A stretch of DNA of 64,000 nt from Seongchinamella unica (GTDB taxonomy: Bacteria; Pseudomonadota; Gammaproteobacteria; Pseudomonadales; Halieaceae), in contig NZ_SMSE01000002.1 of assembly GCF_004354085.1 (NCBI RefSeq), positions 1 to 64,000 of the forward strand, given 5' to 3'. Shown here in pieces: positions 1 through 64,000 of the stretch (its first letter is position 1; every line of letters starts with the position of its first letter). Under the pieces are notes generated by a model. That model was not told the origin of the DNA and did no database searches. It saw only the letters and a list, made by a program, of their open reading frames with translations. The position numbers were made by a program, and so were the translations under genes.

Positions 1-124
1 TCTGGTCAGGGCTCAGCATTATCGGGAGCTCAGGGTTAGTGCGTTCGCTGAATGGAGCAGGGTGGTTGCTTGAGAATCAAGGTCGGATTAACGCTGTCTC
101 CAAAAGTTAACTTGCCGATACCTT

Positions 125-494
125 TTATACTGCACGGCTTCGCAACCAATCTGCTAGCTCCGATTCGTCGACAATGCCTTGCGCCGCCTTCACGATCAGA
201 GCGCCTATTTCAGCCGCGTCGTAATCGAGCGATATGCCATTCAAGGAGAGGCACACGTCCATAGCCGCGAATGCTGTGCGCTTGTTGGCGTCGAAACGCG
301 TGCCCCACGGACAGGTAGCAGGCGTAGCACGCGGCCAGTTCAAAGACGTCACGGATCATGCCGAAGGCGATCCGGTTGTCGATTCTGCCAATGATGGCCT
401 CGATGGATTTATCCCTGGCGATGCCCTGGAGTTCGTGCCCCTCGATAACGAACTCATGAATCTCGACGACATCCAGCGGCGAGAGGAAGATCAC
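125..494 (-). pseudogene. doc: Doc/Fic-family toxin, frameshifted in the catalytic motif
   Basis: This is a Doc-type toxin, a Fic-fold kinase that in phage P1 phosphorylates EF-Tu. The N-terminal half starts at a GTG (494) two bases after the antitoxin stop and reads through EAIIGRIDNRIAFG to YLSVGHAF. The next expected residues, DANKRTAFAAM, lie in another frame that continues to LADWLRSRAV and a stop at 125. The break falls inside the HxFxDxNKR motif near position 295. One base separates the TTT and GAC codons where a full codon is expected, so about 2 bp are missing. Both halves align with the family over its usual length of about 125 aa. The reading as a Doc homologue is firm; a sequencing error could mimic the frameshift. 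Confidence 0.8.
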
Positions 495-496
495 GG

Positions 497-745
497 TTAT
501 TTGTCTTTCAGGTAGTCAAGCGTCGGCTTGAGACTGGAGCGACGTTTGCGCAGCAGGCCTGAAACCTCTTTCGGATCAGCAGGGGTAAACACGATTTTCG
601 CAACGGCGGAGGCGGGTACGAAGTACCCCTCAAGCTGGTTGCGATTCAGGATTGCGACGGGTTTGTCACCCGCTTTCTCGATGACTTTTTTAGGGTCCCG
701 TAATTCCGTGAGTGATGCGGTTTTGTTGGTCAGCAGGTTTTCCAT
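497..745 (-). CDS. phd: Phd/YefM-like antitoxin
   Basis: An 82-aa antitoxin of the Phd/YefM/StbD group, which binds its own promoter through the N-terminal domain and neutralises its toxin with the C-terminal tail. The body contains ASLTELRDPKKVIEKAGDKP and VAILNRNQLEGYFVPAS, the usual pattern of this fold. An upstream ATG at 796 would add 17 residues that do not fit the family, so the start at 745 is preferred. It lies directly upstream of the doc-like gene on the same strand. Since the toxin is frameshifted, this antitoxin may now be an orphan. Confidence 0.82.
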   Translation of the reverse strand: MENLLTNKTASLTELRDPKKVIEKAGDKPVAILNRNQLEGYFVPASAVAKIVFTPADPKEVSGLLRKRRSSLKPTLDYLKDK

Positions 746-983
746 AGCAGATTCCCGATGCGGAGGCATTTGCGGGGACTGTACCACCATGGTCAATTTA
801 AATGCATATTTTAATGCGCATTAAAAAACATCTAAAACAGTCCGCAGCGCTAGGGTTACATGGAAGTGCTATTGCGCGTTCCCTTATATTTCCCTGTTAA
901 GTGGGCCGATTAATGGCCGGCGCTCGGAAAATTGTCTATAAAAACAATGAGGTGGGGTGAGATTTAATGCCTGCAGGGTAATT
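746..983. other. AT-rich intergenic region
   Basis: No gene is seen here. The stretch is clearly richer in A and T than the rest of the window and holds the presumed autoregulated promoter of the antitoxin, though no operator could be defined with confidence. Confidence 0.5.
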
Positions 984-1049
984 GGGATCAGATGAAGATT
1001 AATTCTCAGCTACTGTCGACGGGTGAGCATGTCTTGCTCATCTGACCCC
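984..1049. repeat. REP-like inverted repeat ending in TCATCTGACCCC
   Basis: GGGATCAGATGA (984-995) pairs with TCATCTGACCCC (1038-1049) with one mismatch. Inside it a tighter hairpin GGTGAGCA/TGCTCATC (1022-1029, 1034-1041) uses the same right arm. A related hairpin with the identical TCATCTGACCCCA end lies at 1392-1429, on the other side of the DUF1330 gene. Confidence 0.6.
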
Positions 1050-1060
1050 ATTTTCCTTTT

Positions 1061-1351
1061 TTATTCTAATCCCTTCACTAATATAGAGTTCGCTGTGCTT
1101 CCGGCATTACGATGCTTCGATATAGCTTGATACTCATCAGATGTCATCCAAGCTAAGGCCGATTTTTTTGATGGGAACTCAATAATCACCGACCGAGTAT
1201 CATCCCAGTCGCCCATCAATACCGTCGGATCTTCATCAACACTCAATAGCTTGCCGTCGAATTTTTTGAAGACCTCTGAGAAGCCAGCTTCATATTTATC
1301 GTACTCACTGCGATCATGTATTTTAAATCTAGCAATTATATAAACGGACAT
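1061..1351 (-). CDS. DUF1330 family protein
   Basis: A 96-aa protein of the DUF1330 family, a small ferredoxin-like (dimeric alpha-beta barrel) fold. Family hallmarks are the opening MSVYIIARFKIHDRSEYDKY, the central VLMGDWDDTRSVIIEFPS and the C-terminal AWMTSDEYQAISKHR. The biochemical role is not established; related folds include small monooxygenases and isomerases. The start is supported by AGGAG upstream. The gene stands alone between two related hairpins and has lower GC than the rest of the window, so it may be acquired. A second, divergent member lies at 27893-28204. Confidence 0.85.
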   Translation of the reverse strand: MSVYIIARFKIHDRSEYDKYEAGFSEVFKKFDGKLLSVDEDPTVLMGDWDDTRSVIIEFPSKKSALAWMTSDEYQAISKHRNAGSTANSILVKGLE

Positions 1352-1391
1352 GGTTTTTATCTCCTGATGTTGTATTGATGATAGCGTAAGC

Positions 1392-1429
1392 GGCGTCAGG
1401 TGAACATTAATCCGTGTTCATCTGACCCC
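1392..1429. repeat. REP-like hairpin, second copy
   Basis: GGCGTCAGGTGAACA (1392-1406) faces TGTTCATCTGACCCC (1415-1429) across an 8-nt loop, with two mismatches in 15 bp. Its right end, TCATCTGACCCCA, is identical to that at 1038-1050. Confidence 0.65.
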
Positions 1430-1534
1430 AATATCCACTGTTCGTCTGTGAAACGGTTTGCTGATCGTGACCTTGTAATGACCCAACGAATAACTGCACA
1501 TGGTATGGTCGCCGCAACTGCGGAGGGCATCACC

Positions 1535-1846
1535 ATGATGCAAGAACCAGAAATCAAACGATGGACTGCGAAGCGCAAGGCTGAGCTGATCAAACAGATC
1601 TACCGGGGGCAGAAGACAATCCCGGAGGCCGCCAGGGAATACGACCTCACCCAGGCCGAGATCGAGAGTTGGATGGGTGATGCCGAGGCCGGCATGGAAA
1701 ACGCCCTGAAGGCCAATCCCAAAGACATTGCCGAACAGTACGAAAAGCAGCTCAGTGAGCTGAAGGAAGCGTACGGTGAGGCCATGCTCGAGAACAAATT
1801 CCTAAAAAAGTTGCAGCGCCATCTTGCATCGACCGAGGACTCTTAG
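1535..1846 (+). CDS. IS3-family transposase OrfA
   Basis: A 103-aa helix-turn-helix OrfA that would bind the IS ends. It contains EIKRWTAKRKAELIKQIYRG and TIPEAAREYDLTQAEIESW, the recognition helices of this IS group, followed by a probable leucine-zipper-like stretch, YEKQLSELKEAYGEAMLENK. The start at 1535 is chosen because GGAGG lies about 10 bases upstream; an earlier start at 1400 would cross the left inverted repeat. It overlaps the frameshift heptamer at 1804-1810. OrfA itself looks intact. Confidence 0.85.
   Translation: MMQEPEIKRWTAKRKAELIKQIYRGQKTIPEAAREYDLTQAEIESWMGDAEAGMENALKANPKDIAEQYEKQLSELKEAYGEAMLENKFLKKLQRHLASTEDS
1804..1810 (+). other. Programmed -1 frameshift heptamer A6G
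   Basis: AAAAAAG is placed as A-AAA-AAG relative to the orfA codons. A -1 slip here enters an open frame that runs without a stop into orfB, giving an OrfAB fusion, as is standard for IS3-family elements. Confidence 0.75.
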
Positions 1847-1863
1847 AGCGGTTCATTGCTGAG

Positions 1864-2523
1864 ATGGCGGAGGAAGGTCACCAGATCGCAGTCAGCAAAG
1901 CCTGTGCACTGGCTGGCATGTCGCGCCGAACGTATTACTACAAACCGAAGCGGCGCCGGCCGAAGGTGAATGAGTTTCTAGACCAGCGCATCAAGCGGGT
2001 GATTGACGCCTTGCCCTACGCGGGCTATCGCACCGTGGCCTGGCTCCTCGGTGAGAACAAGAACACCGTGCAGTGGATTTTCCAGATCAAAGGTTGGCAG
2101 GTCCGGAAGCGCAAGTCCGGCCACCGGCCGCGGGTGCAGTCATTGCTGTCGGCAGCAACCCGGCTGAACGAGCGTTGGGCCACGGAGATGGCCCGGGTCT
2201 GGTGTGGCGAACAGCACCGCTGGTGCGCCCTGACTATCCGGTCCGACAACGGCTTGGTGTTCACCAGCCGACGCTACACTCGTACGGTGTATCGGTATGG
2301 AATCAAACAGGAGTTCATCCGGTCCCACACGCCGCAACAAAACGGCATGGTGGAGCGGTTGATCCGATCGGTTAAGGAGCAGTGCCTGTGGCTCCATAAC
2401 TTCGCCTCGCTCGACGAGGCCAGACAGGCACTGGGGGCATGGTTCCGTTACTACAACGAGCAGCGTCCCCATCAGGCCCTGGGCATGAAAACGCCCCGGG
2501 AAATTTATAAATTAGCGGCGTGA
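1864..2523 (+). pseudogene. IS3-family transposase OrfB with an internal deletion
   Basis: This is the DDE integrase half of the transposase. The N-terminal helices (MSRRTYYYKPKRR), RSDNGLVFTSRRY with the second catalytic Asp, and HTPQQNGMVERLIRSVKEQC with the catalytic Glu are present. Between WATEMARVWCGEQHRWCALT and IRSDNG, about 40-45 residues of the catalytic core expected in relatives are missing in frame. The normally invariant first Asp (WxTD) is also Glu here. The product should be catalytically dead. The frame is open from the slippery site onward, so translation as OrfAB is still possible. Confidence 0.82.
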
Positions 2524-2550
2524 GTGTGCAGTTTTAGCTGGGTCATTACA

Positions 2551-3122
2551 TCGGCACAGCATAGATCTACATTCCATAGGCTGTCCTTTGCATGACCGAG
2601 GGTAGTCAGCCAGGAGGGGCCGCGATCTGCGGGATCTGGTTTGTAGTGGACCGCTAACACACGCCGGACTATGTCCTTGTCCAGGTCTAAACCAAGAGCC
2701 AAGTTGTTCTGCTGTGCGATGCGAGTACAGCCATATCGTGGATTTCGCTGTTTCATTTCCACGATTGCTGCGATGACCTCCTCTGACTGTCCTTTCGGCC
2801 CTGGCTTCCTTCCTCCACGGGGAGAGTAAAGGAGGTGATACTTCCGTTTCTTCAGGGCTTTGTGAAAGGCGAGTCAGGTGGATGGCTGGATGATGACGGC
2901 TACTCGTCGAACCCGTCCGGGGCTCAAGAATATTGATAAGAATCCCAATATCGTGCGATCTTGAGTATTCAAATTCGGCGCTCTCTGGCGTGCTCGGCTG
3001 TGAATGATGAGTGGCTGTTTCAAGAGTAGATTCTCGGCAATGACGGTGCGGTATCCACCAGGCCGGAGTAGTTTGGCAAGTGCGGAAGGTCGATGTAAAA
3101 GTAGCAAGATCGCGCCGTTCAT
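2551..3122 (-). pseudogene. Integrase-type (rve) transposase remnant
   Basis: The N-terminal half of an integrase-catalytic-region transposase common in proteobacteria. It starts at 3122 with MNGAILLLLHRPSALAKLLR and LRPGGYRTVIAENLLLKQ, then meets an in-frame TGA (2874-2876). It resumes in the same frame as LAFHKALKKRKYHLLYSPRG, GRKPGPKGQSEEVIAAIVE and KQRNPRYGCTRIA, ending at SLWNVDLCCAD where the IS3 element begins. The catalytic domain is not found on the far side of the IS, so the gene is both nonsense-mutated and truncated. Confidence 0.8.
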
Positions 3123-3254
3123 AGCGACCGACGGTGATATTCAGGTGTCTGTGGTAGCAGGCGCTAAGTGTCTGATAGTATTAGAGAATTACTAATTCTC
3201 CAGGCACAGGTTCAGGGCTGTCAACTTGGCGTTCCCCCTGATGGGAGAGTGAAC

Positions 3255-4493
3255 TCAGGTGTCCTGCCTCGCGGCGCCCGCAATCCGGTCCCGCACGTTG
3301 GTCAGTTTGGCCCGCGTCGCACGTTGCTTTTCCACCGGCACCTCTTCGATAAAGTCACCCTGCATAAGTGGCTGCTGCAAACCCGTGTAGACAACCTTCC
3401 GCGGGCGCTCTATGGGTGGGTAGGCGCGGTGAAGCGTATCGCTGCAGTGGACCGTCAGGTCACCTGTTTCTGTGACCAGCTTGATCGCCGGCAGGTCCAG
3501 GCTTGGGTCCCTGCGCGCGGTTTGTACATTGGCCCGGTGTGAGCCCGGCACGATCCCCAGTGCGCCACTGCGCTCGTCTGCGCCGGTGATCGAAATACCA
3601 ATGGTAAGACCGTTGCAATAGTACGAGTGGCGCCCCTGACCACAATCTTTGTGCCATGGGAGGTCTGACAGGCCGGTCTTGATGTCCAGGGGTTTGATCA
3701 GGCCCTCGGCGCCCATGCAGCCGGAATCCTCGACACTACCGACGAGATTGTCCCCGGTGATATTTGCCAGCCATCCCAGTCGCGAGTCCCTGAGCAGTTC
3801 AGCCAGCGTAGCTGAGCGCTCATGGAAGCACAGGACGCGCACCGGGTGTTGCACGCCCTGTGAATCCCCCGCCCACCAGGATGCTCCATCATCAGGCTCT
3901 GCCCTTGCCAGTGCCTTGTCGAGGTCCGCGGATACGGCCGCCATTTCCTCTTCGGTAAACACGCCACGCAGGTGCAGAAAACCTGCCTGGTGCAGGAAGT
4001 ATGAGATTTCGTCGCTATCGTCATCGAGTTCAAAGCTGCGACTGAAGTCGAGGTCGCTGCCATCCCTGTCGACGACAGTGACAGCACCGGCTTCATGGAC
4101 CGGCCGACCGTCGAAAAGCGCGCGAAACACCGGCTCCCACCCGATCCAGTCATCAAAATTGCCACGGGTCATCTGCACCCTGGAGTTCATGGCGAGCCCC
4201 ATGGTGCTCGACCAGTCCTGCACGAGATCCGAAAGCGCATCGCTGTCTAGGCTCACTGCAGCGCTATCCGATGCATCTCCCTCCTCGACTTGTAGCGCAC
4301 CATGTTTCTCACGCAGGGTAACGCAGCGGCCGTTCACCTCCAGCGTAAGCTGGGGCAGAGCCTTGTAGCGAAGGCCTCGACCAGCGAGTTCAGCGTGTTG
4401 CGACACCGCTTCGGGGATCAGGTAATCAAAGACTGCGTCTCTCTCCAGGCGAACCCGCTCACAGTGGCGACGGGTGCGACAATCTATGGACAT
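3255..4493 (-). CDS. SCP2-like plus phytanoyl-CoA dioxygenase family protein
   Basis: A 412-aa Fe(II)/2-oxoglutarate oxygenase of the PhyH family. Metal ligands fit H281 and D283 (PWHKDCGQGRH) and H355 (HCSDTLHRAYPP), with R363 (IERPRKV) a candidate 2-oxoglutarate anchor. PhyH enzymes hydroxylate acyl-CoAs or other small lipophilic substrates. Residues about 40-130 (LTLEVNGRCVTL, then a Leu/Val-rich helical part) resemble an SCP2 sterol-carrier fold, so this may be a lipid-binding/oxygenase fusion; that part is inference. The start has AGGAG 8 bases upstream. The gene is single, with a 302-base gap upstream. Confidence 0.8.
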   Translation of the reverse strand: MSIDCRTRRHCERVRLERDAVFDYLIPEAVSQHAELAGRGLRYKALPQLTLEVNGRCVTLREKHGALQVEEGDASDSAAVSLDSDALSDLVQDWSSTMGLAMNSRVQMTRGNFDDWIGWEPVFRALFDGRPVHEAGAVTVVDRDGSDLDFSRSFELDDDSDEISYFLHQAGFLHLRGVFTEEEMAAVSADLDKALARAEPDDGASWWAGDSQGVQHPVRVLCFHERSATLAELLRDSRLGWLANITGDNLVGSVEDSGCMGAEGLIKPLDIKTGLSDLPWHKDCGQGRHSYYCNGLTIGISITGADERSGALGIVPGSHRANVQTARRDPSLDLPAIKLVTETGDLTVHCSDTLHRAYPPIERPRKVVYTGLQQPLMQGDFIEEVPVEKQRATRAKLTNVRDRIAGAARQDT

Positions 4494-4795
4494 GGCGTGA
4501 CTCCTGCTGGATTGGTCTTATGAGAATAGCATCTCCACCGGCTTAGCCATGGCGCGGAGCCAAACTGGCGCCACAACCGGGCCAGTTGGTCTGTCACGGC
4601 AAGAAGTTTTCTGGAGACAGCCTCTGCTGAGACTGCAGCCACCGCTATACAGTCTGCAGTAGTGACAGAGAACCGGCAGTCCTGTCGCAGAATGACGCGA
4701 AAGCCGGCAAAGCTTACAATGCTCCCGGGCCGGCATCTAGGTTTCTTCAATGTCTACCGTGGCGTTTTTGTCGGTTGAGATCAGCTACAGATGTT
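4494..4795. other. Intergenic region between two minus-strand genes
   Basis: No supported gene. An 88-codon minus-strand open frame (4484-4750) has no family features and overlaps the PhyH start. Presumably this holds the PhyH promoter. Confidence 0.5.
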
Positions 4796-7093
4796 CTATC
4801 GTAGGTGATCACTAGTTCTCCGATCATGGGGAACGATACACGTACCACTGGCCTCTGTCTGGTTTCCGGCCAGGTCGCGAGCCAAGGCAGTGATAGTGTA
4901 TGTGCGGCCATCTCCTTTGCCTGAGCGTTCCGCACGTACCAGAACATTGCCATCCTCGATGACTACAGCGTCTTCCGCGGCAGCGTCGTTACTCACGCCT
5001 TCCACCACCAGCTCGGCAACGCCGGAAAGAGAATCCTCCGCCATCGGCGAGGACACTTGCACCAGTTTGTGATTGGCAGGCCACAGGAGGCAGTCTTCAT
5101 CGGGCAGACCGGTTATCGTCGGGGCGGTTTTATCCACATTGACCACGACCCCCAGACTGGACTGGTTTCCGGCCAGATCGGCAGCAGTGCCGATTATTTC
5201 CCGGTTTTCACCCTCCTCGGAAACCGCAACCGGCGGGCTCACCGAGGCCAGTCCCGAGAGCTCATCACCCGCGATAAAGGCGACTGTCAAATCGCCGTTG
5301 TGCCAGCCCTCGCTATTGGCCGGCGGATCGATTACGGCACTGATCTGCGGGGGTGTCCTGTCCAGTCGAATGATCAGCGTATCGGCTTCCTCATAGTTGC
5401 CGTTGTTGTCGTGCGCATAGAATGACAAAACACTGATTCCCTCCTCGGTGACGATCAGTTGCGCCCGATCACCTGAAACCATGGCCGAGGCGATGTGAGC
5501 TCCCGAAAGCGAATAATGCAATCCCTTGACGCCCGATCCCCCCACATTGTCGGTTGCACTGAGCGTGATTAGCACGTCTTCGTTGTGCCAGCCTTCACTG
5601 TTGGCGCCGGGGGCCGTGACCGCGGTGCTGGTTGGTGGCGTGGAATCCGGTTCCGGGCCAGCTTCCAACAAAATCTGTTGTGTAATAGTGATCAGATCTG
5701 ACGCCACCATATCCAGGTTCGGATTGGCCGGCTCGTGGCCCCAGGCAGGCGGGTGCGAGCTCAGCTTTCCAGGGGTTGCCGATGGCGCGCTGACCATTTC
5801 AATGAATTTCTGTTTCCGCTGCTCCGGGGTTCCGTCCTGCGCCAGCCCGGGCCAGTCAGAGGCTTTAAGTGCCACAGGAAAGTCCGGCGCTGTGGGGATT
5901 CCCCTGAAGCCGACGATTTCACCGTGACCATCCCCCGGGTTACAGTAAAAGTTTGGGTCTCGCGGATCCAGTTTCAACGGCGTGGCGCAGGTTTTGTCGG
6001 GATCTGATTCCAGTAGGGCATTCTTCTCCAATCCACGCTGGTAGTTTGGCTCCAGAATGTTATTCGAAAGTGGTGACGGATGGCCGTAATAATAGTCGGA
6101 GCTAAAATCGAAGGGAAACACGTTTTCCCGTTGCCAGCGGTGGTAAAGTCGGCGCACATTTGACCCGAAGCTGATGAGCGTACCTGTATCCCTGACAGGG
6201 CCACTGAACACATCGCTGCCGCGTGGACAAATGAGGGGCGCCTGACTGAAAGCACTCGGTGGGTGGTTCAGCCAGGGGCCGGACGGACCACAGCGGTATT
6301 CTATGAATAACAGTCTATCGTCAAAGTCGCGGCAGAGCCCCAGGGCGTTGCGAATACAGTCCCACACCCGGTAGCCGCGAAAGTCATGGGTGGCGCGCCA
6401 GCGGGTCCAGTTATAGGTTTCCGCCCCGGGCCGGGCCTGTAGAGGGGAAAACAGACCCTCCGGTAAACTTCGGTTTCCCACCGGATCCAGGGGCGCAAGC
6501 AAATCTATGGCCACCGGGGTCGAAGCGCCCAATCTCGCCACCGAGGCACCGCCCATGCTGTGGCCCGCCACAATAATTACGGCGTTGGGGTTATGACTGC
6601 GAATCGCCTGTAACAGTCTTCGGGCATCTGATTGAAACTGGAAATCTTCATTGGGGATGGCTTTGTTAAAGAAATTGCTGTCCAGGGGAATGAAACCGGC
6701 TGCGTGAATGCCCGCTAGGCCACCCGGGTTGGCGTCGTCCGAATGCAACGGCCCGGCCATATACTCCCTGAGCAGGTTGTTCCACCAGGCATAATGTACA
6801 TAGCCGTTGTTTTCGGCGACAAACTTGGCAAAGTTATAGAGCGTCAGTTCGTCGAGGTTGTTATTGCGCTCGTAGCCGCTGGCAATCAGCGCATAGATAC
6901 GGCAGCCATCCGGCACGACCAATTGGTCGGAGCCCAGATCGACGGTAAAGGTTGTGCCATTACCACACATTTCGTTTTCAAGGGGTCCCTGGGCGGCGGC
7001 AGGGGTACTGATACCGGCGCCAAGGCTAATCAACAGACACGTGGCAGTCATCACCAGAAGGGTCAGCGTTACCAGCGAGCGAGGTATCGGCAT
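4796..7093 (-). CDS. Secreted lipase-like alpha/beta hydrolase with Ig-like repeats
   Basis: A 765-aa exported protein. The signal peptide (PRSLVTLTLLVMTATCLLIS, ending near AAAQG) is clear. The N-terminal half carries VIIVAGHSMGGASVARLGAS, a lipase nucleophile elbow with Ser about 179; nearby Asp and His candidates complete a plausible triad. From about residue 480 two or three Ig-like repeats follow, each opening with PP-x-ANSEGWHN and ending in AxDxAGN (as in DLAGNQSS), a module common in secreted bacterial hydrolases. The start at 7093 is preferred to 7102 because AAGGA sits 7-8 bases upstream. The substrate is unknown; an esterase or lipase acting outside the cell is likely. Confidence 0.78.
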   Translation of the reverse strand: MPIPRSLVTLTLLVMTATCLLISLGAGISTPAAAQGPLENEMCGNGTTFTVDLGSDQLVVPDGCRIYALIASGYERNNNLDELTLYNFAKFVAENNGYVHYAWWNNLLREYMAGPLHSDDANPGGLAGIHAAGFIPLDSNFFNKAIPNEDFQFQSDARRLLQAIRSHNPNAVIIVAGHSMGGASVARLGASTPVAIDLLAPLDPVGNRSLPEGLFSPLQARPGAETYNWTRWRATHDFRGYRVWDCIRNALGLCRDFDDRLLFIEYRCGPSGPWLNHPPSAFSQAPLICPRGSDVFSGPVRDTGTLISFGSNVRRLYHRWQRENVFPFDFSSDYYYGHPSPLSNNILEPNYQRGLEKNALLESDPDKTCATPLKLDPRDPNFYCNPGDGHGEIVGFRGIPTAPDFPVALKASDWPGLAQDGTPEQRKQKFIEMVSAPSATPGKLSSHPPAWGHEPANPNLDMVASDLITITQQILLEAGPEPDSTPPTSTAVTAPGANSEGWHNEDVLITLSATDNVGGSGVKGLHYSLSGAHIASAMVSGDRAQLIVTEEGISVLSFYAHDNNGNYEEADTLIIRLDRTPPQISAVIDPPANSEGWHNGDLTVAFIAGDELSGLASVSPPVAVSEEGENREIIGTAADLAGNQSSLGVVVNVDKTAPTITGLPDEDCLLWPANHKLVQVSSPMAEDSLSGVAELVVEGVSNDAAAEDAVVIEDGNVLVRAERSGKGDGRTYTITALARDLAGNQTEASGTCIVPHDRRTSDHLR

Positions 7094-7102
7094 GCGTAAC
7101 AT

Positions 7103-7559
7103 CCTTGTGTCAAAGGGGGGCTTACCAGTAGGTTAGTAGAGATCTACTAATTAACACTGCTTTGCCTAGAACGAATTGGAATTAACAAGGAGAAAAGGCT
7201 TGCCGGTCATCCGTGGCCGGGCCGCTGCCCACCACGACAGGAGATTGAGGTCGATATCCGCCTGCGTCCAGATCTTGTCACCGATGTCCTCGAACAGCTC
7301 GAGAGCTCCATTGGCGCAAGCTCCCGGAATTGGGTCGCGTGACTAAGATTCGCAGAGTGGGTGGCCTGCAGCACGAAGATACGCGACTAACGGCATAAAT
7401 TGGCTACAGTAAGTGAACGACGAATAAATGGAAGGGACGGCCCGTTCCTCTACAACCGGTTGGTACTGGTGCATCGATGTTATTCACCTGTACATTGACG
7501 AAACCTTTAACAAATCGGCGGACGCCAACTCGCCCGACGCGTCATTCCTGACATAAGCT
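7103..7559. other. Intergenic region, possible decayed coding fragment
   Basis: This is a divergent spacer between the lipase-like gene and the cupin gene. A plus-strand open stretch (about 7155-7342) encodes EIEVDIRLRPDLVTDVLEQL but has no start codon and no recognised family. It may be a gene remnant. No promoter was assigned with confidence. Confidence 0.4.
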
Positions 7560-7570
7560 GGAGAAACCCT

Positions 7571-8032
7571 ATGAACAGCGCAGCAAACCCATATATCTCG
7601 GAGCAGGGTGATATTCTCGCCAACATCCATACGATGCCCTGGCTCGAGGTGGGCGGGGGAACGCGCTTCAAGGTGCTGCGGGCCTGTCGGGTAACCGGGG
7701 ACTGGGCATTGTTCGTCAATATGGAACCCGGGGCTGCGTTCCAACCCCATCGTCATCAGGGACCGGGGCAGTTCTTTATCACCAAGGGAGAGCTTCTGTA
7801 TGAGGTTGGCAGTGCCCCCGAGGGCACCTACGGATTTGAGCCGGTATTTGCCGAGCATTCCAGGGCCCGCTGCGAAGTAGAAACGGAAATGCTTTTTCTG
7901 GGTGCCGGCGCTGTGGTCTATTTCAAGGATGACGGCAGCGTGGATTACGTCTTTGATGCCGAGTCGTTGCTCGGTCTTGCCGCGGGCGATGTCGAATTGA
8001 ACATCGGCAATGAAAACAAAACCACGGGATAA
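7571..8032 (+). CDS. Cupin-domain protein
   Basis: A 153-aa single-domain cupin, similar in layout to small acetylacetone- or dihydroxyacetophenone-dioxygenase-like proteins. Cupin motif 1 is FQPHRHQGPGQFFITKGELL (two His; the usual Glu is Gln). The second half is VFAEHSRARCEVETEMLFLG and the C-terminus GAGAVVYFKDDGSVDYVFD. GGAG lies 8 bases before the ATG. It precedes the TonB-dependent receptor gene on the same strand but is separated by 195 bases with a promoter candidate. A metal-dependent dioxygenase or isomerase role is possible; the substrate is unknown. Confidence 0.75.
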   Translation: MNSAANPYISEQGDILANIHTMPWLEVGGGTRFKVLRACRVTGDWALFVNMEPGAAFQPHRHQGPGQFFITKGELLYEVGSAPEGTYGFEPVFAEHSRARCEVETEMLFLGAGAVVYFKDDGSVDYVFDAESLLGLAAGDVELNIGNENKTTG

Positions 8033-8097
8033 TTTGAATTAAGGCGCAATGATTGGGGGCAGGGCTCGAACGCTTGCGCCCGGGCGTCAAAAAAGTA

Positions 8098-8126
8098 TTG
8101 CGACGAGCCATATATTGAATTATATT
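8098..8126 (+). promoter_or_regulatory. Candidate sigma-70 promoter for the TonB receptor
   Basis: TTGCGA (8098-8103) and TATATT (8121-8126) are separated by exactly 17 bases in a locally AT-rich patch. The receptor ATG follows about 100 bases downstream. This is a sequence match only. Confidence 0.45.
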
Positions 8127-8227
8127 CAAAAAACTAGTGGAGGGTTCGCGTCAGTCTGTTAGTGTGCAAGTAGATATCTGCAAGACAGATTGCGGGATCA
8201 AACGATAACTATAAGTGGGAATCTACA

Positions 8228-10741
8228 ATGGTGAGTTATAGCAAGAAGGCCCTGAGTGTGGCTGTCTGTGTTTCTTTGTCGCAACTGTTCGGTGCGGTTG
8301 GCGCGCAGGCTCAGAACAATGATGAGAACAGGCTCCAACTGGAGGAAGTGCTGGTCACGGGTACCAAGCGCACGGTGGCCCAGCAGGATCTCTCGGTCGC
8401 TGTGACCACGGTTACCGCCAAACAGTTGGAAAATACCTTCCAGAACGACGTGACCGCGCTGTCCGAACTGGCGCCCAATGTGAATCTGACACCACAAACA
8501 GGTTTTAACGCCATTGCCGGCGGCATGCGGGGAACCGGGTTCAACTCCATTCTGGTGACCAAGGATGCCTCGGTAGGTATCACTGTGGATGAGTTCGCGT
8601 TCAACCACGTGCAGTCCCAGTTCATCGAAATGTTTGATATGGAGCAGGTCGAGATCTACCGCGGCCCGCAGGGCACCCTGTTCGGCAAGAACACCACCGG
8701 TGGAGCGATTGCCTTTACCACCAAAAAGCCCGTGTTGGGCGAGTTTTTTGGAGATATTGAAGGTAACTATTCCCAGTTTGCCTCCAATGACTCGGATGCC
8801 TACAAGATCAAGCTGGGACTTAACGTGCCCATCGGCGACACCCTCGCTGCGCGCCTCGCTGTGATTCAGGACAACAGCGACGGTTGGTACACTAATGACA
8901 AACCGGCGGGCGGCGAGTTCCAGAGTCTGGGCTGTCCGTTCCCGCCTGATCCCGCCGCAGAAGCCTGTAACAATGCCGCCCGGTCCAAGTTTCCCGATGT
9001 GGGTCGCGGCGAAGACATTGGCGGTAAGGACGTACTCGCGGCGAAGCTGAAGTTCCGCTGGCAGCCCAACAACTTTTATCTCGCAGACTTGACTTTTGAG
9101 TACGTCAAAGACCGCGGTGATACGGTCGCCGCTGTCAATGAGACGCCACTGGCCAATCAGAACGGTGGCGAGGGTTATCTCTGGCCGATCGCCGGCTTCC
9201 CGGGCATTGGCGGCGGTGACCCGTTCTCTACCGGACAGTCCTACACCGCAACCAAGGTGGTTGATATTCCCGGCGGCCATAAAATCGACGCCGATGGTAT
9301 CTATCTGAACCAGACCTTCAGTTTTGACAACTACGAGGTCAAGTGGATCCTGGGCACCAGGAGCCAGGATGAAGTGCTCGCCAGCACCTATACCGGTGAG
9401 GCCTACACCTCACAGTACGACGCCAGCAGAAACTCCGAGCGAGACCAGCTGCAAAATGAGCTGCGACTCTCCACCAAATTTGGCGGTCCCTTCAATTTTG
9501 TCACCGGCGCCGCCTATTACGAGGATGACGTCGATTTCCTGGTGTTCGGCAACCTGGGGTACTTCCTGATATTCGCTGGTCCCGCCGCTGAATTCTACCG
9601 GGACACCTATGAAATTCAGGTGACCTCCCAGGAGCGGGAGAGTATGGCCTTTTACATTGACGGTACCTACGACATTACCGATGCCCTCAAGCTGACGCTC
9701 GGCTTCCGCCATACCCAGGACGAAAAAGACTTTACCCGGCTGAGTCTGGGCACCGCGGAAAACCCGGTGAGTAACTTCATCACCCTGGATGAGTTCAAGG
9801 GGCCCCACAAAAATCCTCTGCCGGAGTCTGCATTCGGCAATGTTGTCAAGGACGATAAGGACTTCAGCTCCAATACCTACCGCATAGTGCTGGACTACAA
9901 CTGGACCGATGATCTGATGACTTACGCCAGCTTCGCTACCGGTTTTGTCGCTGGTGGGTTCTCTGAAACCTGCGGTAGTGCGTTCAGCTGCCAGCCCTAT
10001 GCCAGCGAGGAGAATGAGAACTTCGAGATAGGCGTCAAGGCGGACATGCTGGACGGAAAGCTGCGCTTCAATGGCGCCTTGTTCCACACCCAATACGAAA
10101 ACCTGCAACGGGATACGGTTATCTCCATCAAGGACGCTGCGGGCAATGACTTCCAGGAAACGGTTGCCCTGAACGAAGGGGAGAGTACCGCGATCGGCCT
10201 GGAACTGGAACTCAACTACGTGCCTACGCCCAATCTGCGTATCGATGCCAACCTGGGCTGGCTGGACCATGAGTACGACAGCTATGAACCGGGATATGAT
10301 CCCGCGACGCTTGGCCTGGTCGGTACGCCGCAGCCCTTTGACTTCTCCGATCTGGAAGTTCCCTACTCACCCGAGTTCAATGGTGGCGTCAGCGTCACCT
10401 ACTTCCAGGACCTGTCCAACGGCAGCTCGCTGACCTACAACGTGAATGTGCACTACCAGGACGAGGCGGAGATCAATCCGGCTCCCGCGAGTTTCCAGGG
10501 CGGTACGATCGCCAATCCGGTACTCAAGCAGAAAGCCAATACCCAGCTGGAAGAGCGTACGCTGCTGAACGCCTACGTGACCTGGGAAGGGGCTGACATA
10601 CCGCTTGAGATCTCACTGTACGGCAAAAACCTCACCGACGAGGAATACCGTAACTCGGCCAACCCGGTGGCAAATCTCTGGAACTTCACCACCTACGGGG
10701 CGCCCCGTGAACTGGGTGTCCAGGTCGGTTACAGCTTTTAG
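8228..10741 (+). CDS. TonB-dependent receptor
   Basis: An 837-aa outer-membrane receptor. It has a signal peptide (KKALSVAVCVSLSQLFGAVG), a TonB-box-like LEEVLVTGTKR and a plug domain with VEIYRGPQGTLFGKNTTGGA. A long beta-barrel ends in the aromatic C-terminus ELGVQVGYSF used for barrel assembly. The plug and barrel pattern match the siderophore/vitamin-B12/organic-substrate class that is expanded in marine gammaproteobacteria. No sigma-regulator or siderophore genes are nearby. Instead a catabolic operon follows directly on the same strand, so the ligand is more likely an organic substrate. A terminator separates it from the next gene. Confidence 0.92.
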   Translation: MVSYSKKALSVAVCVSLSQLFGAVGAQAQNNDENRLQLEEVLVTGTKRTVAQQDLSVAVTTVTAKQLENTFQNDVTALSELAPNVNLTPQTGFNAIAGGMRGTGFNSILVTKDASVGITVDEFAFNHVQSQFIEMFDMEQVEIYRGPQGTLFGKNTTGGAIAFTTKKPVLGEFFGDIEGNYSQFASNDSDAYKIKLGLNVPIGDTLAARLAVIQDNSDGWYTNDKPAGGEFQSLGCPFPPDPAAEACNNAARSKFPDVGRGEDIGGKDVLAAKLKFRWQPNNFYLADLTFEYVKDRGDTVAAVNETPLANQNGGEGYLWPIAGFPGIGGGDPFSTGQSYTATKVVDIPGGHKIDADGIYLNQTFSFDNYEVKWILGTRSQDEVLASTYTGEAYTSQYDASRNSERDQLQNELRLSTKFGGPFNFVTGAAYYEDDVDFLVFGNLGYFLIFAGPAAEFYRDTYEIQVTSQERESMAFYIDGTYDITDALKLTLGFRHTQDEKDFTRLSLGTAENPVSNFITLDEFKGPHKNPLPESAFGNVVKDDKDFSSNTYRIVLDYNWTDDLMTYASFATGFVAGGFSETCGSAFSCQPYASEENENFEIGVKADMLDGKLRFNGALFHTQYENLQRDTVISIKDAAGNDFQETVALNEGESTAIGLELELNYVPTPNLRIDANLGWLDHEYDSYEPGYDPATLGLVGTPQPFDFSDLEVPYSPEFNGGVSVTYFQDLSNGSSLTYNVNVHYQDEAEINPAPASFQGGTIANPVLKQKANTQLEERTLLNAYVTWEGADIPLEISLYGKNLTDEEYRNSANPVANLWNFTTYGAPRELGVQVGYSF

Positions 10742-10762
10742 GTGACCCCCATGTCAATCTGA

Positions 10763-10786
10763 AGCCGGCTTAGGTCGGCTTTTTTT
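10763..10786 (+). terminator. Rho-independent terminator after the TonB receptor
   Basis: AGCCG (10763-10767) pairs with CGGCT (10776-10780) across an 8-nt loop and is followed by a run of seven T. It lies 20 bases past the receptor stop. Confidence 0.75.
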
Positions 10787-10805
10787 CGCCTTTCGGAGAT
10801 CGATT

Positions 10806-12068
10806 TTGTTCGCCACGATAAGGGAAAGACTCAGGATACGATTGGCAGAAGCGGGTGTCGGCGGGCTATTTTTGTCGACTGCAGACAATGTCGCCTATCT
10901 GACCGGCTACCAATCGGTGATGGATGGCTGGCACCTGCCTGAGCCCATCTCCGCTGTTTTCCTGCCGACCTCACCAGAGCTGCCCATGACCCTGTTTTTG
11001 CCCGAGGCGAGCCTGATAGGCCTGGTGGTGGCAGAGCGGGAAGGACAGGGGGTTGCATTTGACCGACTGCGTACCTTCGATCTGCTGAATTTCTGCGTCA
11101 CTGCCCGTTCGGAGGATGTGCATCTTGAACTGGCGGCTGATCTGCAGGCCGAGTTGGCGAGGCTTGCGAAGGCGGTCGACGGTGCATGCGCGCCGAATAT
11201 TGTAGCCGCCGCAGCCGACTGCCTGAAGCACCTGGGTGTGACCGATGAAACGGTGTTGTTCGATGATATGCGCATGGCACAGGCCGCGCAGCAGGCGTGT
11301 GGGCAGCGTTGCAGCGATGGCCTGGATACCATGTTCGCGGCGCGGGCAATAAAAACTGACGAAGAGATCGCCCTGTTTCGCGAAAGCGGCGTCAAGGCGG
11401 ATCGGGTGATGGCATTCACCGTCTCGCAACTGGGCCGGGGCAGAAGCTGGGCAGACGTTGAGAAGGCTGTCGCTCATTTCATGATTGATGAAGATATCGA
11501 TCCACTGCCCACCAGCCCGATGTTGTTCGGTGGCAGCTACGATGCAATTTTTAAACCCGATTTGTTCCGCACCCGCTTTGACACGCCTTTCTCCGGGGGT
11601 GAAATTGCGATCCTGGAAACCCAGGGGCGTTATCGAAATTTTTGGATCGACATCAACCGCACGGCCCATATCGGTGAGGCCACAGCGGCCTACCGCGAGC
11701 AGCATGCGATTGTGCAACGCTGCTTCGAGGAGGTGGTGAGCAGGCTGCGACCCGGCGCCAACTCCGCCGAGATTTGTGAACCGGTGCGTTGCGGTCTCGC
11801 CCGTGAACTGGACGCGCCGGAGAAGCTGTTGATGATAGTGCATTCCATTGGTCGGGTGCCTCTGGAAAGCCCGGTCGCTTTTCCCTCCACCGGGCTTCAC
11901 GCTGCCACCGAGGGGTTTGAAATCGAGCCCAACATGGTTCTGAGCTTCGATGCATTGTATTTCGGCAGCAGGCTGGGGCCGTCGCATATGGAGAACGTAT
12001 TCGTCATTGGCGAGGATGCAACCGAAAGTATCTACAGCTACCCGCTGGAACTTATTGAAACGGACTGA
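10806..12068 (+). CDS. M24 (Xaa-Pro/creatinase-like) peptidase family protein
   Basis: A 420-aa pita-bread-fold protein. The N-terminal creatinase-like domain (DNVAYLTGYQSVMDGW) is followed by the M24 domain with AARAIKTDEEIALFRESG. Metal sites are only partly canonical. E271 (ILETQG) stands where most peptidases have the first Asp; D282 (FWIDINRT), a His in MIVHSIGRV and Glu residues in FEIEPNMVLSFDA and HMENVFV are present. It may therefore be a creatinase-like C-N hydrolase rather than a dipeptidase. The start is TTG, supported by GGAG 7 bases upstream. It heads the operon, 12 bases before E1 alpha. Neighbours suggest a hydrolytic first step on an imported compound. Confidence 0.8.
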   Translation: MFATIRERLRIRLAEAGVGGLFLSTADNVAYLTGYQSVMDGWHLPEPISAVFLPTSPELPMTLFLPEASLIGLVVAEREGQGVAFDRLRTFDLLNFCVTARSEDVHLELAADLQAELARLAKAVDGACAPNIVAAAADCLKHLGVTDETVLFDDMRMAQAAQQACGQRCSDGLDTMFAARAIKTDEEIALFRESGVKADRVMAFTVSQLGRGRSWADVEKAVAHFMIDEDIDPLPTSPMLFGGSYDAIFKPDLFRTRFDTPFSGGEIAILETQGRYRNFWIDINRTAHIGEATAAYREQHAIVQRCFEEVVSRLRPGANSAEICEPVRCGLARELDAPEKLLMIVHSIGRVPLESPVAFPSTGLHAATEGFEIEPNMVLSFDALYFGSRLGPSHMENVFVIGEDATESIYSYPLELIETD

Positions 12069-12080
12069 CCGGAGCAAATT

Positions 12081-13055
12081 TTGATTTATTCAACCGAGAT
12101 GTTGTACCAGGCGTATCGCTCAATGAAGCTGATTCGCGAATTCGAAGAGCGAATGAGAGAAGAATACCAGCGGGGTAAACTGCCGGGCTTTATCCATATG
12201 TACCGTAACCAGGAGGCCATCGCCGTGGGTGCCTGCATGCACCTTGGGGATGAGGACTACATCGCCAGCACTCATCGGGGTCACGGCCATTGTATCGCCA
12301 AGGGCTGCGATATCGAGGACATGCTGTTGGAACTGGCCTGCAAGCAGGACGGAATCTGCAAGGGAAAAGGCGGCTCCATGCACATTGCCGATATGAGCAA
12401 GGGCATGCTGGGGGCCAACGCTATCGTGGGTGGCGGGCCTCCGATCGCCGCCGGCGCCGCCTTGACCGCCCGAACCCTGGGCAATGGCAGGGTCTCCATG
12501 GCTTTTATCGGTGACGGTGCCTCGGATCAAGGCACGGTGGCCGAGGCATTGAACCTGGCGTCTGTATTGCAACTGCCGATGATTTTCATGTACGAGAATA
12601 ATCATTTTGCCGAATTCACCCGAAATCCCAAGCCTGACGGCCGGATTGCCGAGAGAGCGGGTGCCTATGGCATGCCTGCGGTGACTCTCGACGGGACCGA
12701 TTTTTTCGCGGTCTACGAGGCGGTGGCTGACGCGGTACAGCGCGGTCGCCAGGGACGGGGCCCTTCGGCCATTGAGGCTATCGCCTCGCGCTACTACGGT
12801 CATTTTGAAGGTGATGCCCAGCAGTACCGGGACTCAACGGAGCTTGAGTCGTCGCGCATCACCTCCGACCCCATTCCCAAGTTTCTGGCCGATTCCCGGT
12901 GCAGCGATCTTGAGACGGCCCGCATCGAGCAGATTGATGCAGAAATTCTGGCGAGCCTTGATGCCGGGGTGGAGCGCGCGCTGGCCGCCGCCGACCCGCT
13001 GCCGGAGCAACTCTACAGCGATGTCTATGTGAACTACCGGGGAGAATCCGCATGA
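12081..13055 (+). CDS. Thiamine-dependent 2-oxoacid dehydrogenase E1 alpha
   Basis: The alpha subunit (324 aa) of a pyruvate/acetoin/branched-chain-type dehydrogenase, which decarboxylates a 2-oxoacid or acetoin on ThDP. The ThDP motif GDGASDQGTVAEALNLA...ENN is complete, and STHRGHGHCIAKG and GICKGKGGSMHIAD are family signatures. The TTG start at 12081 has GGAG at a good distance; an ATG at 12099 is the alternative. The stop overlaps the E1 beta start by 4 bases, indicating translational coupling. The closest subfamily by motif is acetoin-dehydrogenase-like (AcoA), but the substrate cannot be told from the sequence. A paralogue lies at 35968-36951. Confidence 0.9.
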   Translation: MIYSTEMLYQAYRSMKLIREFEERMREEYQRGKLPGFIHMYRNQEAIAVGACMHLGDEDYIASTHRGHGHCIAKGCDIEDMLLELACKQDGICKGKGGSMHIADMSKGMLGANAIVGGGPPIAAGAALTARTLGNGRVSMAFIGDGASDQGTVAEALNLASVLQLPMIFMYENNHFAEFTRNPKPDGRIAERAGAYGMPAVTLDGTDFFAVYEAVADAVQRGRQGRGPSAIEAIASRYYGHFEGDAQQYRDSTELESSRITSDPIPKFLADSRCSDLETARIEQIDAEILASLDAGVERALAAADPLPEQLYSDVYVNYRGESA

Positions 13056-14035
13056 GCAAGCTCTCTATCCGTGAAGCGATCAACCAGGTGTTGCATGAGG
13101 AAATGGCTCGCGACGATCGGGTGGTGGTTATGGGCGAAGATGTCGCCAACCGGGACAATGGCGGCGTGTATGGCATTACCGCCGGTCTGGCGGAGAAATT
13201 CGGTGAACTGAGAGTGATCGATACACCGATCACCGAGTCGGCGATTATCGGTGCTGCGGGCGGTGCGGCACTGACCGGCTTGCGCCCGGTGGCTGAGTTG
13301 ATGTTCATCGATTTTCTCGGTGTCTGCCTGGATCAGTTGATGAACCAGATTGCCAAGTTCCGCTATATGTTCGGCGGCGGTGCCACCACGCCGGTGACAA
13401 TCCGCACCATGATTGGCGCGGGCGCAGGCACGGGGCCCCAGCATTCAGCGATTCTATACCCCATGCTGGTCGCCATTCCCGGCATCAAGGTGGTGGCCCC
13501 GAGCAACGCCTACGACGCCAAGGGCCTGCTCGCGCAGGCGATCCGTGACGATGATCCGGTGGTGTTCTGCGAGCACAAAGCCATCTACACCGAGGAATGC
13601 GAAGTGCCCGACGAGCCCTTTACCATCCCCTTTGGCCAGGCGCGTACCGTATGCGAGGGCACCGATGTCACGGTAGTTGCATTTTCGCGGATGGTGCTGC
13701 TGGCGGAGCAGGCTGCGACACAACTGGCCGCCGAAGGCATTTCCGTTGAAGTGATAGATCCCAGAACCCTGTCACCGCTGGATGATGAGGCGATACTGGC
13801 CAGTCTGCAGAAGACCGGCAGGTTGGTGGTTGTCGATGAGTCCAATCCCTACTGCAGCATGGCTTCGGAGGTCTCCAGTATCGTGGTGGACCGGGGTTTC
13901 GATTACCTCGATGCTCCGATCAGGAAAGTGACCGCGCCGCATACACCCGTGCCTGCCAGCCCCGTGCTGGAACTCGAGTATGTGCCGTCGGTCGCCGATG
14001 TGGAGGCCGCGATACGGGAGGTGGTTGCTTACTGA
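13052..14035 (+). CDS. 2-oxoacid dehydrogenase E1 beta
   Basis: The beta subunit (327 aa) of the same E1 heterotetramer. Typical stretches are VVVMGEDVANRDNGGVYGIT, DTPITESAIIGAAGGAALTG, RYMFGGGATTPVTIRT and the C-terminal transketolase domain with IDPRTLSPLDDEAIL. It starts inside the E1 alpha stop (ATGA overlap), and its own stop overlaps the next ATG by one base. The gene that follows is not E2 but a cytochrome c-PQQ dehydrogenase, an unusual arrangement. Confidence 0.9.
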   Translation: MSKLSIREAINQVLHEEMARDDRVVVMGEDVANRDNGGVYGITAGLAEKFGELRVIDTPITESAIIGAAGGAALTGLRPVAELMFIDFLGVCLDQLMNQIAKFRYMFGGGATTPVTIRTMIGAGAGTGPQHSAILYPMLVAIPGIKVVAPSNAYDAKGLLAQAIRDDDPVVFCEHKAIYTEECEVPDEPFTIPFGQARTVCEGTDVTVVAFSRMVLLAEQAATQLAAEGISVEVIDPRTLSPLDDEAILASLQKTGRLVVVDESNPYCSMASEVSSIVVDRGFDYLDAPIRKVTAPHTPVPASPVLELEYVPSVADVEAAIREVVAY

Positions 14036-15945
14036 TGAACACGGCCGTGCTTAAAATGGGTTTTATCGCCCTGCTGGAAAGGACCGTTGCCAGCCTCCGA
14101 GGTGGCGCTTGGCGGCTACTGGCAGCGCTGGCTCTGACGGGTATAGCCCTCAGCGCGCAATCCGCGGTAGATCCTGGCCAGGCGGTTTATCAGCAACACT
14201 GCGCCCAATGCCACGAGGGCAATGTGCCCCGCGCGCCTCATAACATCATGTTCCGCATGTCGCAGCCGGAGGAAATTCTGTATGCCCTCACCGAGGGCGT
14301 CATGAAGCAGCAGGCGGCCACGCTTAGCGCGCAGCAAAGGGAGCAGGTTGCGAATTATCTGGCAGGCTCCGATGCGGCCGACGTGGACCGTTCAATGCCC
14401 ATGTGCGCCGGTTCGCCCCCGGTTGCCAGCCCGGGTCAGGGTTTGCTGGGTGCCTGGGGGTTTGACGAGAGAAATCATCGCTTTGTTGATGCAGAAACGG
14501 CGGGCCTGCGGCGTGAGGACCTGGCGCGCCTGGAACTCAAGTGGGTGTTCGATTTTCCGGGCGCCAGCCGGGCGCGATCACAACCCACGGTGTATGGCGA
14601 TGTGATCTTTGTTGGCTCGCAACACGGTACCGTCTACGCCATTGACATCGACACCGGCTGTGTCTACTGGAGTTTCCAGGCGGACGCTGAAGTACGTTCG
14701 GCGATCAGTATTGAACCGCCGGTCGCTGGCGCCCCGGTGGTGCTCTATTTCGGCGATGTTGAAGGCAATATTTATTCGCTGGATGGGGCCAGGGGCGTGG
14801 TTCGTTGGCGTGCCCACCTGGAAGACCACGCCAATGCCACCATCACCGGTTCGCCCCGCCTGTATGGCGACCGACTTTTTGTGCCCATGTCCTCCCGCGA
14901 GTGGGCGACCGCAGCCGACCCGCATTACCCCTGTTGTACCTTTCGTGGCGGTATCGCAGCCTACAATAAAGACAACGGCAAATTGGTCTGGAAGAGCTAT
15001 TCCATTCCCGAGCAGCCGGTGGACACCGGCAAGCGAAATGCATTGGGTGTGCCCATTATTGCGCCTTCAGGCGTACCCATCTGGAATTCGCCCACGGTGG
15101 ATGCGGCCAGGGGACTGCTGTATGTCGGCACGGGAGAGTCCTACTCTTCGCCGGCACACCGCAACAGTGACGCGGTACTGGCTTTTGACCTGAAGACCGG
15201 CGAGTTGGTCTGGAGCCAACAACTGACGGCAAACGACGCCTGGAACATGAGCTGTTTCATTGGCTCGAGCTATAACTGCCCGGAGGAAAATGGGCCCGAT
15301 ATGGATATTGGTGCCCCGCCGGTGCTGATTTCACTGCCCTCCGGCAAGGACATATTGGTGGTGGGGCAGAAGAACGGCACTGTGTACGGCCTTGATCCCG
15401 ACAATGAGGGCGCAATTGTCTGGCGGCGAAAAGTGGGTCTGGGTGGCTACGCCGGTGGCATCCACTGGGGTCTGGCGACGGATGGGACTACCGTGTATGC
15501 CCCCAATGCCGATACCGATTTTATCGGCCGCTTCAAGGCGGAGCGCTTCCCGGGCGTGTTCGCCCTGGATGCTGCAACCGGGGAGCAGCGCTGGTATACC
15601 CGGGCAGTTGAGGATTGTAGGGAGCAGGAAAAGCCCGCCTGTGATGCAGGGGTTTCCGCCGCGGCCACGGCCGTCCCGGGCCTGGTGTTTGCCGGCGGAT
15701 TCGACGGCCAGTTGCGCATCTACGACAGCGCCACTGGCGAGGTCCTGTGGCGCTACCAGACCAATCGTGAATTTAATTCCGTTGCCGGTCGCCAGGCCCA
15801 CGGTGGGTCGATCGAGTCCGACGGGCCAGTGGTCTACCGGGGCAATCTATTGGTGAACTCAGGTTACCTGTTCGGTGACCGCTTGCCCGGCAATGTGCTG
15901 CTAAATTTCGCCGTGTCCGGCAGCGATGATAAGGAGGCCCAGTAA
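14035..15945 (+). CDS. Cytochrome c-PQQ dehydrogenase (PVA dehydrogenase-like)
   Basis: A 636-aa periplasmic quinohaemoprotein. A hydrophobic N-terminal signal (WRLLAALALTGIALSAQSA) is followed by a short cytochrome c domain with CAQCH (C56, C59, H60) and then PQQ-type beta-propeller repeats such as GTVYAIDIDTGCVYWSFQAD. The order, cytochrome first and propeller second, and the length match the polyvinyl-alcohol-dehydrogenase-like family, which oxidises secondary alcohols and passes electrons to the respiratory chain. It overlaps E1 beta by one base and E2 by one base, so it is embedded in the 2-oxoacid dehydrogenase operon. The actual alcohol is unknown. Confidence 0.83.
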   Translation: MNTAVLKMGFIALLERTVASLRGGAWRLLAALALTGIALSAQSAVDPGQAVYQQHCAQCHEGNVPRAPHNIMFRMSQPEEILYALTEGVMKQQAATLSAQQREQVANYLAGSDAADVDRSMPMCAGSPPVASPGQGLLGAWGFDERNHRFVDAETAGLRREDLARLELKWVFDFPGASRARSQPTVYGDVIFVGSQHGTVYAIDIDTGCVYWSFQADAEVRSAISIEPPVAGAPVVLYFGDVEGNIYSLDGARGVVRWRAHLEDHANATITGSPRLYGDRLFVPMSSREWATAADPHYPCCTFRGGIAAYNKDNGKLVWKSYSIPEQPVDTGKRNALGVPIIAPSGVPIWNSPTVDAARGLLYVGTGESYSSPAHRNSDAVLAFDLKTGELVWSQQLTANDAWNMSCFIGSSYNCPEENGPDMDIGAPPVLISLPSGKDILVVGQKNGTVYGLDPDNEGAIVWRRKVGLGGYAGGIHWGLATDGTTVYAPNADTDFIGRFKAERFPGVFALDAATGEQRWYTRAVEDCREQEKPACDAGVSAAATAVPGLVFAGGFDGQLRIYDSATGEVLWRYQTNREFNSVAGRQAHGGSIESDGPVVYRGNLLVNSGYLFGDRLPGNVLLNFAVSGSDDKEAQ

Positions 15946-17111
15946 TGCCAAAACTGATTCCCATAACGATTCCCAAGTGGGGAATCGAGATGGAGCACGG
16001 CACCATTTCCGAATGGCGTGTTGCGGAGGGTGACAAGGTCGCCAAAGGCGACGAGTTGGTCGATATCGAAACGGACAAGATCGTCAACAGCTTTGAAGCC
16101 GCCCATGATGGCGTCCTGTTGCGTATTCTGGCGGAGGAGGGAGATGATCTGGCGGTGGGAACCCTGATAGGGGTCATGGCCAGCGAACAGGTCGCGGAGG
16201 ATGAGATAGACGCCTTCATTGCCGCCAATTCCCTCGCCAGCCCAGTGGCTGCTGAGGAGGCCGATGCGCGAGCCGATCAGATTGCCGCCACTGCCACAGA
16301 GCAGTCTGGGTCTCAGCCTGCCCGCATCTCGCCAGCACTGAGGCGTAAAGCAGAGCGCCTCGGCCTTGACCCCCGGACCATCGCCGGCTCCGGCTACGGG
16401 GGCAGGATTTTGCGCGATGATATCGAAGCTGCCCGTGCCAGCGGTGACGGAATGCCGCTGCGACAGTTGCAGGGTGCACAGAAAACCATCGCCGAACGCA
16501 TGACCCTGGCCAAGCAGAACATCCCGCATTTTTATTTGCAGCGTGATTGCACAATGGAGGCCCCGCTGGCTGCGTTGGATGCACTGCGCGAACAGTCGAG
16601 TGCACCCGTCACGATTAACCACTTGCTGGTGCATGCGGTAGCGGGTGCGCTGCGGGCATATCCCTCGCTGAATATCAATGTTCTCCCCAATGGGATCAGG
16701 GAACTCGACAGTATTGATATCGCCATCGCGGTTGAAACCGGCGACAGCCTGCTGACGCCGGTGATCAGGGATATTGGCGAAGCTGATATTACCCGGATTG
16801 CACAACTGTCTGCGGAAGTCGTGGCGCGCACGCGCAACAAGGAATTAACTGCACAGGATCTCGAAGGCGGGGCCATCACCGTGTCGAACCTGGGCATGCT
16901 GGGCGTCGACAGTTTCACCGCGATCATCAACCCGCCGCAGGTGATGATTCTGGCGGTTGGAGGGATCCGGCAACGCGTGGTGTTGGATAATGGCCAGGTG
17001 ACAGCCGAGCGCTTCTGCTCTTTGTCGTTGGCCTGCGATCATCGGGTGATCAATGGCGCTACCGGCGCCAGATTCCTCGCCGCAATCTGCGAGGGTCTGG
17101 ATTCGATGTAG
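15945..17111 (+). CDS. 2-oxoacid dehydrogenase E2 (dihydrolipoyl acyltransferase)
   Basis: A 388-aa E2 core protein. One lipoyl domain has its lipoylated Lys45 in ETDKIVNSF. A peripheral-subunit-binding domain follows (SPALRRKAERLGLDPRTIAG), then the acyltransferase core ending in CDHRVINGATGARF. The catalytic His366 is present, but the motif DHRxxDG has Asn370 in place of Asp, which may lower or change activity. AAGGAGG precedes the ATG. No E3 gene is in this operon. The second E2 at 33753-34964 keeps the canonical Asp. Confidence 0.88.
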   Translation: MPKLIPITIPKWGIEMEHGTISEWRVAEGDKVAKGDELVDIETDKIVNSFEAAHDGVLLRILAEEGDDLAVGTLIGVMASEQVAEDEIDAFIAANSLASPVAAEEADARADQIAATATEQSGSQPARISPALRRKAERLGLDPRTIAGSGYGGRILRDDIEAARASGDGMPLRQLQGAQKTIAERMTLAKQNIPHFYLQRDCTMEAPLAALDALREQSSAPVTINHLLVHAVAGALRAYPSLNINVLPNGIRELDSIDIAIAVETGDSLLTPVIRDIGEADITRIAQLSAEVVARTRNKELTAQDLEGGAITVSNLGMLGVDSFTAIINPPQVMILAVGGIRQRVVLDNGQVTAERFCSLSLACDHRVINGATGARFLAAICEGLDSM

Positions 17112-17200
17112 TCTGGAGCGGTAGCACACGCCCGTGGTCAGGCATATCTGTGAGAATGTACCTGGTGGTCACGCCAGAGATAAACGATAAGGAGTGACTT

Positions 17201-18430
17201 GTGGAAACTCTGCTCGACCCCGCTCTACAGTCGTGCCCCTACGCGTATTACCAGCGGCTCAGGGCAGAAAGTCCTGTCTATCGGATGCCGGACACGGGAT
17301 TCTATCTGATCACGAACTATGAACTGTGTCGCGAGATTATTCGAGAACCGGATATTTTCGTCAGTGGGGTGACCCCCATGAATTTGAATCCCGAGGCCGC
17401 TCCAGAGGAGGTCTCGGCGATCTACCGCGACCATGGCTGGATGCCCGCGGCCTCCTGCTCAACGTCTGATCCGCCCCGGCACACGCAGGTCCGGGCACTG
17501 CTTTCGAAACTTTTTACAACGGCAAAGGTCCGTTCAATGGTGCCCCACATTCGGGAAACGGCCCACCATCTTGTGGACGGTTTCATGACCGGGGGTGAAT
17601 GCGAGTTCGTGAATTCCTTTTCCCATCCACTGCCCATGATCATCATCGCTGAGCAAATCGGAGTGTCGACCAGGGACCTCGATACATTCAAGGAGTGGTC
17701 AGACGCAATCGTTGAAATGTTTGGCATGATGATCTCAAGGCAGCGACAACTTGAGTGCGCCAGGTTAATTGTCGACATGCAGCATTTCTTCAAGCAACAG
17801 ATTGACCTGCGCCGTGAGCATCCACAGGATGACCTGCTGACCATTCTGGCGGACAGTCGCTACGAGAATGGCCAGGAAATCCCCATGAATGAGCTGCTCA
17901 CTATCGTAACCGTGGACCTGTTGGCATCGGGAAACGAAACAACAACGGCAGGAATTTCTTCGGGCACGATGTTGCTGGCAGAACAACCGCAGCTATTGGC
18001 AACGCTTAAGGCAGAGCCTGAACTCATTCCTGTGTTTGTCGAAGAAGTGTTGCGGCTGGAATCCCCGGCCCAGGGTATGTTCCGTGAAGTTGTCAAAGAG
18101 ACCACACTCGGTGGTACTTTCTTCAAACCGGGCGATATTCTGAGTCTACGGTTCGGTGCCGCAAACCGCGATGAGGCAGAATTTCCCGATGCCGACCAGG
18201 TCAATCTTCAGCGGGAAAAGCCTGGCAAGCACCTGGCGTTTGGTGTCGGCAGACACCACTGTATCGGTGCACCCCTGGCGCGGCAGGAAATGCTGATCAG
18301 TTTTCAGGTGCTGATTCAGCGCCTGGAGGATATCCGCCTGAAATATCCCGCTAAAGCCCATCCCTACACCCCCAGCTTTTTTGGGCGCAATTTGCAGGCG
18401 TTGGACATTGAGTTTAAAGCGGCCCGCTGA
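17201..18430 (+). CDS. Cytochrome P450
   Basis: A 409-aa soluble bacterial P450. The haem-binding loop is FGVGRHHCIGAPLARQE with the Cys354 thiolate. The ExxR motif is E282-V-L-R285, and the I-helix oxygen-activation segment is ASGNETTT (242-249). Size and lack of a membrane anchor fit class I bacterial P450s fed by ferredoxin; no ferredoxin or reductase gene is adjacent. The start is GTG with AGGAG 7 bases upstream. It lies 89 bases after E2 and probably hydroxylates an intermediate that the neighbouring PQQ dehydrogenases then oxidise. That ordering is inference. Confidence 0.92.
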   Translation: METLLDPALQSCPYAYYQRLRAESPVYRMPDTGFYLITNYELCREIIREPDIFVSGVTPMNLNPEAAPEEVSAIYRDHGWMPAASCSTSDPPRHTQVRALLSKLFTTAKVRSMVPHIRETAHHLVDGFMTGGECEFVNSFSHPLPMIIIAEQIGVSTRDLDTFKEWSDAIVEMFGMMISRQRQLECARLIVDMQHFFKQQIDLRREHPQDDLLTILADSRYENGQEIPMNELLTIVTVDLLASGNETTTAGISSGTMLLAEQPQLLATLKAEPELIPVFVEEVLRLESPAQGMFREVVKETTLGGTFFKPGDILSLRFGAANRDEAEFPDADQVNLQREKPGKHLAFGVGRHHCIGAPLARQEMLISFQVLIQRLEDIRLKYPAKAHPYTPSFFGRNLQALDIEFKAAR

Positions 18431-18483
18431 CAAGCAGGCAGCTGGCATCAAAGTGTGCCCACTAACAGAATGGTGTTGTTGAC

Positions 18484-18963
18484 ATGGAAAACCAATTCAC
18501 TGCGTCAGAAGTATCCAGCCTTCGAAGCCTGCTCGACATCGAAGCAATTCGCCGACTGCGGCTGGACTTCTCTCTGGCTATTGATCTGAGAAATATGGAC
18601 GGTGTTATAGCGCTGTTCACCGATGATGCGCTGTGCGAGTACGGACCTTACGGCACCTGGGAAGGTAAGGAAACAATAGCCAGAAATTACCGGGAAATGT
18701 TTGAAGGTGAAACAGTGGACCCACCGTTCACTTCGCAACATATCAACACTAACCACACCGTCGACATCCTCTCTGACACCACGGCAAAGGGCGACTGCTA
18801 CCTGATTGACCTGGACACCAGCACCCCGCCCGCAGAGAACCCCGTCATCTGCTTCGCTCACTATGACGAAGAGTATCGCAAAGACAATGGTCGCTGGCGA
18901 TTCTCCCGGTCCAGCCTGAATTTCCTGTGGCCACAGAGACAGGTTTTGCCTGATTATAGCTGA
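18484..18963 (+). CDS. NTF2-like (SnoaL-type) protein
   Basis: A 159-aa protein of the SnoaL/NTF2 fold, which includes polyketide cyclases, ketosteroid isomerases and dehydratases. Signatures are IEAIRRLRLDFSLAIDLRNM, VIALFTDDALCEYGPYGTWE and HYDEEYRKDNGRWRFSRSSL. The start has no strong ribosome site. It is 53 bases after the P450 and 36 before the second PQQ dehydrogenase. In catabolic operons such proteins often act as isomerases or dehydratases on cyclic intermediates; here the role is open. Confidence 0.8.
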   Translation: MENQFTASEVSSLRSLLDIEAIRRLRLDFSLAIDLRNMDGVIALFTDDALCEYGPYGTWEGKETIARNYREMFEGETVDPPFTSQHINTNHTVDILSDTTAKGDCYLIDLDTSTPPAENPVICFAHYDEEYRKDNGRWRFSRSSLNFLWPQRQVLPDYS

Positions 18964-18999
18964 TCACAACATTTATACCGAGGCAAACGGATTGAACTG

Positions 19000-20964
19000 A
19001 TGACCGATTTCCTGAAGAAAACAAGTCCTCCGTTGCAAGGCCTGGTTATGGCCCTCCTGTTTGCAACAAGCCTGGAACTCGATGCCGGAACCAGCAATTG
19101 GTACTACTATGGCGGTGACCCATCGGGCACCCGATATTCCCCGCACGCGCAGATCAACACCAGCAATGTGTCTCAGTTGGAGCTTGCGTGGACATATCAC
19201 ACAGGGGAAATCGAACGGCGCGGCGAGCAACTGGACGCCAACAGTACCCATCAGAATACGCCGGTGATGGTGGGCGATTCACTGATGGTATGCACGCCAT
19301 TCAACCGTTTGATTGCACTTGATCCCGCCACCGGCCGGGAGCGCTGGGTGTTCGACCCCGAGGTCGATCTGGGGCATCCCTTGCCCCAGTACAATTGCCG
19401 CGGCGTTGCCGGCTGGACGGCCAGTCGAGGTGGGGAGGAAGACCGCTGCAAGCAGCGGGTTTTCATGGGGACGAACGACAGCCGGCTGATCGCAGTCGAT
19501 GCCAAAACCGGGAACCGTTGCCATGAGTTTGGGCAAAATGGAGAGGTAGCTGTTCGTCAACACAAGGCCTTGCAGTTTGCCGGGGAACGAAAAATCGCCT
19601 CGGCCCCCGTGGTTGTCAACGATGTGGTGGTCGTTGGCTCCTACATCATGGACAATGTCCGAACTGACGCGCCGGCGGGCACCGTCTTTGCGTTTGATGC
19701 CTATAGTGGCAAGGAAGTCTGGCGCTTCGACCCGATTCCGAGGACGCCGGAAAATCCAGCGTACGCGAGCTGGCATGACGACAGTGCGCTCAATGCCGGG
19801 GCGGCCAACGTGTGGTCCAGCATGGTTGCCGACCCGCCAAACGACCTGATTTTTCTGCCAGTGGGCTCTGCTGCCCCGGATTTCTGGGGAGGTGCCCGGC
19901 CGGGTAACAATCTTTACTCCAGTTCCCTGGTGGCATTACACGGCAAATCGGGGGAGGTGGCCTGGCATTTCCAGTTGGTTCACCACGACATCTGGGACTA
20001 CGACGCCGCCTCGCCACCGATGTTGATTGATATCGACCGGGGGGGAGAAACAATCCCCGCCGTGGTCCAGAACACCAAACAGGGTTTGTCGTTTGTCTTT
20101 AATCGATTGACGGGAGAGCCGGTATTCGGGGTTGAAGAACGGCCGGTTCCGCAGCATGCGCTGCCGGGGGAGTGGCTCTCGCCAACCCAGCCTTTCCCCC
20201 TGGCGCCGCCTCCCCTGACTCCGACCCAGGTTACCCCCGACGACGCCTGGGGTTTCACGTTTTTTGACCGATGGCTGTGCCGCCGGAAAATTGCGGGCCT
20301 GCGCTCCGAGGGAATATTCACTCCGCCCTCCACCGAAGGCACCATTCAGGTGCCCGGTTCCGCCGGTGGAATGAACTGGGGTGGTCCGGCCTATGATCCC
20401 CAACGCCAGCTGATGATTGTCAATACCAATACGGTGGTGCAGGTGATCACCATGATCCCGTTGACGGATGAGACAAGCCATAATGCACCGGTGTTGCATG
20501 CCAAAAGTGATGTATCGGCCCCGGAGGGAGCACCTTACGGCGTCCATCGGGAGTGGCTGCTGTCACCCCTGGGTGCTCCCTGCACGGCGCCGCCCTGGGG
20601 GGAACTGCTGGCGGTAGATATGAATACCGGTAGCGTTGTCTGGCGGGTTGCTCTTGGCTCGATCGAGAAAATGCTTCCGCTGCGCTTTGAGTGGAACCTG
20701 GGAACCCCCAATATGGGTGGACCGATTGTCACCGCCGGAGGACTGGTATTTATCGGTGCAGCGATGGACGGTTACCTCAGGGCATTCGACATTGAAAGCG
20801 GGAATGAGTTGTGGAAAGAAGAACTCCCGGGGGGAACCCAGACCACACCGATGACTTACCTGCATAATGGAAACCAGTACGTGGTCATGGTTTCTGGCAG
20901 GCACGGTTGGTTCCAGACCCCTTCCAGTGACGCGGTGGTCGCTTACCGACTCTTCTCGCGCTGA
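19000..20964 (+). CDS. PQQ-dependent dehydrogenase (glucose/quinate type)
   Basis: A 654-aa eight-bladed quinoprotein. It carries NWYYYGGDPSGTRYSPHAQI near the N-terminus, NTPVMVGDSLMVCTPFNRLI, HHDIWDYDAASPPMLIDI and GGPIVTAGGLVFIGAAMDGY, all landmarks of the PQQ glucose/quinate/sorbose dehydrogenase group. The hydrophobic start (LQGLVMALLFATSLELDAG) looks like a signal peptide. The five-helix membrane domain of E. coli Gcd is absent, and there is no haem motif, so electrons must go to a separate acceptor. It is the last gene of the operon. The substrate is unknown. Confidence 0.85.
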   Translation: MTDFLKKTSPPLQGLVMALLFATSLELDAGTSNWYYYGGDPSGTRYSPHAQINTSNVSQLELAWTYHTGEIERRGEQLDANSTHQNTPVMVGDSLMVCTPFNRLIALDPATGRERWVFDPEVDLGHPLPQYNCRGVAGWTASRGGEEDRCKQRVFMGTNDSRLIAVDAKTGNRCHEFGQNGEVAVRQHKALQFAGERKIASAPVVVNDVVVVGSYIMDNVRTDAPAGTVFAFDAYSGKEVWRFDPIPRTPENPAYASWHDDSALNAGAANVWSSMVADPPNDLIFLPVGSAAPDFWGGARPGNNLYSSSLVALHGKSGEVAWHFQLVHHDIWDYDAASPPMLIDIDRGGETIPAVVQNTKQGLSFVFNRLTGEPVFGVEERPVPQHALPGEWLSPTQPFPLAPPPLTPTQVTPDDAWGFTFFDRWLCRRKIAGLRSEGIFTPPSTEGTIQVPGSAGGMNWGGPAYDPQRQLMIVNTNTVVQVITMIPLTDETSHNAPVLHAKSDVSAPEGAPYGVHREWLLSPLGAPCTAPPWGELLAVDMNTGSVVWRVALGSIEKMLPLRFEWNLGTPNMGGPIVTAGGLVFIGAAMDGYLRAFDIESGNELWKEELPGGTQTTPMTYLHNGNQYVVMVSGRHGWFQTPSSDAVVAYRLFSR

Positions 20965-21283
20965 TTCTGTTCCGACGTCGTGTCCCCCGGTGGTACCGTG
21001 CCTGTGACGGGAGCTGGAGAACGGCATCGCGGAGTGGGTTCAGCACTTCAAGCACTGAGCAACATGCGCTGACCGAACAGGTTGCGCTCAATCGTGGTCA
21101 ATTCCGCAGTAGTGGAAGGAGCGGCTGGCGGTGTTCCTGCAAGGCTGCGATATAAGATTCATTGGCGGTGGCAAGAGAAAGCCAAGTGGAGAGATCGATC
21201 TTGCGACCGATCAGCGTATGTTCGAACGCAAAACTGGCGTTGTCGATCCTCGGCCGTTCGATTGCCGCCCCCTCCCCACGGCG
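20965..21283. other. Intergenic region between convergent genes
   Basis: No supported gene. A minus-strand open stretch of about 60 codons (IDNASFAFEHTLIGRKIDL) ends near 21103 but has no start codon and no recognised relative. No clear terminator with a T-run was found. Confidence 0.4.
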
Positions 21284-21646
21284 CTAATCCACCAACAAGC
21301 GCCCCTGATACATCTGCATCTGGCAGGTGAAGCGATACTCACCCGGGGGCAGGTCGTTCAACCTGACGGTGGTGGTCTTGCCCGTCTCCAGGAATTCACT
21401 GACCTCCAGACCGTGAAAAACCACCTGCTCCGCGCAGGGCGAGGGGTCGCGGCGGTCAAAGTGCAAGGTCAGCGGTTTTCCCGCCCGGGCGTGCACCACC
21501 GAGGGTGTGTAAACCCCCGCGTCAACCACGATGGTCGCTTCCTCCGTCGCCGCAGCCGCCTTTTGCTGGCCGCTCCGGGACAGCCAGAACCACCAGATAA
21601 TAAGTGCGATCAGGGCACCGCCGATAAGGTTGATGGTCAGGCTCAT
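21284..21646 (-). CDS. Membrane-anchored cupredoxin-like protein
   Basis: A 120-aa protein with an N-terminal membrane helix ([19 protein letters not shown]) and a cupredoxin domain facing the periplasm. Candidate copper ligands are His and Cys in [14 protein letters not shown] and the C-terminal Cys/Met cluster [10 protein letters not shown]. It overlaps the end of the copper ATPase gene by 4 bases, so it is co-translated. A role in accepting or buffering copper exported by CopA is inferred from this coupling. Confidence 0.8.
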
Positions 21647-24129
21647 ACTGCATTCCTCTTCGGTTTGAACAGCCGCAGGCGGTTGGCGTTGGTCACCACA
21701 GTCACCGAACTCAGCGACATGGCGGCGCCGGCGATCACCGGGCTGAGCAGGGCGCCGGTCAGGGGGTACAGCACGCCGGCCGCCACCGGCACGCCGAGAC
21801 TGTTATAGACAAAGGCGCCGAACAGGTTCTGCTTGATATTGCGTACAGTGGCGGCCGAGATCGCCATGGCGTCGGCCACCCCGTGCAGGGAGCCGCCCAT
21901 GAGGGTAATGCCGGCAGACTCGATAGCCACGTCGGTACCCGTGCCAATGGCAAAGCCGACATCGGCCTGGGCCAGGGCGGGCGCATCATTGATTCCGTCG
22001 CCCACCATCGCCACGATCCGGCCCTCGCCCTGCAGGGCCTTGACCTCCTCTGCCTTGTCTTCCGGCAGCACCTCCGCGATGACCTGATCCACGCCGACCT
22101 GGGCGGCAATGGCATTCGCGCTGGCCTGGATATCCCCCGTGATCATCACCACCGTCATCCCCGCCTCCCTCAGTCGGGCGATCGCGTCACGGGAATCCGG
22201 CTTGATCCGATCCGCGACCCCGACAATACCCAGCAGGTGCTTCTCGTCCGCCAGGAACAGGGGCGTTGCTCCCGTTTTCGTCAACGAGGCGCTATCCAGC
22301 GAGACCTTAATTCCTTCCTGTTCCAGCCAGCGTCGATTGCCGAGTCGGTAGCGCATCCCGTCGATGACGGCGGTGACCCCCTTGCCATTGAGCGCCTCGA
22401 ACCGGGAGGACTCCTGCAAAGCGAGGTCACGGCTCTCGGCTTCCCTGAGTACAGCCAGGGCCAGTGGGTGTTCCGAACTGCGTTCCAGGCTGGCGGCCAG
22501 TTGCAGGACGGCCTCCTCCTGTTGACCCTCGACACACAGCACTCCGGTCACTGCCGGCTTGCCCTCGGTGATGGTGCCGGTCTTGTCGAGCACGACAGTG
22601 TCCAGTTTGCTGCTGGTTTGCAGGGCTTCCCCCTGGCGGATCAGGATGCCGTATTCCGCTGCCTTGCCCACGCCCACCATCACCGACATGGGTGTCGCCA
22701 GGCCGAGTGCACAGGGACAGGCGATGATCAATACCGTGGTGGCGCTGATCAGCATGTGGGTCAGCCGCGGGTCGGGCCCGAAGTTGTACCATGCCAATGC
22801 CGACAGGATAGCGATGATCATGATGGTGGGCACAAACACCGCGGAAACCTGGTCGGCCAGGCGGCCGATGGGCGGCTTGCTGCCCTGGGCCTTTTTCACC
22901 AGGGCAACAATCTGCGCCAGGGCCGTATCCTTGCCCACCGCCGTGGCCTCATACAGCAGCGTTCCGCTGGCGTTGATGGTGCCCGCGCTGACTGTGTCGC
23001 CGGGGCGCTTTTCCACCGGCATCGGCTCCCCGGTCAGCATCGATTCATCAATACGGCTTTCGCCCTCGCTCACCTTGCCGTCCACGGCGATCTTTTCACC
23101 GGGGCGCACCCGCAACAGGTCACCGGTTTTTACCTGCTCCACAGGGATATCCTGCTCGCCGCTCTCGCGCACAACGCGGGCGGTTTTGGCCCCCAGGTCC
23201 AGTAGGCGCCGGACCGCCGCGCTGGTCTTGCCGCGAGCGCGAACTTCGAGTGCCTGGCCCAGGTTGATCAGGCCGATGATCATGGCGCTGGCCTCAAAAT
23301 AGACGTGCCGGGCCGCCTCGGGGAATACAGCCGGCACCAGTACCACCGCCATCGAGTAGAGCCAGGCGGCACCGGTCCCCAGGGCGATGAGCGTGTCCAT
23401 ATTGGCGTTGTGGTTGCGAAAGGCCTTCCAGGCACCGATAAAAAAATGCCGGCCCGCGGTTGCCAGCACCGCGAGGGTGGCCAAACCCACGACCAGCCAG
23501 GCCCACTGGCTGGCGGTGCCCTGATGCACCATCATCTCCCCCCCCAGCAACCCCCATGCCATCAGCGGCACGCCCAGGCCGAGACCCAACCAGGTGTGAC
23601 GCAACAGCTTGCGGTAGTGGGCGAGTTCGATGGACGCCTGCTCACTGTCATCATCGTTGTCGCCGACTTCGGCCGCACCATAGCCGGCGGCTTCAACCGC
23701 TCTGATCAGGGTGTCGGCAGGGGCGCTCCCGGAGACACGTGCCGTTCGGTCGGCAAAGTTCATCTCCGCCTGTTCGACGCCCGGGGTGGCTCGCAGTGCC
23801 TGTTCGATGGTGCGAACGCAGGAGGCACAGGTGGCACCGCTGATGTTGAGCGTAATCCCGGCGTGTTCGGCAGGCGCAACGGAGGCGCCTGCCTGCTGAC
23901 AGCTGGCGGGCTCCTCGGTCTCTTCACGCCCGGGAGCGTAGCCGGCAGCGGCTACCGCCTGCTCCAATTGGTCGTGCGCCAGTTCGCCACTCCCGGTCAC
24001 CGTCACCGTCTGCTGGTCGAGATCGACCCGCGCATCGCTAACGCCCGGAACTGCCAGCAGCGCCTGGGTGATTTTTCGCGCGCACCCCTGACAGGTGGCT
24101 CCGGAAACCTTTAACGTGTGTTCTGCCAT
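21643..24129 (-). CDS. copA: Cu(I)-exporting P-type ATPase
   Basis: An 828-aa P1B-type ATPase exporting Cu(I) or Ag(I) across the inner membrane. Two N-terminal HMA domains carry GATCQGC (C13, C16) and GATCASC (C101, C104). The transmembrane CPC motif is at 471-473 ([12 protein letters not shown]), the phosphorylated Asp515 is in DKTGT, the HP motif is in SSEHPLA and the hinge is [10 protein letters not shown]. The start at 24129 is chosen because AGGAGG precedes it; 26 more codons upstream have no family match. Expression is probably copper-induced through the MerR-type promoter at 24177-24207. Confidence 0.95.
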
Positions 24130-24176
24130 AGGTGCCTCCTCTGTGCCCTGACAGGCCCTTCCGGGCCCATAAGGCA

Positions 24177-24207
24177 ATGCTAGACCTTCCAGTCGCTGGA
24201 AGGTCAA
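24177..24207 (-). promoter_or_regulatory. CueR-type (MerR family) promoter of copA
   Basis: Read on the minus strand, -35 TTGACC (24207-24202) and -10 TAGCAT (24182-24177) are 19 bases apart, the stretched spacing used by MerR-family activators. The spacer contains the inverted repeat ACCTTCCAG...CTGGAAGGT, as in known CueR operators. No cueR gene is in the window. Confidence 0.85.
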
Positions 24208-24570
24208 GGCTCGGGTGAGTGCCTTTTATACACAGATGATGAATTCAATGTTTCGGTACCAGTGATCTGACGCAATATGCGTTTGCGACAGACCGGGATA
24301 GTGCGGCTGTGGAATGATATTTTAACGATACTGTGGATGTTATGTTCAGGCTGTTGCTAACGACGTATGATAACGTCCCGGTTAGGCCCCTGTCGGTGTG
24401 CGGCGAGCTTGCAGGGCGCCAGCGCACCTTGCCAGGCGCCTACAGAGCGGGATAAGGACACTCAGTGTCTCTCTGCCGTTGGTTCCAATCATCAGGGAAG
24501 CCGTCACCAGTACACTAAGTTCAATGTAGGTGATATACCACGCCGCCGGAATTGGATAGCAGGATGAAAT
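24208..24570. other. Divergent intergenic region, copA / transglutaminase
   Basis: No gene was supported. AGGA at about 24561 serves the transglutaminase-like gene. No promoter for it could be named with confidence. Confidence 0.5.
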
Positions 24571-25425
24571 ATGCAGCGCTACAAAATTCTACACCGCACC
24601 TACTATAATTTCTCGGCTGCCGTGCGGCTCGGTCCCCACACCCTGCTCGTACGTCCGAGAGAGGGACACGAGCTGCGCATAGAGTCCGCGAACCTCGAGA
24701 TCACACCTCCGGCGACCCTGCGTTGGCACCGTGATGTGGAAGACAATTCTGTTGCGATTGCGACCTTCGATTCGGCCACTAGCCAACTGCTGATTGAGAG
24801 CGAGGCGATCATTCAGCAACATAACCGCGCGCCTCTCGATTTTCTGGTGGCTGATTACGCAGTCGACTACCCGTTTTCCTATACACCCGAGGACAGGGTC
24901 GTACTGGCACCTTACATGAATCTGGCGATGCGTAAGTCGGGCGACACGCTGGATCAATGGCTGGCGACTATATGGCGGCTGGACGACCCGGTCCAGACCT
25001 ACGCCTTGCTGCAGCGTATTAGCGCCCAAATTCAAAATCAGCTGTCGTATCGACGACGTGAAGAGCCCGGAGTGCAAAGCTCAGTTGAAACCCTGTCTTG
25101 CGGTACGGGTTCCTGCCGAGACTTCGCCAATCTCTTCGTTGAAGCAGTCCGTCGTCTGGGGCTCGCTGCGCGTTTTGTCAGCGGTTACCTGAATTCGCCT
25201 CCGTCAGCGGTCGATTTCGGTGCAACCCATGCCTGGGCCGAAGTCTACCTGCCTGGCGCCGGCTGGAAGGGTTTCGATCCTACCCTCGATGACGTCGCCG
25301 GAACAAACCATATTGCGGTGGCAGTGGCACGGTTGCCTGAAACCGTGCCTCCCATAGCGGGTTCCTTCTTCGGGTCTGCCGCCGCGAGTCTCGATGTTGG
25401 TGTTTGGGTTACCGAGCTGTCTTAA
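24571..25425 (+). CDS. Transglutaminase-like family protein
   Basis: A 284-aa protein of the bacterial transglutaminase-like group. The N-terminal beta domain begins with the typical MQRYKILHRTYYNFSAAVRL and contains GPHTLLVRPREGHELRIES. The papain-like core has Cys in SCGTGSCRDFANLFVEAVRR, His in GATHAWAEVYLPG and Asp in GWKGFDPTLDD, a complete triad. Such cytoplasmic proteins probably cleave or rearrange peptide-like bonds; true cross-linking has not been shown for most. AGGATGAAAT precedes the ATG. It is followed on the same strand by a YqaA-like membrane gene. Confidence 0.88.
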   Translation: MQRYKILHRTYYNFSAAVRLGPHTLLVRPREGHELRIESANLEITPPATLRWHRDVEDNSVAIATFDSATSQLLIESEAIIQQHNRAPLDFLVADYAVDYPFSYTPEDRVVLAPYMNLAMRKSGDTLDQWLATIWRLDDPVQTYALLQRISAQIQNQLSYRRREEPGVQSSVETLSCGTGSCRDFANLFVEAVRRLGLAARFVSGYLNSPPSAVDFGATHAWAEVYLPGAGWKGFDPTLDDVAGTNHIAVAVARLPETVPPIAGSFFGSAAASLDVGVWVTELS

Positions 25426-25488
25426 ACTGCGCTGGTTTCGCGCGCCGGACACCTGCGCCCGTACCGGCGTAGCCAGCGGCCCACAGTG

Positions 25489-25914
25489 ATGGATGCCTAC
25501 CTGGGACTGTTTTTCAGCGCCTTCCTGGCAGCGACGCTGGTGCCAGCCTATTCCGAAATCCTGTTCGCGGCCCTGATTAACGCGGGCTACGGCCCACTGC
25601 TACTGCTGTTTTGGGCTTCCGCCGGAAATTCCCTGGGCTCCGCCGTCAACTGGCTGCTGGGTCGCTACCTGCTGCATTTCCAGGACCGTCGCTGGTTTCC
25701 CTTCCAGGCCACGAGCCTGGCCAGGGCGCAGCAGTGGTTCAGAAAATTCGGCGTCTGGTCGCTGCTTCTGGCCTGGATGCCCGTTGGGGGCGATGCGCTG
25801 ACCTTTGTCGCCGGGGTGATGCGCGTTCCCTTCTGGCTGTTTTTCACCCTCACTGCCATCGGCAAAACGGGGCGTTACGTGATCGTAATGGGCCTGGTGC
25901 AGCAGCTGACCTGA
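25489..25914 (+). CDS. YqaA/DedA-like membrane protein
   Basis: A 141-aa inner-membrane protein with three or four helices, in the YqaA branch of the SNARE-associated/DedA family. It has the typical SAFLAATLVPAYSEILFAAL start, ASAGNSLGSAVNWLLGRYL, the amphipathic RAQQWFRKFGVWSLLLAWMP and GVMRVPFWLFFTLTAIGKTG. DedA-family proteins act in lipid flipping and envelope homeostasis; the role of this branch is not settled. A GTG three bases earlier (25486) is an alternative start. Confidence 0.82.
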   Translation: MDAYLGLFFSAFLAATLVPAYSEILFAALINAGYGPLLLLFWASAGNSLGSAVNWLLGRYLLHFQDRRWFPFQATSLARAQQWFRKFGVWSLLLAWMPVGGDALTFVAGVMRVPFWLFFTLTAIGKTGRYVIVMGLVQQLT

Positions 25915-25964
25915 GGGCTCCTTCATGATCAGCTCATCCAGTCCTGCAGGTTCGGCCGCCTGTG

Positions 25965-26669
25965 TCAGCAGGCCAGGAAGACCACCAGGCCAAGCTCCGA
26001 CGGCCCGAGGTTTTTGACCTGGCGGGGGCGAGTTTCCTCATAAAACCTGAATCCGCCGACAATAGCACGCCAGGATTCGAGATCGAGCTGCAGTTTCCCC
26101 TCAGCCAGCGGGGCCAGCAGCAGTCCATGCCCATCCTGCGGGAGTTTAACCACTGCTCCAGACGGCAGGGTGAGAAGATAGCCCTGGCCGCGCCGGTTGG
26201 ACGCTAATTCGCGGGCGTGGGGTTCATCCCAGGGTGCGAGTTTCGCACGGCAGGCATCGGCTGGCGGCCGGAGAAATTCGAGGCCGACATTGATAAACGG
26301 CTTCTCGCCAGTGGCGCCCACGCGGTGCACATAGGGCGCACTATCGTCAGAGTAGGGGAAAAGCACCAGCGTACCGGCGGGCGCGGTTTGTTCCCGACGC
26401 TCGCCGGCCAGTGACTCGCTGCTCGCGACAGTATCGCCCACGATCAGCGCCAGCAGGTCGTTCCGGTGTTCATGGTACTGCGTCCAGATGCCCGGCTCGA
26501 TCCAGTTGGTGTAAATCAGGAACCCTTCGCTGCGGTGCCTGACGACGTGGAGTGGCTCCTCGGTGACCGGAACCACGTGGAGAACGTTCTCTTGCGTTCC
26601 TTCCCCGGCCAGTGACCAGGCGGGCAGGGTGGACAGCAGCGTGATCAGCAGTAAACGTATCGCAAGCAT
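25965..26669 (-). CDS. Exported cupin-like protein of unknown function
   Basis: A 234-aa protein with a signal peptide (LAIRLLLITLLSTLPAWSLA). The body looks cupin-like: WIEPGIWTQYHEHRNDLLAL carries the His/Glu cluster, APAGTLVLFPYSDDSAPYVH the second motif. The C-terminal half, with VVKLPQDGHGLLLAPLAEGK, is unrecognised. The start at 26669 fits the signal peptide and has GGAGG 11 bases upstream; a longer frame to 26729 lacks support. A periplasmic or surface location is likely. It lies close to an MDR reductase gene on the same strand, but 65 bases separate them. Confidence 0.6.
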   Translation of the reverse strand: MLAIRLLLITLLSTLPAWSLAGEGTQENVLHVVPVTEEPLHVVRHRSEGFLIYTNWIEPGIWTQYHEHRNDLLALIVGDTVASSESLAGERREQTAPAGTLVLFPYSDDSAPYVHRVGATGEKPFINVGLEFLRPPADACRAKLAPWDEPHARELASNRRGQGYLLTLPSGAVVKLPQDGHGLLLAPLAEGKLQLDLESWRAIVGGFRFYEETRPRQVKNLGPSELGLVVFLAC

Positions 26670-26734
26670 AATGGTTGAGGCCTCCGGCGGAAATGTTGAG
26701 CCTGATTCTGCAGGTTCCCGGTCAATCACCGATA

Positions 26735-27796
26735 CTAATCAAAGTCGAGCAGGATTTTTCCTGACCTGCCGGATTGCTGTGAAGCCCTGACCGCCGCCAC
26801 GGCATCGGCCAGGGGAAATTGCGCTGCTATCGAAACATTGAACATCCCGCTAGCGCTTAGCCTGCCAAGCTCTCCCATCACCTCACCCAGTTTCGCGGGT
26901 GTTTGCGCGGCGAGCCAGCCCGGCAGGTAAAAGCCGCCCACTGTGGCGTTCGTCATCATCAGGTCGCGAGAGAACAGCTGCATCGATGGTCCGGCGAGCG
27001 TGCCGTAGAGCAGCATCCTGCCGCCATCCGTGAGCGAAGCGATCATCTGCTCGGCGACTGACCCGCCAACACAGTCGAGGGCAAATTCGACCCCTCTACC
27101 CCCCGTCACCCGCTTGACCTCCTCGCGCAGGTCCTGGCTCTCTGTATTGATAACCACGTCACCCAGCTGTTCAGGGAACTGATCGGGCATTTTCTCGCCG
27201 CGAACGAGGCTTATCGTCCTGAAGCCATAATGGCGACCGATTGCAGCAGCCAGTTTGCTCACGGCAGAGGCCCCGGCGCTCATCAGCAGCCACTGACCTT
27301 CCTCAACCCCCAGAACATGCCGGGTCGCTATCAGCGCCGTCAACGGGTTGAGCATCATCAGCGCTGCCTGTTCGTCAGGCAAGGCCTCCGGCACTGGCGA
27401 CAGTTGCGCGGGCGCGGCGATCACGTATTCCTGCCAGGTACCGCTCGGCGGCCCGGCGAACAGGGCGACCCGTTTACCCAGCCACTGGGTGCTGTTGACA
27501 TCAGCGCCGCAGGCGTCGACAACACCCACACCCTCGCCCCCCGGGATGCAGGGGAGTTGGGGATGCAGCTTGCTGCGCTCGACGTCAAAGGAGGGACGCT
27601 CCTCCCCGAGGTTCCATATCAGTCGCTCGATGGCCTCCCGGTACTCACCCCGTATGTAGTTGAGGTCTGAGGGGTGCACAGCGGCTTTGGTCATGCGCAC
27701 CCTGAGCATTCCCGGGCCGGGTTCAGGCTCAGGAGCATCAACGACCTGGAGGCCGCTGAGGTCGTCGGATACGTGGTTTAAGGTCACAGTTTTCAA
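26735..27796 (-). CDS. MDR family oxidoreductase (enoyl reductase/quinone oxidoreductase-like)
   Basis: A 353-aa zinc-independent medium-chain dehydrogenase. The GroES-like half includes KAAVHPSDLNYIRGEYREAI and GGEGVGVVDACGADVN; the NADPH-binding Rossmann half includes SAGASAVSKLAAAIGRHYGF and DCVGGSVAEQMIASLTDGG. The closest pattern is the 2-enoyl thioester reductase (MECR/ETR) group rather than zinc alcohol dehydrogenases, as the zinc-binding Cys cluster is absent. The start is TTG with GAGGAG 8 bases upstream. The DUF1330 gene lies 96 bases upstream. Confidence 0.83.
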   Translation of the reverse strand: MKTVTLNHVSDDLSGLQVVDAPEPEPGPGMLRVRMTKAAVHPSDLNYIRGEYREAIERLIWNLGEERPSFDVERSKLHPQLPCIPGGEGVGVVDACGADVNSTQWLGKRVALFAGPPSGTWQEYVIAAPAQLSPVPEALPDEQAALMMLNPLTALIATRHVLGVEEGQWLLMSAGASAVSKLAAAIGRHYGFRTISLVRGEKMPDQFPEQLGDVVINTESQDLREEVKRVTGGRGVEFALDCVGGSVAEQMIASLTDGGRMLLYGTLAGPSMQLFSRDLMMTNATVGGFYLPGWLAAQTPAKLGEVMGELGRLSASGMFNVSIAAQFPLADAVAAVRASQQSGRSGKILLDFD

Positions 27797-27892
27797 CGGT
27801 TTTCTCCTCAGTTATCGGGTCGGAAGGTGCGATTGCTCGCATCCGGGTGCGAGGGGAGGTACAGTGTTTTGCCATTCCCCGACGACAGCTCA

Positions 27893-28204
27893 TCAACGGC
27901 CGGGGCTTTCCTCATCATAGCCCTCGACAATAACGATATGGCCGGAGCTGCATTCGTCCCTTATCGCCTTGTATCCCTGGTAAAGGTCGCTGTTGTAAAA
28001 CTCCTCGGCCTTCGCTATGGAGGGAAATTCGAACAGGACCAGGCGCCGCGGCTCCCAGTCGCCTTCTATTACCTTGTGTTCACCGCCTCTCGCCAGATAG
28101 CGGCCGCCTGCGGCCTCAAGCGCGGGTTTTGCCTTGACCATGAACTCCTGGTATCGCTGCGGATCCCGGATATCGACATCATAGATTACATAGGCGGACA
28201 TCAT
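27893..28204 (-). CDS. DUF1330 family protein, second copy
   Basis: A 103-aa DUF1330 protein: MSAYVIYDVDIRDPQRYQEF, AGGRYLARGGEHKVIEGDWE, PRRLVLFEFPSIAKAEEFYN and YQGYKAIRDECSSGHIVIVE are complete and canonical. GAGGAG is found just upstream. It is only moderately similar to the copy at 1061-1351, so this is not a recent duplication. It lies upstream of an MDR reductase, with which it may form an operon. Confidence 0.9.
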   Translation of the reverse strand: MMSAYVIYDVDIRDPQRYQEFMVKAKPALEAAGGRYLARGGEHKVIEGDWEPRRLVLFEFPSIAKAEEFYNSDLYQGYKAIRDECSSGHIVIVEGYDEESPGR

Positions 28205-28482
28205 ATACTCCTCAAGTAGCTGTGCCCCGGAATGTCCGGGTTTAGCGGCCTCGATAGCGAGGATCCGCTGTGGATAAGGTGTTACCCGTCTCCTGCTGAT
28301 CGGGCTTTAACTGGCAACGAGTCTAAATCCCGGCAGAGCACGAGAATGTCATCTACCTGACGTTTCACCCCCTTAATTCTCTAAAAAAAGCATTAAATGG
28401 GCCGGAAAGGCCGGTCGCTGCTGTCGCAACAGACAGCCAGTGCTGCAACTTGCCGTGGATAGCGGCAGGTACCAGCCCGACA

Positions 28483-29073
28483 TCATAGCTGTAGCTGGTC
28501 AAATTCCCCCAGGTTGATCAGGAATTTGTGGGCCGCAAACTGGACCGAGGCGCGGTCGGCTGCTTCTGAGAGGTGACGTACGCTCTCGGTAATCGCCAGC
28601 CACCAGCGCATGTGCTCGGGACTGAGTTGGGCGGCAACCGGGATAAGGTCCCGTGTGACACCGTAGCTGTGGTCTGCGCATGACTTGAGCCTGGCCATAT
28701 TGTGCAGGTCCAGCTCCACGGTATTGAGCTTTTTGAACAGGGTCGCTACCACTTGCGGGTCGTGTTCCAGTGCCTGGGAGCTCGCGGGTTCGGCATTCTG
28801 CTCCAGTAGGGCCACGTCCAGGTGACTCAACACGTCCCGGAGCGCACCGCGCAGGCTCTGGCGCAGCTCCTGTTTTCGATCCCGCTCAAGGCGGCGCTGG
28901 ATCAATGAGAACAGGCCCACCAGGAAGAATCCTTCCAGGCAGAACCCGATCAGCTCGGGTAGCAGGTTATCCTGGAATGCGCCCTCGGCAGCGTCACGCA
29001 GGAAGGAGGACAGCAGGTAGATGCCCGCCAGACCGAAAATCAGCAGTGGAGCGAAGACCAGCAGGCGCCTCAA
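28483..29073 (-). CDS. Two-helix membrane protein of unknown function
   Basis: A 196-aa protein I do not recognise. It has two N-terminal membrane helices (RLLVFAPLLIFGLAGIYLLS and PELIGFCLEGFFLVGLFSLI) and then a long helical cytoplasmic part, starting RRLERDRKQELRQSLRGALR, probably coiled. The start is TTG with GGAGAA 9 bases upstream. It follows the 181-aa gene by 19 bases, suggesting a two-gene unit. Confidence 0.65.
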   Translation of the reverse strand: MRRLLVFAPLLIFGLAGIYLLSSFLRDAAEGAFQDNLLPELIGFCLEGFFLVGLFSLIQRRLERDRKQELRQSLRGALRDVLSHLDVALLEQNAEPASSQALEHDPQVVATLFKKLNTVELDLHNMARLKSCADHSYGVTRDLIPVAAQLSPEHMRWWLAITESVRHLSEAADRASVQFAAHKFLINLGEFDQLQL

Positions 29074-29092
29074 GGGCTTGTTCTCCCCCGGC

Positions 29093-29638
29093 TCACTCGC
29101 CGGTCACCGGTTGTGCCAAAGCCCTGATCACCCTGGCGATGCGATCAGCTTCCTGGGGGGTCAGGTCCAGTGGCACATTCTGCAGGTAGACGACCAGGTT
29201 TTCGCGAATGGGCACGGGGAAGATTTCGTGCGGGCTGCGCGGCGGATTAAGCGCCAATTCCTCCCGGGCTCGAGCCTGCCCCGGGTCGTCACGCGCCGCC
29301 ACCAGTTGTACTTCCGGTGTCTCTCCCTCGATGCTGCTGAAACTGTTGGGGTCGTCGGCCCAGCTGAAAAAATCGCGCAGACCGGCTTTCAGCCGTTCGT
29401 TATAGATTTGCAGGGTTTCAGGTCGGATAGTGGAGCCCTGCAGCTTGTGAAAGCGGGTGCAGAGTTCGTCGACGTCCAACTGGCGAAGGTCCCGGCGCTC
29501 GTAGGACCTGAGTTGGACCAGTAGCTGGTCCGCCGCCTTTTTGCGAGCCCGGGCCGTGCCGGGACGGATGGCGCCCGCCATCGCGCCTTGCCGCAAGAAG
29601 TCCAGGAAAGCTTCCTCTGAATAGTCCCCTTGCGCCAT
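29093..29638 (-). CDS. Protein of unknown function with a recombinase-like helical region
   Basis: A 181-aa soluble protein. Residues about 20-95 (ARARKKAADQLLVQLRSYER, then DVDELCTRFHKLQGSTIRPE and IYNERLKAGLRDFFSWADD) resemble the SAM-like core-binding domain of tyrosine recombinases, but no catalytic domain follows. The C-terminus, IPIRENLVVYLQNVPLDLTP and QEADRIARVIRALA, may be a small effector-like domain: the FPVPIREN motif precedes a short helix in some regulators. It is probably co-expressed with the two-helix membrane gene 19 bases downstream. Confidence 0.6.
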   Translation of the reverse strand: MAQGDYSEEAFLDFLRQGAMAGAIRPGTARARKKAADQLLVQLRSYERRDLRQLDVDELCTRFHKLQGSTIRPETLQIYNERLKAGLRDFFSWADDPNSFSSIEGETPEVQLVAARDDPGQARAREELALNPPRSPHEIFPVPIRENLVVYLQNVPLDLTPQEADRIARVIRALAQPVTGE

Positions 29639-29842
29639 CTCAACGTCCCCCGGTTGCTCTGCCTAGTGTAGTACCCATTGAGCTTGCGCGTACAGCAGCG
29701 TACTGCCTTTCTCTATCGAAGGGTCTTCCCTGAAGCCCGCCTTTTCATCAAACCGACGCTCCCTGGCATTGCTCTTGTTGGGCTCCAGGAAATTCTGCAC
29801 TATGCTCATCTATTCATTCCCTCGACACCGACCGGAGAAAAC

Positions 29843-30649
29843 ATGAAGTACGTCTTGTCGTTACTACTGCTGCTCTCGTTACCGGTACAGGCGGGGCCGA
29901 AGCTCTATGTCTTTGACTGCGGCCTGATCAAACTGGAAAGCCTTGAGTTATTCAACCTCAAACCTGCCGATTCCCCGGTGAGGGAAATGGTTGTCCCCTG
30001 TTTCCTGGTGGAGCACGCGAAGGGCAGACTGCTTTTCGACGGTGGATTGCCCAGGCATGTGGCAGACAGTGCCGAACCTGTCGCGATTGAGGGCGGATCC
30101 CTGGTGTACGACCGCTGGATCCTCGATCAGCTGGCGGACATGGGCCTGGTGGCAGGGGACATCGACTTTGCCGCCTATTCCCACCTTCACTTTGACCACG
30201 CCGGTGCGGCCAACTCGTTTGTCGATTCGACCGTACTGATGCAACAGCGAGAATGGGATGCGGCCTTTACGCAGGAGCAAGGGTTTATTGACGTGTCGCT
30301 GGTTGAAGGACTGAAGCAGGCCGATGTCAGATTTGTCGACGGCGATCATGACGTATTTGGTGATGGCACCGTGCAGCTCATCCTGGCCCCTGGGCATACG
30401 CCCGGCCACCAGCTGCTATTACTGGAGCTCGAAAGCCGCGGGAAAATTCTGCTCTCCGGGGACCTGTACCACACCCAGGCCAGCCGCAAGCTGCGTCGGG
30501 TACCGACCTTTAACAGTGATGAGCAGCAGACCTACGCGTCTATGGATCGCATAGAAGCCCTGCTCAAGGAGACCGGCGCCACCCTGTGGATCGAACATGA
30601 TAAAAGCCTGTTCGACACCTTGAAAAAGGCTCCGGATTATTACGACTGA
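29843..30649 (+). CDS. Exported metallo-beta-lactamase-fold hydrolase, lactonase-like
   Basis: A 268-aa protein with a signal peptide (KYVLSLLLLLSLPVQAG) and an MBL domain of the N-acyl-homoserine-lactone lactonase type. Zinc ligands are H114-x-H116-x-D118-H119 (SHLHFDHAG), a His in PGHTPGHQ, an Asp in LSGDLYHTQ and a late His in WIEHDKS. The opening LYVFDCGLIKLESLELF is shared with AiiA/AttM-like lactonases. A long frame exists upstream to 29678, but the start at 29843 gives the signal peptide and a GGAG site. Quorum-signal hydrolysis is plausible but unproven; relatives hydrolyse other lactones. Confidence 0.82.
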   Translation: MKYVLSLLLLLSLPVQAGPKLYVFDCGLIKLESLELFNLKPADSPVREMVVPCFLVEHAKGRLLFDGGLPRHVADSAEPVAIEGGSLVYDRWILDQLADMGLVAGDIDFAAYSHLHFDHAGAANSFVDSTVLMQQREWDAAFTQEQGFIDVSLVEGLKQADVRFVDGDHDVFGDGTVQLILAPGHTPGHQLLLLELESRGKILLSGDLYHTQASRKLRRVPTFNSDEQQTYASMDRIEALLKETGATLWIEHDKSLFDTLKKAPDYYD

Positions 30650-30739
30650 GCGCAAAGTCACTGCCACCACATCCATCACCCCGGTATTCACCGACCCCCG
30701 GGGATGGATGCCTGTGTCGATAAGCAGGTAATGCGGCTG

Positions 30740-31978
30740 CTATTGTGGCGTGTACACCTCGGTAGCGGCGATTGGCGTCCCCTGGTGATCAGGAGCCCTG
30801 CCGCCGGCGATGATGATCTGGCCGCTGATTTTTTCAGCAACGGTGTCGCCGCGTGCCTCAGGCAAATCGGCAATACGACGCCAACGATTGGCAGCCGGGT
30901 CGTATCGGAACGAGCGGGTTAAGGGCTGGGGTGCGAAGCCCCCGAAGACGTAAAGGTAATCGTTGAGCGCTACCACGGCCGCGCTGGTAAAGGCGGCCGG
31001 CGCCGGATCCAGTGTCTGCCATTCATCGGCGACCGGATCATAGCGTTCGACAGTGTCGCTGAACTCGAACCCCCCCATACGATTGGCGCCGCCGACGGCA
31101 TAGATGAGGCCGTCGACCGTGCCAACCCCCATGCGCCGCCGCGCGGTCGGCATCTCCGCGCCGGCAGACCAACGGTTGCGTGCCGGATTGTAGATAAATA
31201 CCGAGGCTTCAGCAGGCGCAAATGGACTGAGGCGATCGCCACCGCTGCCCCCGATCATATAGATCCGCTTACCCAGGGTCACGCTGGAAGCGCTAAAGCG
31301 ACCCTCGGGGAGGCGTGCGCGACTGCGCCAGCTATTGGTGCGGGGGTTGTACGCTTCCACCACGGCTTCCACCTGACCGCCAGCGCTGCCCCCCATCACA
31401 TAGCACTCGCCCTTGAATGCGCTGGCGGTCGCCCAGGCTCGCGGCGTCGGCATGTTCGCACGGCGCCGCCATGTATCTGTGACAGGATCGTATTCCTGGG
31501 TGGAGTCCAGCGGCGACCCGGTCTCCCAGCCGCCACCGAACACATACAGTTTACCGTTGACCGTACAGCTGGCCCTCACGGCACCCCCAACCGGCATATC
31601 CTGGCCTGAGCGGTAGCTGTCGGGCTCTGCAAACAGTGGGGACAGGTAATAGCGTTCATCAGAAGCGAGAATGGCCAGCAAGTCGTCATTGCCCTCGAAT
31701 GCGGCCGTCGACAGTCGACAGGACTGCGCCCGTCCCCCGCAGAAACCCCGATCAACTCTTCTCCAGGCGACAAACACACTGCCGTCGCTCGGAACTGCGA
31801 TAAATTCCTGGTCGAAGAAGGTATCGGTGACTTCGACAACACAGGTCTCTCCCGAGGGGCAGAAGTAATCACCGGAGCTGGTCTCCACCGTGCCGTCGTC
31901 GGGGACGGTGATTACTATTTTGCATCCCGTGATGGAGAGCAGCACGGTAACCATCACAAGGCAACAGAGCGTGCGCAT
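30740..31978 (-). CDS. Kelch-repeat lipoprotein
   Basis: A 412-aa lipoprotein: the signal peptide ends in a lipobox, LSITGC, with Cys19. Residues about 20-120 form a Cys-containing domain (ITVPDDGTVETSSGDYFCPS to YYLSPLFAEP) that recurs in the lipoprotein at 41957-43039. The rest is a Kelch beta-propeller of five or six repeats, such as KLYVFGGGWETGSPLDSTQE and RIYMIGGSGGDRL. The predicted place is the outer-membrane or inner-membrane surface facing the periplasm or outside. The start at 31978 places the lipobox normally; a TTG at 32026 is an alternative. No enzymatic motif was seen. Confidence 0.85.
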   Translation of the reverse strand: MRTLCCLVMVTVLLSITGCKIVITVPDDGTVETSSGDYFCPSGETCVVEVTDTFFDQEFIAVPSDGSVFVAWRRVDRGFCGGRAQSCRLSTAAFEGNDDLLAILASDERYYLSPLFAEPDSYRSGQDMPVGGAVRASCTVNGKLYVFGGGWETGSPLDSTQEYDPVTDTWRRRANMPTPRAWATASAFKGECYVMGGSAGGQVEAVVEAYNPRTNSWRSRARLPEGRFSASSVTLGKRIYMIGGSGGDRLSPFAPAEASVFIYNPARNRWSAGAEMPTARRRMGVGTVDGLIYAVGGANRMGGFEFSDTVERYDPVADEWQTLDPAPAAFTSAAVVALNDYLYVFGGFAPQPLTRSFRYDPAANRWRRIADLPEARGDTVAEKISGQIIIAGGRAPDHQGTPIAATEVYTPQ

Positions 31979-32172
31979 GGACTCAAGGACTGACCTTTGC
32001 CGACCGTACCCGGAAAGGTAGTGCAACTACCCGGGGTTCGCAAGCAAGGCCTGTGCAACAGGAGGTCGACCGACGGTGTTGATTTGCAGTTAAAGCTGAC
32101 CCGGGATGGGAGTGAACCCGTGAGTACATTACGGACTGGCGGACGCCATGTCCCTGGCAGGGCAGCGCGAGC

Positions 32173-33726
<1,554 letters not shown>

Positions 33727-33752
33727 GACTGTCTCCCTAGGGGCCGCTGAGG

Positions 33753-34964
33753 TCAGTTGCCCAGCGCATCGATCTCGCGTTTCAGCGCCGCCATAAAGCT
33801 GGCGCCTACCGCCCCGTCGATGGCGCGGTGGTCGCAGGAAAGAGTGGCGTTTATGACGGTGGCCACTGCCAGTTCGCCGTCTTTCGCCACCGGTCTTTCC
33901 TGCGCCGCTCCCAGTGCCAGAATGGCGCCCGCTGGCGGATTGATGATGGCGGTGAACTGGTCGATGCCAAACATGCCAAGGTTGGATAGGGTGAATGAGG
34001 CGCCGCTGATGTCTTCCCGGGTGAGGTCTCCGGCCTTTGCCCTGGCCGCCAGTTCGACGGTGGCTGCTGCAATTTGCTCCGGCGCCATATTCTCCGCACC
34101 ACGAATGGTGGCGGGGAACAGGCCGTCATCCGTGGCGATGGCCACGCCGATATTGGCCTGCTGGAACTGGTGTACGCTGTCGTCGATCACGTTGATGTTG
34201 ACTCGCGGTTCGGCGAGCAGGGCTCGTGCCACGCAGTACACCAGCAGGTCGTTCAGTGAAATTCGGGTGGAGGCCTTGTCATTGAGTGCTCTGCGATAGC
34301 GCAGCAGGCCATCGATTTCCCACTCGACGGACAAGTAGTAGTGGGGTATCTCCTGCTTGGCGTCGACCAGACGCCGGGCGGTGGTCTTGCGGGTGGCACT
34401 GAAGGGTGTGATCTGCACGCCGTTATCATTGCTTGCGGGGCCTGCTGGGGCATCGCCGGAGGCGGCGGCTCGGACGTCCTCCTGGGTTATGCGGCCATTG
34501 CGACCGCTGCCGCTCACCGTGCCCAGGTCGACACCCAGTTCTTCCGCCAGGCGCCGCACTACCGGGCTGGCCCGGCGTCCACCTGCCGCAGGCGCGCCAG
34601 CGGCTGCAGCCGGTGCCGATGCTGCAGCGGCAGGGGCCGGTTCCTCCGCCTGGGGTGCTTCTTCCGTCGCCACACCGGCGTAGTCGGTGATATAGGCATC
34701 AATGCTGGCGTCGTCGACATCCGCAGCGGCGATGATACCGAGTAAGTGGCCCACCCGGCGGGCTTCCCCTTCTTCAACCAGTCTCCGGCGCAGAATGCCG
34801 TCGGCAGGGGCTTCCCATACGTTGACGATCTTGTCGGATTCGATCTCCAGGATTTCCTCGCCCTTGCTCACCGCGTCACCGGGCTGCTTGAGCCAGCTAT
34901 TGATGGTGCCTTCGACCATCTCGATGCCCCACTTGGGAATAGCGATCGGGTAGATATCGCTCAT
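33753..34964 (-). CDS. 2-oxoacid dehydrogenase E2, second copy
   Basis: A 403-aa E2. A lipoyl domain (Lys45 in ESDKIVNVW) is followed by an Ala/Pro-rich linker (PAAAASAPAAAAG), a subunit-binding domain (SPVVRRLAEELGVDLGTVSG) and an acyltransferase core ending CDHRAIDGAVGASF, with catalytic His379 and Asp383 intact. It shares the IPKWGIEM opening with the E2 at 15945-17111, so the two are paralogues, but this one has the longer linker. The start overlaps the E1 beta stop by 4 bases. Confidence 0.92.
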   Translation of the reverse strand: MSDIYPIAIPKWGIEMVEGTINSWLKQPGDAVSKGEEILEIESDKIVNVWEAPADGILRRRLVEEGEARRVGHLLGIIAAADVDDASIDAYITDYAGVATEEAPQAEEPAPAAAASAPAAAAGAPAAGGRRASPVVRRLAEELGVDLGTVSGSGRNGRITQEDVRAAASGDAPAGPASNDNGVQITPFSATRKTTARRLVDAKQEIPHYYLSVEWEIDGLLRYRRALNDKASTRISLNDLLVYCVARALLAEPRVNINVIDDSVHQFQQANIGVAIATDDGLFPATIRGAENMAPEQIAAATVELAARAKAGDLTREDISGASFTLSNLGMFGIDQFTAIINPPAGAILALGAAQERPVAKDGELAVATVINATLSCDHRAIDGAVGASFMAALKREIDALGN

Positions 34965-35965
34965 TGCAGGGTCTCCCGGATAGCCGCCTGAATCTTGTCA
35001 ATAGACGGCACGTATTCTGCCTCGAGGTCGGGGGAAAAGGGCACCGGGGTGTGCGGCGCACACACCTGCTTGACCGGTGCCTGCAGGGAGCGGAACGCTT
35101 TCTCGCTGACCATGGCGGCGATATCCGCGGTAAGCCCGCAGCGGGGAGGGGATTCGTCCACCACCACCAGGCGACCGGTGGCTGCCACGCTCTCCAGGAT
35201 CGTTTCGCTGTCCAGCGGCGAGGTGGTGCGCGGGTCGACCAGGTCGCAGCTGATGCCCTGGGCTTCCAGCCCGTCGATCGCCGCCATGGCGCGGCCCACC
35301 ATCTGGCCGAAGGCCACCACGGTGACATCGTCGCCTTCCCGTGGCATCGCCGCTTCGCCGAAGGGAATGGTGTAGGGCTCGTCCGGCACCTCACAGGCCT
35401 CCTGGTACAGGGCCTTGGGTTCGAAGAACAGCACCGGGTCGTCGTCGCGAATGGCGCTGAGCAGCAGTCCCTTGGCATCGTAGGCGTTAGAGGGAATTAC
35501 TACCTTCAGGCCGGGCACCGCGGTCATCATCTGGTACATGGTCTGGCTGTGCTGGGCGGCGGCGCTGAAGCCAGCGCCGCAGGCGAAGCGGATCACTGCC
35601 GGGCAGCGGGTCTTGCCGCCGAACATGTAGCGGAACTTGGCCATCTGGTTGACGATCTGGTCCATGCATACGCCGATAAAGTCTGAGAACATGATCTCCG
35701 CCACCGGACGCATGCCGACCAGGGCGGCGCCCGCAGCGGCGCCGACGATGGCTGACTCCGAGATGGGGGTATCGATACAGCGCAGGGGGCCGAACTTTTC
35801 ATACAGGCCTGCGGTAACGCCGAAGACACCGCCGGCACACCCGACAGTGCCATCGGAGCCGTTGCCGCCGGCCACGTCTTCACCGATGACGAATACGGTG
35901 TCGTCGACTGCCATCTCCTGGTGCAGGGCCTCGTTGATGGCATCGCGCATGGTTTTCTCTGGCAT
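34961..35965 (-). CDS. 2-oxoacid dehydrogenase E1 beta, second copy
   Basis: A 334-aa E1 beta subunit with VFVIGEDVAGGNGSDGTVGC, VFGVTAGLYEKFGPLRCIDT, PISESAIVGAAAGAALVGMR and FRYMFGGKTRCPAVIRFACG. Compared with the first copy it has an extra Gly/Cys-rich insert (GNGSDGTVGCAGG) after the first motif. GGAGG is 7 bases before the ATG and overlaps the end of E1 alpha. Confidence 0.92.
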   Translation of the reverse strand: MPEKTMRDAINEALHQEMAVDDTVFVIGEDVAGGNGSDGTVGCAGGVFGVTAGLYEKFGPLRCIDTPISESAIVGAAAGAALVGMRPVAEIMFSDFIGVCMDQIVNQMAKFRYMFGGKTRCPAVIRFACGAGFSAAAQHSQTMYQMMTAVPGLKVVIPSNAYDAKGLLLSAIRDDDPVLFFEPKALYQEACEVPDEPYTIPFGEAAMPREGDDVTVVAFGQMVGRAMAAIDGLEAQGISCDLVDPRTTSPLDSETILESVAATGRLVVVDESPPRCGLTADIAAMVSEKAFRSLQAPVKQVCAPHTPVPFSPDLEAEYVPSIDKIQAAIRETLQ

Positions 35966-35967
35966 GA

Positions 35968-36951
35968 TCAGGCACCTCCCTGCGCATAGTTGATATAGAC
36001 ATCGCTATCGAGATCGGCCGCGGTCGGGCGGGGGGCTGTCCTGGCTTCGGCCACCGCCTCGTCGATCAGGCTCAGCACCTCGGCGTCGATGGTATCCAAC
36101 TCCTCTGCGCTGACGTCACCATACTCCCCCACCCGAGCGCGGAAGTGCTGCAGGCAATCCCGCTCCCCCCGCAGGTTGTCCAGTTCACCCTCGCCGCGAT
36201 AGCCCTGGGGGTCGCCCACGAAGTGGCCCTGGAAGCGGCCCTGTTCACAGAAAATGCCCGCCGGTCCGTTGCCGGCACGGGCGTGGCCGATGGCCTCACC
36301 CGCCGCCCGGTACACATCAAAAAAGTCGGCGCCGTCGGCGACAAACACCGGGAAGCCAAAGCCTTCGGTGCGCGCCTTGAGGTCGTCGCAGCCTACCGCG
36401 TAGTTGATGGAGGTGTGTTCCGAGTAGTAGTTGTTCTCGATCACGAAGATGGCCGGCACCTTGAGCACCACCGCCAGGTTCATGGCCTCGAAGCAGGTGC
36501 CCTGGTTGACCGAGCCGTCACCTGAGAAAGATACCGATACATTGTCGCGGCCGCGGATCTTGGCCGCCAGTGCCGCGCCCACAGAGATGGGCGGGCCGCC
36601 TGCGACGATGCCATTGGCGCCGAGAATTCCATTGTCCACGTCGGCAATATGCATGCTGCCGCCCTTGCCCTTGCACAGGCCGCTGGCAGCACCCCATAGC
36701 TCCGCCATCATGCCTTTTACGTCGGCACCGCGGGCAATACAGTGACCGTGGCCGCGGTGGGTGGAAATTATGGTGTCGTTGCCGGACAGGTGTTCACATA
36801 CGCCCACCGCGTTGGCTTCCTGGCCGGTATAGAGGTGAGTGAAGCCGGCGATCTGGCCGTTCATGATCTCGGTGAAGGTGCGCTCCTCGAACTCGCGTAT
36901 GGTTTTCATCTGCCGGTATGCCCGCAGCAATCCGTCTTTATCCAGGCCCAT
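35968..36951 (-). CDS. 2-oxoacid dehydrogenase E1 alpha, second copy
   Basis: A 327-aa E1 alpha subunit. The ThDP motif is GDGSVNQGTCFEAMNLA...ENN, with ISTHRGHGHCIARGADVKGM and SGLCKGKGGSMHIADVDNGI. It pairs with the downstream E1 beta (2-base gap). The start has AGGAGCGAACAG upstream. Similar in length to the copy at 12081-13055, but clearly diverged. Its substrate may be acetoin or a 2-oxoacid; no E3 or acetoin-specific gene (acoX/acoK) is near. Confidence 0.92.
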   Translation of the reverse strand: MGLDKDGLLRAYRQMKTIREFEERTFTEIMNGQIAGFTHLYTGQEANAVGVCEHLSGNDTIISTHRGHGHCIARGADVKGMMAELWGAASGLCKGKGGSMHIADVDNGILGANGIVAGGPPISVGAALAAKIRGRDNVSVSFSGDGSVNQGTCFEAMNLAVVLKVPAIFVIENNYYSEHTSINYAVGCDDLKARTEGFGFPVFVADGADFFDVYRAAGEAIGHARAGNGPAGIFCEQGRFQGHFVGDPQGYRGEGELDNLRGERDCLQHFRARVGEYGDVSAEELDTIDAEVLSLIDEAVAEARTAPRPTAADLDSDVYINYAQGGA

Positions 36952-36969
36952 CTGTTCGCTCCTGTTGCT

Positions 36970-37725
36970 CTATTTGTGCAGCGTGCCCATAGCCCAACGC
37001 AGGCCACGGCGCAGCAGTTCGTAGTACTCGTCGGTCTTCCAGGCGCCAAATTCCGATTCCGGGTACTCCTCCATCAGCGGCTGCATGTCGTACTTGCCGC
37101 GGCAGTGCCCCAGGGTGAGGTACAGCACCTCGCCCTCGCCGTAGGGGTGCAGGTACATGCAGGGGCGCGGCTCGTCGTCTTTCCACTGGTCGCTGGTAAA
37201 AGCCTCGGTAGTGCCGGTCCAGTGGGTGTGCAGCAGGGTGTGTTGTTCGCCGTGCAGGCTGCACAGGTAGAGTTCGTCATCCACCGTGAACGGGTTGATG
37301 CCCGCTACCAGGGGGTGATCCGGATCGCTTACCTCCACCTGGTAGGGCTCGATGGGTGGGTGGGACAGGAATTGGCTGCCCAGCAGTTCCATGAAGTCGT
37401 TGTTTTCCCGCGGGCAGTCGACCCGCCCGTCCTCCAGGAAGCACAGGATGGAATTAGTGCCGTGCAGGGCAAACCACTTGCCCCCGCTGCGCATATGCTG
37501 ACAAAGGCGCCGGGTCTGGTCGGGAGTCGGCATTACGTCGCAGGTGTATGTCACAATGACGTCGGCGCTGCAGATGGCGTCGATATCGCTGTAGTCACTC
37601 CCCACCTGCACCTTGAGGCGTGGCTGTTCTGCCATCAGCTTGAGCAGTTCAAGTCGGGCGTAGTCGATGTTGTGGTACTTGCCACCTGCTACCAGGTAGA
37701 CATCAAGTCGGTCGCTTTTGGACAT
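36970..37725 (-). CDS. ThuA-like domain protein
   Basis: A 251-aa protein with the ThuA fold, which resembles glutamine amidotransferases. Features are DRLDVYLVAGGKYHNIDYAR, ADVIVTYTCDVMPTPDQTRR, GGKWFALHGTNSILCF and YLHPYGEGEVLYLTLGHCRG. ThuA relatives act in sugar metabolism (keto-trehalose conversion), though many are uncharacterised. The start at 37725 is the first ATG matching the family; an 18-residue extension to 37779 is possible. It sits 18 bases before E1 alpha and is likely its first operon partner. Role in the pathway unknown. Confidence 0.8.
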   Translation of the reverse strand: MSKSDRLDVYLVAGGKYHNIDYARLELLKLMAEQPRLKVQVGSDYSDIDAICSADVIVTYTCDVMPTPDQTRRLCQHMRSGGKWFALHGTNSILCFLEDGRVDCPRENNDFMELLGSQFLSHPPIEPYQVEVSDPDHPLVAGINPFTVDDELYLCSLHGEQHTLLHTHWTGTTEAFTSDQWKDDEPRPCMYLHPYGEGEVLYLTLGHCRGKYDMQPLMEEYPESEFGAWKTDEYYELLRRGLRWAMGTLHK

Positions 37726-37969
37726 GGTCGGGCTGACGTTGTTTTTGCGCAAGTTAGCACGGCCTCTGGCCAAAAACAATCAGAATTGACTGTTTATTTT
37801 TTGCTGCGTTACGGTATGGCCCAATCAGCCATAATTACCGTTTTTCGGATGTTCCGAAGTACGATCCCCGGCCATGAGTTACCGTTGCCTGGCCGGCCTT
37901 TCACCAGGGACGCCTCGCGGTCTGAAGGATGTCGGCACCGATTAACTCAAAACACAGGGAAAATAATCC

Positions 37970-38383
37970 ATGGATGCATACAGTTTGGCAATAATCGCCT
38001 CCGCCAGCTTTTTTTTGGCCGGGCTGGTACTCGGTGTCTGGAAGTACCGGGCGATGGCCACCAGCAAAGACGGCCTGGCACATCCCTATATTGATATCGC
38101 CCACAGAGCAGCGCTGATGTATGCCTTTGCCTCGGTCATGATCGCGGTGTTCGTCCAGATCAGCCAGCTTTCGCCGCGAGTCGAGTTATTCGCGGTGAGC
38201 CTGCTGGTGGCTTACTTCGCCATGGCGATCATCACTTACATCGTTCAGGGCCTGCGTAAGGACACCGATAATCAGGTCAAGGATATGAGCGCCTCCGCAG
38301 TGGTGTTCATGTGGTCGCTGATCGCGGCAGAAATCGGCGGCTTCCTGATTATCTTCTATGGGCTGATACAGGCGCTACTGTAA
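37970..38383 (+). CDS. Small four-helix integral membrane protein
   Basis: A 137-aa protein with four predicted membrane helices: AIIASASFFLAGLVLGVW, ALMYAFASVMIAVFVQI, AVSLLVAYFAMAIITYIVQG and WSLIAAEIGGFLIIFYGLIQ. I do not recognise the family. A conserved-looking HPYIDIAHRAALMYA loop contains two His. AGGGAAAATAATCC precedes the ATG. It is divergent from the ThuA-E1 operon. Confidence 0.65.
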   Translation: MDAYSLAIIASASFFLAGLVLGVWKYRAMATSKDGLAHPYIDIAHRAALMYAFASVMIAVFVQISQLSPRVELFAVSLLVAYFAMAIITYIVQGLRKDTDNQVKDMSASAVVFMWSLIAAEIGGFLIIFYGLIQALL

Positions 38384-38431
38384 TCAGAAGGAGTTGTCCC
38401 ACCCCTTACCCGGGGTGTCATGGCGTGTACC

Positions 38432-39151
38432 TTACCAGTGCCAGTTGATCTGGGCGATCCACTCCCGGTCCGCCTGCGCGTCCGGGTAGGCTGTATTCAT
38501 GCCGAAGCCCTGGTGAAATTGCAGCTGCATACTCCAGGAGCCGAACAGGTAGCCCAGGCTCAGTTGCAGGTAAGCGTAGTCATCGCCCGCAGTTCCTCCC
38601 TGTGTCACCCAGCCTGCGGTGCCCGCGCCCAGCAATTGCGGCACAAACGACCAGCGCCCGGTCACTGCTCCCACGTGCTGGTGTCTTCCCAGGCCCCACA
38701 GGTCCGGTGTATAGGTGTAATCGAATACCAGGTGAGGCGAATACTCCAGGCTGAGCGTGGTCTCGCGGTAGTCCTGTGAGCCGCGGTCCGCGTCCCACGG
38801 GTACCGGTACCAGCTCTGGACAATGGCCAGGCTCCAGGAGGTCGTTGCAGGCCACTGATAACCGATAGCGGCCATGGCCTGCCACTCATTGTCGCTTTCC
38901 TGGTAAGGGTAGGGTTCGGGTATATTCAGCTTCGTCAGCCAACCGTGGGTGAACAGACCCGAGCGGTGTTCCACGGCAATGTTCAGGTGGGGAATCAGGT
39001 CTTTTTGACCCAGAACAACGCCCCGATTGACAAAGCCACTACCAGCGCCAAGTCTGCCGGACCAGGATAGCCCGGTAGCGGCAGCGTTGGCAGTGAGACA
39101 GAAACAAAACGCCGCCGCCGTGAACACCGGGGACAAAGCCTTAAGGTGCAT
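38432..39151 (-). CDS. Outer-membrane beta-barrel protein, TorF-like
   Basis: A 239-aa exported protein. A signal peptide (SPVFTAAAFCFCLTANAAAT) is followed by an alternating-strand barrel with GLSWSGRLGAGSGFVNRGVV, NEWQAMAAIGYQWPATTSWS and the terminal aromatic QINWHW. The pattern is that of the TorF-type putative porin family. The start at 39151 overlaps the end of the protease gene by 11 bases and is preferred, since residues before it do not look like a signal peptide. It therefore forms a unit with the S8 protease, anti-sigma and sigma genes upstream. Confidence 0.75.
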   Translation of the reverse strand: MHLKALSPVFTAAAFCFCLTANAAATGLSWSGRLGAGSGFVNRGVVLGQKDLIPHLNIAVEHRSGLFTHGWLTKLNIPEPYPYQESDNEWQAMAAIGYQWPATTSWSLAIVQSWYRYPWDADRGSQDYRETTLSLEYSPHLVFDYTYTPDLWGLGRHQHVGAVTGRWSFVPQLLGAGTAGWVTQGGTAGDDYAYLQLSLGYLFGSWSMQLQFHQGFGMNTAYPDAQADREWIAQINWHW

Positions 39152-40454
39152 GACCGTCCTGTCCCGCGAACCGGCGGCCGGGTCCAACGTGTTCCGTGAG
39201 CTCATTCGTGGCGGTATCGGGACCGTCCTGTTTTGCAACACCGGGGCGCAGACCCTGGCGCAGCATCCGGTTGAGCCAGTTCGTACGATGCTCTGCTGAT
39301 AGCCTGCTTTCGCTTTCCAGCGACAAGGCCGTCAGGCCGGTCACCAGGGCGGTCGCCATCGAAGAGCCTGAGTAGTAGTCGTAACCACCCCCCGGTCCCG
39401 TGCTCAGGACTTCCGTCAGCGGTGCCCGAACTACCAGTGCTTTTCTTTCCGGCGCATGATCAATGTATTCTCCCGGTTCCTCCCTTACTGCAATAACGCC
39501 CGGTAGCAGTGCGGGATAGCGCTGCTGGCCTTGCCCCGGATCCGCAGCGGCAATTAACTGGCCCCGGTCCAGGGCTACCGCCACCAGCCTGGCAACCAGG
39601 GGATCAGGAGGCCCTGACAGGCTCAGATTGATAATGTCCAGCTGCCTGTTGATGGCAAAGTCGATGGCGCGTGCCACGGTAAAGCTGTCGCACTCCGCCA
39701 GGCTGGAATGACTACCGACCTGACGGCAGGCCCGGAGGGAATGAATGCGTGCATCGGGTGCCAGACCGACAATGCCGAGTTTGTTGTTCGCGCGTGCTGC
39801 GATAACGCCCGCCACCGCGGTACCATGGATACCGGAGTCCGGGGTGACCGCCTCACCGACCAGGAATACTTCCTCGCTCGCGATCTGGTGGCGCAATTCC
39901 GGGTGTCTTGCATCCAGACCGGTATCGATAATTGCCACATCCACGCCCAGGCCAGTGGCACGTTGGTGCAGCCCCAGTACAAAGTCCCGCGCATTGCCGT
40001 ACTGAAGATTAAAATAGGGATCGTTGTACGTGGGCGTCGCGCGGGTCGAGTACTGTTCCAGGCGCTGGGCGCTCTCCACCCGAGGATCTGCAGTCAGGCG
40101 GTCAAGGAACTCCTCTACCTCCTCATCGGGCGGCATGTCGTAAAGGCCACAGTAAACGCCCAGGGATTCAATCACCCAGCCGGTTTGCCCGGTAATCCCG
40201 TAGTCGCGCGCGACGCGCTGCAGTTGTTGCCGTGTGCTCAGGGGGGCGTCGTAACGTCCCCGGTAACTGCTGCTGTTAAAGGCATCCAGCAGACCGGCCT
40301 CGTGGGTTTCGCCGAGGGTCACCGTGACCAGTATTTGGGGCGCGGGTACCGCCGTGGGGCGAGATCCCGGTTCAGGCAACCCCTGGCAGGCGCACAGGCA
40401 GAACACCAGCAACAATGTGCCGCGAAACAGCCTCGTGTGAGACCTGAGGCTCAT
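39141..40454 (-). CDS. Subtilisin-like (S8) serine protease lipoprotein
   Basis: A 437-aa lipoprotein with lipobox LCAC (Cys23). The N-terminal 150 residues are a possible inhibitory prodomain, and the S8 catalytic domain has D177 (VDVAIIDTGLDARH), H210 (SGIHGTAVAGVIAA) and S365 (YSGSSMATALVTGL). The oxyanion Asn could not be fixed; the usual position reads AAADPGQG. Membrane anchoring and position after an anti-sigma gene suggest it cleaves a periplasmic target, perhaps the anti-sigma itself; that is inference. It starts 6 bases after the anti-sigma stop. Confidence 0.9.
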   Translation of the reverse strand: MSLRSHTRLFRGTLLLVFCLCACQGLPEPGSRPTAVPAPQILVTVTLGETHEAGLLDAFNSSSYRGRYDAPLSTRQQLQRVARDYGITGQTGWVIESLGVYCGLYDMPPDEEVEEFLDRLTADPRVESAQRLEQYSTRATPTYNDPYFNLQYGNARDFVLGLHQRATGLGVDVAIIDTGLDARHPELRHQIASEEVFLVGEAVTPDSGIHGTAVAGVIAARANNKLGIVGLAPDARIHSLRACRQVGSHSSLAECDSFTVARAIDFAINRQLDIINLSLSGPPDPLVARLVAVALDRGQLIAAADPGQGQQRYPALLPGVIAVREEPGEYIDHAPERKALVVRAPLTEVLSTGPGGGYDYYSGSSMATALVTGLTALSLESESRLSAEHRTNWLNRMLRQGLRPGVAKQDGPDTATNELTEHVGPGRRFAGQDGHAP

Positions 40455-40460
40455 CGCAGG

Positions 40461-41123
40461 TCAGCGGTCACTGTGTGCCGCCAGTTCCGCAAGCAGCACT
40501 TCCGGACGGGTGCGCAACTCGCCAAGAACATCTTCTGTCGGTCTGTTGCCCGGGGGGACCACCAGCGTAAAACTGCCGCGTTCCGAGGGTCCGTCGACCA
40601 CCCGGGCCCCCAGCTCGCGTATCACCTGCTGCACAGATCCATGTCGCGCTTCATCACTGAAAACCACCCGAAAAACCGGTCCTGTGACCGCAGACGAGGT
40701 GGCGGGTACAGTGGAACGCGTTTGATAGGTTATCGGTGTTGGTGCAACACTGAGCGTTTGCCACTGGAGCGCCAGTGCGACGCCGAGGAACACCGCGGTT
40801 GCGGCCAGGGCAAACCAGGGAGCGGATGCCCATTTCCTGCGCCGCTTGCGATCATCGCCTGTCGTGTTGGCAATGTTTCTGAACAGTCGAAGCCGGTTGC
40901 CATTGCGTGTCTCCGAGGACAGCATGGCTTCCAGATTTCCGGGGGGATGCGACATTGTCTCGACCCATTGCAGGTCGCGGCGATGGGCCGAAGCACAGCT
41001 CGCACAGATGGCGATATGCTCCTGCACCTGCCGCTGTCGCCTGCTGTTCAGTTGACCGTGAATAAAGGCGGGCAGCAAAAGAGCGACCTCTTCGTGGGAA
41101 ATATCAGCGCGCGGGTGTGTCAT
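40461..41123 (-). CDS. Zinc-finger anti-sigma factor
   Basis: A 220-aa single-pass membrane anti-sigma. The N-terminal ZAS-type motif is H36-x3-C40-x2-C43 (QEHIAICASCASAHRRD), followed by a membrane helix at about 103-121 (WFALAATAVFLGVALALQW). A periplasmic domain of about 100 residues follows (FRVVFSDEARHGSVQQVIRE and LGARVVDGPSERGSFTLVV). That domain looks like a small ferredoxin-like fold of the kind found in protease prodomains. It overlaps the sigma stop by 4 bases (ATGA). It should hold the ECF sigma factor at the membrane until a signal releases it. Confidence 0.88.
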   Translation of the reverse strand: MTHPRADISHEEVALLLPAFIHGQLNSRRQRQVQEHIAICASCASAHRRDLQWVETMSHPPGNLEAMLSSETRNGNRLRLFRNIANTTGDDRKRRRKWASAPWFALAATAVFLGVALALQWQTLSVAPTPITYQTRSTVPATSSAVTGPVFRVVFSDEARHGSVQQVIRELGARVVDGPSERGSFTLVVPPGNRPTEDVLGELRTRPEVLLAELAAHSDR

Positions 41124-41719
41124 GGTGTGGTCTTCTCGAAGAAATCATCCGCTGCGAGAGCCTGGTTGCCTTCACTCAATAGTGTGTGCAATCTGCGGCG
41201 GCCATAATGAAGTCGGGTCTTGGCGGTATTAACCGGACAAGCGCATACCTCAGCAATTTCCTCGCAGCTCATACCGTGGAAATAGGCCAGTTCAATCGCG
41301 ACTCGGTGATCCTCACTCAGCTGCCCCAGGGCCCATTCCAGGGCGTCCAGCGTGGCCAGGCGAGCCTCGTCGAGCCCCGGACATTCACAGGGGATGGGTC
41401 CATCTACGATACGTTGCCAGCCCCGTTCGCGTTGCAGTCTGTTGAATGCGCAGTGCCGGGCAATCCCCAGCACCCAGGTCAGCACCCTGGAATCGCCGCG
41501 AAAAGTGTCCGCCTTCTGCCAGACCACCAGCATGACATCGTTCAGGACCTCCTCGACGACCGAGGGGGATTGCGTGTGGCGATAGATGAACCTGACCAGG
41601 GACATATAAAGCAGGTCATATAACTGGCCGAATGCCTGCAGTGAGCCGCCGGCAGTACCGGCGAGTAACTCCCGGTGATGCTGGTCTTCCGCGTTTGCCT
41701 TACTGTTGCGTTCCTCCAT
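41120..41719 (-). CDS. ECF RNA polymerase sigma factor
   Basis: A 199-aa ECF sigma factor. Region 2 spans about 25-95 (FGQLYDLLYMSLVRFIYRHT, VEEVLNDVMLVVWQKADTFR, VLTWVLGIARHCAFNRLQRE) and region 4 about 125-180 (ALGQLSEDHRVAIELAYFHG, EEIAEVCACPVNTAKTRLHY). Between them lies a Cys-containing linker, CECPGLDEA. GAGGATG is just before the ATG. It leads a four-gene unit with anti-sigma, S8 protease and outer-membrane protein. Autoregulation is likely, with a promoter in the divergent region 41720-41956. Confidence 0.93.
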   Translation of the reverse strand: MEERNSKANAEDQHHRELLAGTAGGSLQAFGQLYDLLYMSLVRFIYRHTQSPSVVEEVLNDVMLVVWQKADTFRGDSRVLTWVLGIARHCAFNRLQRERGWQRIVDGPIPCECPGLDEARLATLDALEWALGQLSEDHRVAIELAYFHGMSCEEIAEVCACPVNTAKTRLHYGRRRLHTLLSEGNQALAADDFFEKTTP

Positions 41720-41833
41720 GGCATCCTCTGGACTTCACCGACCGGCCTGGCTCGCAACTATTGCGTGGTCGCCAGGGACGCGGACCACTACGCAGTGGCA
41801 AGTGCTTAATTGGTTAGTGTCGGAATTTCCGGT

Positions 41834-41874
41834 CCAGGTTCAATCCGGAAAATTTTTTTCCTGATTGAACCGGG
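41834..41874. promoter_or_regulatory. Long imperfect palindrome in the divergent region
   Basis: GGTTCAATC (41837-41845) and GATTGAACC (41863-41871) are perfect inverted arms. The pairing continues inward through GGAAAA against TTTTCC, giving up to about 17 paired bases around a T-rich loop. Located about 115 bases from the sigma start and 85 from the lipoprotein start, it could be an operator or a transcript hairpin affecting either side. Confidence 0.55.
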
Positions 41875-41956
41875 TATGCGCAAAAAAGCCACTCACAGAT
41901 AACAGCATAGACGGCGCACCGTACCGTGCAAATTCAGGCCAACCGTGGAGATACCT

Positions 41957-43039
41957 ATGTGCCCAATTCTTGCTTACAGAATATCGCCTATCTTCCGGAC
42001 CTTTCGGGGCCGCGCCCTGGCAGGCTGCCTGCTTCCTTTGTTGGTCGCCCTGTCCGCCTGCAGGATTGTGATACAGACACCGGAGCACGGCTACGTGGAG
42101 TCGGTCTCGGGTACCTATCGCTGCGACCCTGACAGCATCTGTGTCATCGATGTGGACGACACAAATTTTGACGAAATATTCCTGGCGCTGGCGACTGATG
42201 ACAGTGTTGAGTTTTCCCACTGGCGACGAAAATTTCGCGGTGACGAGGACAACTATCTCTGCGGTCCCGGCACTGGGGAGTGTGCGCTGTCCACCACGGG
42301 ATTCGGTGACTCCGAAATTCTGTTGGAGATCCTGGAGTCCGACCAGGAGTTTCTTCTTGAGCCGGTTTTCAGTCGCGACATTGAAACCGGGGGGACAGTT
42401 TTGTCCGAGTGCATGATCCCGAAGATGCCCACACCATCATCGGACTATGCGGCCTGGAACAACAACTGCAGCTTTCCTGTTAGCGTCAAATGGATCGACG
42501 CAGATTCCTGTGTGACCGGCTGTGGTTCCGGCGCGGGCAGATTCCAGCAGACTGATCCGGTGGGTTCCTTGACTGGAGACATCGCCTGGGCGGTATGCCC
42601 GCGTTCAGACGGCCCGCCACGAGACGCGGACGGTGGTGCATGGCAGGGGGGCGCCCAGTATACCTGTGATTCCAGTCCGGGCGTGCTGTTCAGTAGTCTC
42701 GGCAATCCACTATCAGCGTCCACCACCCTGAGTGAGATTCAAGCAAACATTTTCAACCGCTCCTGCGCCTTTTCCGGCTGTCATGCCGGCGCCAGTCCTG
42801 CGGCCGGACAGAATCTTTCTGAAGGGCGGTCGTTCTCCAACCTGGTCAACGTGCCCAGTTCGCAGAATTCGGCATTTATCCGCGTGCTACCGGGGGATCC
42901 GGACAACAGTCTGTTGATCCGCAAACTCGAAGGACCGGTGCCGTTTGGTTCACGGATGCCCCTGGGCAGACAGCCGCTCGATAGTGAAGCCATACAGTCC
43001 ATACGCGACTGGATTAGCGCAGGCGCGCTGGACAATTGA
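41957..43039 (+). CDS. Lipoprotein with a shared N-terminal domain and a CX4CH haem site
   Basis: A 360-aa lipoprotein (lipobox LSAC, Cys35). Residues 36-140 (RIVIQTPEHGYVESVSGTYR to QEFLLEPVFSR) repeat the N-terminal domain of the Kelch lipoprotein at 30740-31978. A Cys-rich middle part (CSFPVSVKWIDADSCVTGCG) is unrecognised. The C-terminal domain has C270-x4-C275-H276 (NRSCAFSGCHAG) and a later GSRMPLG Met, like single-haem cytochrome-c-type domains near the end of many secreted proteins. The start at 41957 has GGAG 7 bases upstream. It overlaps no other gene and is directly followed by the CXXCH barrel gene. Confidence 0.78.
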   Translation: MCPILAYRISPIFRTFRGRALAGCLLPLLVALSACRIVIQTPEHGYVESVSGTYRCDPDSICVIDVDDTNFDEIFLALATDDSVEFSHWRRKFRGDEDNYLCGPGTGECALSTTGFGDSEILLEILESDQEFLLEPVFSRDIETGGTVLSECMIPKMPTPSSDYAAWNNNCSFPVSVKWIDADSCVTGCGSGAGRFQQTDPVGSLTGDIAWAVCPRSDGPPRDADGGAWQGGAQYTCDSSPGVLFSSLGNPLSASTTLSEIQANIFNRSCAFSGCHAGASPAAGQNLSEGRSFSNLVNVPSSQNSAFIRVLPGDPDNSLLIRKLEGPVPFGSRMPLGRQPLDSEAIQSIRDWISAGALDN

Positions 43040-43041
43040 TC

Positions 43042-44118
43042 ATGTGTTTACACCGGTCTCATGTACTGGCACTGGCAGCCTGCATATTCTGCGGGGGATT
43101 CGGCGAGCGGGTTGTTGCGGAGCCCTACATCGCCGTACGCAGTGGTCAGCCCTGCCATGCCTGCCACAGTAACAGTAGCGGCGGGGGTATGCGCAATACC
43201 TTTGGCTATGCCTATGGGCGGAACGTACTTTCGGTGCAGCCATTGTTGAAAGAGGAGCGGGAACCGGAGTGGAACGTTCTGGACGGTATCCGTCTCGGGG
43301 GAAATGCCCGGTACAGTGCGCGGCAGTTCGAATCGGATGAGGCGGACGGAAATCTCGAATTTGTAACGGACAGGGTAAGCCTTTACGGACAGGTCAGGCT
43401 CAATCGCGTCGTTGACTTCTATGTCGACCAGCAGGTGGCGCCGGGAGGGTCGTTGAACAGGGAGACCTGGGGGAGAGTGTCCGGGGAAAAGTGGTATTTC
43501 AAGGCGGGGAAATTTTTCCTGCCGTATGGGTGGCGGCTGGAGGATGACAGCGCCTATATACGGGAAGCCACCGGGATCAACTTCTTTTCACCGGATAACG
43601 GTCTGGAGGTCGGTTACACCGGAAGCCGTTGGCAGGCGCAGGTGTCCGTAACCAACGGCAACGGCGGAGGAGGCGAAAGAGATGACGGCAAGTTTTTCCT
43701 CGGACGCCTGAACTGGATAGGCCGATTTGGACAGTTGGGTATCAACGCGGGGCTGAACGACTTCGACGGCGGAGAACGCATGCTGGCAGGGATCACGGCG
43801 GGATTTAATACCGGACCGTTCACCTGGCTGGCAGAGTACGACCGTATCGAGGATGAGGTGGATGATTTTGCCGATGAAGAGCAGGACCTGGCACTGATCG
43901 AGAGCAACTGGTTGATTGTTCGCGGCCACAACCTCAAATTGACCCTGGAGTGGCAGGACTTCAAGCGCGGTGGTGACAGGAACCGCGCCAGCGTCGTCTG
44001 GGAATATTTTCCCTGGGCGCACACGCAGCTGCGCGCTGGTTACAGGGCCGAGCAAACAGATGGCCTGCCTTTCCCGGACGAGGATGAGTTCTTTGTGCAG
44101 GCCCACCTGTATTTCTAG
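43042..44118 (+). CDS. Outer-membrane barrel protein with an N-terminal CXXCH haem motif
   Basis: A 358-aa exported protein. After a signal peptide, SGQPCHACHSNSSGGG carries C38-x2-C41-H42, a covalent haem-binding motif. The rest is a porin-like barrel: NLEFVTDRVSLYGQVRLNRV, WYFKAGKFFLPYGWRLEDDS and a C-terminal FVQAHLYF. A haem at the periplasmic face of a barrel would recall porin-cytochrome conduits, although only one haem is present. The ATG at 43042 lies 2 bases after the lipoprotein stop, so the two are co-transcribed. A TTG at 43036 is an alternative start. Confidence 0.75.
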   Translation: MCLHRSHVLALAACIFCGGFGERVVAEPYIAVRSGQPCHACHSNSSGGGMRNTFGYAYGRNVLSVQPLLKEEREPEWNVLDGIRLGGNARYSARQFESDEADGNLEFVTDRVSLYGQVRLNRVVDFYVDQQVAPGGSLNRETWGRVSGEKWYFKAGKFFLPYGWRLEDDSAYIREATGINFFSPDNGLEVGYTGSRWQAQVSVTNGNGGGGERDDGKFFLGRLNWIGRFGQLGINAGLNDFDGGERMLAGITAGFNTGPFTWLAEYDRIEDEVDDFADEEQDLALIESNWLIVRGHNLKLTLEWQDFKRGGDRNRASVVWEYFPWAHTQLRAGYRAEQTDGLPFPDEDEFFVQAHLYF

Positions 44119-44157
44119 ATAGAGAGTTGCCCGCGGCAATCAAGTAGCCCCCGAGAT

Positions 44158-45582
44158 TCAGTGCATCCGGCTGACCAGATCCCGTTGTAAGCCCCGGCAC
44201 ATCAACAGATATCCGGCTCCCGCCACACCCATGACCAGGATGGTCCAGCTGAGTGACTGGCGCAGTCCCCCTGCGCTCGCCGCGAGACATACCTGGGCTT
44301 TCGCCTCACCCAGTTGGGTGAGCAGGGCGCTCTCCGCACCCTTACAGGCCTGCAAACTGAGTTCCGCGGCGTGGGGCGATGCCTGCAACAGCGCATCCAT
44401 CCGCAGGTCACTCAGAAGCCCCACCCACAGCGGCCCGAGGCCATAACCGATCAGGTTGACGATAAACAGGAACAGGGCCACGGCGGTAGCCCGGGCGCGG
44501 GTACTCGCCACGCCCTGGCAAATCGTGTACTGGGCGCCGAGGTAGCTGTAATGCAGTACCGAGGCGACAAGCAGCAGGCCCAGGGCGAGCCCCACGCTGT
44601 CGGCGGACAGGCCGAGGATGTACAGTGGCACGGCGGCCACCAGGCCGATGCCGGGCAGCCATGCGATCGCGTTGGGATGGCGCCCGCTGATGCGCTCGGT
44701 CAGGTAGCCGGCGGCAAAGGCGCCAAAGGATGCTGCCAGCCCCAGGGGCACGGCCACTTCCACGGCCACCTCGGCCACCGACATGCCGTGTACGCGCTGG
44801 AAAAATGCCGCCTGGAAGTTGATCATGCCATAACCCACAAAAGCGACCAGTGCAGCGGCGCCGACGTTCAACCAGAACGTCGGCTTGCTGGCGAGTTCCG
44901 CCACGGTCTCGCGAAATCCAAGGCGATCCACCTCGGGCGTGCCGGGCGGGTCGGCATAGCCACGCGGTGGCTCCCGGATCACGAACAGTACCGCGAGGCC
45001 GATAACGACCCCGGGCAGACCCAGCACGAGGAAGGCTTCCCGCCAGGAAAACATTTCTGCCACCGGACCGCCGAAGGCATTGGCCAGCACACCACCGATA
45101 GTGATCCCCATGGCATAGGTAGCCAGGGCCCTGGCGCGGCTGCGGGGAGGAAAGTAGTCGGCGATCAGGGAATTCGCCGGCGGGGTGCAACCGGCTTCAC
45201 CGATACCCACACCGATGCGAAACACCAGGAGGGCGAGAAAACCATTCGCGATACCACAGAGAGCCGTCATGCCGGACCAGAGGATGACACTGACCGCGAT
45301 AATCCGTACCCGGTTATAGTGCTCCGAAAGTCGCGCTATCGGGATGCCCATCAGTGTATACATCAGTGCAAAACCGAAGCCGGACAGCAGACCAAACTGC
45401 CAGTCCTGCAGCCGGAATTCCTCGATGATGGGCTGGGCGACGACACCAATCAGCACGCGATCGATAAAGTTCAGGGTGTATACGAGGGTGAGCGTATACA
45501 GCACGAAATTGCGATAGACGGGTGTTCCGAAGCCCTGTCCGGTGTAGGAGCCGGACGCCGCAGGGGCCTGCCTGGAAGCCAT
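44158..45582 (-). CDS. MFS transporter, spinster-like
   Basis: A 474-aa, 12-helix permease. Family features are [20 protein letters not shown] near the start, [20 protein letters not shown], the A-like motif [20 protein letters not shown] and [20 protein letters not shown]. These place it in the spinster-type branch common near catabolic genes. The start at 45582 is preferred over GTG at 45591 because AAAGG then has normal spacing. The substrate is unknown. It is a single gene, convergent with the barrel gene. Confidence 0.92.
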
Positions 45583-45837
45583 ATTAGTCACCTTTCTTTT
45601 ATAATTTTTTCACGGTATTCCGCGGTCCGGGCCATAACTGTCGCGCGGTTTTGCGCGCAAATGAAGTCTCCAGGTGGCACCGCCAGACAGTGTGAAGAAA
45701 ACGGGCGGCTATGTCTATTGCGTTGCTCCAGGGCCGCGGTGGCGACAACTTAATACCCCTTCGGCTTGGACTCAATCCCGTGGCTATCGCTGCTTTCCGG
45801 TCGCTATATTGACGCGTCCTCCAGGATTATTCCGGGT

Positions 45838-46710
45838 CTACCACCAGGGGTAGAAAGCGGGCATGTCGCAGGACGTTTTATCGGTAAACTGCGGCGCACG
45901 TTTTTCCAGGAAAGCGGCGACGCCCTCCTTGCCGCTTTTCTGGCTGCAATAATAAATGGCCAGTGAATCGACCTTGTGGGCCTCCACGGGATGCGGCTGG
46001 GCGGCGTTGCGGTACATCATCTGGCGGGTCAGGGCGATGGCCACCGGACTGTGTCCGGCAATACGGCGGGCTATCCGGTAGGCTTCTTCCAGCAGCTGGT
46101 CCGCCGGTAACACTGCCTTGACGTAGCCACCGGCGAGGGCCTCTTCTGCGTCGAGGATGTCGCCCGTGTAACACCACTCCAGCGCCTGTGACATGCCGAC
46201 GATACGCGGCAGGAACCAGGTGGAGCAGGCTTCAGGCGTGATGCCGATTTTATTGAATACAAAGCCGATGCGAGCGTGTTCCGATGCCAGGCGAATATCC
46301 ATGGCGCAGGTCATGGTGGCGCCGATGCCGACCGCCGCACCGTTAATGGCGGCAATGACCGGTTTTCTGCAGTCATAGATCGCCAGGGTGACCCGTCCGC
46401 CGGTATCGCGCACACCCGCTATGATGTCGGGATCGTCGAGGCGTTGTTGCATGTCCTCCATGGTCGGCTGCAGCGCCTCGTCGAGGCCAAACACGTTGCC
46501 TTTTGCAGTCAGGTCCATGCCGGCGCAAAAGGCCCGGCCCGCGCCGGTCACAACGATTGCCCGGATGTCGTCATCGTCGCTGGCGCGGTTAAAAGCGTCG
46601 ATCAGCTCGTTGGCCATCTCCACGGTAAAGGCGTTCAGGTGCTCGGGACGATCCAGGGTCAGGGTGAGTATGTCGTCAGCCACTTCGTAGCGCAGGGTGT
46701 TGTAGTTCAT
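45838..46710 (-). CDS. Enoyl-CoA hydratase/isomerase family protein
   Basis: A 290-aa crotonase-fold enzyme. The oxyanion-hole motifs are GAGRAFCAGMDLTAKG and KPVIAAINGAAVGIGATMTC, and FVFNKIGITPEACSTWFLPR follows with a Glu in the position of one catalytic acid. It hydrates or isomerises an enoyl-CoA in fatty-acid, aromatic or terpenoid breakdown. The start at 46710 is the usual family start; an ATG 12 bases upstream is possible. It is a single gene divergent from the AMP-phosphorylase-like gene. Confidence 0.9.
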   Translation of the reverse strand: MNYNTLRYEVADDILTLTLDRPEHLNAFTVEMANELIDAFNRASDDDDIRAIVVTGAGRAFCAGMDLTAKGNVFGLDEALQPTMEDMQQRLDDPDIIAGVRDTGGRVTLAIYDCRKPVIAAINGAAVGIGATMTCAMDIRLASEHARIGFVFNKIGITPEACSTWFLPRIVGMSQALEWCYTGDILDAEEALAGGYVKAVLPADQLLEEAYRIARRIAGHSPVAIALTRQMMYRNAAQPHPVEAHKVDSLAIYYCSQKSGKEGVAAFLEKRAPQFTDKTSCDMPAFYPWW

Positions 46711-47003
46711 GATGGGTCTCACTGCCGGAAAAATTGTCGCCGGATACTATAGCCTCTGCGTTGCAAACATGACATATGCAGTCGCTGACAGTGCTCTTGC
46801 ATGGAGCGAATTCGGGCACTGGGCTGCCGGGGGAGGTCGCCGCAGTGCCCGGCAATCAGGTTGCACGATAATCAGGGCGCCAACCATTCAGTGCAGTTGG
46901 CAGCGAACGCTTTACCTCCCGGCAGCGCGCCGCGGCGAACTGGCCGAAGCGGCCCGGGACAGTTAGACTCAAATCATCCTATTTATTCAGGCGCCACCGG
47001 ACT
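46711..47003. other. Divergent intergenic region
   Basis: No gene seen. It should contain promoters for the enoyl-CoA hydratase (minus) and the phosphorylase-PRPP-synthetase pair (plus); no convincing boxes were found. Confidence 0.5.
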
Positions 47004-48575
47004 ATGGCAACGAAGCGAAACAAGCCGAAAAACGCCACTGGCACTGGTACCCTGAGGCTACGGCGGGTGGGTATCGATACCTACCACGAGAACGTCGCCT
47101 ACCTGCACCGGCAGTGCGAAATCTACCGGGCAGAGGGTTTCCAGGCGCTGGCCAAGGTAGAAATTTGCGGTGAGAACGACCAGTACATCCTGGCGGTGCT
47201 GAACGTCGTCGATGACGAGGCACTGGTGGGATCCGATGAACTGGGGCTCTCGGAGGAGGCATTTGCCGCTCTGGGCCTCAACAGCGGAGCGCCGGTGCGT
47301 GTTCGTCACGCCGAGCCGCCCGCATCCATGGATGCGGTGCGACGCAAAATCGAGGGCGAACGCCTGGATGCGGGGGAATACCTCGCCATCACCCGGGATA
47401 TCGCTGATCGCCGCTATGCCAAGATGGAAATCGCCGCCTTCCTCGTGGCTTCAGGGCAGACAGGACTGGATCGCGACGAGGTCATGAATCTCACCCGGGC
47501 CATGGTCGCCCAGGGCGACCGCCTGCAGTGGCCCGGTGACCTGGTGGCGGACAAGCATTGCGTCGGCGGATTGCCCGGGAACCGCACCTCCATGCTGGTG
47601 GTCCCCATAGTGGCGGCCCACGGCCTGCTGATCCCCAAAACCTCGAGCCGCGCCATTACCTCGCCGTCGGGAACCGCCGATACGATGGAGGTACTCGCCT
47701 CGGTCGAGTTGACACCCGAGCAACTCCATGCGGTTGTGCAACAGGAACGCGGTGCCCTGATCTGGGGAGGGACCGCCAACCTGGCCCCGGTCGACGACAT
47801 CCTGATTTCCGTTGAACGCCCCCTCGGGCTCGATTACCAGGGCCAGATGGTGGCATCGATCCTGGCCAAGAAGATTGCGGCGGGATCAACTCACCTGGTT
47901 ATCGATATTCCCGTCGGCAGAAGCGCAAAGGTCAGGCACATGCGTGACGCGCTGGCGCTGCGCAAGTTGTTCGAGTATGTGGCGGATTGCCTTGGCCTGT
48001 TCGTTCAGGTGATCGTCACGGATGGCCGGCAGCCCGTGGGCCGGGGCATTGGACCGGTGCTCGAGGCCCGCGATGTCATGCAGGTACTGAGAAACGATCC
48101 CGATGCCCCCGCTGACCTGCGCCAGAAAGCCTTGCGATTGGCCGGCCGTGTGATCGAGTTCGATCCAGACGTGCGTGGCGGTGACGGCTTCGACATAGCT
48201 CGCGACATCCTCGATTCAGGTCGCGCCCTGAAAAAAATGGAGCGCATCGTCGCGGCGCAGGGTGCGCAGCAACAGCGCTTCGAACCCGGGTCACTGGTCA
48301 GGGAGGTTAAAGCTGAGACCGCAGGCACAGTGATCGACATTGATAATTACCAGATGGCGCGCATCGCCCGCATGGCCGGCGCACCTATGGACAAGGGTGC
48401 CGGAGTCGACCTGCTGCGGAAGCTCGGCGACCGGGTGGAAAAAGGCGAAACGCTATATCGCGTGCATGCAAGTTTTCCGGCGGATTTTCGTTTTGCCGGC
48501 AACCTGGTTGACAGTGACAACGGGTACCAACTGGGCGCACCGGATCTGGTCCCGGAGATCTATGCGGAGTTCTGA
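47004..48575 (+). CDS. AMP phosphorylase-like thymidine phosphorylase family protein
   Basis: A 523-aa protein of the long archaeal-type thymidine-phosphorylase branch. An extra N-terminal domain (about 1-90) precedes the core. [20 protein letters not shown] and [20 protein letters not shown] match the AMP-phosphorylase signatures rather than the shorter DeoA/Pdp. The family splits NMPs with phosphate into base and ribose-1,5-bisphosphate. The C-terminus ([20 protein letters not shown]) is the usual barrel-sandwich domain. It overlaps the PRPP-synthetase-like gene by one base. The bacterial reaction is inferred. Confidence 0.85.
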
Positions 48576-49468
48576 TGTTAGTACTGGGATTTACCGATTC
48601 GAACAAACAGGCTACCGAGCTGGCGGCGGCACTGGGTGTGCCCCATGCCGGTATCGAGGTGCATCGCTTTCCGGATGGAGAGAGCCGGGTATGCCTGCCG
48701 CCCCAGCTGCCTGAGCATGTCGTGCTCTTTCGCAGTCTCCACTACCCCAACGAGAAACTGCTGGAACTGATGCTCGCCACGGAGTCCGCACGGACGCTTG
48801 GCGCCCGTGAGGTGACACTCGTCGCCCCTTATCTGTGCTACATGCGTCAGGACAAGGCTTTTCATCCCGGTGAGGCGGTGAGCCAACGCATCGTCGGGCG
48901 CTTCCTGGCCGATCTCTTCGACACCCTGGTCACCGTGGATCCCCATCTTCACCGGGTGCATGACCTCGCACAGGCGGTGCCGGTGAAGCGGGCCTTCGCC
49001 CTGAGTGCCGCCCCTGCCATGGGCCAGTTTCTCACTGGGCGCAAAGCGGAGGCGCTGCTGGTTGGGCCGGACCAGGAATCTGAACAGTGGGTCAGTACCG
49101 TCGCCCGGGGTGCCGGGCTCGCTTACGCGGTGGCGAGCAAAACCAGGCACGGTGACCGTGAGGTGGACGTCAGACTGCCGCCACGGGATTACACCGACCT
49201 GCACGCGGTGCTGGTGGACGATATGGCGAGCACCGGTCGTACCCTGGCCGCAGCGGCAAGGGCGCTGCTGGATGCCGGCGCGGCACGGGTGGATGTCCTT
49301 GTGACTCACGCCCTGTTCGTTGGCGATGCTTTGGAGGTCCTGAGGGCGGCCGGTATCTCAGAGGTGTGGAGTTCGGATAGCATTCCCCATGCCAGCAATG
49401 CCTTCGCCCTCGCTGCGGACCTGGCCCGGAGCATCGCGCCCGGTCGCGGTGAGACCGTGTTTCCTTAA
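48575..49468 (+). CDS. Ribose-phosphate pyrophosphokinase-like protein
   Basis: A 297-aa Prs-like protein. It has the two phosphoribosyltransferase-type domains with LVAPYLCYMRQDKAFHPGEA (flexible loop), DTLVTVDPHLHRVHDL (catalytic His region) and a PRPP loop VDDMASTGRTLAAAAR where the classical TGGT is TGRT. KTRHGDREVDV replaces the usual KRR loop. It is shorter than housekeeping Prs (about 315 aa). The variant loop and fusion-like coupling with the phosphorylase suggest a specialised role in nucleotide-ribose recycling. GGAG precedes the ATG. Confidence 0.85.
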   Translation: MLVLGFTDSNKQATELAAALGVPHAGIEVHRFPDGESRVCLPPQLPEHVVLFRSLHYPNEKLLELMLATESARTLGAREVTLVAPYLCYMRQDKAFHPGEAVSQRIVGRFLADLFDTLVTVDPHLHRVHDLAQAVPVKRAFALSAAPAMGQFLTGRKAEALLVGPDQESEQWVSTVARGAGLAYAVASKTRHGDREVDVRLPPRDYTDLHAVLVDDMASTGRTLAAAARALLDAGAARVDVLVTHALFVGDALEVLRAAGISEVWSSDSIPHASNAFALAADLARSIAPGRGETVFP

Positions 49469-49504
49469 CTACTCCCGGTGGCGAGGGGGAGTGATGAGGC
49501 CGCC

Positions 49505-50698
49505 TCAGCCGAGACGTTCGATGAGTATTGCGCTGCCGGTGCCGGCCGCGCCGGCGGCGGAGACGACGCCACGCTGCAGGTCCCGCCGTTCCAGCTCGTC
49601 CAGCAGTGTGCCCAGCATCATTGAGCCGGTGGCGCCCATGGGGTGTCCCAGGGCAATCACCCCGCCGTTGACGTTGTGCCTGTCCTCGGGAATATCGAGT
49701 TTGCGCATCCCCATCACCGAGATGGCAGCGAAGGCCTCGTGTATTTCGAACAGATCGATATCGGCGGTGCTGAGTTTTTCCTGAGCCAACAGGGCGCGAA
49801 CCGCCTCCACGCAGCCCGAAAGCACTTGGGTGGGATCGGCAGCCACGCTATTACTGGCCACGATGCGTGCCCGTGGCGGGGTATCCAGGGCGTCCTCGGC
49901 GGCCACCAGTACCAGTGCCGCGCCATCGGCCATGGCCGGGGAGTTACCTGCGGTGTGAATGTGGCGGATGGCGGACAGGTTCCGGTGCCGTGCCAGTTGA
50001 TAGTGGTCCACGCCCATGGCCCCGGCCTTGGCGAAGGCCGGTTCCATGGCGGCGAGTCCCGTTGCGGTGGTGTCCGGTCGAATACATTCATCCCGCGTAC
50101 ACTGGCTGCCGTCGCCGCGGGTGATCGGCACGATGGATGTGAAGTAACCCGCTTCGCGGGCCTGGGCAGCACGCTGCTGGCTGCTGGCGGCCAGGGCATC
50201 GGCCTGCTCGCGGCTGACGTCGTGCAGCGTTGCCACCAGGTCGGCACCGTTGCCCATCATCAGCATCTGGCAACGGGCGGCGAAGGCCGGGTCTTTGAAC
50301 ACCCGCGCGTCGTCCGCCAGCATCGGCACCCGCGACATCATTTCAACGCCACCACCGAGCGCCCTGTCGACCTGTCCCGCCTGTACTTTCAGCGCCGCCA
50401 GGGCGACGCTGTCGATGCCGGAGGAGCAGTAGCGATTGATGGTCATGCCCGGCACACTGCTGGGCCAGCCGGCGTACAGGGTCGAGCTTTTGGCAATATT
50501 GCCCGCCTGTTCGCCGTGCTGGGTGGCGCAGCCGAGAACGACCTCGCCGACACAGGCGGGATCCAGCCCGGTGCGTTCTACGAGCGCGTTGTAGAGCTGT
50601 TGCAGCAGGGCCTGGGGTGTCAGTTCATGCAGGCCGCCGGTGTCTTTGGCGCGGCCCCGGGGGGAGCGGATGGCGTCGTAGATAAAAGCGTCTCTCAT
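49505..50698 (-). CDS. Thiolase-family protein lacking the second catalytic Cys
   Basis: A 397-aa thiolase. The nucleophile C91 (NRYCSSGIDSV) and the catalytic H352 (IALGHPMGATG) are present. The C-terminal motif that is normally CxGGGxG reads SAAGAAGTGSA, with Ala382 at the position of the acid/base Cys. Thiolytic activity may be altered; the residue is essential in classical thiolases. It is the last gene of the nitronate monooxygenase-ligase-thiolase operon and overlaps the preceding gene by 4 bases. Confidence 0.87.
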   Translation of the reverse strand: MRDAFIYDAIRSPRGRAKDTGGLHELTPQALLQQLYNALVERTGLDPACVGEVVLGCATQHGEQAGNIAKSSTLYAGWPSSVPGMTINRYCSSGIDSVALAALKVQAGQVDRALGGGVEMMSRVPMLADDARVFKDPAFAARCQMLMMGNGADLVATLHDVSREQADALAASSQQRAAQAREAGYFTSIVPITRGDGSQCTRDECIRPDTTATGLAAMEPAFAKAGAMGVDHYQLARHRNLSAIRHIHTAGNSPAMADGAALVLVAAEDALDTPPRARIVASNSVAADPTQVLSGCVEAVRALLAQEKLSTADIDLFEIHEAFAAISVMGMRKLDIPEDRHNVNGGVIALGHPMGATGSMMLGTLLDELERRDLQRGVVSAAGAAGTGSAILIERLG

Positions 50699-51927
50699 GC
50701 GTCGACTCCGATAACCAGGCTGGCACAGGTGGTGGCGCTGCCGCCGAGATTGAAGGTGGCCATATTACGTGCCCCTTTAATCTGGCAGCCCCCGGCGTGG
50801 CCACTGACCTGCTGGGCACAGTCCAGTGCCATACGGACCCCGGTGGCTCCTACCGGGTGACCCAGGCCAATCAGTCCGCCGCTGGGGTTGATGGGAAAAT
50901 CCCCGGTGGTCGCTATGCGGCCTTCCTCGACCGCTTTCCAGCTTTCCCCGGGCGCCGTCAGTCCGCTGTGATCTATGGCCATGTATTCGGTGACCGAAAA
51001 ACAGTCGTGGGTTTCCAGGCCGTCGAGCTCGGTTACCGCGTTGAAGCCGGCCCTGCGCAGGGCATCGCCAAACATGTCAGCCACATGGGGAAACAGCAAT
51101 GGCTGGCCTGCGCTGAGCTGTAGCTTGTGTTCCAGCGAAATCGGTGCGCAGCGATGTCCCCAGCCCTTTATCCGTGGAATATCCGCCAGCGAGAGGCCGC
51201 GGGCCCGGGCGTGCTCTCCGGCGATTTTTTCATCGGCGAGGATGATGCAGACGGCACCGTCGGTAATCTGGCCGCAGTCCAGCTTGCGGACCCGGCCCTC
51301 AATGACAGGGTTGAGTTCGTCGTCAGCGCTGAAGCAGCCCGGAGGAAACTGCCAGTCACGGGTCTGGGCGAGGGGATTGCGTTTGGCATTGGCGAAGTTG
51401 TTTTCGGCGATCTGCAGCAGGTGAGCGCCGTCGATGCCGTGACGTGCCTCGTATTCGCGGGTGATGCGGTCGAACATGGCCGGCCAGGGGAACTGGCAGT
51501 CGGTGGCCTCGTGACCGGTCCAGGCGGCTGCGCCCAGGTGCTCGGCACCGGTCTGGCCGCTGACGTTACGCATCAGCTCCAGCCCGACAACCGTGGCACA
51601 GCGATAGTGCCCCGCCTCGATATCGCGCATGGCGGCGAGTATGGCCATGGAACCGGAAGCGCAGGCAGCCTCGTGCCGGGAGGTGGGGATGCCGCAAAGC
51701 TGTGGGTAGACCTCGGCAAAAAAGCCGTTGAGCTGACCCTGCCGGGCGAACAGGTCGGCGACAAAATTGCCCACGTGGCCGACTTCAATCTGTTCCGGTT
51801 CAATACCCGCGTTGTCGATCCCTGCGCTTAGTGCTTCGCGGAACATATCGTAGATTTCCAGACCTTCGCGGGCCCAGTTGCGGGCGAAATCGGTTTGCGC
51901 CCCGCCCAGGATGTAAATGCCACTCAT
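50695..51927 (-). CDS. SCP-x-like thiolase family protein
   Basis: A 410-aa protein of the SCP-x/lipid-transfer thiolase group: HEAACASGSMAILAAMRD (nucleophile Cys), PSGGLIGLGHPVGATGVRMA (His) and a C-terminal MATFNLGGSATTCASLVIGV. This group includes sterol side-chain thiolases, acting with or without partner subunits. It overlaps the genes on both sides by 4 bases. The two thiolase-like genes together may form a heteromer, but that is inference. Confidence 0.88.
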   Translation of the reverse strand: MSGIYILGGAQTDFARNWAREGLEIYDMFREALSAGIDNAGIEPEQIEVGHVGNFVADLFARQGQLNGFFAEVYPQLCGIPTSRHEAACASGSMAILAAMRDIEAGHYRCATVVGLELMRNVSGQTGAEHLGAAAWTGHEATDCQFPWPAMFDRITREYEARHGIDGAHLLQIAENNFANAKRNPLAQTRDWQFPPGCFSADDELNPVIEGRVRKLDCGQITDGAVCIILADEKIAGEHARARGLSLADIPRIKGWGHRCAPISLEHKLQLSAGQPLLFPHVADMFGDALRRAGFNAVTELDGLETHDCFSVTEYMAIDHSGLTAPGESWKAVEEGRIATTGDFPINPSGGLIGLGHPVGATGVRMALDCAQQVSGHAGGCQIKGARNMATFNLGGSATTCASLVIGVDA

Positions 51928-53600
51928 GAAGAAGGTTCCTTTTCGATCAGTGTTTGCAGCTCGCTGCGGACGACTTTGCCCAGGGGGTTGCGCGGCAGTG
52001 CGTTAAGGACTTTGATACGCTCGGGCAGTTTGAATTTGGCGACGCCCCGTTCCAGCAGCCACTGACCGAGCGCTTCCAGGGTTGGCGGCTCGGCTCCCGC
52101 TGCGGGCACCACGCAGGCGCAGATTTTTTCGCCCAGCATGGGATCGGCATAGGCGCAGACGGCCACTTCGGCCAGGTCCGGATGGCCCTCCAGCACGGTG
52201 TCCAGGTCGGCGGGAGAAATCTTCATCCCGCCGCGATTGATAATGTCCTTGCAGCGCCCCACGATACGGTAGTAGTTGGGGGGATCACCGGCAATCTCTA
52301 CCAGGTCGCCGGTGCGGAACAGGCCGTCTTCGGTGAACACCCCGGTGCCGTCGTGGCCCAGGTAACCGTCGAAGACGGCGGGTCCGCTGATACACAGTTC
52401 GCCGGGGACGCCGGCCTCGGTAATCTCCCGGCCGGTGTCGGGGTCAATGACCCGGGTCACCGTGCTGGCGTGGGCCTGACCCTGCCAGGGCATGCCCGGT
52501 ACACCAAGGCGCGGGAAGAGGGCGGCACGATATTCCGGTTCCGGCGCCGTGGCCGGGGTTGAGAACAGGCTGATGCCCTCGTTGGAGCCGTAAAAGTTGA
52601 TGATGCTCTTGCCGTAATCCCCCTCCACCGTCTCGATCATTGCCGGGGACAGGGGCACAGAACCGGAGCCGAAAGCGCGCAGCGAACTGAAGTCGCCCTG
52701 TTGCCACAGCGCGGGCTGGTGGGCGAGATGGTTGAGCAGGGCCGGCGGCGCGATGGTAAAGGTGGCTCCTTCGTCCTGCAGTTGTTGCAGGTAAAGCGGC
52801 GGGTCCATGGGGTGGTGAAGTACGAGGCTGGCTCCCAGCAGGGCCGACGGAAACAGGAAGCCACCGATGGCGGCCATATTGATCAGCGGGAAGGGCGCCA
52901 GCAGAATCTCGCCCTCCCGGTAGTCGCCGGCTTCCATGGTGTTACGGGCGATGGCTATCCACATGTTGTGGGAGCGCGGCACGCCCTTGGGCGCGCCCGT
53001 GGTGCCAGAGGTCCAGCAAATGGTGACGATATCGTTGGCATCCGGGGGGTGGCGGCTCTGCTGATCGCTAAGCCGCTCCCGGTCAAATTCCGCCGCCGGG
53101 TCCCCGGCGCCAATCGTTTCGCCGAGTATCCATACGGGCAGGTCAGGGAGCGTTTCGGCGGCACGGGCGCAGAGCTTGTCTCCGCGAAAATCGGCCAGGC
53201 CGATAAAGGCGACCGGGCTCAGCGCGGCGGCGAATTGCTGTATCTCGTGGGGGGCGTACTGTACCGGGATGGGGGAGATAATGGCGCCGATCCGGCTGCA
53301 GGCGTAATACAGAGCCACCAGTTCGCTGATATTGGGCAACTGCACCAGCAATCGGTCACCCGACCTGACCCCGCAGCCGAGCAGTTCACTGGCCAGTCGG
53401 CCGCTGAAGTGTTGCAGGGTGCTGAAATCCAGACGCCGGGGGGGGATCCCGCAAAGCTCCGCCTTATTGGGCGGGTCGGCGACGGCGAGTCTGTCGCCGT
53501 GGGATTCGGCGCAACCGGCCAGCAGGCTGTGCAGGGTGTCGTGACCCCAGAACCCTCGCTCGGTCATTTCACGGATACGTTCAGGGGAGCTGGTTCTCAT
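51924..53600 (-). CDS. AMP-dependent CoA ligase (aryl/cyclohexane-carboxylate type)
   Basis: A 558-aa ANL-family ligase: CWTSGTTGAPKGVPRSHNMW (P-loop), FYGSNEGISLFSTPATAPEP, LFRTGDLVEIAGDPPNYYRI, GRCKDIINRGGMKISPADLD and LPRNPLGKVVRSELQ. The layout resembles 2,3-dihydroxybenzoate-AMP ligase and cyclohexanecarboxylate-CoA ligase more than long-chain acyl ligases. It should activate the acid formed in this pathway. The nitronate monooxygenase gene lies 4 bases upstream, and GAGGAATAACGCA precedes its ATG. Confidence 0.9.
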   Translation of the reverse strand: MRTSSPERIREMTERGFWGHDTLHSLLAGCAESHGDRLAVADPPNKAELCGIPPRRLDFSTLQHFSGRLASELLGCGVRSGDRLLVQLPNISELVALYYACSRIGAIISPIPVQYAPHEIQQFAAALSPVAFIGLADFRGDKLCARAAETLPDLPVWILGETIGAGDPAAEFDRERLSDQQSRHPPDANDIVTICWTSGTTGAPKGVPRSHNMWIAIARNTMEAGDYREGEILLAPFPLINMAAIGGFLFPSALLGASLVLHHPMDPPLYLQQLQDEGATFTIAPPALLNHLAHQPALWQQGDFSSLRAFGSGSVPLSPAMIETVEGDYGKSIINFYGSNEGISLFSTPATAPEPEYRAALFPRLGVPGMPWQGQAHASTVTRVIDPDTGREITEAGVPGELCISGPAVFDGYLGHDGTGVFTEDGLFRTGDLVEIAGDPPNYYRIVGRCKDIINRGGMKISPADLDTVLEGHPDLAEVAVCAYADPMLGEKICACVVPAAGAEPPTLEALGQWLLERGVAKFKLPERIKVLNALPRNPLGKVVRSELQTLIEKEPSS

Positions 53601-53604
53601 TGCG

Positions 53605-54531
53605 TTATTCCTCGCAGGCTGCCCTATATTCGTTTACCAGCCGATCGACCAGCTCAGCGACCGGCAGGATGTCATCAATGGCGCCGGCACCCTGGCCAGC
53701 TGCCCACACGTCACGCCAGCGTTTGCGGTCACCGACGGAACGGGTGATATCGATATCGCCGGGCCGGGGCATGTTCTGTGGGTCATAACCAGCCTGTTCA
53801 AGACTGCCGCGCAACCAGTTTGCCTTGACCCCGGTCAGGGCGTCGGAGCAGATGATGTCCTCGCTACTGGAGGCGAGGAGCATCTGCTTGTATTCGGCCA
53901 CGGCCATGCTTTCGTCGGTGGCGATAAATCGCGTACCGAGATAGGCGTAGGTGGCTCCCAGCACCTTTGCTGCTCGCACCGCCCGGCCCGAGGAAATACC
54001 GCCGCCGAGCACAATGGGACCGTCCCAGAAACGGCGCACTTCTTCGACGAAGGCAAAACCGGAGAGTTGCCCGGTGTGGCCACCGGCGCCGGCGGCCACC
54101 AGGACCAGTCCGTCCACACCGGCGGCGATGGCCTTGCGGGCAAAGGAGACGGTGATAACGTCAGCATAGAGGCTGCCGCCATAGCTGTGCGCCGCCTCCA
54201 CGGCATCCCGGGGGCTGCCCAGGGCAGAGATGACGATGGGGGCGCGGTATTTAACTGCCAGCGCCAGGTCCTCGTCGCGGCGGGCGTTGGAGCGGTGCAT
54301 CATCAGGTTGATGGCCCAGGGGGCGTCTGCTGCCGGGTCCAGCTCGCCGCTTATACGCTGCAGCCACTGCTCCAACTGTGCCACGGTGCGGGCATTGAGG
54401 GAGGGGAAGCTGCCCACCATGCCCGACTTGCAGGCGGCAATGACCATGTCCGGGCCCGATTGCAGGAACATCGGCGCCTGGAAGGCGGGAATGCGCAGTC
54501 GCGACAGGGAGTAATCGGCAGTAGCTGTCAT
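53605..54531 (-). CDS. Nitronate monooxygenase family protein
   Basis: A 308-aa FMN-dependent TIM-barrel enzyme. Motifs are IPAFQAPMFLQSGPDMVIAA, VDGLVLVAAGAGGHTGQLSG and PIVLGGGISSGRAVRAAKVL (phosphate binding). The family includes nitronate monooxygenases and enoyl-ACP reductases (FabK); the HTGQ and GGISSG motifs fit the former class, but the substrate is not certain. The start at 54531 has AAGGAA 8 bases upstream. First gene of a four-gene minus-strand operon, divergent from the carotenoid oxygenase. Confidence 0.85.
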   Translation of the reverse strand: MTATADYSLSRLRIPAFQAPMFLQSGPDMVIAACKSGMVGSFPSLNARTVAQLEQWLQRISGELDPAADAPWAINLMMHRSNARRDEDLALAVKYRAPIVISALGSPRDAVEAAHSYGGSLYADVITVSFARKAIAAGVDGLVLVAAGAGGHTGQLSGFAFVEEVRRFWDGPIVLGGGISSGRAVRAAKVLGATYAYLGTRFIATDESMAVAEYKQMLLASSSEDIICSDALTGVKANWLRGSLEQAGYDPQNMPRPGDIDITRSVGDRKRWRDVWAAGQGAGAIDDILPVAELVDRLVNEYRAACEE

Positions 54532-54703
54532 GGGTTGGTTCCTTGCCCGGGTATCCGCCACTGCGGAGACGTGGCGGCAGGTCGGTGCTCAACCGCCACA
54601 ACGGTGTGACTGCCGCCCGGGCGAGAGCAGCAATGGCGGAAAACCAGCGAGGGTGGGTTCTGGAATACGCATCGAGTTTCTTGGCTCTGTTGCTTTCACA
54701 AAT

Positions 54704-54722
54704 AGACTATATGGGTTAGTCT
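54704..54722. promoter_or_regulatory. Candidate operator AGACTA-N7-TAGTCT
   Basis: A perfect 6-bp inverted repeat with a 7-base spacer, placed between the divergent nitronate monooxygenase and carotenoid oxygenase genes, abutting a second inverted repeat. The tandem HxlR protein encoded downstream is a plausible ligand. Confidence 0.5.
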
Positions 54723-54742
54723 TGTTACGCAAGCATGTAACA
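54723..54742. promoter_or_regulatory. Candidate operator TGTTAC-N8-GTAACA
   Basis: A second perfect 6-bp inverted repeat directly next to the first. Centre-to-centre distance is about 20 bp, so a protein on both would sit on one face of the helix. Confidence 0.5.
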
Positions 54743-54815
54743 GGACTATCAGGGCGAAGTGCCTGAAGACCCATCCCTGTGGGTCGCCAGGCCGCCAACC
54801 ATGGGAGAACCAGCT

Positions 54816-56351
54816 ATGCAGCCCCTGAGTCGCATGACCGAATACCCCTCTGTCGAGCAGTGCCTGGGTCGCGTTGCCGAGTTCGATAACACCCAGCCGT
54901 GGATTTATGGCCACGACAATCCCTACCTGCACGGGGTGTATGCACCGGTGAGCACCGAGATGGATGTGGGGGAACTGCAGGTGGAAGGCGAGCTGCCCCT
55001 GGACCTGTGCGGTGCCTACTTTCGCAATGGCCCCAACCCGCGCTTTGAGCCGAAGAACCGCTATCACCCGTTCGATGGCGACGGCATGATGCACGGCGTT
55101 TATTTTCACCAGGGCAGGGCCCGCTACCGCAATCGCTATGTCGATACGCTGGCGCGCAATAACGAGTTGCGTGACGGGCGCTCGATATCCCCCGGGGTGA
55201 TGGGACCCTTCGACTACGAACTGTCCCCCTTTGGTATCAAGGACACCTCCAATACCGATGTGTTTTTTTACGACGGCTCCCTGATGAGCCTGTGGTATAA
55301 CGCCGGCCATCCTTACAGGGTGGACGCTCACGACCTGGGTACCCGCGGCTATTTTGAGTTACAGGGTCGTGACAAGCGGCGCATGTCGGCCCACTCCAAG
55401 GTGGATGTTCACACCGGGGAGCTGCTGTTTTTCGACTATGGCAACGAGCCTCCCTACATGACCTACGGTGTCGCCGACGCCAGTGGCCGGATGTTGCACG
55501 AAGTCGCTATCGACCTGCCCGGACCGCGCCTGCCCCACGATATCGGCGTGAGCCGCAATTACACGGTGTTGCACGATCTGCCCTTCTTTCATGACATGGA
55601 CATACTGCGCCGTCACGGTTATCGGGTGCTGACATTCCATCGCGATATCCCGATTCGTTTCGGGGTGATTCCGCGCCACGGGGCGGGCAGCGAGGTGCGC
55701 TGGTTCGAGTGTGAGCCGGGCTACATCCTGCACACCAGCAATTGCTGGGAGGAGGACGAGTGGCTGGTCATGGACGGCTGTCGCTCCACCAACCCGATGC
55801 CGGATTCACAGCCCGGGGAGGGCGAGCTTGCCTCGATGCTGGCCTATATGCGCCTGGAGGCCAATAATTATCGCTGGGCCTTCAACCTGCGCACCGGTGA
55901 GGTTCGCGAGGGCGATATCGATGACCTCAATACCGAATTCAACAAGACCAACCCGCTCTATATGGGTATCAAGGGCCGTTACGCCTATCACCAGCGCATT
56001 CCCCTGCACCACGAAGGCGGTTACACCCTGCGCTTTACCGGGCTGGTCAAGTACGACAACGAGACCGGCCGCCGCTGGCAGTGGGACTACGGTCCCGGCG
56101 TATTCGGCAGCGAGGCGGTGTATGCGCCGCGTCGCGGCGCCACGGCCAAGGACCGGGAAGACGATGGCTACGTCATCACCCTGGTGACCGACAGTAAGGA
56201 TTGGCAGTCACACTGCCTGGTGTTTGACGCCACTGATATCGAAGTGGGACCTGTCGCCCGGGTGTGCATGCCGCAGCGGGTTCCCTTCGGGTTTCACGCT
56301 ACCTGGGCGCGAGGAGAAGACCTCTATCCCGGTCGCCGGCATGAATTATGA
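54816..56351 (+). CDS. Carotenoid/stilbene cleavage oxygenase
   Basis: A 511-aa seven-bladed propeller oxygenase that cleaves a conjugated double bond to two carbonyl products with Fe(II) and O2. The four iron-binding His are found: H193 (RRMSAHSKVDVHTG), H241 (PRLPHDIGVSRNYTV), H306 (PGYILHTSNCWEED) and H494 (VPFGFHATWA). Family landmarks YFRNGPNPRFEPKNRYHPFD and GDGMMHGVYFHQG are present. The start at 54816 is chosen because GGGAGA precedes it; a GTG at 54759 would add a non-homologous 19 residues. Substrate may be an apocarotenoid or a lignostilbene-like compound. Confidence 0.92.
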   Translation: MQPLSRMTEYPSVEQCLGRVAEFDNTQPWIYGHDNPYLHGVYAPVSTEMDVGELQVEGELPLDLCGAYFRNGPNPRFEPKNRYHPFDGDGMMHGVYFHQGRARYRNRYVDTLARNNELRDGRSISPGVMGPFDYELSPFGIKDTSNTDVFFYDGSLMSLWYNAGHPYRVDAHDLGTRGYFELQGRDKRRMSAHSKVDVHTGELLFFDYGNEPPYMTYGVADASGRMLHEVAIDLPGPRLPHDIGVSRNYTVLHDLPFFHDMDILRRHGYRVLTFHRDIPIRFGVIPRHGAGSEVRWFECEPGYILHTSNCWEEDEWLVMDGCRSTNPMPDSQPGEGELASMLAYMRLEANNYRWAFNLRTGEVREGDIDDLNTEFNKTNPLYMGIKGRYAYHQRIPLHHEGGYTLRFTGLVKYDNETGRRWQWDYGPGVFGSEAVYAPRRGATAKDREDDGYVITLVTDSKDWQSHCLVFDATDIEVGPVARVCMPQRVPFGFHATWARGEDLYPGRRHEL

Positions 56352-56396
56352 GCCGGCTTTGGGCACAATGGCCCCTTGCGATAGCCCGGTGGTGGT

Positions 56397-57344
56397 ATGA
56401 CTGAACTGACAACCCGCGCCAGCTCGATTAATCGGGCGCTAGACCAGATAGGGGACAAATGGTGCCTGCTGATTCTGCAGGAGGTATTCTGGGGGGTGAA
56501 TTCCTTCGGCGGCCTGCTGCAGGAAACCGGTATTTCCCGCGGGGTGCTGTCCAACCGCCTGAAGTGGCTGCAGGATCACGACTGCCTGCGACGGCGCGGC
56601 AGCACGCGGTATCCGCGCTACCACCTGACGCGCAAGTCGGTAGACCTTTACCACAACGCCCTGATGGCGGTGGTGTGGGAAGACCGTCACTTCGATACCC
56701 CTGAAATCCAGGCGGTAAGGCTGGTGCACCGTAACTGCGGTAAGTCCTTTGTACCGCTAATGGTTTGTGGTTGTTGTCAGCAGGCTGTGGATGGGCGCGA
56801 GGTGAGTTACCTGCCCGGCCCCGGCGCGCAGCAGGACGTGCGCGGGAAAAAAGTGCGCCGGCGCTCGTCGGTGTCCGCGCATGAGGTCCCCAGCGAGCGG
56901 CAGGTCTACCGCAACCTCATTAACCTGGTGGGCGATCGCTGGACAGCCAACCTTATCGCGCTGGCCTTCCACGACCTCCACCGCTTTGATGAATTTCACC
57001 GGGAACTGCCGGTGGCCACCAATATCCTGTCGGACCGCATGCGCTTCCTGGTGGAGGAGGGCATATTCGAAACGCGACCGTACCAGCAGCGTCCGCTGCG
57101 TCACGCCTATCACCTGACCGGGAAGGGTTGGGATCTGTTCCCCTGGTTTCTCACCTTGCTGCATTGGGGTGACCGCTGGTGCGACCCGACTGGTGCCGGT
57201 CCGCCGATGAAGCTGATCCATGCGACCTGCAAGCAGCCATTGCATGGCCAGGTGGTCTGCGATCAATGCGACGACGAAGTGCGCCCCGACGAGGTGGGCT
57301 TTTCCATTCACAATGTGGCTGAGTACTCGGCGACAGGCTCCTGA
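56397..57344 (+). CDS. Tandem-fused HxlR family regulator
   Basis: A 315-aa transcription factor made of two HxlR-type winged helices in one chain. The first (ALDQIGDKWCLLILQEVFWG, then FGGLLQETGISRGVLSNRLK) and the second (NLINLVGDRWTANLIALAFH, then FDEFHRELPVATNILSDRMR) each match a whole HxlR domain. Each is followed by a Cys cluster, CGKSFVPLMVCGCCQQAV and CKQPLHGQVVCDQCDDEV, that may bind zinc. Ordinary HxlR proteins are about 110-150 aa and act as dimers; this one is a built-in dimer. It lies between the oxygenase and aldehyde dehydrogenase genes, so it probably controls the cluster. Confidence 0.88.
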   Translation: MTELTTRASSINRALDQIGDKWCLLILQEVFWGVNSFGGLLQETGISRGVLSNRLKWLQDHDCLRRRGSTRYPRYHLTRKSVDLYHNALMAVVWEDRHFDTPEIQAVRLVHRNCGKSFVPLMVCGCCQQAVDGREVSYLPGPGAQQDVRGKKVRRRSSVSAHEVPSERQVYRNLINLVGDRWTANLIALAFHDLHRFDEFHRELPVATNILSDRMRFLVEEGIFETRPYQQRPLRHAYHLTGKGWDLFPWFLTLLHWGDRWCDPTGAGPPMKLIHATCKQPLHGQVVCDQCDDEVRPDEVGFSIHNVAEYSATGS

Positions 57345-57424
57345 CAACCGATAATGCCAACGCCATCCATAACAAGGCTGCGCCGCGCCGTCATCCCGCC
57401 CCTGTGACTGATGGGTAATTGCCG

Positions 57425-59095
57425 ATGACTGACTGGTTCTCTGAACACCGCCCCCTCCTGGATAAAGCCCTGGATGCCTGCGCCAGGCGTTACTCATGGA
57501 GCGGTTGGCCGGAAAACCCCAGTACCAAAATTCACGGTGAGGAAAAGCCCGCCGCCGGCCGTGCCGACTTCGAGGCGATGCTGGCAAACGAGTTTGTATT
57601 GTCCCAGCCGGGGGCGTGCGGTTGGGTGGGTGAGGAAGTATCGCCCTACACCGGGCAGGCTCTGGGTGTTCGCTACGAGCAACTCGATCCAGCGGCACTG
57701 TTTGCAGCCATCGCCGAGGGTCGCCCGGCCTGGGCTGCCGCCACCCCGCAGCAGCGGGTGGGGGTGTGCCTGGAGATGCTGCACCGCTGCGGCGAGCAAC
57801 TGTTCGCCAATGCCCATGCCACCATGCACACTTCGGGTCAGTCCTATGTGATGGCCTTTGCCGGCAGCGGGGCCAACGCCCTGGACCGCGGGCTGGAAGC
57901 GCTGGCCTATGCCTACAAGGCGATGGCCGATGTGCCGGCCACGGCCCGTTGGGAGCGCAGCTTCGGTGGCGATGGCGCCGCCTGCCTCGACAAGCACTAC
58001 CGGCTGGTGCCGCGGGGCGTTTCTGTCGTTATCTGCTGTGCCACCTTTCCCCTGTGGAATACCTACCCGGCCCTGTGCGCGTCACTGGCAACGGGGAACC
58101 CGGTGGTGCTCAAGCCGCACCCCGCCGCTACGCTGCCGGTGGCGATGGTGGCCAGGGTGTGCCGCGAGGTGCTGGCCGAGGCGGGGTTTGATCCCAATCT
58201 GGTGACCCTGGCGGCGGACAGTCGCGAAGTACCGCTGGCCCTGGCGCTGGTGGAGCACCCGGACACTGCGATTATCGATTTCACCGGCAGCCCGCGTTTT
58301 GGCAGCTACCTCGAGCAGAACTTTTCCGGCAAACAGGTGTATACCGAAACCGCCGGCTGCAACTCGGTGGTGCTGGAGTCCACTGACGACCTGGCGGCCA
58401 CCGCCCGGGCCATCGCCCATTCCCTGTGCCAGGCCTCGGCGCAGATGTGCACCAGTGTGCAGAATATTCATGTGCCCGCCGATGGCGTCCGGGTTGGCGG
58501 TGAACGAGTGTCACTGACAGAGGTCCAGGGTGCAATTTGCGAGGCGGTGGACGGCTGGCTGGCGGAGCCCCGGCGGTCGGCGACGCTCTGCGGTACCCTG
58601 TTCGATCCCTCGGTTAGCCAGAATGTCGCCCGCTATCGCGAGTTGGCCGGCGACCGCATCCTCAGGGATTCCGCACCTCTCCACTATGCAGAGTTTCCTG
58701 ATGCGCGCACCGCTTCGCCGCTGGTGATTGCGGCGACAAACAGCGATCGTGAACTCTACCGTAAAGAGGTGTTTGGTCCCGTGTCCTTCATCATTGCCAA
58801 CGACTCGGCGGAGCAATGCCTGGCCGATGCCACCGCCAACGCCCGGGAGTGCGGGGCCATTACCTCTCATGTGTATTCGGTAGACGAGGCTTTTATCGAC
58901 GCGGCAGTGGAGGCCTATCACGGGGCCGGTGCTTCAGTGGCGGTGAACCTGCACGGGATGCCGATCAACTTCGCCGCGGCCTATTCGGATTACCATGTCA
59001 CCGGGCTCAACCCCGCGGGTAACGCCTGCCTGGCCGACCTGGCTTTTGTGACCTCGCGATTCCGCATCGTACAGAGCAAAGTCATGCGCCGCTGA
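57425..59095 (+). CDS. Aldehyde dehydrogenase, PaaN-like
   Basis: A 556-aa aldehyde dehydrogenase fold like the ring-cleavage-associated PaaN group. The catalytic Cys is C342 (ASAQMCTSVQNIHV) and the general-base Glu is E308 (YTETAGCNSVV). NTYPALCASLATGNPVVLKP and HPDTAIIDFTGSPRFGSYLE are cofactor-site landmarks. It would oxidise an aldehyde from the oxygenase reaction to the acid. Start at 57425 (ATG) rather than TTG at 57419. It is the last gene of the plus-strand unit; a hairpin follows. Confidence 0.88.
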   Translation: MTDWFSEHRPLLDKALDACARRYSWSGWPENPSTKIHGEEKPAAGRADFEAMLANEFVLSQPGACGWVGEEVSPYTGQALGVRYEQLDPAALFAAIAEGRPAWAAATPQQRVGVCLEMLHRCGEQLFANAHATMHTSGQSYVMAFAGSGANALDRGLEALAYAYKAMADVPATARWERSFGGDGAACLDKHYRLVPRGVSVVICCATFPLWNTYPALCASLATGNPVVLKPHPAATLPVAMVARVCREVLAEAGFDPNLVTLAADSREVPLALALVEHPDTAIIDFTGSPRFGSYLEQNFSGKQVYTETAGCNSVVLESTDDLAATARAIAHSLCQASAQMCTSVQNIHVPADGVRVGGERVSLTEVQGAICEAVDGWLAEPRRSATLCGTLFDPSVSQNVARYRELAGDRILRDSAPLHYAEFPDARTASPLVIAATNSDRELYRKEVFGPVSFIIANDSAEQCLADATANARECGAITSHVYSVDEAFIDAAVEAYHGAGASVAVNLHGMPINFAAAYSDYHVTGLNPAGNACLADLAFVTSRFRIVQSKVMRR

Positions 59096-59116
59096 TCGTT
59101 GCCGTCTGGCGACGAT
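59095..59116. terminator. Hairpin between convergent genes
   Basis: ATCGTTGCC (59095-59103) and GGCGACGAT (59108-59116) pair over 9 bp with one wobble and a 4-nt loop, between two convergent stops. It lacks a classical T-run immediately after the stem, though T-rich sequence follows at 59125-59139. Confidence 0.4.
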
Positions 59117-59152
59117 GGCATGGGTTTGAGGTTGTTTTCTAATGATGTCCAG

Positions 59153-60847
59153 TCAGTCCAGATCCGGCCATGACTCCCGCACCGGCATGCGTCGGTAAGC
59201 CTCCAGCAAACCCAGCTTCTCCACCAGCGGCTCCCAGCGGGGGTCGTTGTGCAGGCTCCGCAGCGTTTCCGTTGACAGCAGCTCGTCGGTAAGCCCGGGG
59301 TCTCGCCGTCGCACCGCGGTTTCCAGCCACTTGAAGGCGGAGTCGGCTTCTCCCGCTGCGGCAAAAATTTCGGCGATCTGGAAGGCACCGTCTTCGCCAT
59401 TCGCGGCAATAAACCGGGCGAGTTTGGCCTCGCATTCTTCGGAGCGGCGGTGTTGGTAGGCAATCAACAGCCAGTTGAAGTCGGTCCAGAAGTGGATATT
59501 CGCTGTCCGCTGCTCCTGCAGGGCCTCGTCCACCTCGCCGCGGGCGGCCTGGATCCGGCACAGGAAGCAGAAGGCGTTGTGATGATTGGCGTTCAGGGCC
59601 ATCAGCGAATGAAAGGCCGCCTCTGATTCGTCCAGCTTTCCCAGGTAGTAGAGCGCGCGGGCCCGGTCACTGCGTGCGTCCTGGTTGAGGGGGTCAAGGG
59701 CAATGGCCTGGTCACAGAACGCGACAGAATCCTCCAGCCGCCCCTCGCTGCGCGCCAGGCGCGCTTCTGCCACGTAGACATCGCTGTTGTCGGGGGCGAG
59801 TGCCCTGGCTCTTTCCAGGTCGCTGTGCGCGCCCGCCCAGTCCCATTCGTAATAACTCCTGAGCTGGCTCTGGCTGATCCAGCCCCCGGCGTGTTCGGAA
59901 TCCAGCTCCAGGGCGCGCTCGAGCGCCTTGCGACTGGCTGCAACACCTTCTTCCCAGCCGGCCTGGGCCGAGCCACCGCGCAGGGCGTAGACCAATGACA
60001 ACAGTGCCCATGCCGGTGCGTAGTCAGGATCGATGTCCACTGCCTGCTCGAGGTAATCCATTGCCTGGTTGAGCGAGTCAGGGGTGCGCTGGCGCTTACA
60101 GTGCAGCGCCTGCAGATAAAGATTATAAGCCTCGGAACTGGTCTCCCGGGCTACCGGGATTTTGTCCAGCAGCTGAGGCTTGAGCGATTCGACCACCGCC
60201 CGGGCGATTTCATCCTGGATGGCAAAGACGTTTGCCATGGAACGATCGTAGTTTTCCGACCACAGGTGATAGCCGTCCTGCGCCTTTATCAGCTGGGCGG
60301 TGATGCGCAGCTGATCGCCGGCCTTGCGCACGCTGCCTTCCAGAACATGCCTGACCCGCAGCTTCTCTGCTATCTCGCGAATATCCTCCTGCCTGCCCTT
60401 GAAGGAAAAGGCCGATGTACGCGAGGCGACATGCAGGCCCGGCACCTTGGCCAGCAGGTTGAGCAACTCCTCGGTCAGGCCGTCGGAAAAGTATTCCTGG
60501 TCACGGTCGGGTGACATATCCGCAAAAGGCAGGACGGCAATGGACTGCCCGGGGATTTCTACGGCCAGTTCTGCCGGTAGACCGGTAATTTCGGCCAGGG
60601 TCTGCTCCTCATCGGCACTGTCGCGCTGCACCCCGTCGGGTGTCAGTTCGAATGCCCAGGCCAGCACGATAGCAATCGGGAAGCCCAGAGCGAGCACAAT
60701 GATCAGCGCCTGCAGAATCCATTCGGGGGCAGTGAAGCTCTCCAGCAGAAACTCCGCTGCCTGGGCGACAATCCATCCGGTCACCACATAGGCTGCGGCG
60801 ACTTTGAAAACGTGGCGGCGCTTGAGCTCGGTGAAAAAGGTTGCCAT
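59153..60847 (-). CDS. TolB-like/TPR membrane protein
   Basis: A 564-aa protein. Two membrane helices at the N-terminus (VFKVAAAYVVTGWIVAQAAE and ILQALIIVLALGFPIAIVLA) are followed by a TolB-N-like domain with PGQSIAVLPFADMSPDRDQE, HVLEGSVRKAGDQLRITAQL and DGYHLWSENYDRSMANVFAI. About nine TPR-like helices complete it (AMDYLEQAVDIDPDYAPAWA is one). This architecture is seen in adenylate-cyclase-like regulators without the cyclase domain. GGAAGATCAG precedes the ATG. The function is likely protein-protein interaction at the inner membrane; the partner is unknown. Confidence 0.85.
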   Translation of the reverse strand: MATFFTELKRRHVFKVAAAYVVTGWIVAQAAEFLLESFTAPEWILQALIIVLALGFPIAIVLAWAFELTPDGVQRDSADEEQTLAEITGLPAELAVEIPGQSIAVLPFADMSPDRDQEYFSDGLTEELLNLLAKVPGLHVASRTSAFSFKGRQEDIREIAEKLRVRHVLEGSVRKAGDQLRITAQLIKAQDGYHLWSENYDRSMANVFAIQDEIARAVVESLKPQLLDKIPVARETSSEAYNLYLQALHCKRQRTPDSLNQAMDYLEQAVDIDPDYAPAWALLSLVYALRGGSAQAGWEEGVAASRKALERALELDSEHAGGWISQSQLRSYYEWDWAGAHSDLERARALAPDNSDVYVAEARLARSEGRLEDSVAFCDQAIALDPLNQDARSDRARALYYLGKLDESEAAFHSLMALNANHHNAFCFLCRIQAARGEVDEALQEQRTANIHFWTDFNWLLIAYQHRRSEECEAKLARFIAANGEDGAFQIAEIFAAAGEADSAFKWLETAVRRRDPGLTDELLSTETLRSLHNDPRWEPLVEKLGLLEAYRRMPVRESWPDLD

Positions 60848-60913
60848 CTGATCTTCCGTCCGTTGAAGAGCTGACTATAGCACTACCCGAACGAAAACGA
60901 CCCCCTTCCCATA

Positions 60914-61079
60914 TTTGGGGTCAGAGTAAAAACTCAGCGTTGGGACAGTCTGTTCACTCTGGCTCCACGTAATTTTTGGTAATTTTTGGGGTCATAATTT
61001 TTGGGGTCAGAGTAAAAACTCAATTTGGAATCAGAATGAATGGAATGTCCGAGCGCTGAGTTTTTACTCTGACCCCAAA
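60914..61079. repeat. MITE-like element with 26-bp perfect inverted ends
   Basis: The 26 bases at 60914-60939 are the exact reverse complement of 61054-61079; the core is GGGGTCAGAGTAAAAACTCA. A third copy of 22 bases, in the first orientation, is at 61001-61022, and short AATTTTTGG repeats lie at 60971-61005. No gene is encoded inside. Confidence 0.85.
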
Positions 61080-61280
61080 TTTACTCGCCGACTGAATTCA
61101 CCGGCGAGTGCGATCGCCAGCCCCGACGACACCGGGGACTGTGTTTTGTGATAGCAGGAAGCTACACTGTTACCGCCCAACCCTGGCTGCTGAAGTGGCG
61201 GATTGACGCACCTATCAACCACCAGCAGGCACCAGCTGTCGGGAGCCTGATCTCGGGACCAGCACTTGCGGAGCTATCTT
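61080..61280. other. Intergenic region upstream of the VOC lipoprotein gene
   Basis: Together with the MITE-like element this makes a 433-base gene-free stretch. No promoter boxes could be assigned with confidence; GGAG at 61270-61273 is the ribosome site for the next gene. Confidence 0.5.
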
Positions 61281-62201
61281 ATGAAAGCATTGAAACTTGT
61301 ACTGCTAGCCAGCGCTGTTGTCGCGCTAACGGTGGCCTGCGCTGCCACCCGGGTTGATATCCCGTCACTGGCTGCCGATGAAGAGGGCGCCGACCTGCCG
61401 GGTAAATTTGTCTGGCATGACCTGATTACCGATACGCCGGCGCAAACACGCGAATTTTACCGGCAGTTATTTGGCTGGGAGTTTCGCCCGCTTCCCGGTG
61501 GGGTCAACTATGAGATGATTTATCACCGCGGCACCGCGATTGGCGGTATGGTCGACCAGACCCGGCTGCCCGCGCAGGTAGATATTTCCCAGTGGGTTGC
61601 CGTGCTGGCTGTGGCGGATGTGACAGCAGCGACTGAGTATTTTCGTACCCGGGGCGGTACTGTTTTCACGCCGCCTACCTCACTCGGCGAACGAGGCCGT
61701 ATAGCCGTCGTTGCAGATCCCCAGCAGGCGGTGCTGGCGCTGTTGCAGACCGATGGGCGTGACCCGGGAGACACAGAGGCTCCGGAGGGCGCAGGCAACT
61801 TCCTGTGGAACGAGTTGTGGACGGCTGATGCGGCCAGTGCAAGCGGTTTTTACGCCGGCCTGGCGCCCTATCAACAGGAAACCCGGGCCATGCAGATTGG
61901 CACGCAAACCGTCGATTACCACCTGCTCGAATCTGCCGGTCGCCCGCGGGCAGGGATCCGCAACAAACCGATACCGGAACTGCCGTCGCACTGGGTCAGT
62001 TATGTCAGCGTAGACAATCAGAGTGCCCTCGAGCAGATCCTTTCCCGCGTTGAACAACTGGGCGGTCGGGTACTGGTACCGGCAACCGGGCGTTTGCAGG
62101 GTGGCGGGTCGGTGGCATTGATCGCCGGACCCTCAGGCGCCGGTATTGCATTACAGACATGGCCGCAGCAGACGGTGAGCGTCGCCGGGGAGGCCTGGTA
62201 A
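61281..62201 (+). CDS. Two-domain VOC/glyoxalase-fold lipoprotein
   Basis: A 306-aa lipoprotein (signal KALKLVLLASAVVALTVACA with Cys after VAC). The mature part has two vicinal-oxygen-chelate domains: GKFVWHDLITDTPAQTREFY in the first and GNFLWNELWTADAASASGFY in the second, each with the repeated beta-alpha-beta pattern. The usual metal His/Glu set is only partly visible. Substrate unknown; such proteins are often uncharacterised. The start at 61281 has GGAG 7 bases upstream. It overlaps the tiny lipoprotein gene by one base. Confidence 0.82.
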   Translation: MKALKLVLLASAVVALTVACAATRVDIPSLAADEEGADLPGKFVWHDLITDTPAQTREFYRQLFGWEFRPLPGGVNYEMIYHRGTAIGGMVDQTRLPAQVDISQWVAVLAVADVTAATEYFRTRGGTVFTPPTSLGERGRIAVVADPQQAVLALLQTDGRDPGDTEAPEGAGNFLWNELWTADAASASGFYAGLAPYQQETRAMQIGTQTVDYHLLESAGRPRAGIRNKPIPELPSHWVSYVSVDNQSALEQILSRVEQLGGRVLVPATGRLQGGGSVALIAGPSGAGIALQTWPQQTVSVAGEAW

Positions 62202-62386
62202 TGAAACAAACGCTGCTACGCTATTGTCTGGCCGCCGCCCTGGCTTGCCTGACGGCGAGCCTGAGCGGCTGCTCAGATCCGAATATTTACGGGAGCATCG
62301 GTATCTCCAGCGGCTACGGCGGTTATTACGGTGGCCACGGACCGCATGTGAGGACCAGCATCTCCATTGGCGGGCGCATACGCTAA
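62201..62386 (+). CDS. Small Gly/Tyr-rich lipoprotein
   Basis: A 61-aa lipoprotein with signal RYCLAAALACLTASLSGC and a mature part of about 37 residues rich in Gly, Tyr and Ser (SSGYGGYYGGHGPHVR). Function is unknown. It starts inside the stop of the VOC gene (TAATG) with GGGGAGG upstream, so coupling is likely. Confidence 0.7.
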   Translation: MKQTLLRYCLAAALACLTASLSGCSDPNIYGSIGISSGYGGYYGGHGPHVRTSISIGGRIR

Positions 62387-62450
62387 ATCGCGACGCACAC
62401 GCCTGCATGAGAGTTCGCCGCGCCACATGGCAGGTATCCTGGTCCCGCAA

Positions 62451-62867
62451 TCAGGCGGCGACGTCCCGGCTGGCCTCGATCATCACATCAGCCAGGGTGG
62501 TGTAGGCGATGGTCCACGCTTCTTCCACCTCTTCGGTGAAGGCGTCTCCGAGCCCCTGGCCCAGGGTCCACAACAGGGCAGCGCCCACCGTGTCGTAGTC
62601 ATCTTCCTTTACGCCGTAGCCAACGTGGCGCTGGCCAAGTTGCTGAACGGCGGGGACGATGGTGTCCAGTCGATCCAGTGACGCCACTGCGGTATTGAGC
62701 ATGGACATCAGCATCTTGCCCTGTGACTTCATATCGCCCTTGAACAGGGCCTTGTATTTCGGCTCGAGTTCGAACAGCCTGCCGTAGAAAAGCGCCGCCG
62801 CCTGTTGCGATATCGGGGCGACCTGTGCCCAACTGCTCTTTACCAGGCTGATTTGCTGAGGTGTCAT
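62451..62867 (-). CDS. Single-domain haemoglobin
   Basis: A 138-aa bacterial globin of the Vitreoscilla/flavohaemoglobin-globin-domain type. The proximal His is H81 (LGQRHVGYGVKEDDY), the distal Gln is Q49, and Tyr28 (LFYGRLFELEPKYKALFKGD) is at B10. No reductase domain is attached. Typical roles are nitric-oxide detoxification, oxygen supply or sensing. AGGAGAATGAA precedes the ATG. It is convergent with the lipoprotein genes and stands alone. Confidence 0.92.
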   Translation of the reverse strand: MTPQQISLVKSSWAQVAPISQQAAALFYGRLFELEPKYKALFKGDMKSQGKMLMSMLNTAVASLDRLDTIVPAVQQLGQRHVGYGVKEDDYDTVGAALLWTLGQGLGDAFTEEVEEAWTIAYTTLADVMIEASRDVAA

Positions 62868-63492
62868 TTCATTCTCCTGTCTGCGAATTGAGCTCGGTGC
62901 CGGTGGTGAATCTTGGCGTGTAATCTACCGCCACTTCACTACCGGCGACGCGATCACGTTGTTTTACCACTGCCTGATCCACGTATTGTTCCTGACAAAA
63001 CCCAAAAAAGGCACCCTCTCTACCCCGGGCCAGGCCGCGGGGGAGAGGGCGCCAGTGCCCTGGATGGTAACTTTACAGCTGTAACAGCCCGCGCTTTAGC
63101 AGCGCGGGTACTCAGCTAGCAGCATGATTCGTGCCATGTTCACAATCCCCCGGAAACAGTGACTTTGTCGCCCACGGGAAGCCCGCTGGGTGGCTCTTTT
63201 CGAAGCGCTTGCACTACCCGGGTGCCAAAAACATTCCATTTTGGCGCGGGGAGGGCACTCGATAACGGGATTGTGGTGCTGCGCGATAGGAGGGAGAGAC
63301 CGGTTTGTCAGCAGGCCTCGGCAATCTGTGGCAAGTCCGGGCTTGAAAGGCGGCAGGGTTTTGCTGCCTGCTTGCTGGAGAATTCTCTGGCCGAGAGAAG
63401 CCTGCTGTAATCGCCGCTCTCTTGATCTGGTGCATTTGTGTTGTAACAGCCATCGGATAATCTGCATCTGCGAATGAATCAGGGAAGCGAAG
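62868..63492. other. Long intergenic region with a strong hairpin
   Basis: No supported gene in 625 bases. A perfect 8-bp hairpin, CCCGCGCT-TTAGC-AGCGCGGG, lies at 63088-63108 without a T-run. Open frames on both strands across 63096-63477 resemble no family and show no consistent coding pattern. Confidence 0.5.
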
Positions 63493-64000
63493 ATGAGCAG
63501 GACATGGTACGGGCTGCAGACGGACGCGGTAATGGATGCGCTTGAGACTGGCCCGCAGGGCCTTCAGCAGGACATGGCAAGCGAGCGCCTGCAAGAATAC
63601 GGTGCCAATGAAATAGCATTCAGGAAGACCCCGGCCTGGGTGCGATTCCTGCGCCAGTTCAACGATCCCATGGTGATTATTCTGCTGGTCACGGCCCTGG
63701 TCACCGGCATTTTGACCGCCTTGGGCAGCCATATGCTGCCGGACACCATCGTGATTGCCAGCGTCGTCCTGCTCAACGCCATTCTGGGCTTTGTCCAGGA
63801 AGGCAAGGCAGAGGGCGCCCTGGAAGCACTGCGAAACATGATGGTCCAGGAGGCACTGGTGGTGAGAGCCGGCGACCAGCGGCGCATCCCGGCGCGGGAA
63901 CTGGTGCCCGGTGACCTGGTGGTGCTGGAGGGCGGAGACAAGATTCCCGCCGATGTACGCTTCATCGAAGTCGCCAACATCCACGTGGATGAATCGTCTC
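63493..64000 (+). CDS. P-type cation-transporting ATPase, N-terminal part
   Basis: The first 169 codons of a P2-type ATPase (calcium/SERCA-like or PMR1-like in bacteria), running past the window end. The N-terminal cation-ATPase domain (QDMASERLQEYGANEIAFRK) is followed by the first two helices (MVIILLVTALVTGILTALGS, TIVIASVVLLNAILGFVQEG) and the start of the actuator domain (ARELVPGDLVVLEGGDKIPA). The phosphorylation site lies beyond the window. GGGAAGCGAAG precedes the ATG. Confidence 0.92.
   Translation, partial: MSRTWYGLQTDAVMDALETGPQGLQQDMASERLQEYGANEIAFRKTPAWVRFLRQFNDPMVIILLVTALVTGILTALGSHMLPDTIVIASVVLLNAILGFVQEGKAEGALEALRNMMVQEALVVRAGDQRRIPARELVPGDLVVLEGGDKIPADVRFIEVANIHVDESS

What the first reader, a model, noticed from the sequence alone, without database searches (positions are those of the whole stretch)
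47004..49468. Archaeal-type AMP phosphorylase fused in operon with a variant PRPP synthetase
AMP phosphorylase makes ribose-1,5-bisphosphate, which in archaea feeds RuBisCO. Here no RuBisCO or R15P isomerase is near. Instead a short Prs with an altered PRPP loop (TGRT) overlaps by one base. This may be a bacterial route turning NMP ribose back into PRPP or another sugar phosphate.
Basis: partly seen in the sequence, partly recalled or inferred. Interest (0 to 1): 0.62.

Follow-up and report, generated by a model that had tools for sequence, protein, structure and literature searches.

The report
Bacterial RNA-ribose recycling gene pair
Two overlapping genes, found together in many bacteria and in part of them beside a gene for an RNA-cutting enzyme, look like a pathway that splits RNA building blocks and sends their sugar back into metabolism without the archaeal isomerase step; what the second enzyme does is an open and easily tested question.

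Summary
47004-48575 encodes a type-2 (NMP/AMP-type) phosphorylase; 48575-49468 a short PRPP-synthetase homologue (PrsL, NCBIfam PRK07199); they overlap by one base. The pair is strongly conserved: in 229 class genomes PrsL occurs in 46 of 50 with the phosphorylase and 1 of 179 without; in a phylum sample 30 of 32. No class genome has an R15P isomerase above cut-off. A minority of loci add phosphoketolase(-like) and/or acetate kinase genes. In G494, which lacks PrsL, the phosphorylase is fused to PhnN, the kinase that turns R15P into PRPP; this fusion recurs. Best reading: a bacterial RNA/NMP-ribose salvage module whose PrsL takes the R15P. Its reaction is unproven; an ordinary PRPP synthetase remains possible.

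The parts
47004..48575 (+). NMP (AMP-type, type-2) phosphorylase, 523 aa (P0001); predicted NMP + Pi -> nucleobase + ribose-1,5-bisphosphate
   Evidence: active-site columns K212-S220, D277, S285, K309 identical in 44 of 44 family members (window included), with K309 = F in 3 of 3 type-1 thymidine phosphorylases
48575..49468 (+). PrsL: class-III-like PRPP synthetase homologue of PRK07199, 297 aa (P0002)
   Evidence: model pLDDT 94.7, pTM 0.91, best PDB match 1u9y TM 0.85/0.92
48573..48577 (+). One-base overlap of stop (TGA) and start (ATG)
   Evidence: Sequence
49070..49090 (+). Altered loop from the metal-binding Asp on: D166-Q-E168-S169-E-Q-W172 (class I: D-x-G-G-x-x-R)
   Evidence: E168 68/68 against G 30/30; S169 65/68 against G 30/30; W172 68/68 against R 30/30
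49217..49243 (+).

Best explanation
The pair is the core of a bacterial ribose-salvage module that runs RNA -> 5'-NMP -> nucleobase + ribose-1,5-bisphosphate (R15P) -> pentose-5-phosphate pool. Step 1 (RNA to NMP) is by a beta-CASP ribonuclease, beside or fused to the phosphorylase in part of the carriers and encoded on another contig in this genome: inferred, about 0.7. Step 2 (NMP + Pi -> base + R15P) is by the window's phosphorylase: inferred from homology and active-site identity, about 0.85. Step 3 is by PrsL, which I think acts on the R15P made next door by Prs-type phosphoryl transfer, most likely moving the C1 phosphate to AMP or ADP and releasing R5P for the pentose phosphate pathway or phosphoketolase. 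Use of R15P in any direction: about 0.5; the R5P-forming version: about 0.28; a PhnN-like version, R15P + ATP -> PRPP + ADP: about 0.22. In Bradyrhizobium diazoefficiens the homologous operon is part of the low-oxygen (FixK2) response; whether that holds for the window's organism is unknown.
For: Pairing: 46 of 50 against 1 of 179 class genomes, 30 of 32 in the phylum sample; 74 of 81 loci (80 named plus window) have the phosphorylase just upstream on the same strand; 79 of 86 fetched loci hold both; mirror-tree r 0.88, n 84; in a 12-genome subset 0.86 for the pair against 0.53 and 0.38 with class I Prs. RNase: beta-CASP gene adjoining in 24 of 86 loci (22 genomes), fused once; genome-wide 44 of 50 against 54 of 179. 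No R15P isomerase above cut-off in 229 genomes; PhnN in only 7 of the 50 phosphorylase genomes (6 over its cut-off) and not in the own genome. Phosphoketolase, phosphoketolase-like and/or acetate kinase genes in the same run or close by in Methylophaga, Legionella fallonii, Criblamydia, Rhizobium X9, Sulfitobacter, G400 (two copies), G035, G325. Low-oxygen induction of bll3117, bll3116 and bll3115 and FixK2 dependence of bll3117 and bll3115 and of phosphoketolase/acetate kinase bll2518-2517 (PMC6515984, PMC9104804, passages). Family-fixed E168/W172 beside the metal-binding Asp.
Against: PrsL keeps the catalytic and substrate residues checked except E. coli R99, so an ordinary PRPP synthetase cannot be excluded. 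PrsL stands without the phosphorylase in the held flank in 6 of the 80 named loci and in genome G173. In 62 of 86 loci no beta-CASP gene adjoins. Only 1 of 80 named close relatives has phosphoketolase, and only 5 of 80 the RNase, in the held flank (flanks differ in length). The 64-kb window holds no other module gene, and the 300 bases upstream no FNR-type box (best 3 mismatches). PhnN is itself commoner in phosphorylase genomes (7 of 50 against 5 of 179, p 0.005), so some carriers have another possible R15P consumer. No enzyme activity is known to me for any bacterial member.
Confidence: 0.45

Rival explanations
1. PrsL is an ordinary, class-III-like PRPP synthetase (R5P + ATP -> PRPP + AMP), free of ADP inhibition, and is linked to the phosphorylase because both serve nucleotide salvage.
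For: F32, D34, E36, R91, Q92, D93, H124, D166, K189, R191, D215, D216, T/S220, T223 kept; fold matches archaeal Prs; the ten E. coli allosteric residues named in PMC6332680 (passages) are not kept in PrsL, as expected of a non-allosteric enzyme; G044 (97% complete) has PrsL and no other Prs over cut-off; a 2026 preprint states that catalytic residues are kept across Prs classes (PMC13252144, section 6 part 1); in four Rubrivivax-type loci PrsL lies after a gene that reads as dihydroorotase, without the phosphorylase.
Against: Most carriers checked already have a class I Prs (21 of 23 PrsL genomes among the 94). A canonical Prs does not use R15P, so the tight link would have no clear logic. Invariant Glu at a canonical Gly position.
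Confidence: 0.35
2. PrsL is a functional stand-in for PhnN: R15P + ATP -> PRPP + ADP, so the module turns NMP ribose into PRPP.
For: PhnN is fused to the same phosphorylase in G494 (168.6 bits, cut-off 156), a genome without PrsL, and in Variovorax SRS16 (179.7), Pacificitalea (183.9), G531, G569, G534 and Paraburkholderia 22B1P, where PrsL was not looked for; G174, without PrsL, has a separate PhnN.
Against: The fusions looked at sit beside nadC, another context; G244 has neither PrsL nor PhnN; phosphoketolase operons call for R5P rather than PRPP; transfer of the gamma phosphate is not Prs chemistry.
Confidence: 0.22
3. The pair is a thymidine phosphorylase plus a redundant Prs, kept together by chance or by plasmid hitch-hiking.
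For: NCBI names the family thymidine phosphorylase; the gene is patchy (1 of 8 genomes of the genus) and also on plasmids (103 plasmid records match PrsL at E <= 1e-20, some perhaps ordinary Prs).
Against: Type-1 thymidine phosphorylases (3, over the TIGR02643 cut-off) differ at K309, R194, T219, S220 and others; pairing across many families; two different gene orders with the RNase on two subtrees (quick tree).
Confidence: 0.06

Closest known systems
Archaeal NMP (AMP) phosphorylase and pentose bisphosphate pathway (T. kodakarensis TK0352, R15P isomerase, RuBisCO)
   Same: First enzyme: same subfamily (TIGR02645 over cut-off), active-site columns alike
   Different: R15P isomerase not found above cut-off in 229 class genomes; PrsL, and in some loci phosphoketolase and acetate kinase, appear instead; AMP_phos equivalog cut-off not met (484 of 535); RuBisCO not searched
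Class III (archaeal) PRPP synthetase, e.g. M. jannaschii 1u9y
   Same: Fold, length and catalytic residues; the class I allosteric residues are absent
   Different: PDxE...W in place of PDxG in the loop after the metal Asp; gene partner; bacterial carriers that mostly have a class I Prs too (21 of 23)
PhnN, ribose 1,5-bisphosphokinase (PRPP-forming)
   Same: Partner of the same phosphorylase, as a fusion, in G494 (no PrsL) and other records
   Different: Unrelated fold (guanylate-kinase-like; weak guanylate kinase hits); not found in the window's genome
B. diazoefficiens bll3117-bll3116-bll3115 operon
   Same: Phosphorylase-Prs-MBL order; B. septentrionale and G285 have the same order with a protein matching beta-CASP RNases
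   Different: The window lacks the third gene and a FixK/FNR box

Membership tests
NMP/AMP phosphorylase | Over the curated cut-off of TIGR02645 / NF003338 | tested here: met
   605.5 over 434.6; 692.9 over 434
NMP/AMP phosphorylase | Over the AMP_phos equivalog cut-off TIGR03327 | tested here: not met
   484 against 535; so not filed as that equivalog
NMP/AMP phosphorylase | Nucleotide-site residues (Tk 168, 194-199, 203, 256, 264, 288; list recalled from HAMAP, not from a call) | tested here: met
   44 of 44 family members keep them; three type-1 thymidine phosphorylases differ at several, e.g. K309 -> F in 3 of 3
NMP/AMP phosphorylase | Phosphorolysis of NMPs to R15P | not testable with these tools
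   needs an assay
PRPP synthetase | Over the cut-off of TIGR01251 / NF005537 | tested here: met
   193.3 over 113; 375.5 over 322
PRPP synthetase | Catalytic Lys/Arg (recalled) and the metal, nucleotide and R5P contacts of E. coli Prs (F35, D37, R99, H131, D170, D220, D221, T225, T228) | tested here: met
   K189, R191, F32, D34, H124, D166, D215, D216, T/S220, T223 kept; the exception is E. coli R99 (K94, variable)
PRPP synthetase | Gly two places after the metal Asp (PDxG) | tested here: not met
   Glu in 68 of 68 against Gly in 30 of 30 class I and Gly in the two archaeal and one Thermus sequences printed
PRPP synthetase | PRPP made from R5P + ATP | not testable with these tools
   needs an assay
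Archaeal pentose bisphosphate pathway | R15P isomerase in the genome | tested here: not met
   0 of 229 genomes over TIGR00511 cut-off; own genome 159 against 314.1 bits
Archaeal pentose bisphosphate pathway | Form III RuBisCO | not tested
   no RuBisCO search was run

The most novel reading that the evidence does not exclude
A complete bacterial 'RNA fermentation' pathway: beta-CASP ribonuclease, NMP phosphorylase, PrsL acting as a new R15P:AMP (or ADP) phosphotransferase that saves the glycosidic-bond energy as ADP/ATP, then phosphoketolase and acetate kinase; the bacterial counterpart, without R15P isomerase, of the archaeal pentose bisphosphate pathway, used at low oxygen and spread partly on plasmids.
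Probability: 0.2. Interest if true: 0.88.

Novelty: new variant of a known kind. Interest (0 to 1): 0.62.

Why it matters
R15P metabolism is usually treated as an archaeal matter (or a phosphonate by-product in bacteria). If the reading holds, about a fifth of the sampled genomes of this class (50 of 229) can open nucleotides to R15P, and a Prs family filed as an ordinary PRPP synthetase does a different job. It would give a function to proteins annotated 'thymidine phosphorylase' and 'ribose-phosphate pyrophosphokinase', and would explain a low-oxygen-induced operon in a nitrogen-fixing symbiont. One purified protein and four substrate mixes decide it.

Tried and rejected
TGRT as the key feature: rejected, because position 222 is variable and two members even have Gly. 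FNR box as a general regulator: 5 of 70 upstream regions with at most 1 mismatch against about 2% of 639 control genes and about 1% in shuffles; weak, and the window's best has 3 mismatches; dropped for this genome. Loss of the housekeeping Prs as proof that PrsL makes PRPP: among the 94 genomes, 2 of 23 PrsL genomes and 5 of 71 others lacked a class I hit; G120 then showed a fragment of one, so only G044 remains and proves nothing. A first ORF caller and a second missed high-GC genes; their counts are not used. Script 26 stopped with an error after printing its lists. The careful tree did not finish; the quick tree is reported, with SH-aLRT support 79 (RNase upstream) and 92 (RNase downstream). 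Two phosphorylase-without-PrsL cases in the class sample were contig ends (G086 ends in the phosphorylase, G151 in PrsL); G009 has a PrsL-like gene elsewhere (182.5 bits to TIGR01251). G500's phosphorylase reads as broken about half-way; described only. Fisher tests are not corrected for relatedness. Literature: no paper on the pair's function came up in searches of this library, which lacks most subscription journals; of the 91 papers and the 528 I saw only the 20 and 12 listed.
Full report
WHAT IS IN THE WINDOW. Two + strand genes, 47004-48575 and 48575-49468, overlap by one base. The first encodes a 523-residue protein of NCBIfam NF003338 (692.9 bits) and TIGR02645 (605.5 bits), over both cut-offs, but below the cut-off of the AMP phosphorylase equivalog TIGR03327 (484 against 535). 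Its closest solved relatives are 4ga5/4ga6 and 4ga4 (E 5.5e-98 for 4ga5), labelled putative thymidine phosphorylase there and recalled as the T. kodakarensis AMP phosphorylase. The second encodes a 297-residue protein of NF005537/PRK07199 (375.5 bits), closest by sequence and by predicted fold to archaeal PRPP synthetases. I call it PrsL. The genome has its own class I Prs elsewhere. The flanking genes on both sides read as fatty-acid/acyl-CoA genes on the other strand (ORF reading only). No beta-CASP, phosphoketolase, acetate kinase, PhnN or NadC homologue was found among the window's ORFs with the queries used.

THE PHOSPHORYLASE IS OF THE NMP TYPE. In 44 aligned family members, window included, the nucleotide-site columns (R194, K212-S220, G223, T224, D277, S285, K309) are invariant. 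Three type-1 thymidine phosphorylases from related genomes, all over the TIGR02643 cut-off, differ at R194, K212, T213, S215, A217-S220, D277 and K309 (K to F). The list of AMP-binding positions in the T. kodakarensis enzyme was recalled, not read in a call. That enzyme splits AMP, CMP and UMP (PMC9700705, passages) and is reported to accept all natural NMPs (PMC8376864, passages). TIGR03327 is not met, so I file the window protein as a bacterial member of the type-2 subfamily, not as the archaeal equivalog.

THE PAIR IS CONSERVED. In a class sample of 229 genomes, NF003338 was found at E <= 1e-100 in 50 and NF005537 at E <= 1e-60 in 47; 46 genomes have both, 4 the phosphorylase only, 1 PrsL only. 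Of the four, G086 and G151 are cut by contig ends; G174 and G244 have no PrsL. In a phylum sample of 259 genomes, 32 have the phosphorylase and 30 PrsL; all 30 also have the phosphorylase; this sample overlaps the class sample in a few genomes. Of the seven others one is a truncated contig; six have none in the held flank, four of these being Rubrivivax-type loci after a gene that reads as dihydroorotase (no family test). Of 87 stretches fetched around phosphorylase genes, 86 gave a phosphorylase call (the other is the PhnN fusion of G494) and 79 of those also PrsL. The two proteins' distances correlate (r 0.88 over 84 pairs, 0 of 999 permutations as high); in 12 genomes with all three proteins it is 0.86 for the pair against 0.53 and 0.38 with class I Prs. 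In the window's genus 1 of 8 genomes has the gene, and plasmids carry it, so it probably moves horizontally. The pair's G+C is 0.63 against 0.60 for the window, no sign of recent foreign origin.

WHAT IS SPECIAL ABOUT PrsL. I compared 68 PrsL (window included) with 30 class I Prs. Both groups keep F32, D34, E36, R91, Q92, D93, D122, H124, D166, K189, R191, D215, D216, T223 and H245. E. coli Prs contacts reported in PMC9232217 (passages) map to such residues, except R99, which is not kept. The ten E. coli allosteric residues listed in PMC6332680 (passages) are not kept. The fixed family change follows the metal-binding Asp: E168 in 68 of 68 (Gly in 30 of 30 class I), S169 in 65 of 68 (Gly in 30 of 30), W172 in 68 of 68 (Arg in 30 of 30). 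In type I phosphoribosyltransferases this loop holds the pyrophosphate (recalled). An acidic residue there could disfavour the second phosphate, which is the structural hint for a monophosphate (R15P) reading; it is an inference.

A RIBONUCLEASE BELONGS TO THE MODULE IN MANY GENOMES. In genome G093 one 954-residue open frame carries a beta-CASP ribonuclease (PF00753, PF10996, PF07521) at its N terminus and the phosphorylase at its C terminus, followed by PrsL. In the 86 loci a beta-CASP gene lies in the fetched stretch in 27 and adjoins the pair (overlap or gap up to 205 bases) in 24, from 22 genomes, often with 4-base overlaps; the G093 fusion is not in that count. Genome-wide, 44 of 50 phosphorylase genomes have a beta-CASP gene against 54 of 179 others (Fisher p 1e-13, not corrected for relatedness). 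The window's genome has one, on another contig. On the quick tree the loci with the RNase upstream and those with it downstream fall on different subtrees (support 79 and 92), so the link was probably made or rearranged more than once. Against generality: in 62 of the 86 loci none adjoins, and only 5 of the 80 named close relatives show one in the held flank.

FURTHER OPERON MEMBERS. Phosphoketolase, a phosphoketolase-like protein (annotated xylulose 5-phosphate 3-epimerase; well under the phosphoketolase cut-offs) and/or acetate kinase lie in the same run of genes or close by in Methylophaga NORP33 (acetate kinase, phosphoketolase, phosphorylase, PrsL), Legionella fallonii, Criblamydia sequanensis, a chlamydia, Rhizobium X9, Sulfitobacter dubius, G400 in two copies, G035 and G325. 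This is the context expected if ribose ends in the phosphoketolase route. It is a minority: 4 of the 86 loci and 1 of 80 named loci. In B. diazoefficiens bll3115, bll3116 and bll3117 are all raised at low oxygen; bll3117 and bll3115 are listed as FixK2-dependent within a predicted operon bll3117-3116-3115, as are phosphoketolase and acetate kinase bll2518-2517 (PMC6515984 and PMC9104804, passages). B. septentrionale shows the same order with a universal stress protein gene upstream.

WHO TAKES THE R15P? The archaeal answer, R15P isomerase, was not found: 0 of 229 genomes reach the TIGR00511 cut-off; 138 have weaker hits, up to 220 bits, probably MtnA. PhnN is present in 12 of 229 genomes (11 over cut-off) and in 7 of the 50 with the phosphorylase (6 over cut-off), more often than in the rest (5 of 179, p 0.005). 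Most telling, in genome G494, which has no PrsL, a PhnN domain (TIGR02322, 168.6 over 156) is fused to the phosphorylase. The fusion recurs in G531 (91%, with one stop in the aligned stretch), G569 (58%), G534 (55%), Variovorax SRS16, Pacificitalea manganoxidans and Paraburkholderia 22B1P; PrsL was not looked for in these. A NadC-like gene lies next to the fusion in the six places looked at (G494, G534, G569, Variovorax, Pacificitalea, Paraburkholderia), confirmed by family model in Variovorax. So at least one bacterial line joins this phosphorylase to an R15P kinase. The simplest reading is that PrsL is the partner for R15P elsewhere. The nadC context differs, however, and G244 has the RNase and the phosphorylase with neither PrsL nor PhnN.

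MECHANISM. Prs moves a diphosphate from ATP to the C1 hydroxyl of R5P, reversibly (established knowledge). The same geometry without the second phosphate is R15P + AMP <-> R5P + ADP. This is my favoured non-canonical reaction (about 0.28) because it returns ribose where phosphoketolase operons need it, saves energy, and fits the loop change. R15P + ATP -> PRPP + ADP (about 0.22) fits the PhnN parallel. Plain PRPP synthesis (about 0.35) fits the kept catalytic residues and is the strongest single rival. None is shown.

COMPARISON AND NOVELTY. The 2026 preprint PMC13252144 (abstract, section 6 part 1, passages) defines twelve Prs classes; PrsL may be one of the bacterial ones, but the passages read give no gene context and no test of R15P. 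I found no paper on the pair's function in this library. The families are known; the three-gene module, the two fusions and the missing step are, as far as these searches show, not described. I rate it a new variant of a known kind.

Noticed in passing
L204:7425-10080; L230:6159-9154; L231:6197-9163: A nadC-like gene followed by a PhnN-phosphorylase fusion, beside transporter genes in two of the three; could turn quinolinate into nicotinate with recycling of PRPP (NadC, then NMP phosphorolysis, then PhnN).
   Followed up: partly
L164:1016-3880: Natural fusion of a beta-CASP ribonuclease with the NMP phosphorylase (954 aa), followed by PrsL.
   Followed up: yes
L126:10877-11539 and 13 other named loci: A gene for a DUF1614-type membrane protein (Pfam tested in L126 only) follows PrsL in 14 of 80 named loci and is present in 12 of 86 fetched loci; function unknown.
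   Followed up: partly
L129, L132, L148, L161: Rubrivivax-type loci hold PrsL after genes that read as pyrimidine-synthesis genes, without the phosphorylase in the held flank.
   Followed up: no
L205:4096-5970: Phosphorylase gene that reads as broken about half-way, beside a beta-CASP gene on the other strand.
   Followed up: no
window 12081-17111 and 33753-36951: Two sets of genes that read as 2-oxoacid dehydrogenase E1 alpha, E1 beta and lipoyl E2, on opposite strands (ORF reading only).
   Followed up: no
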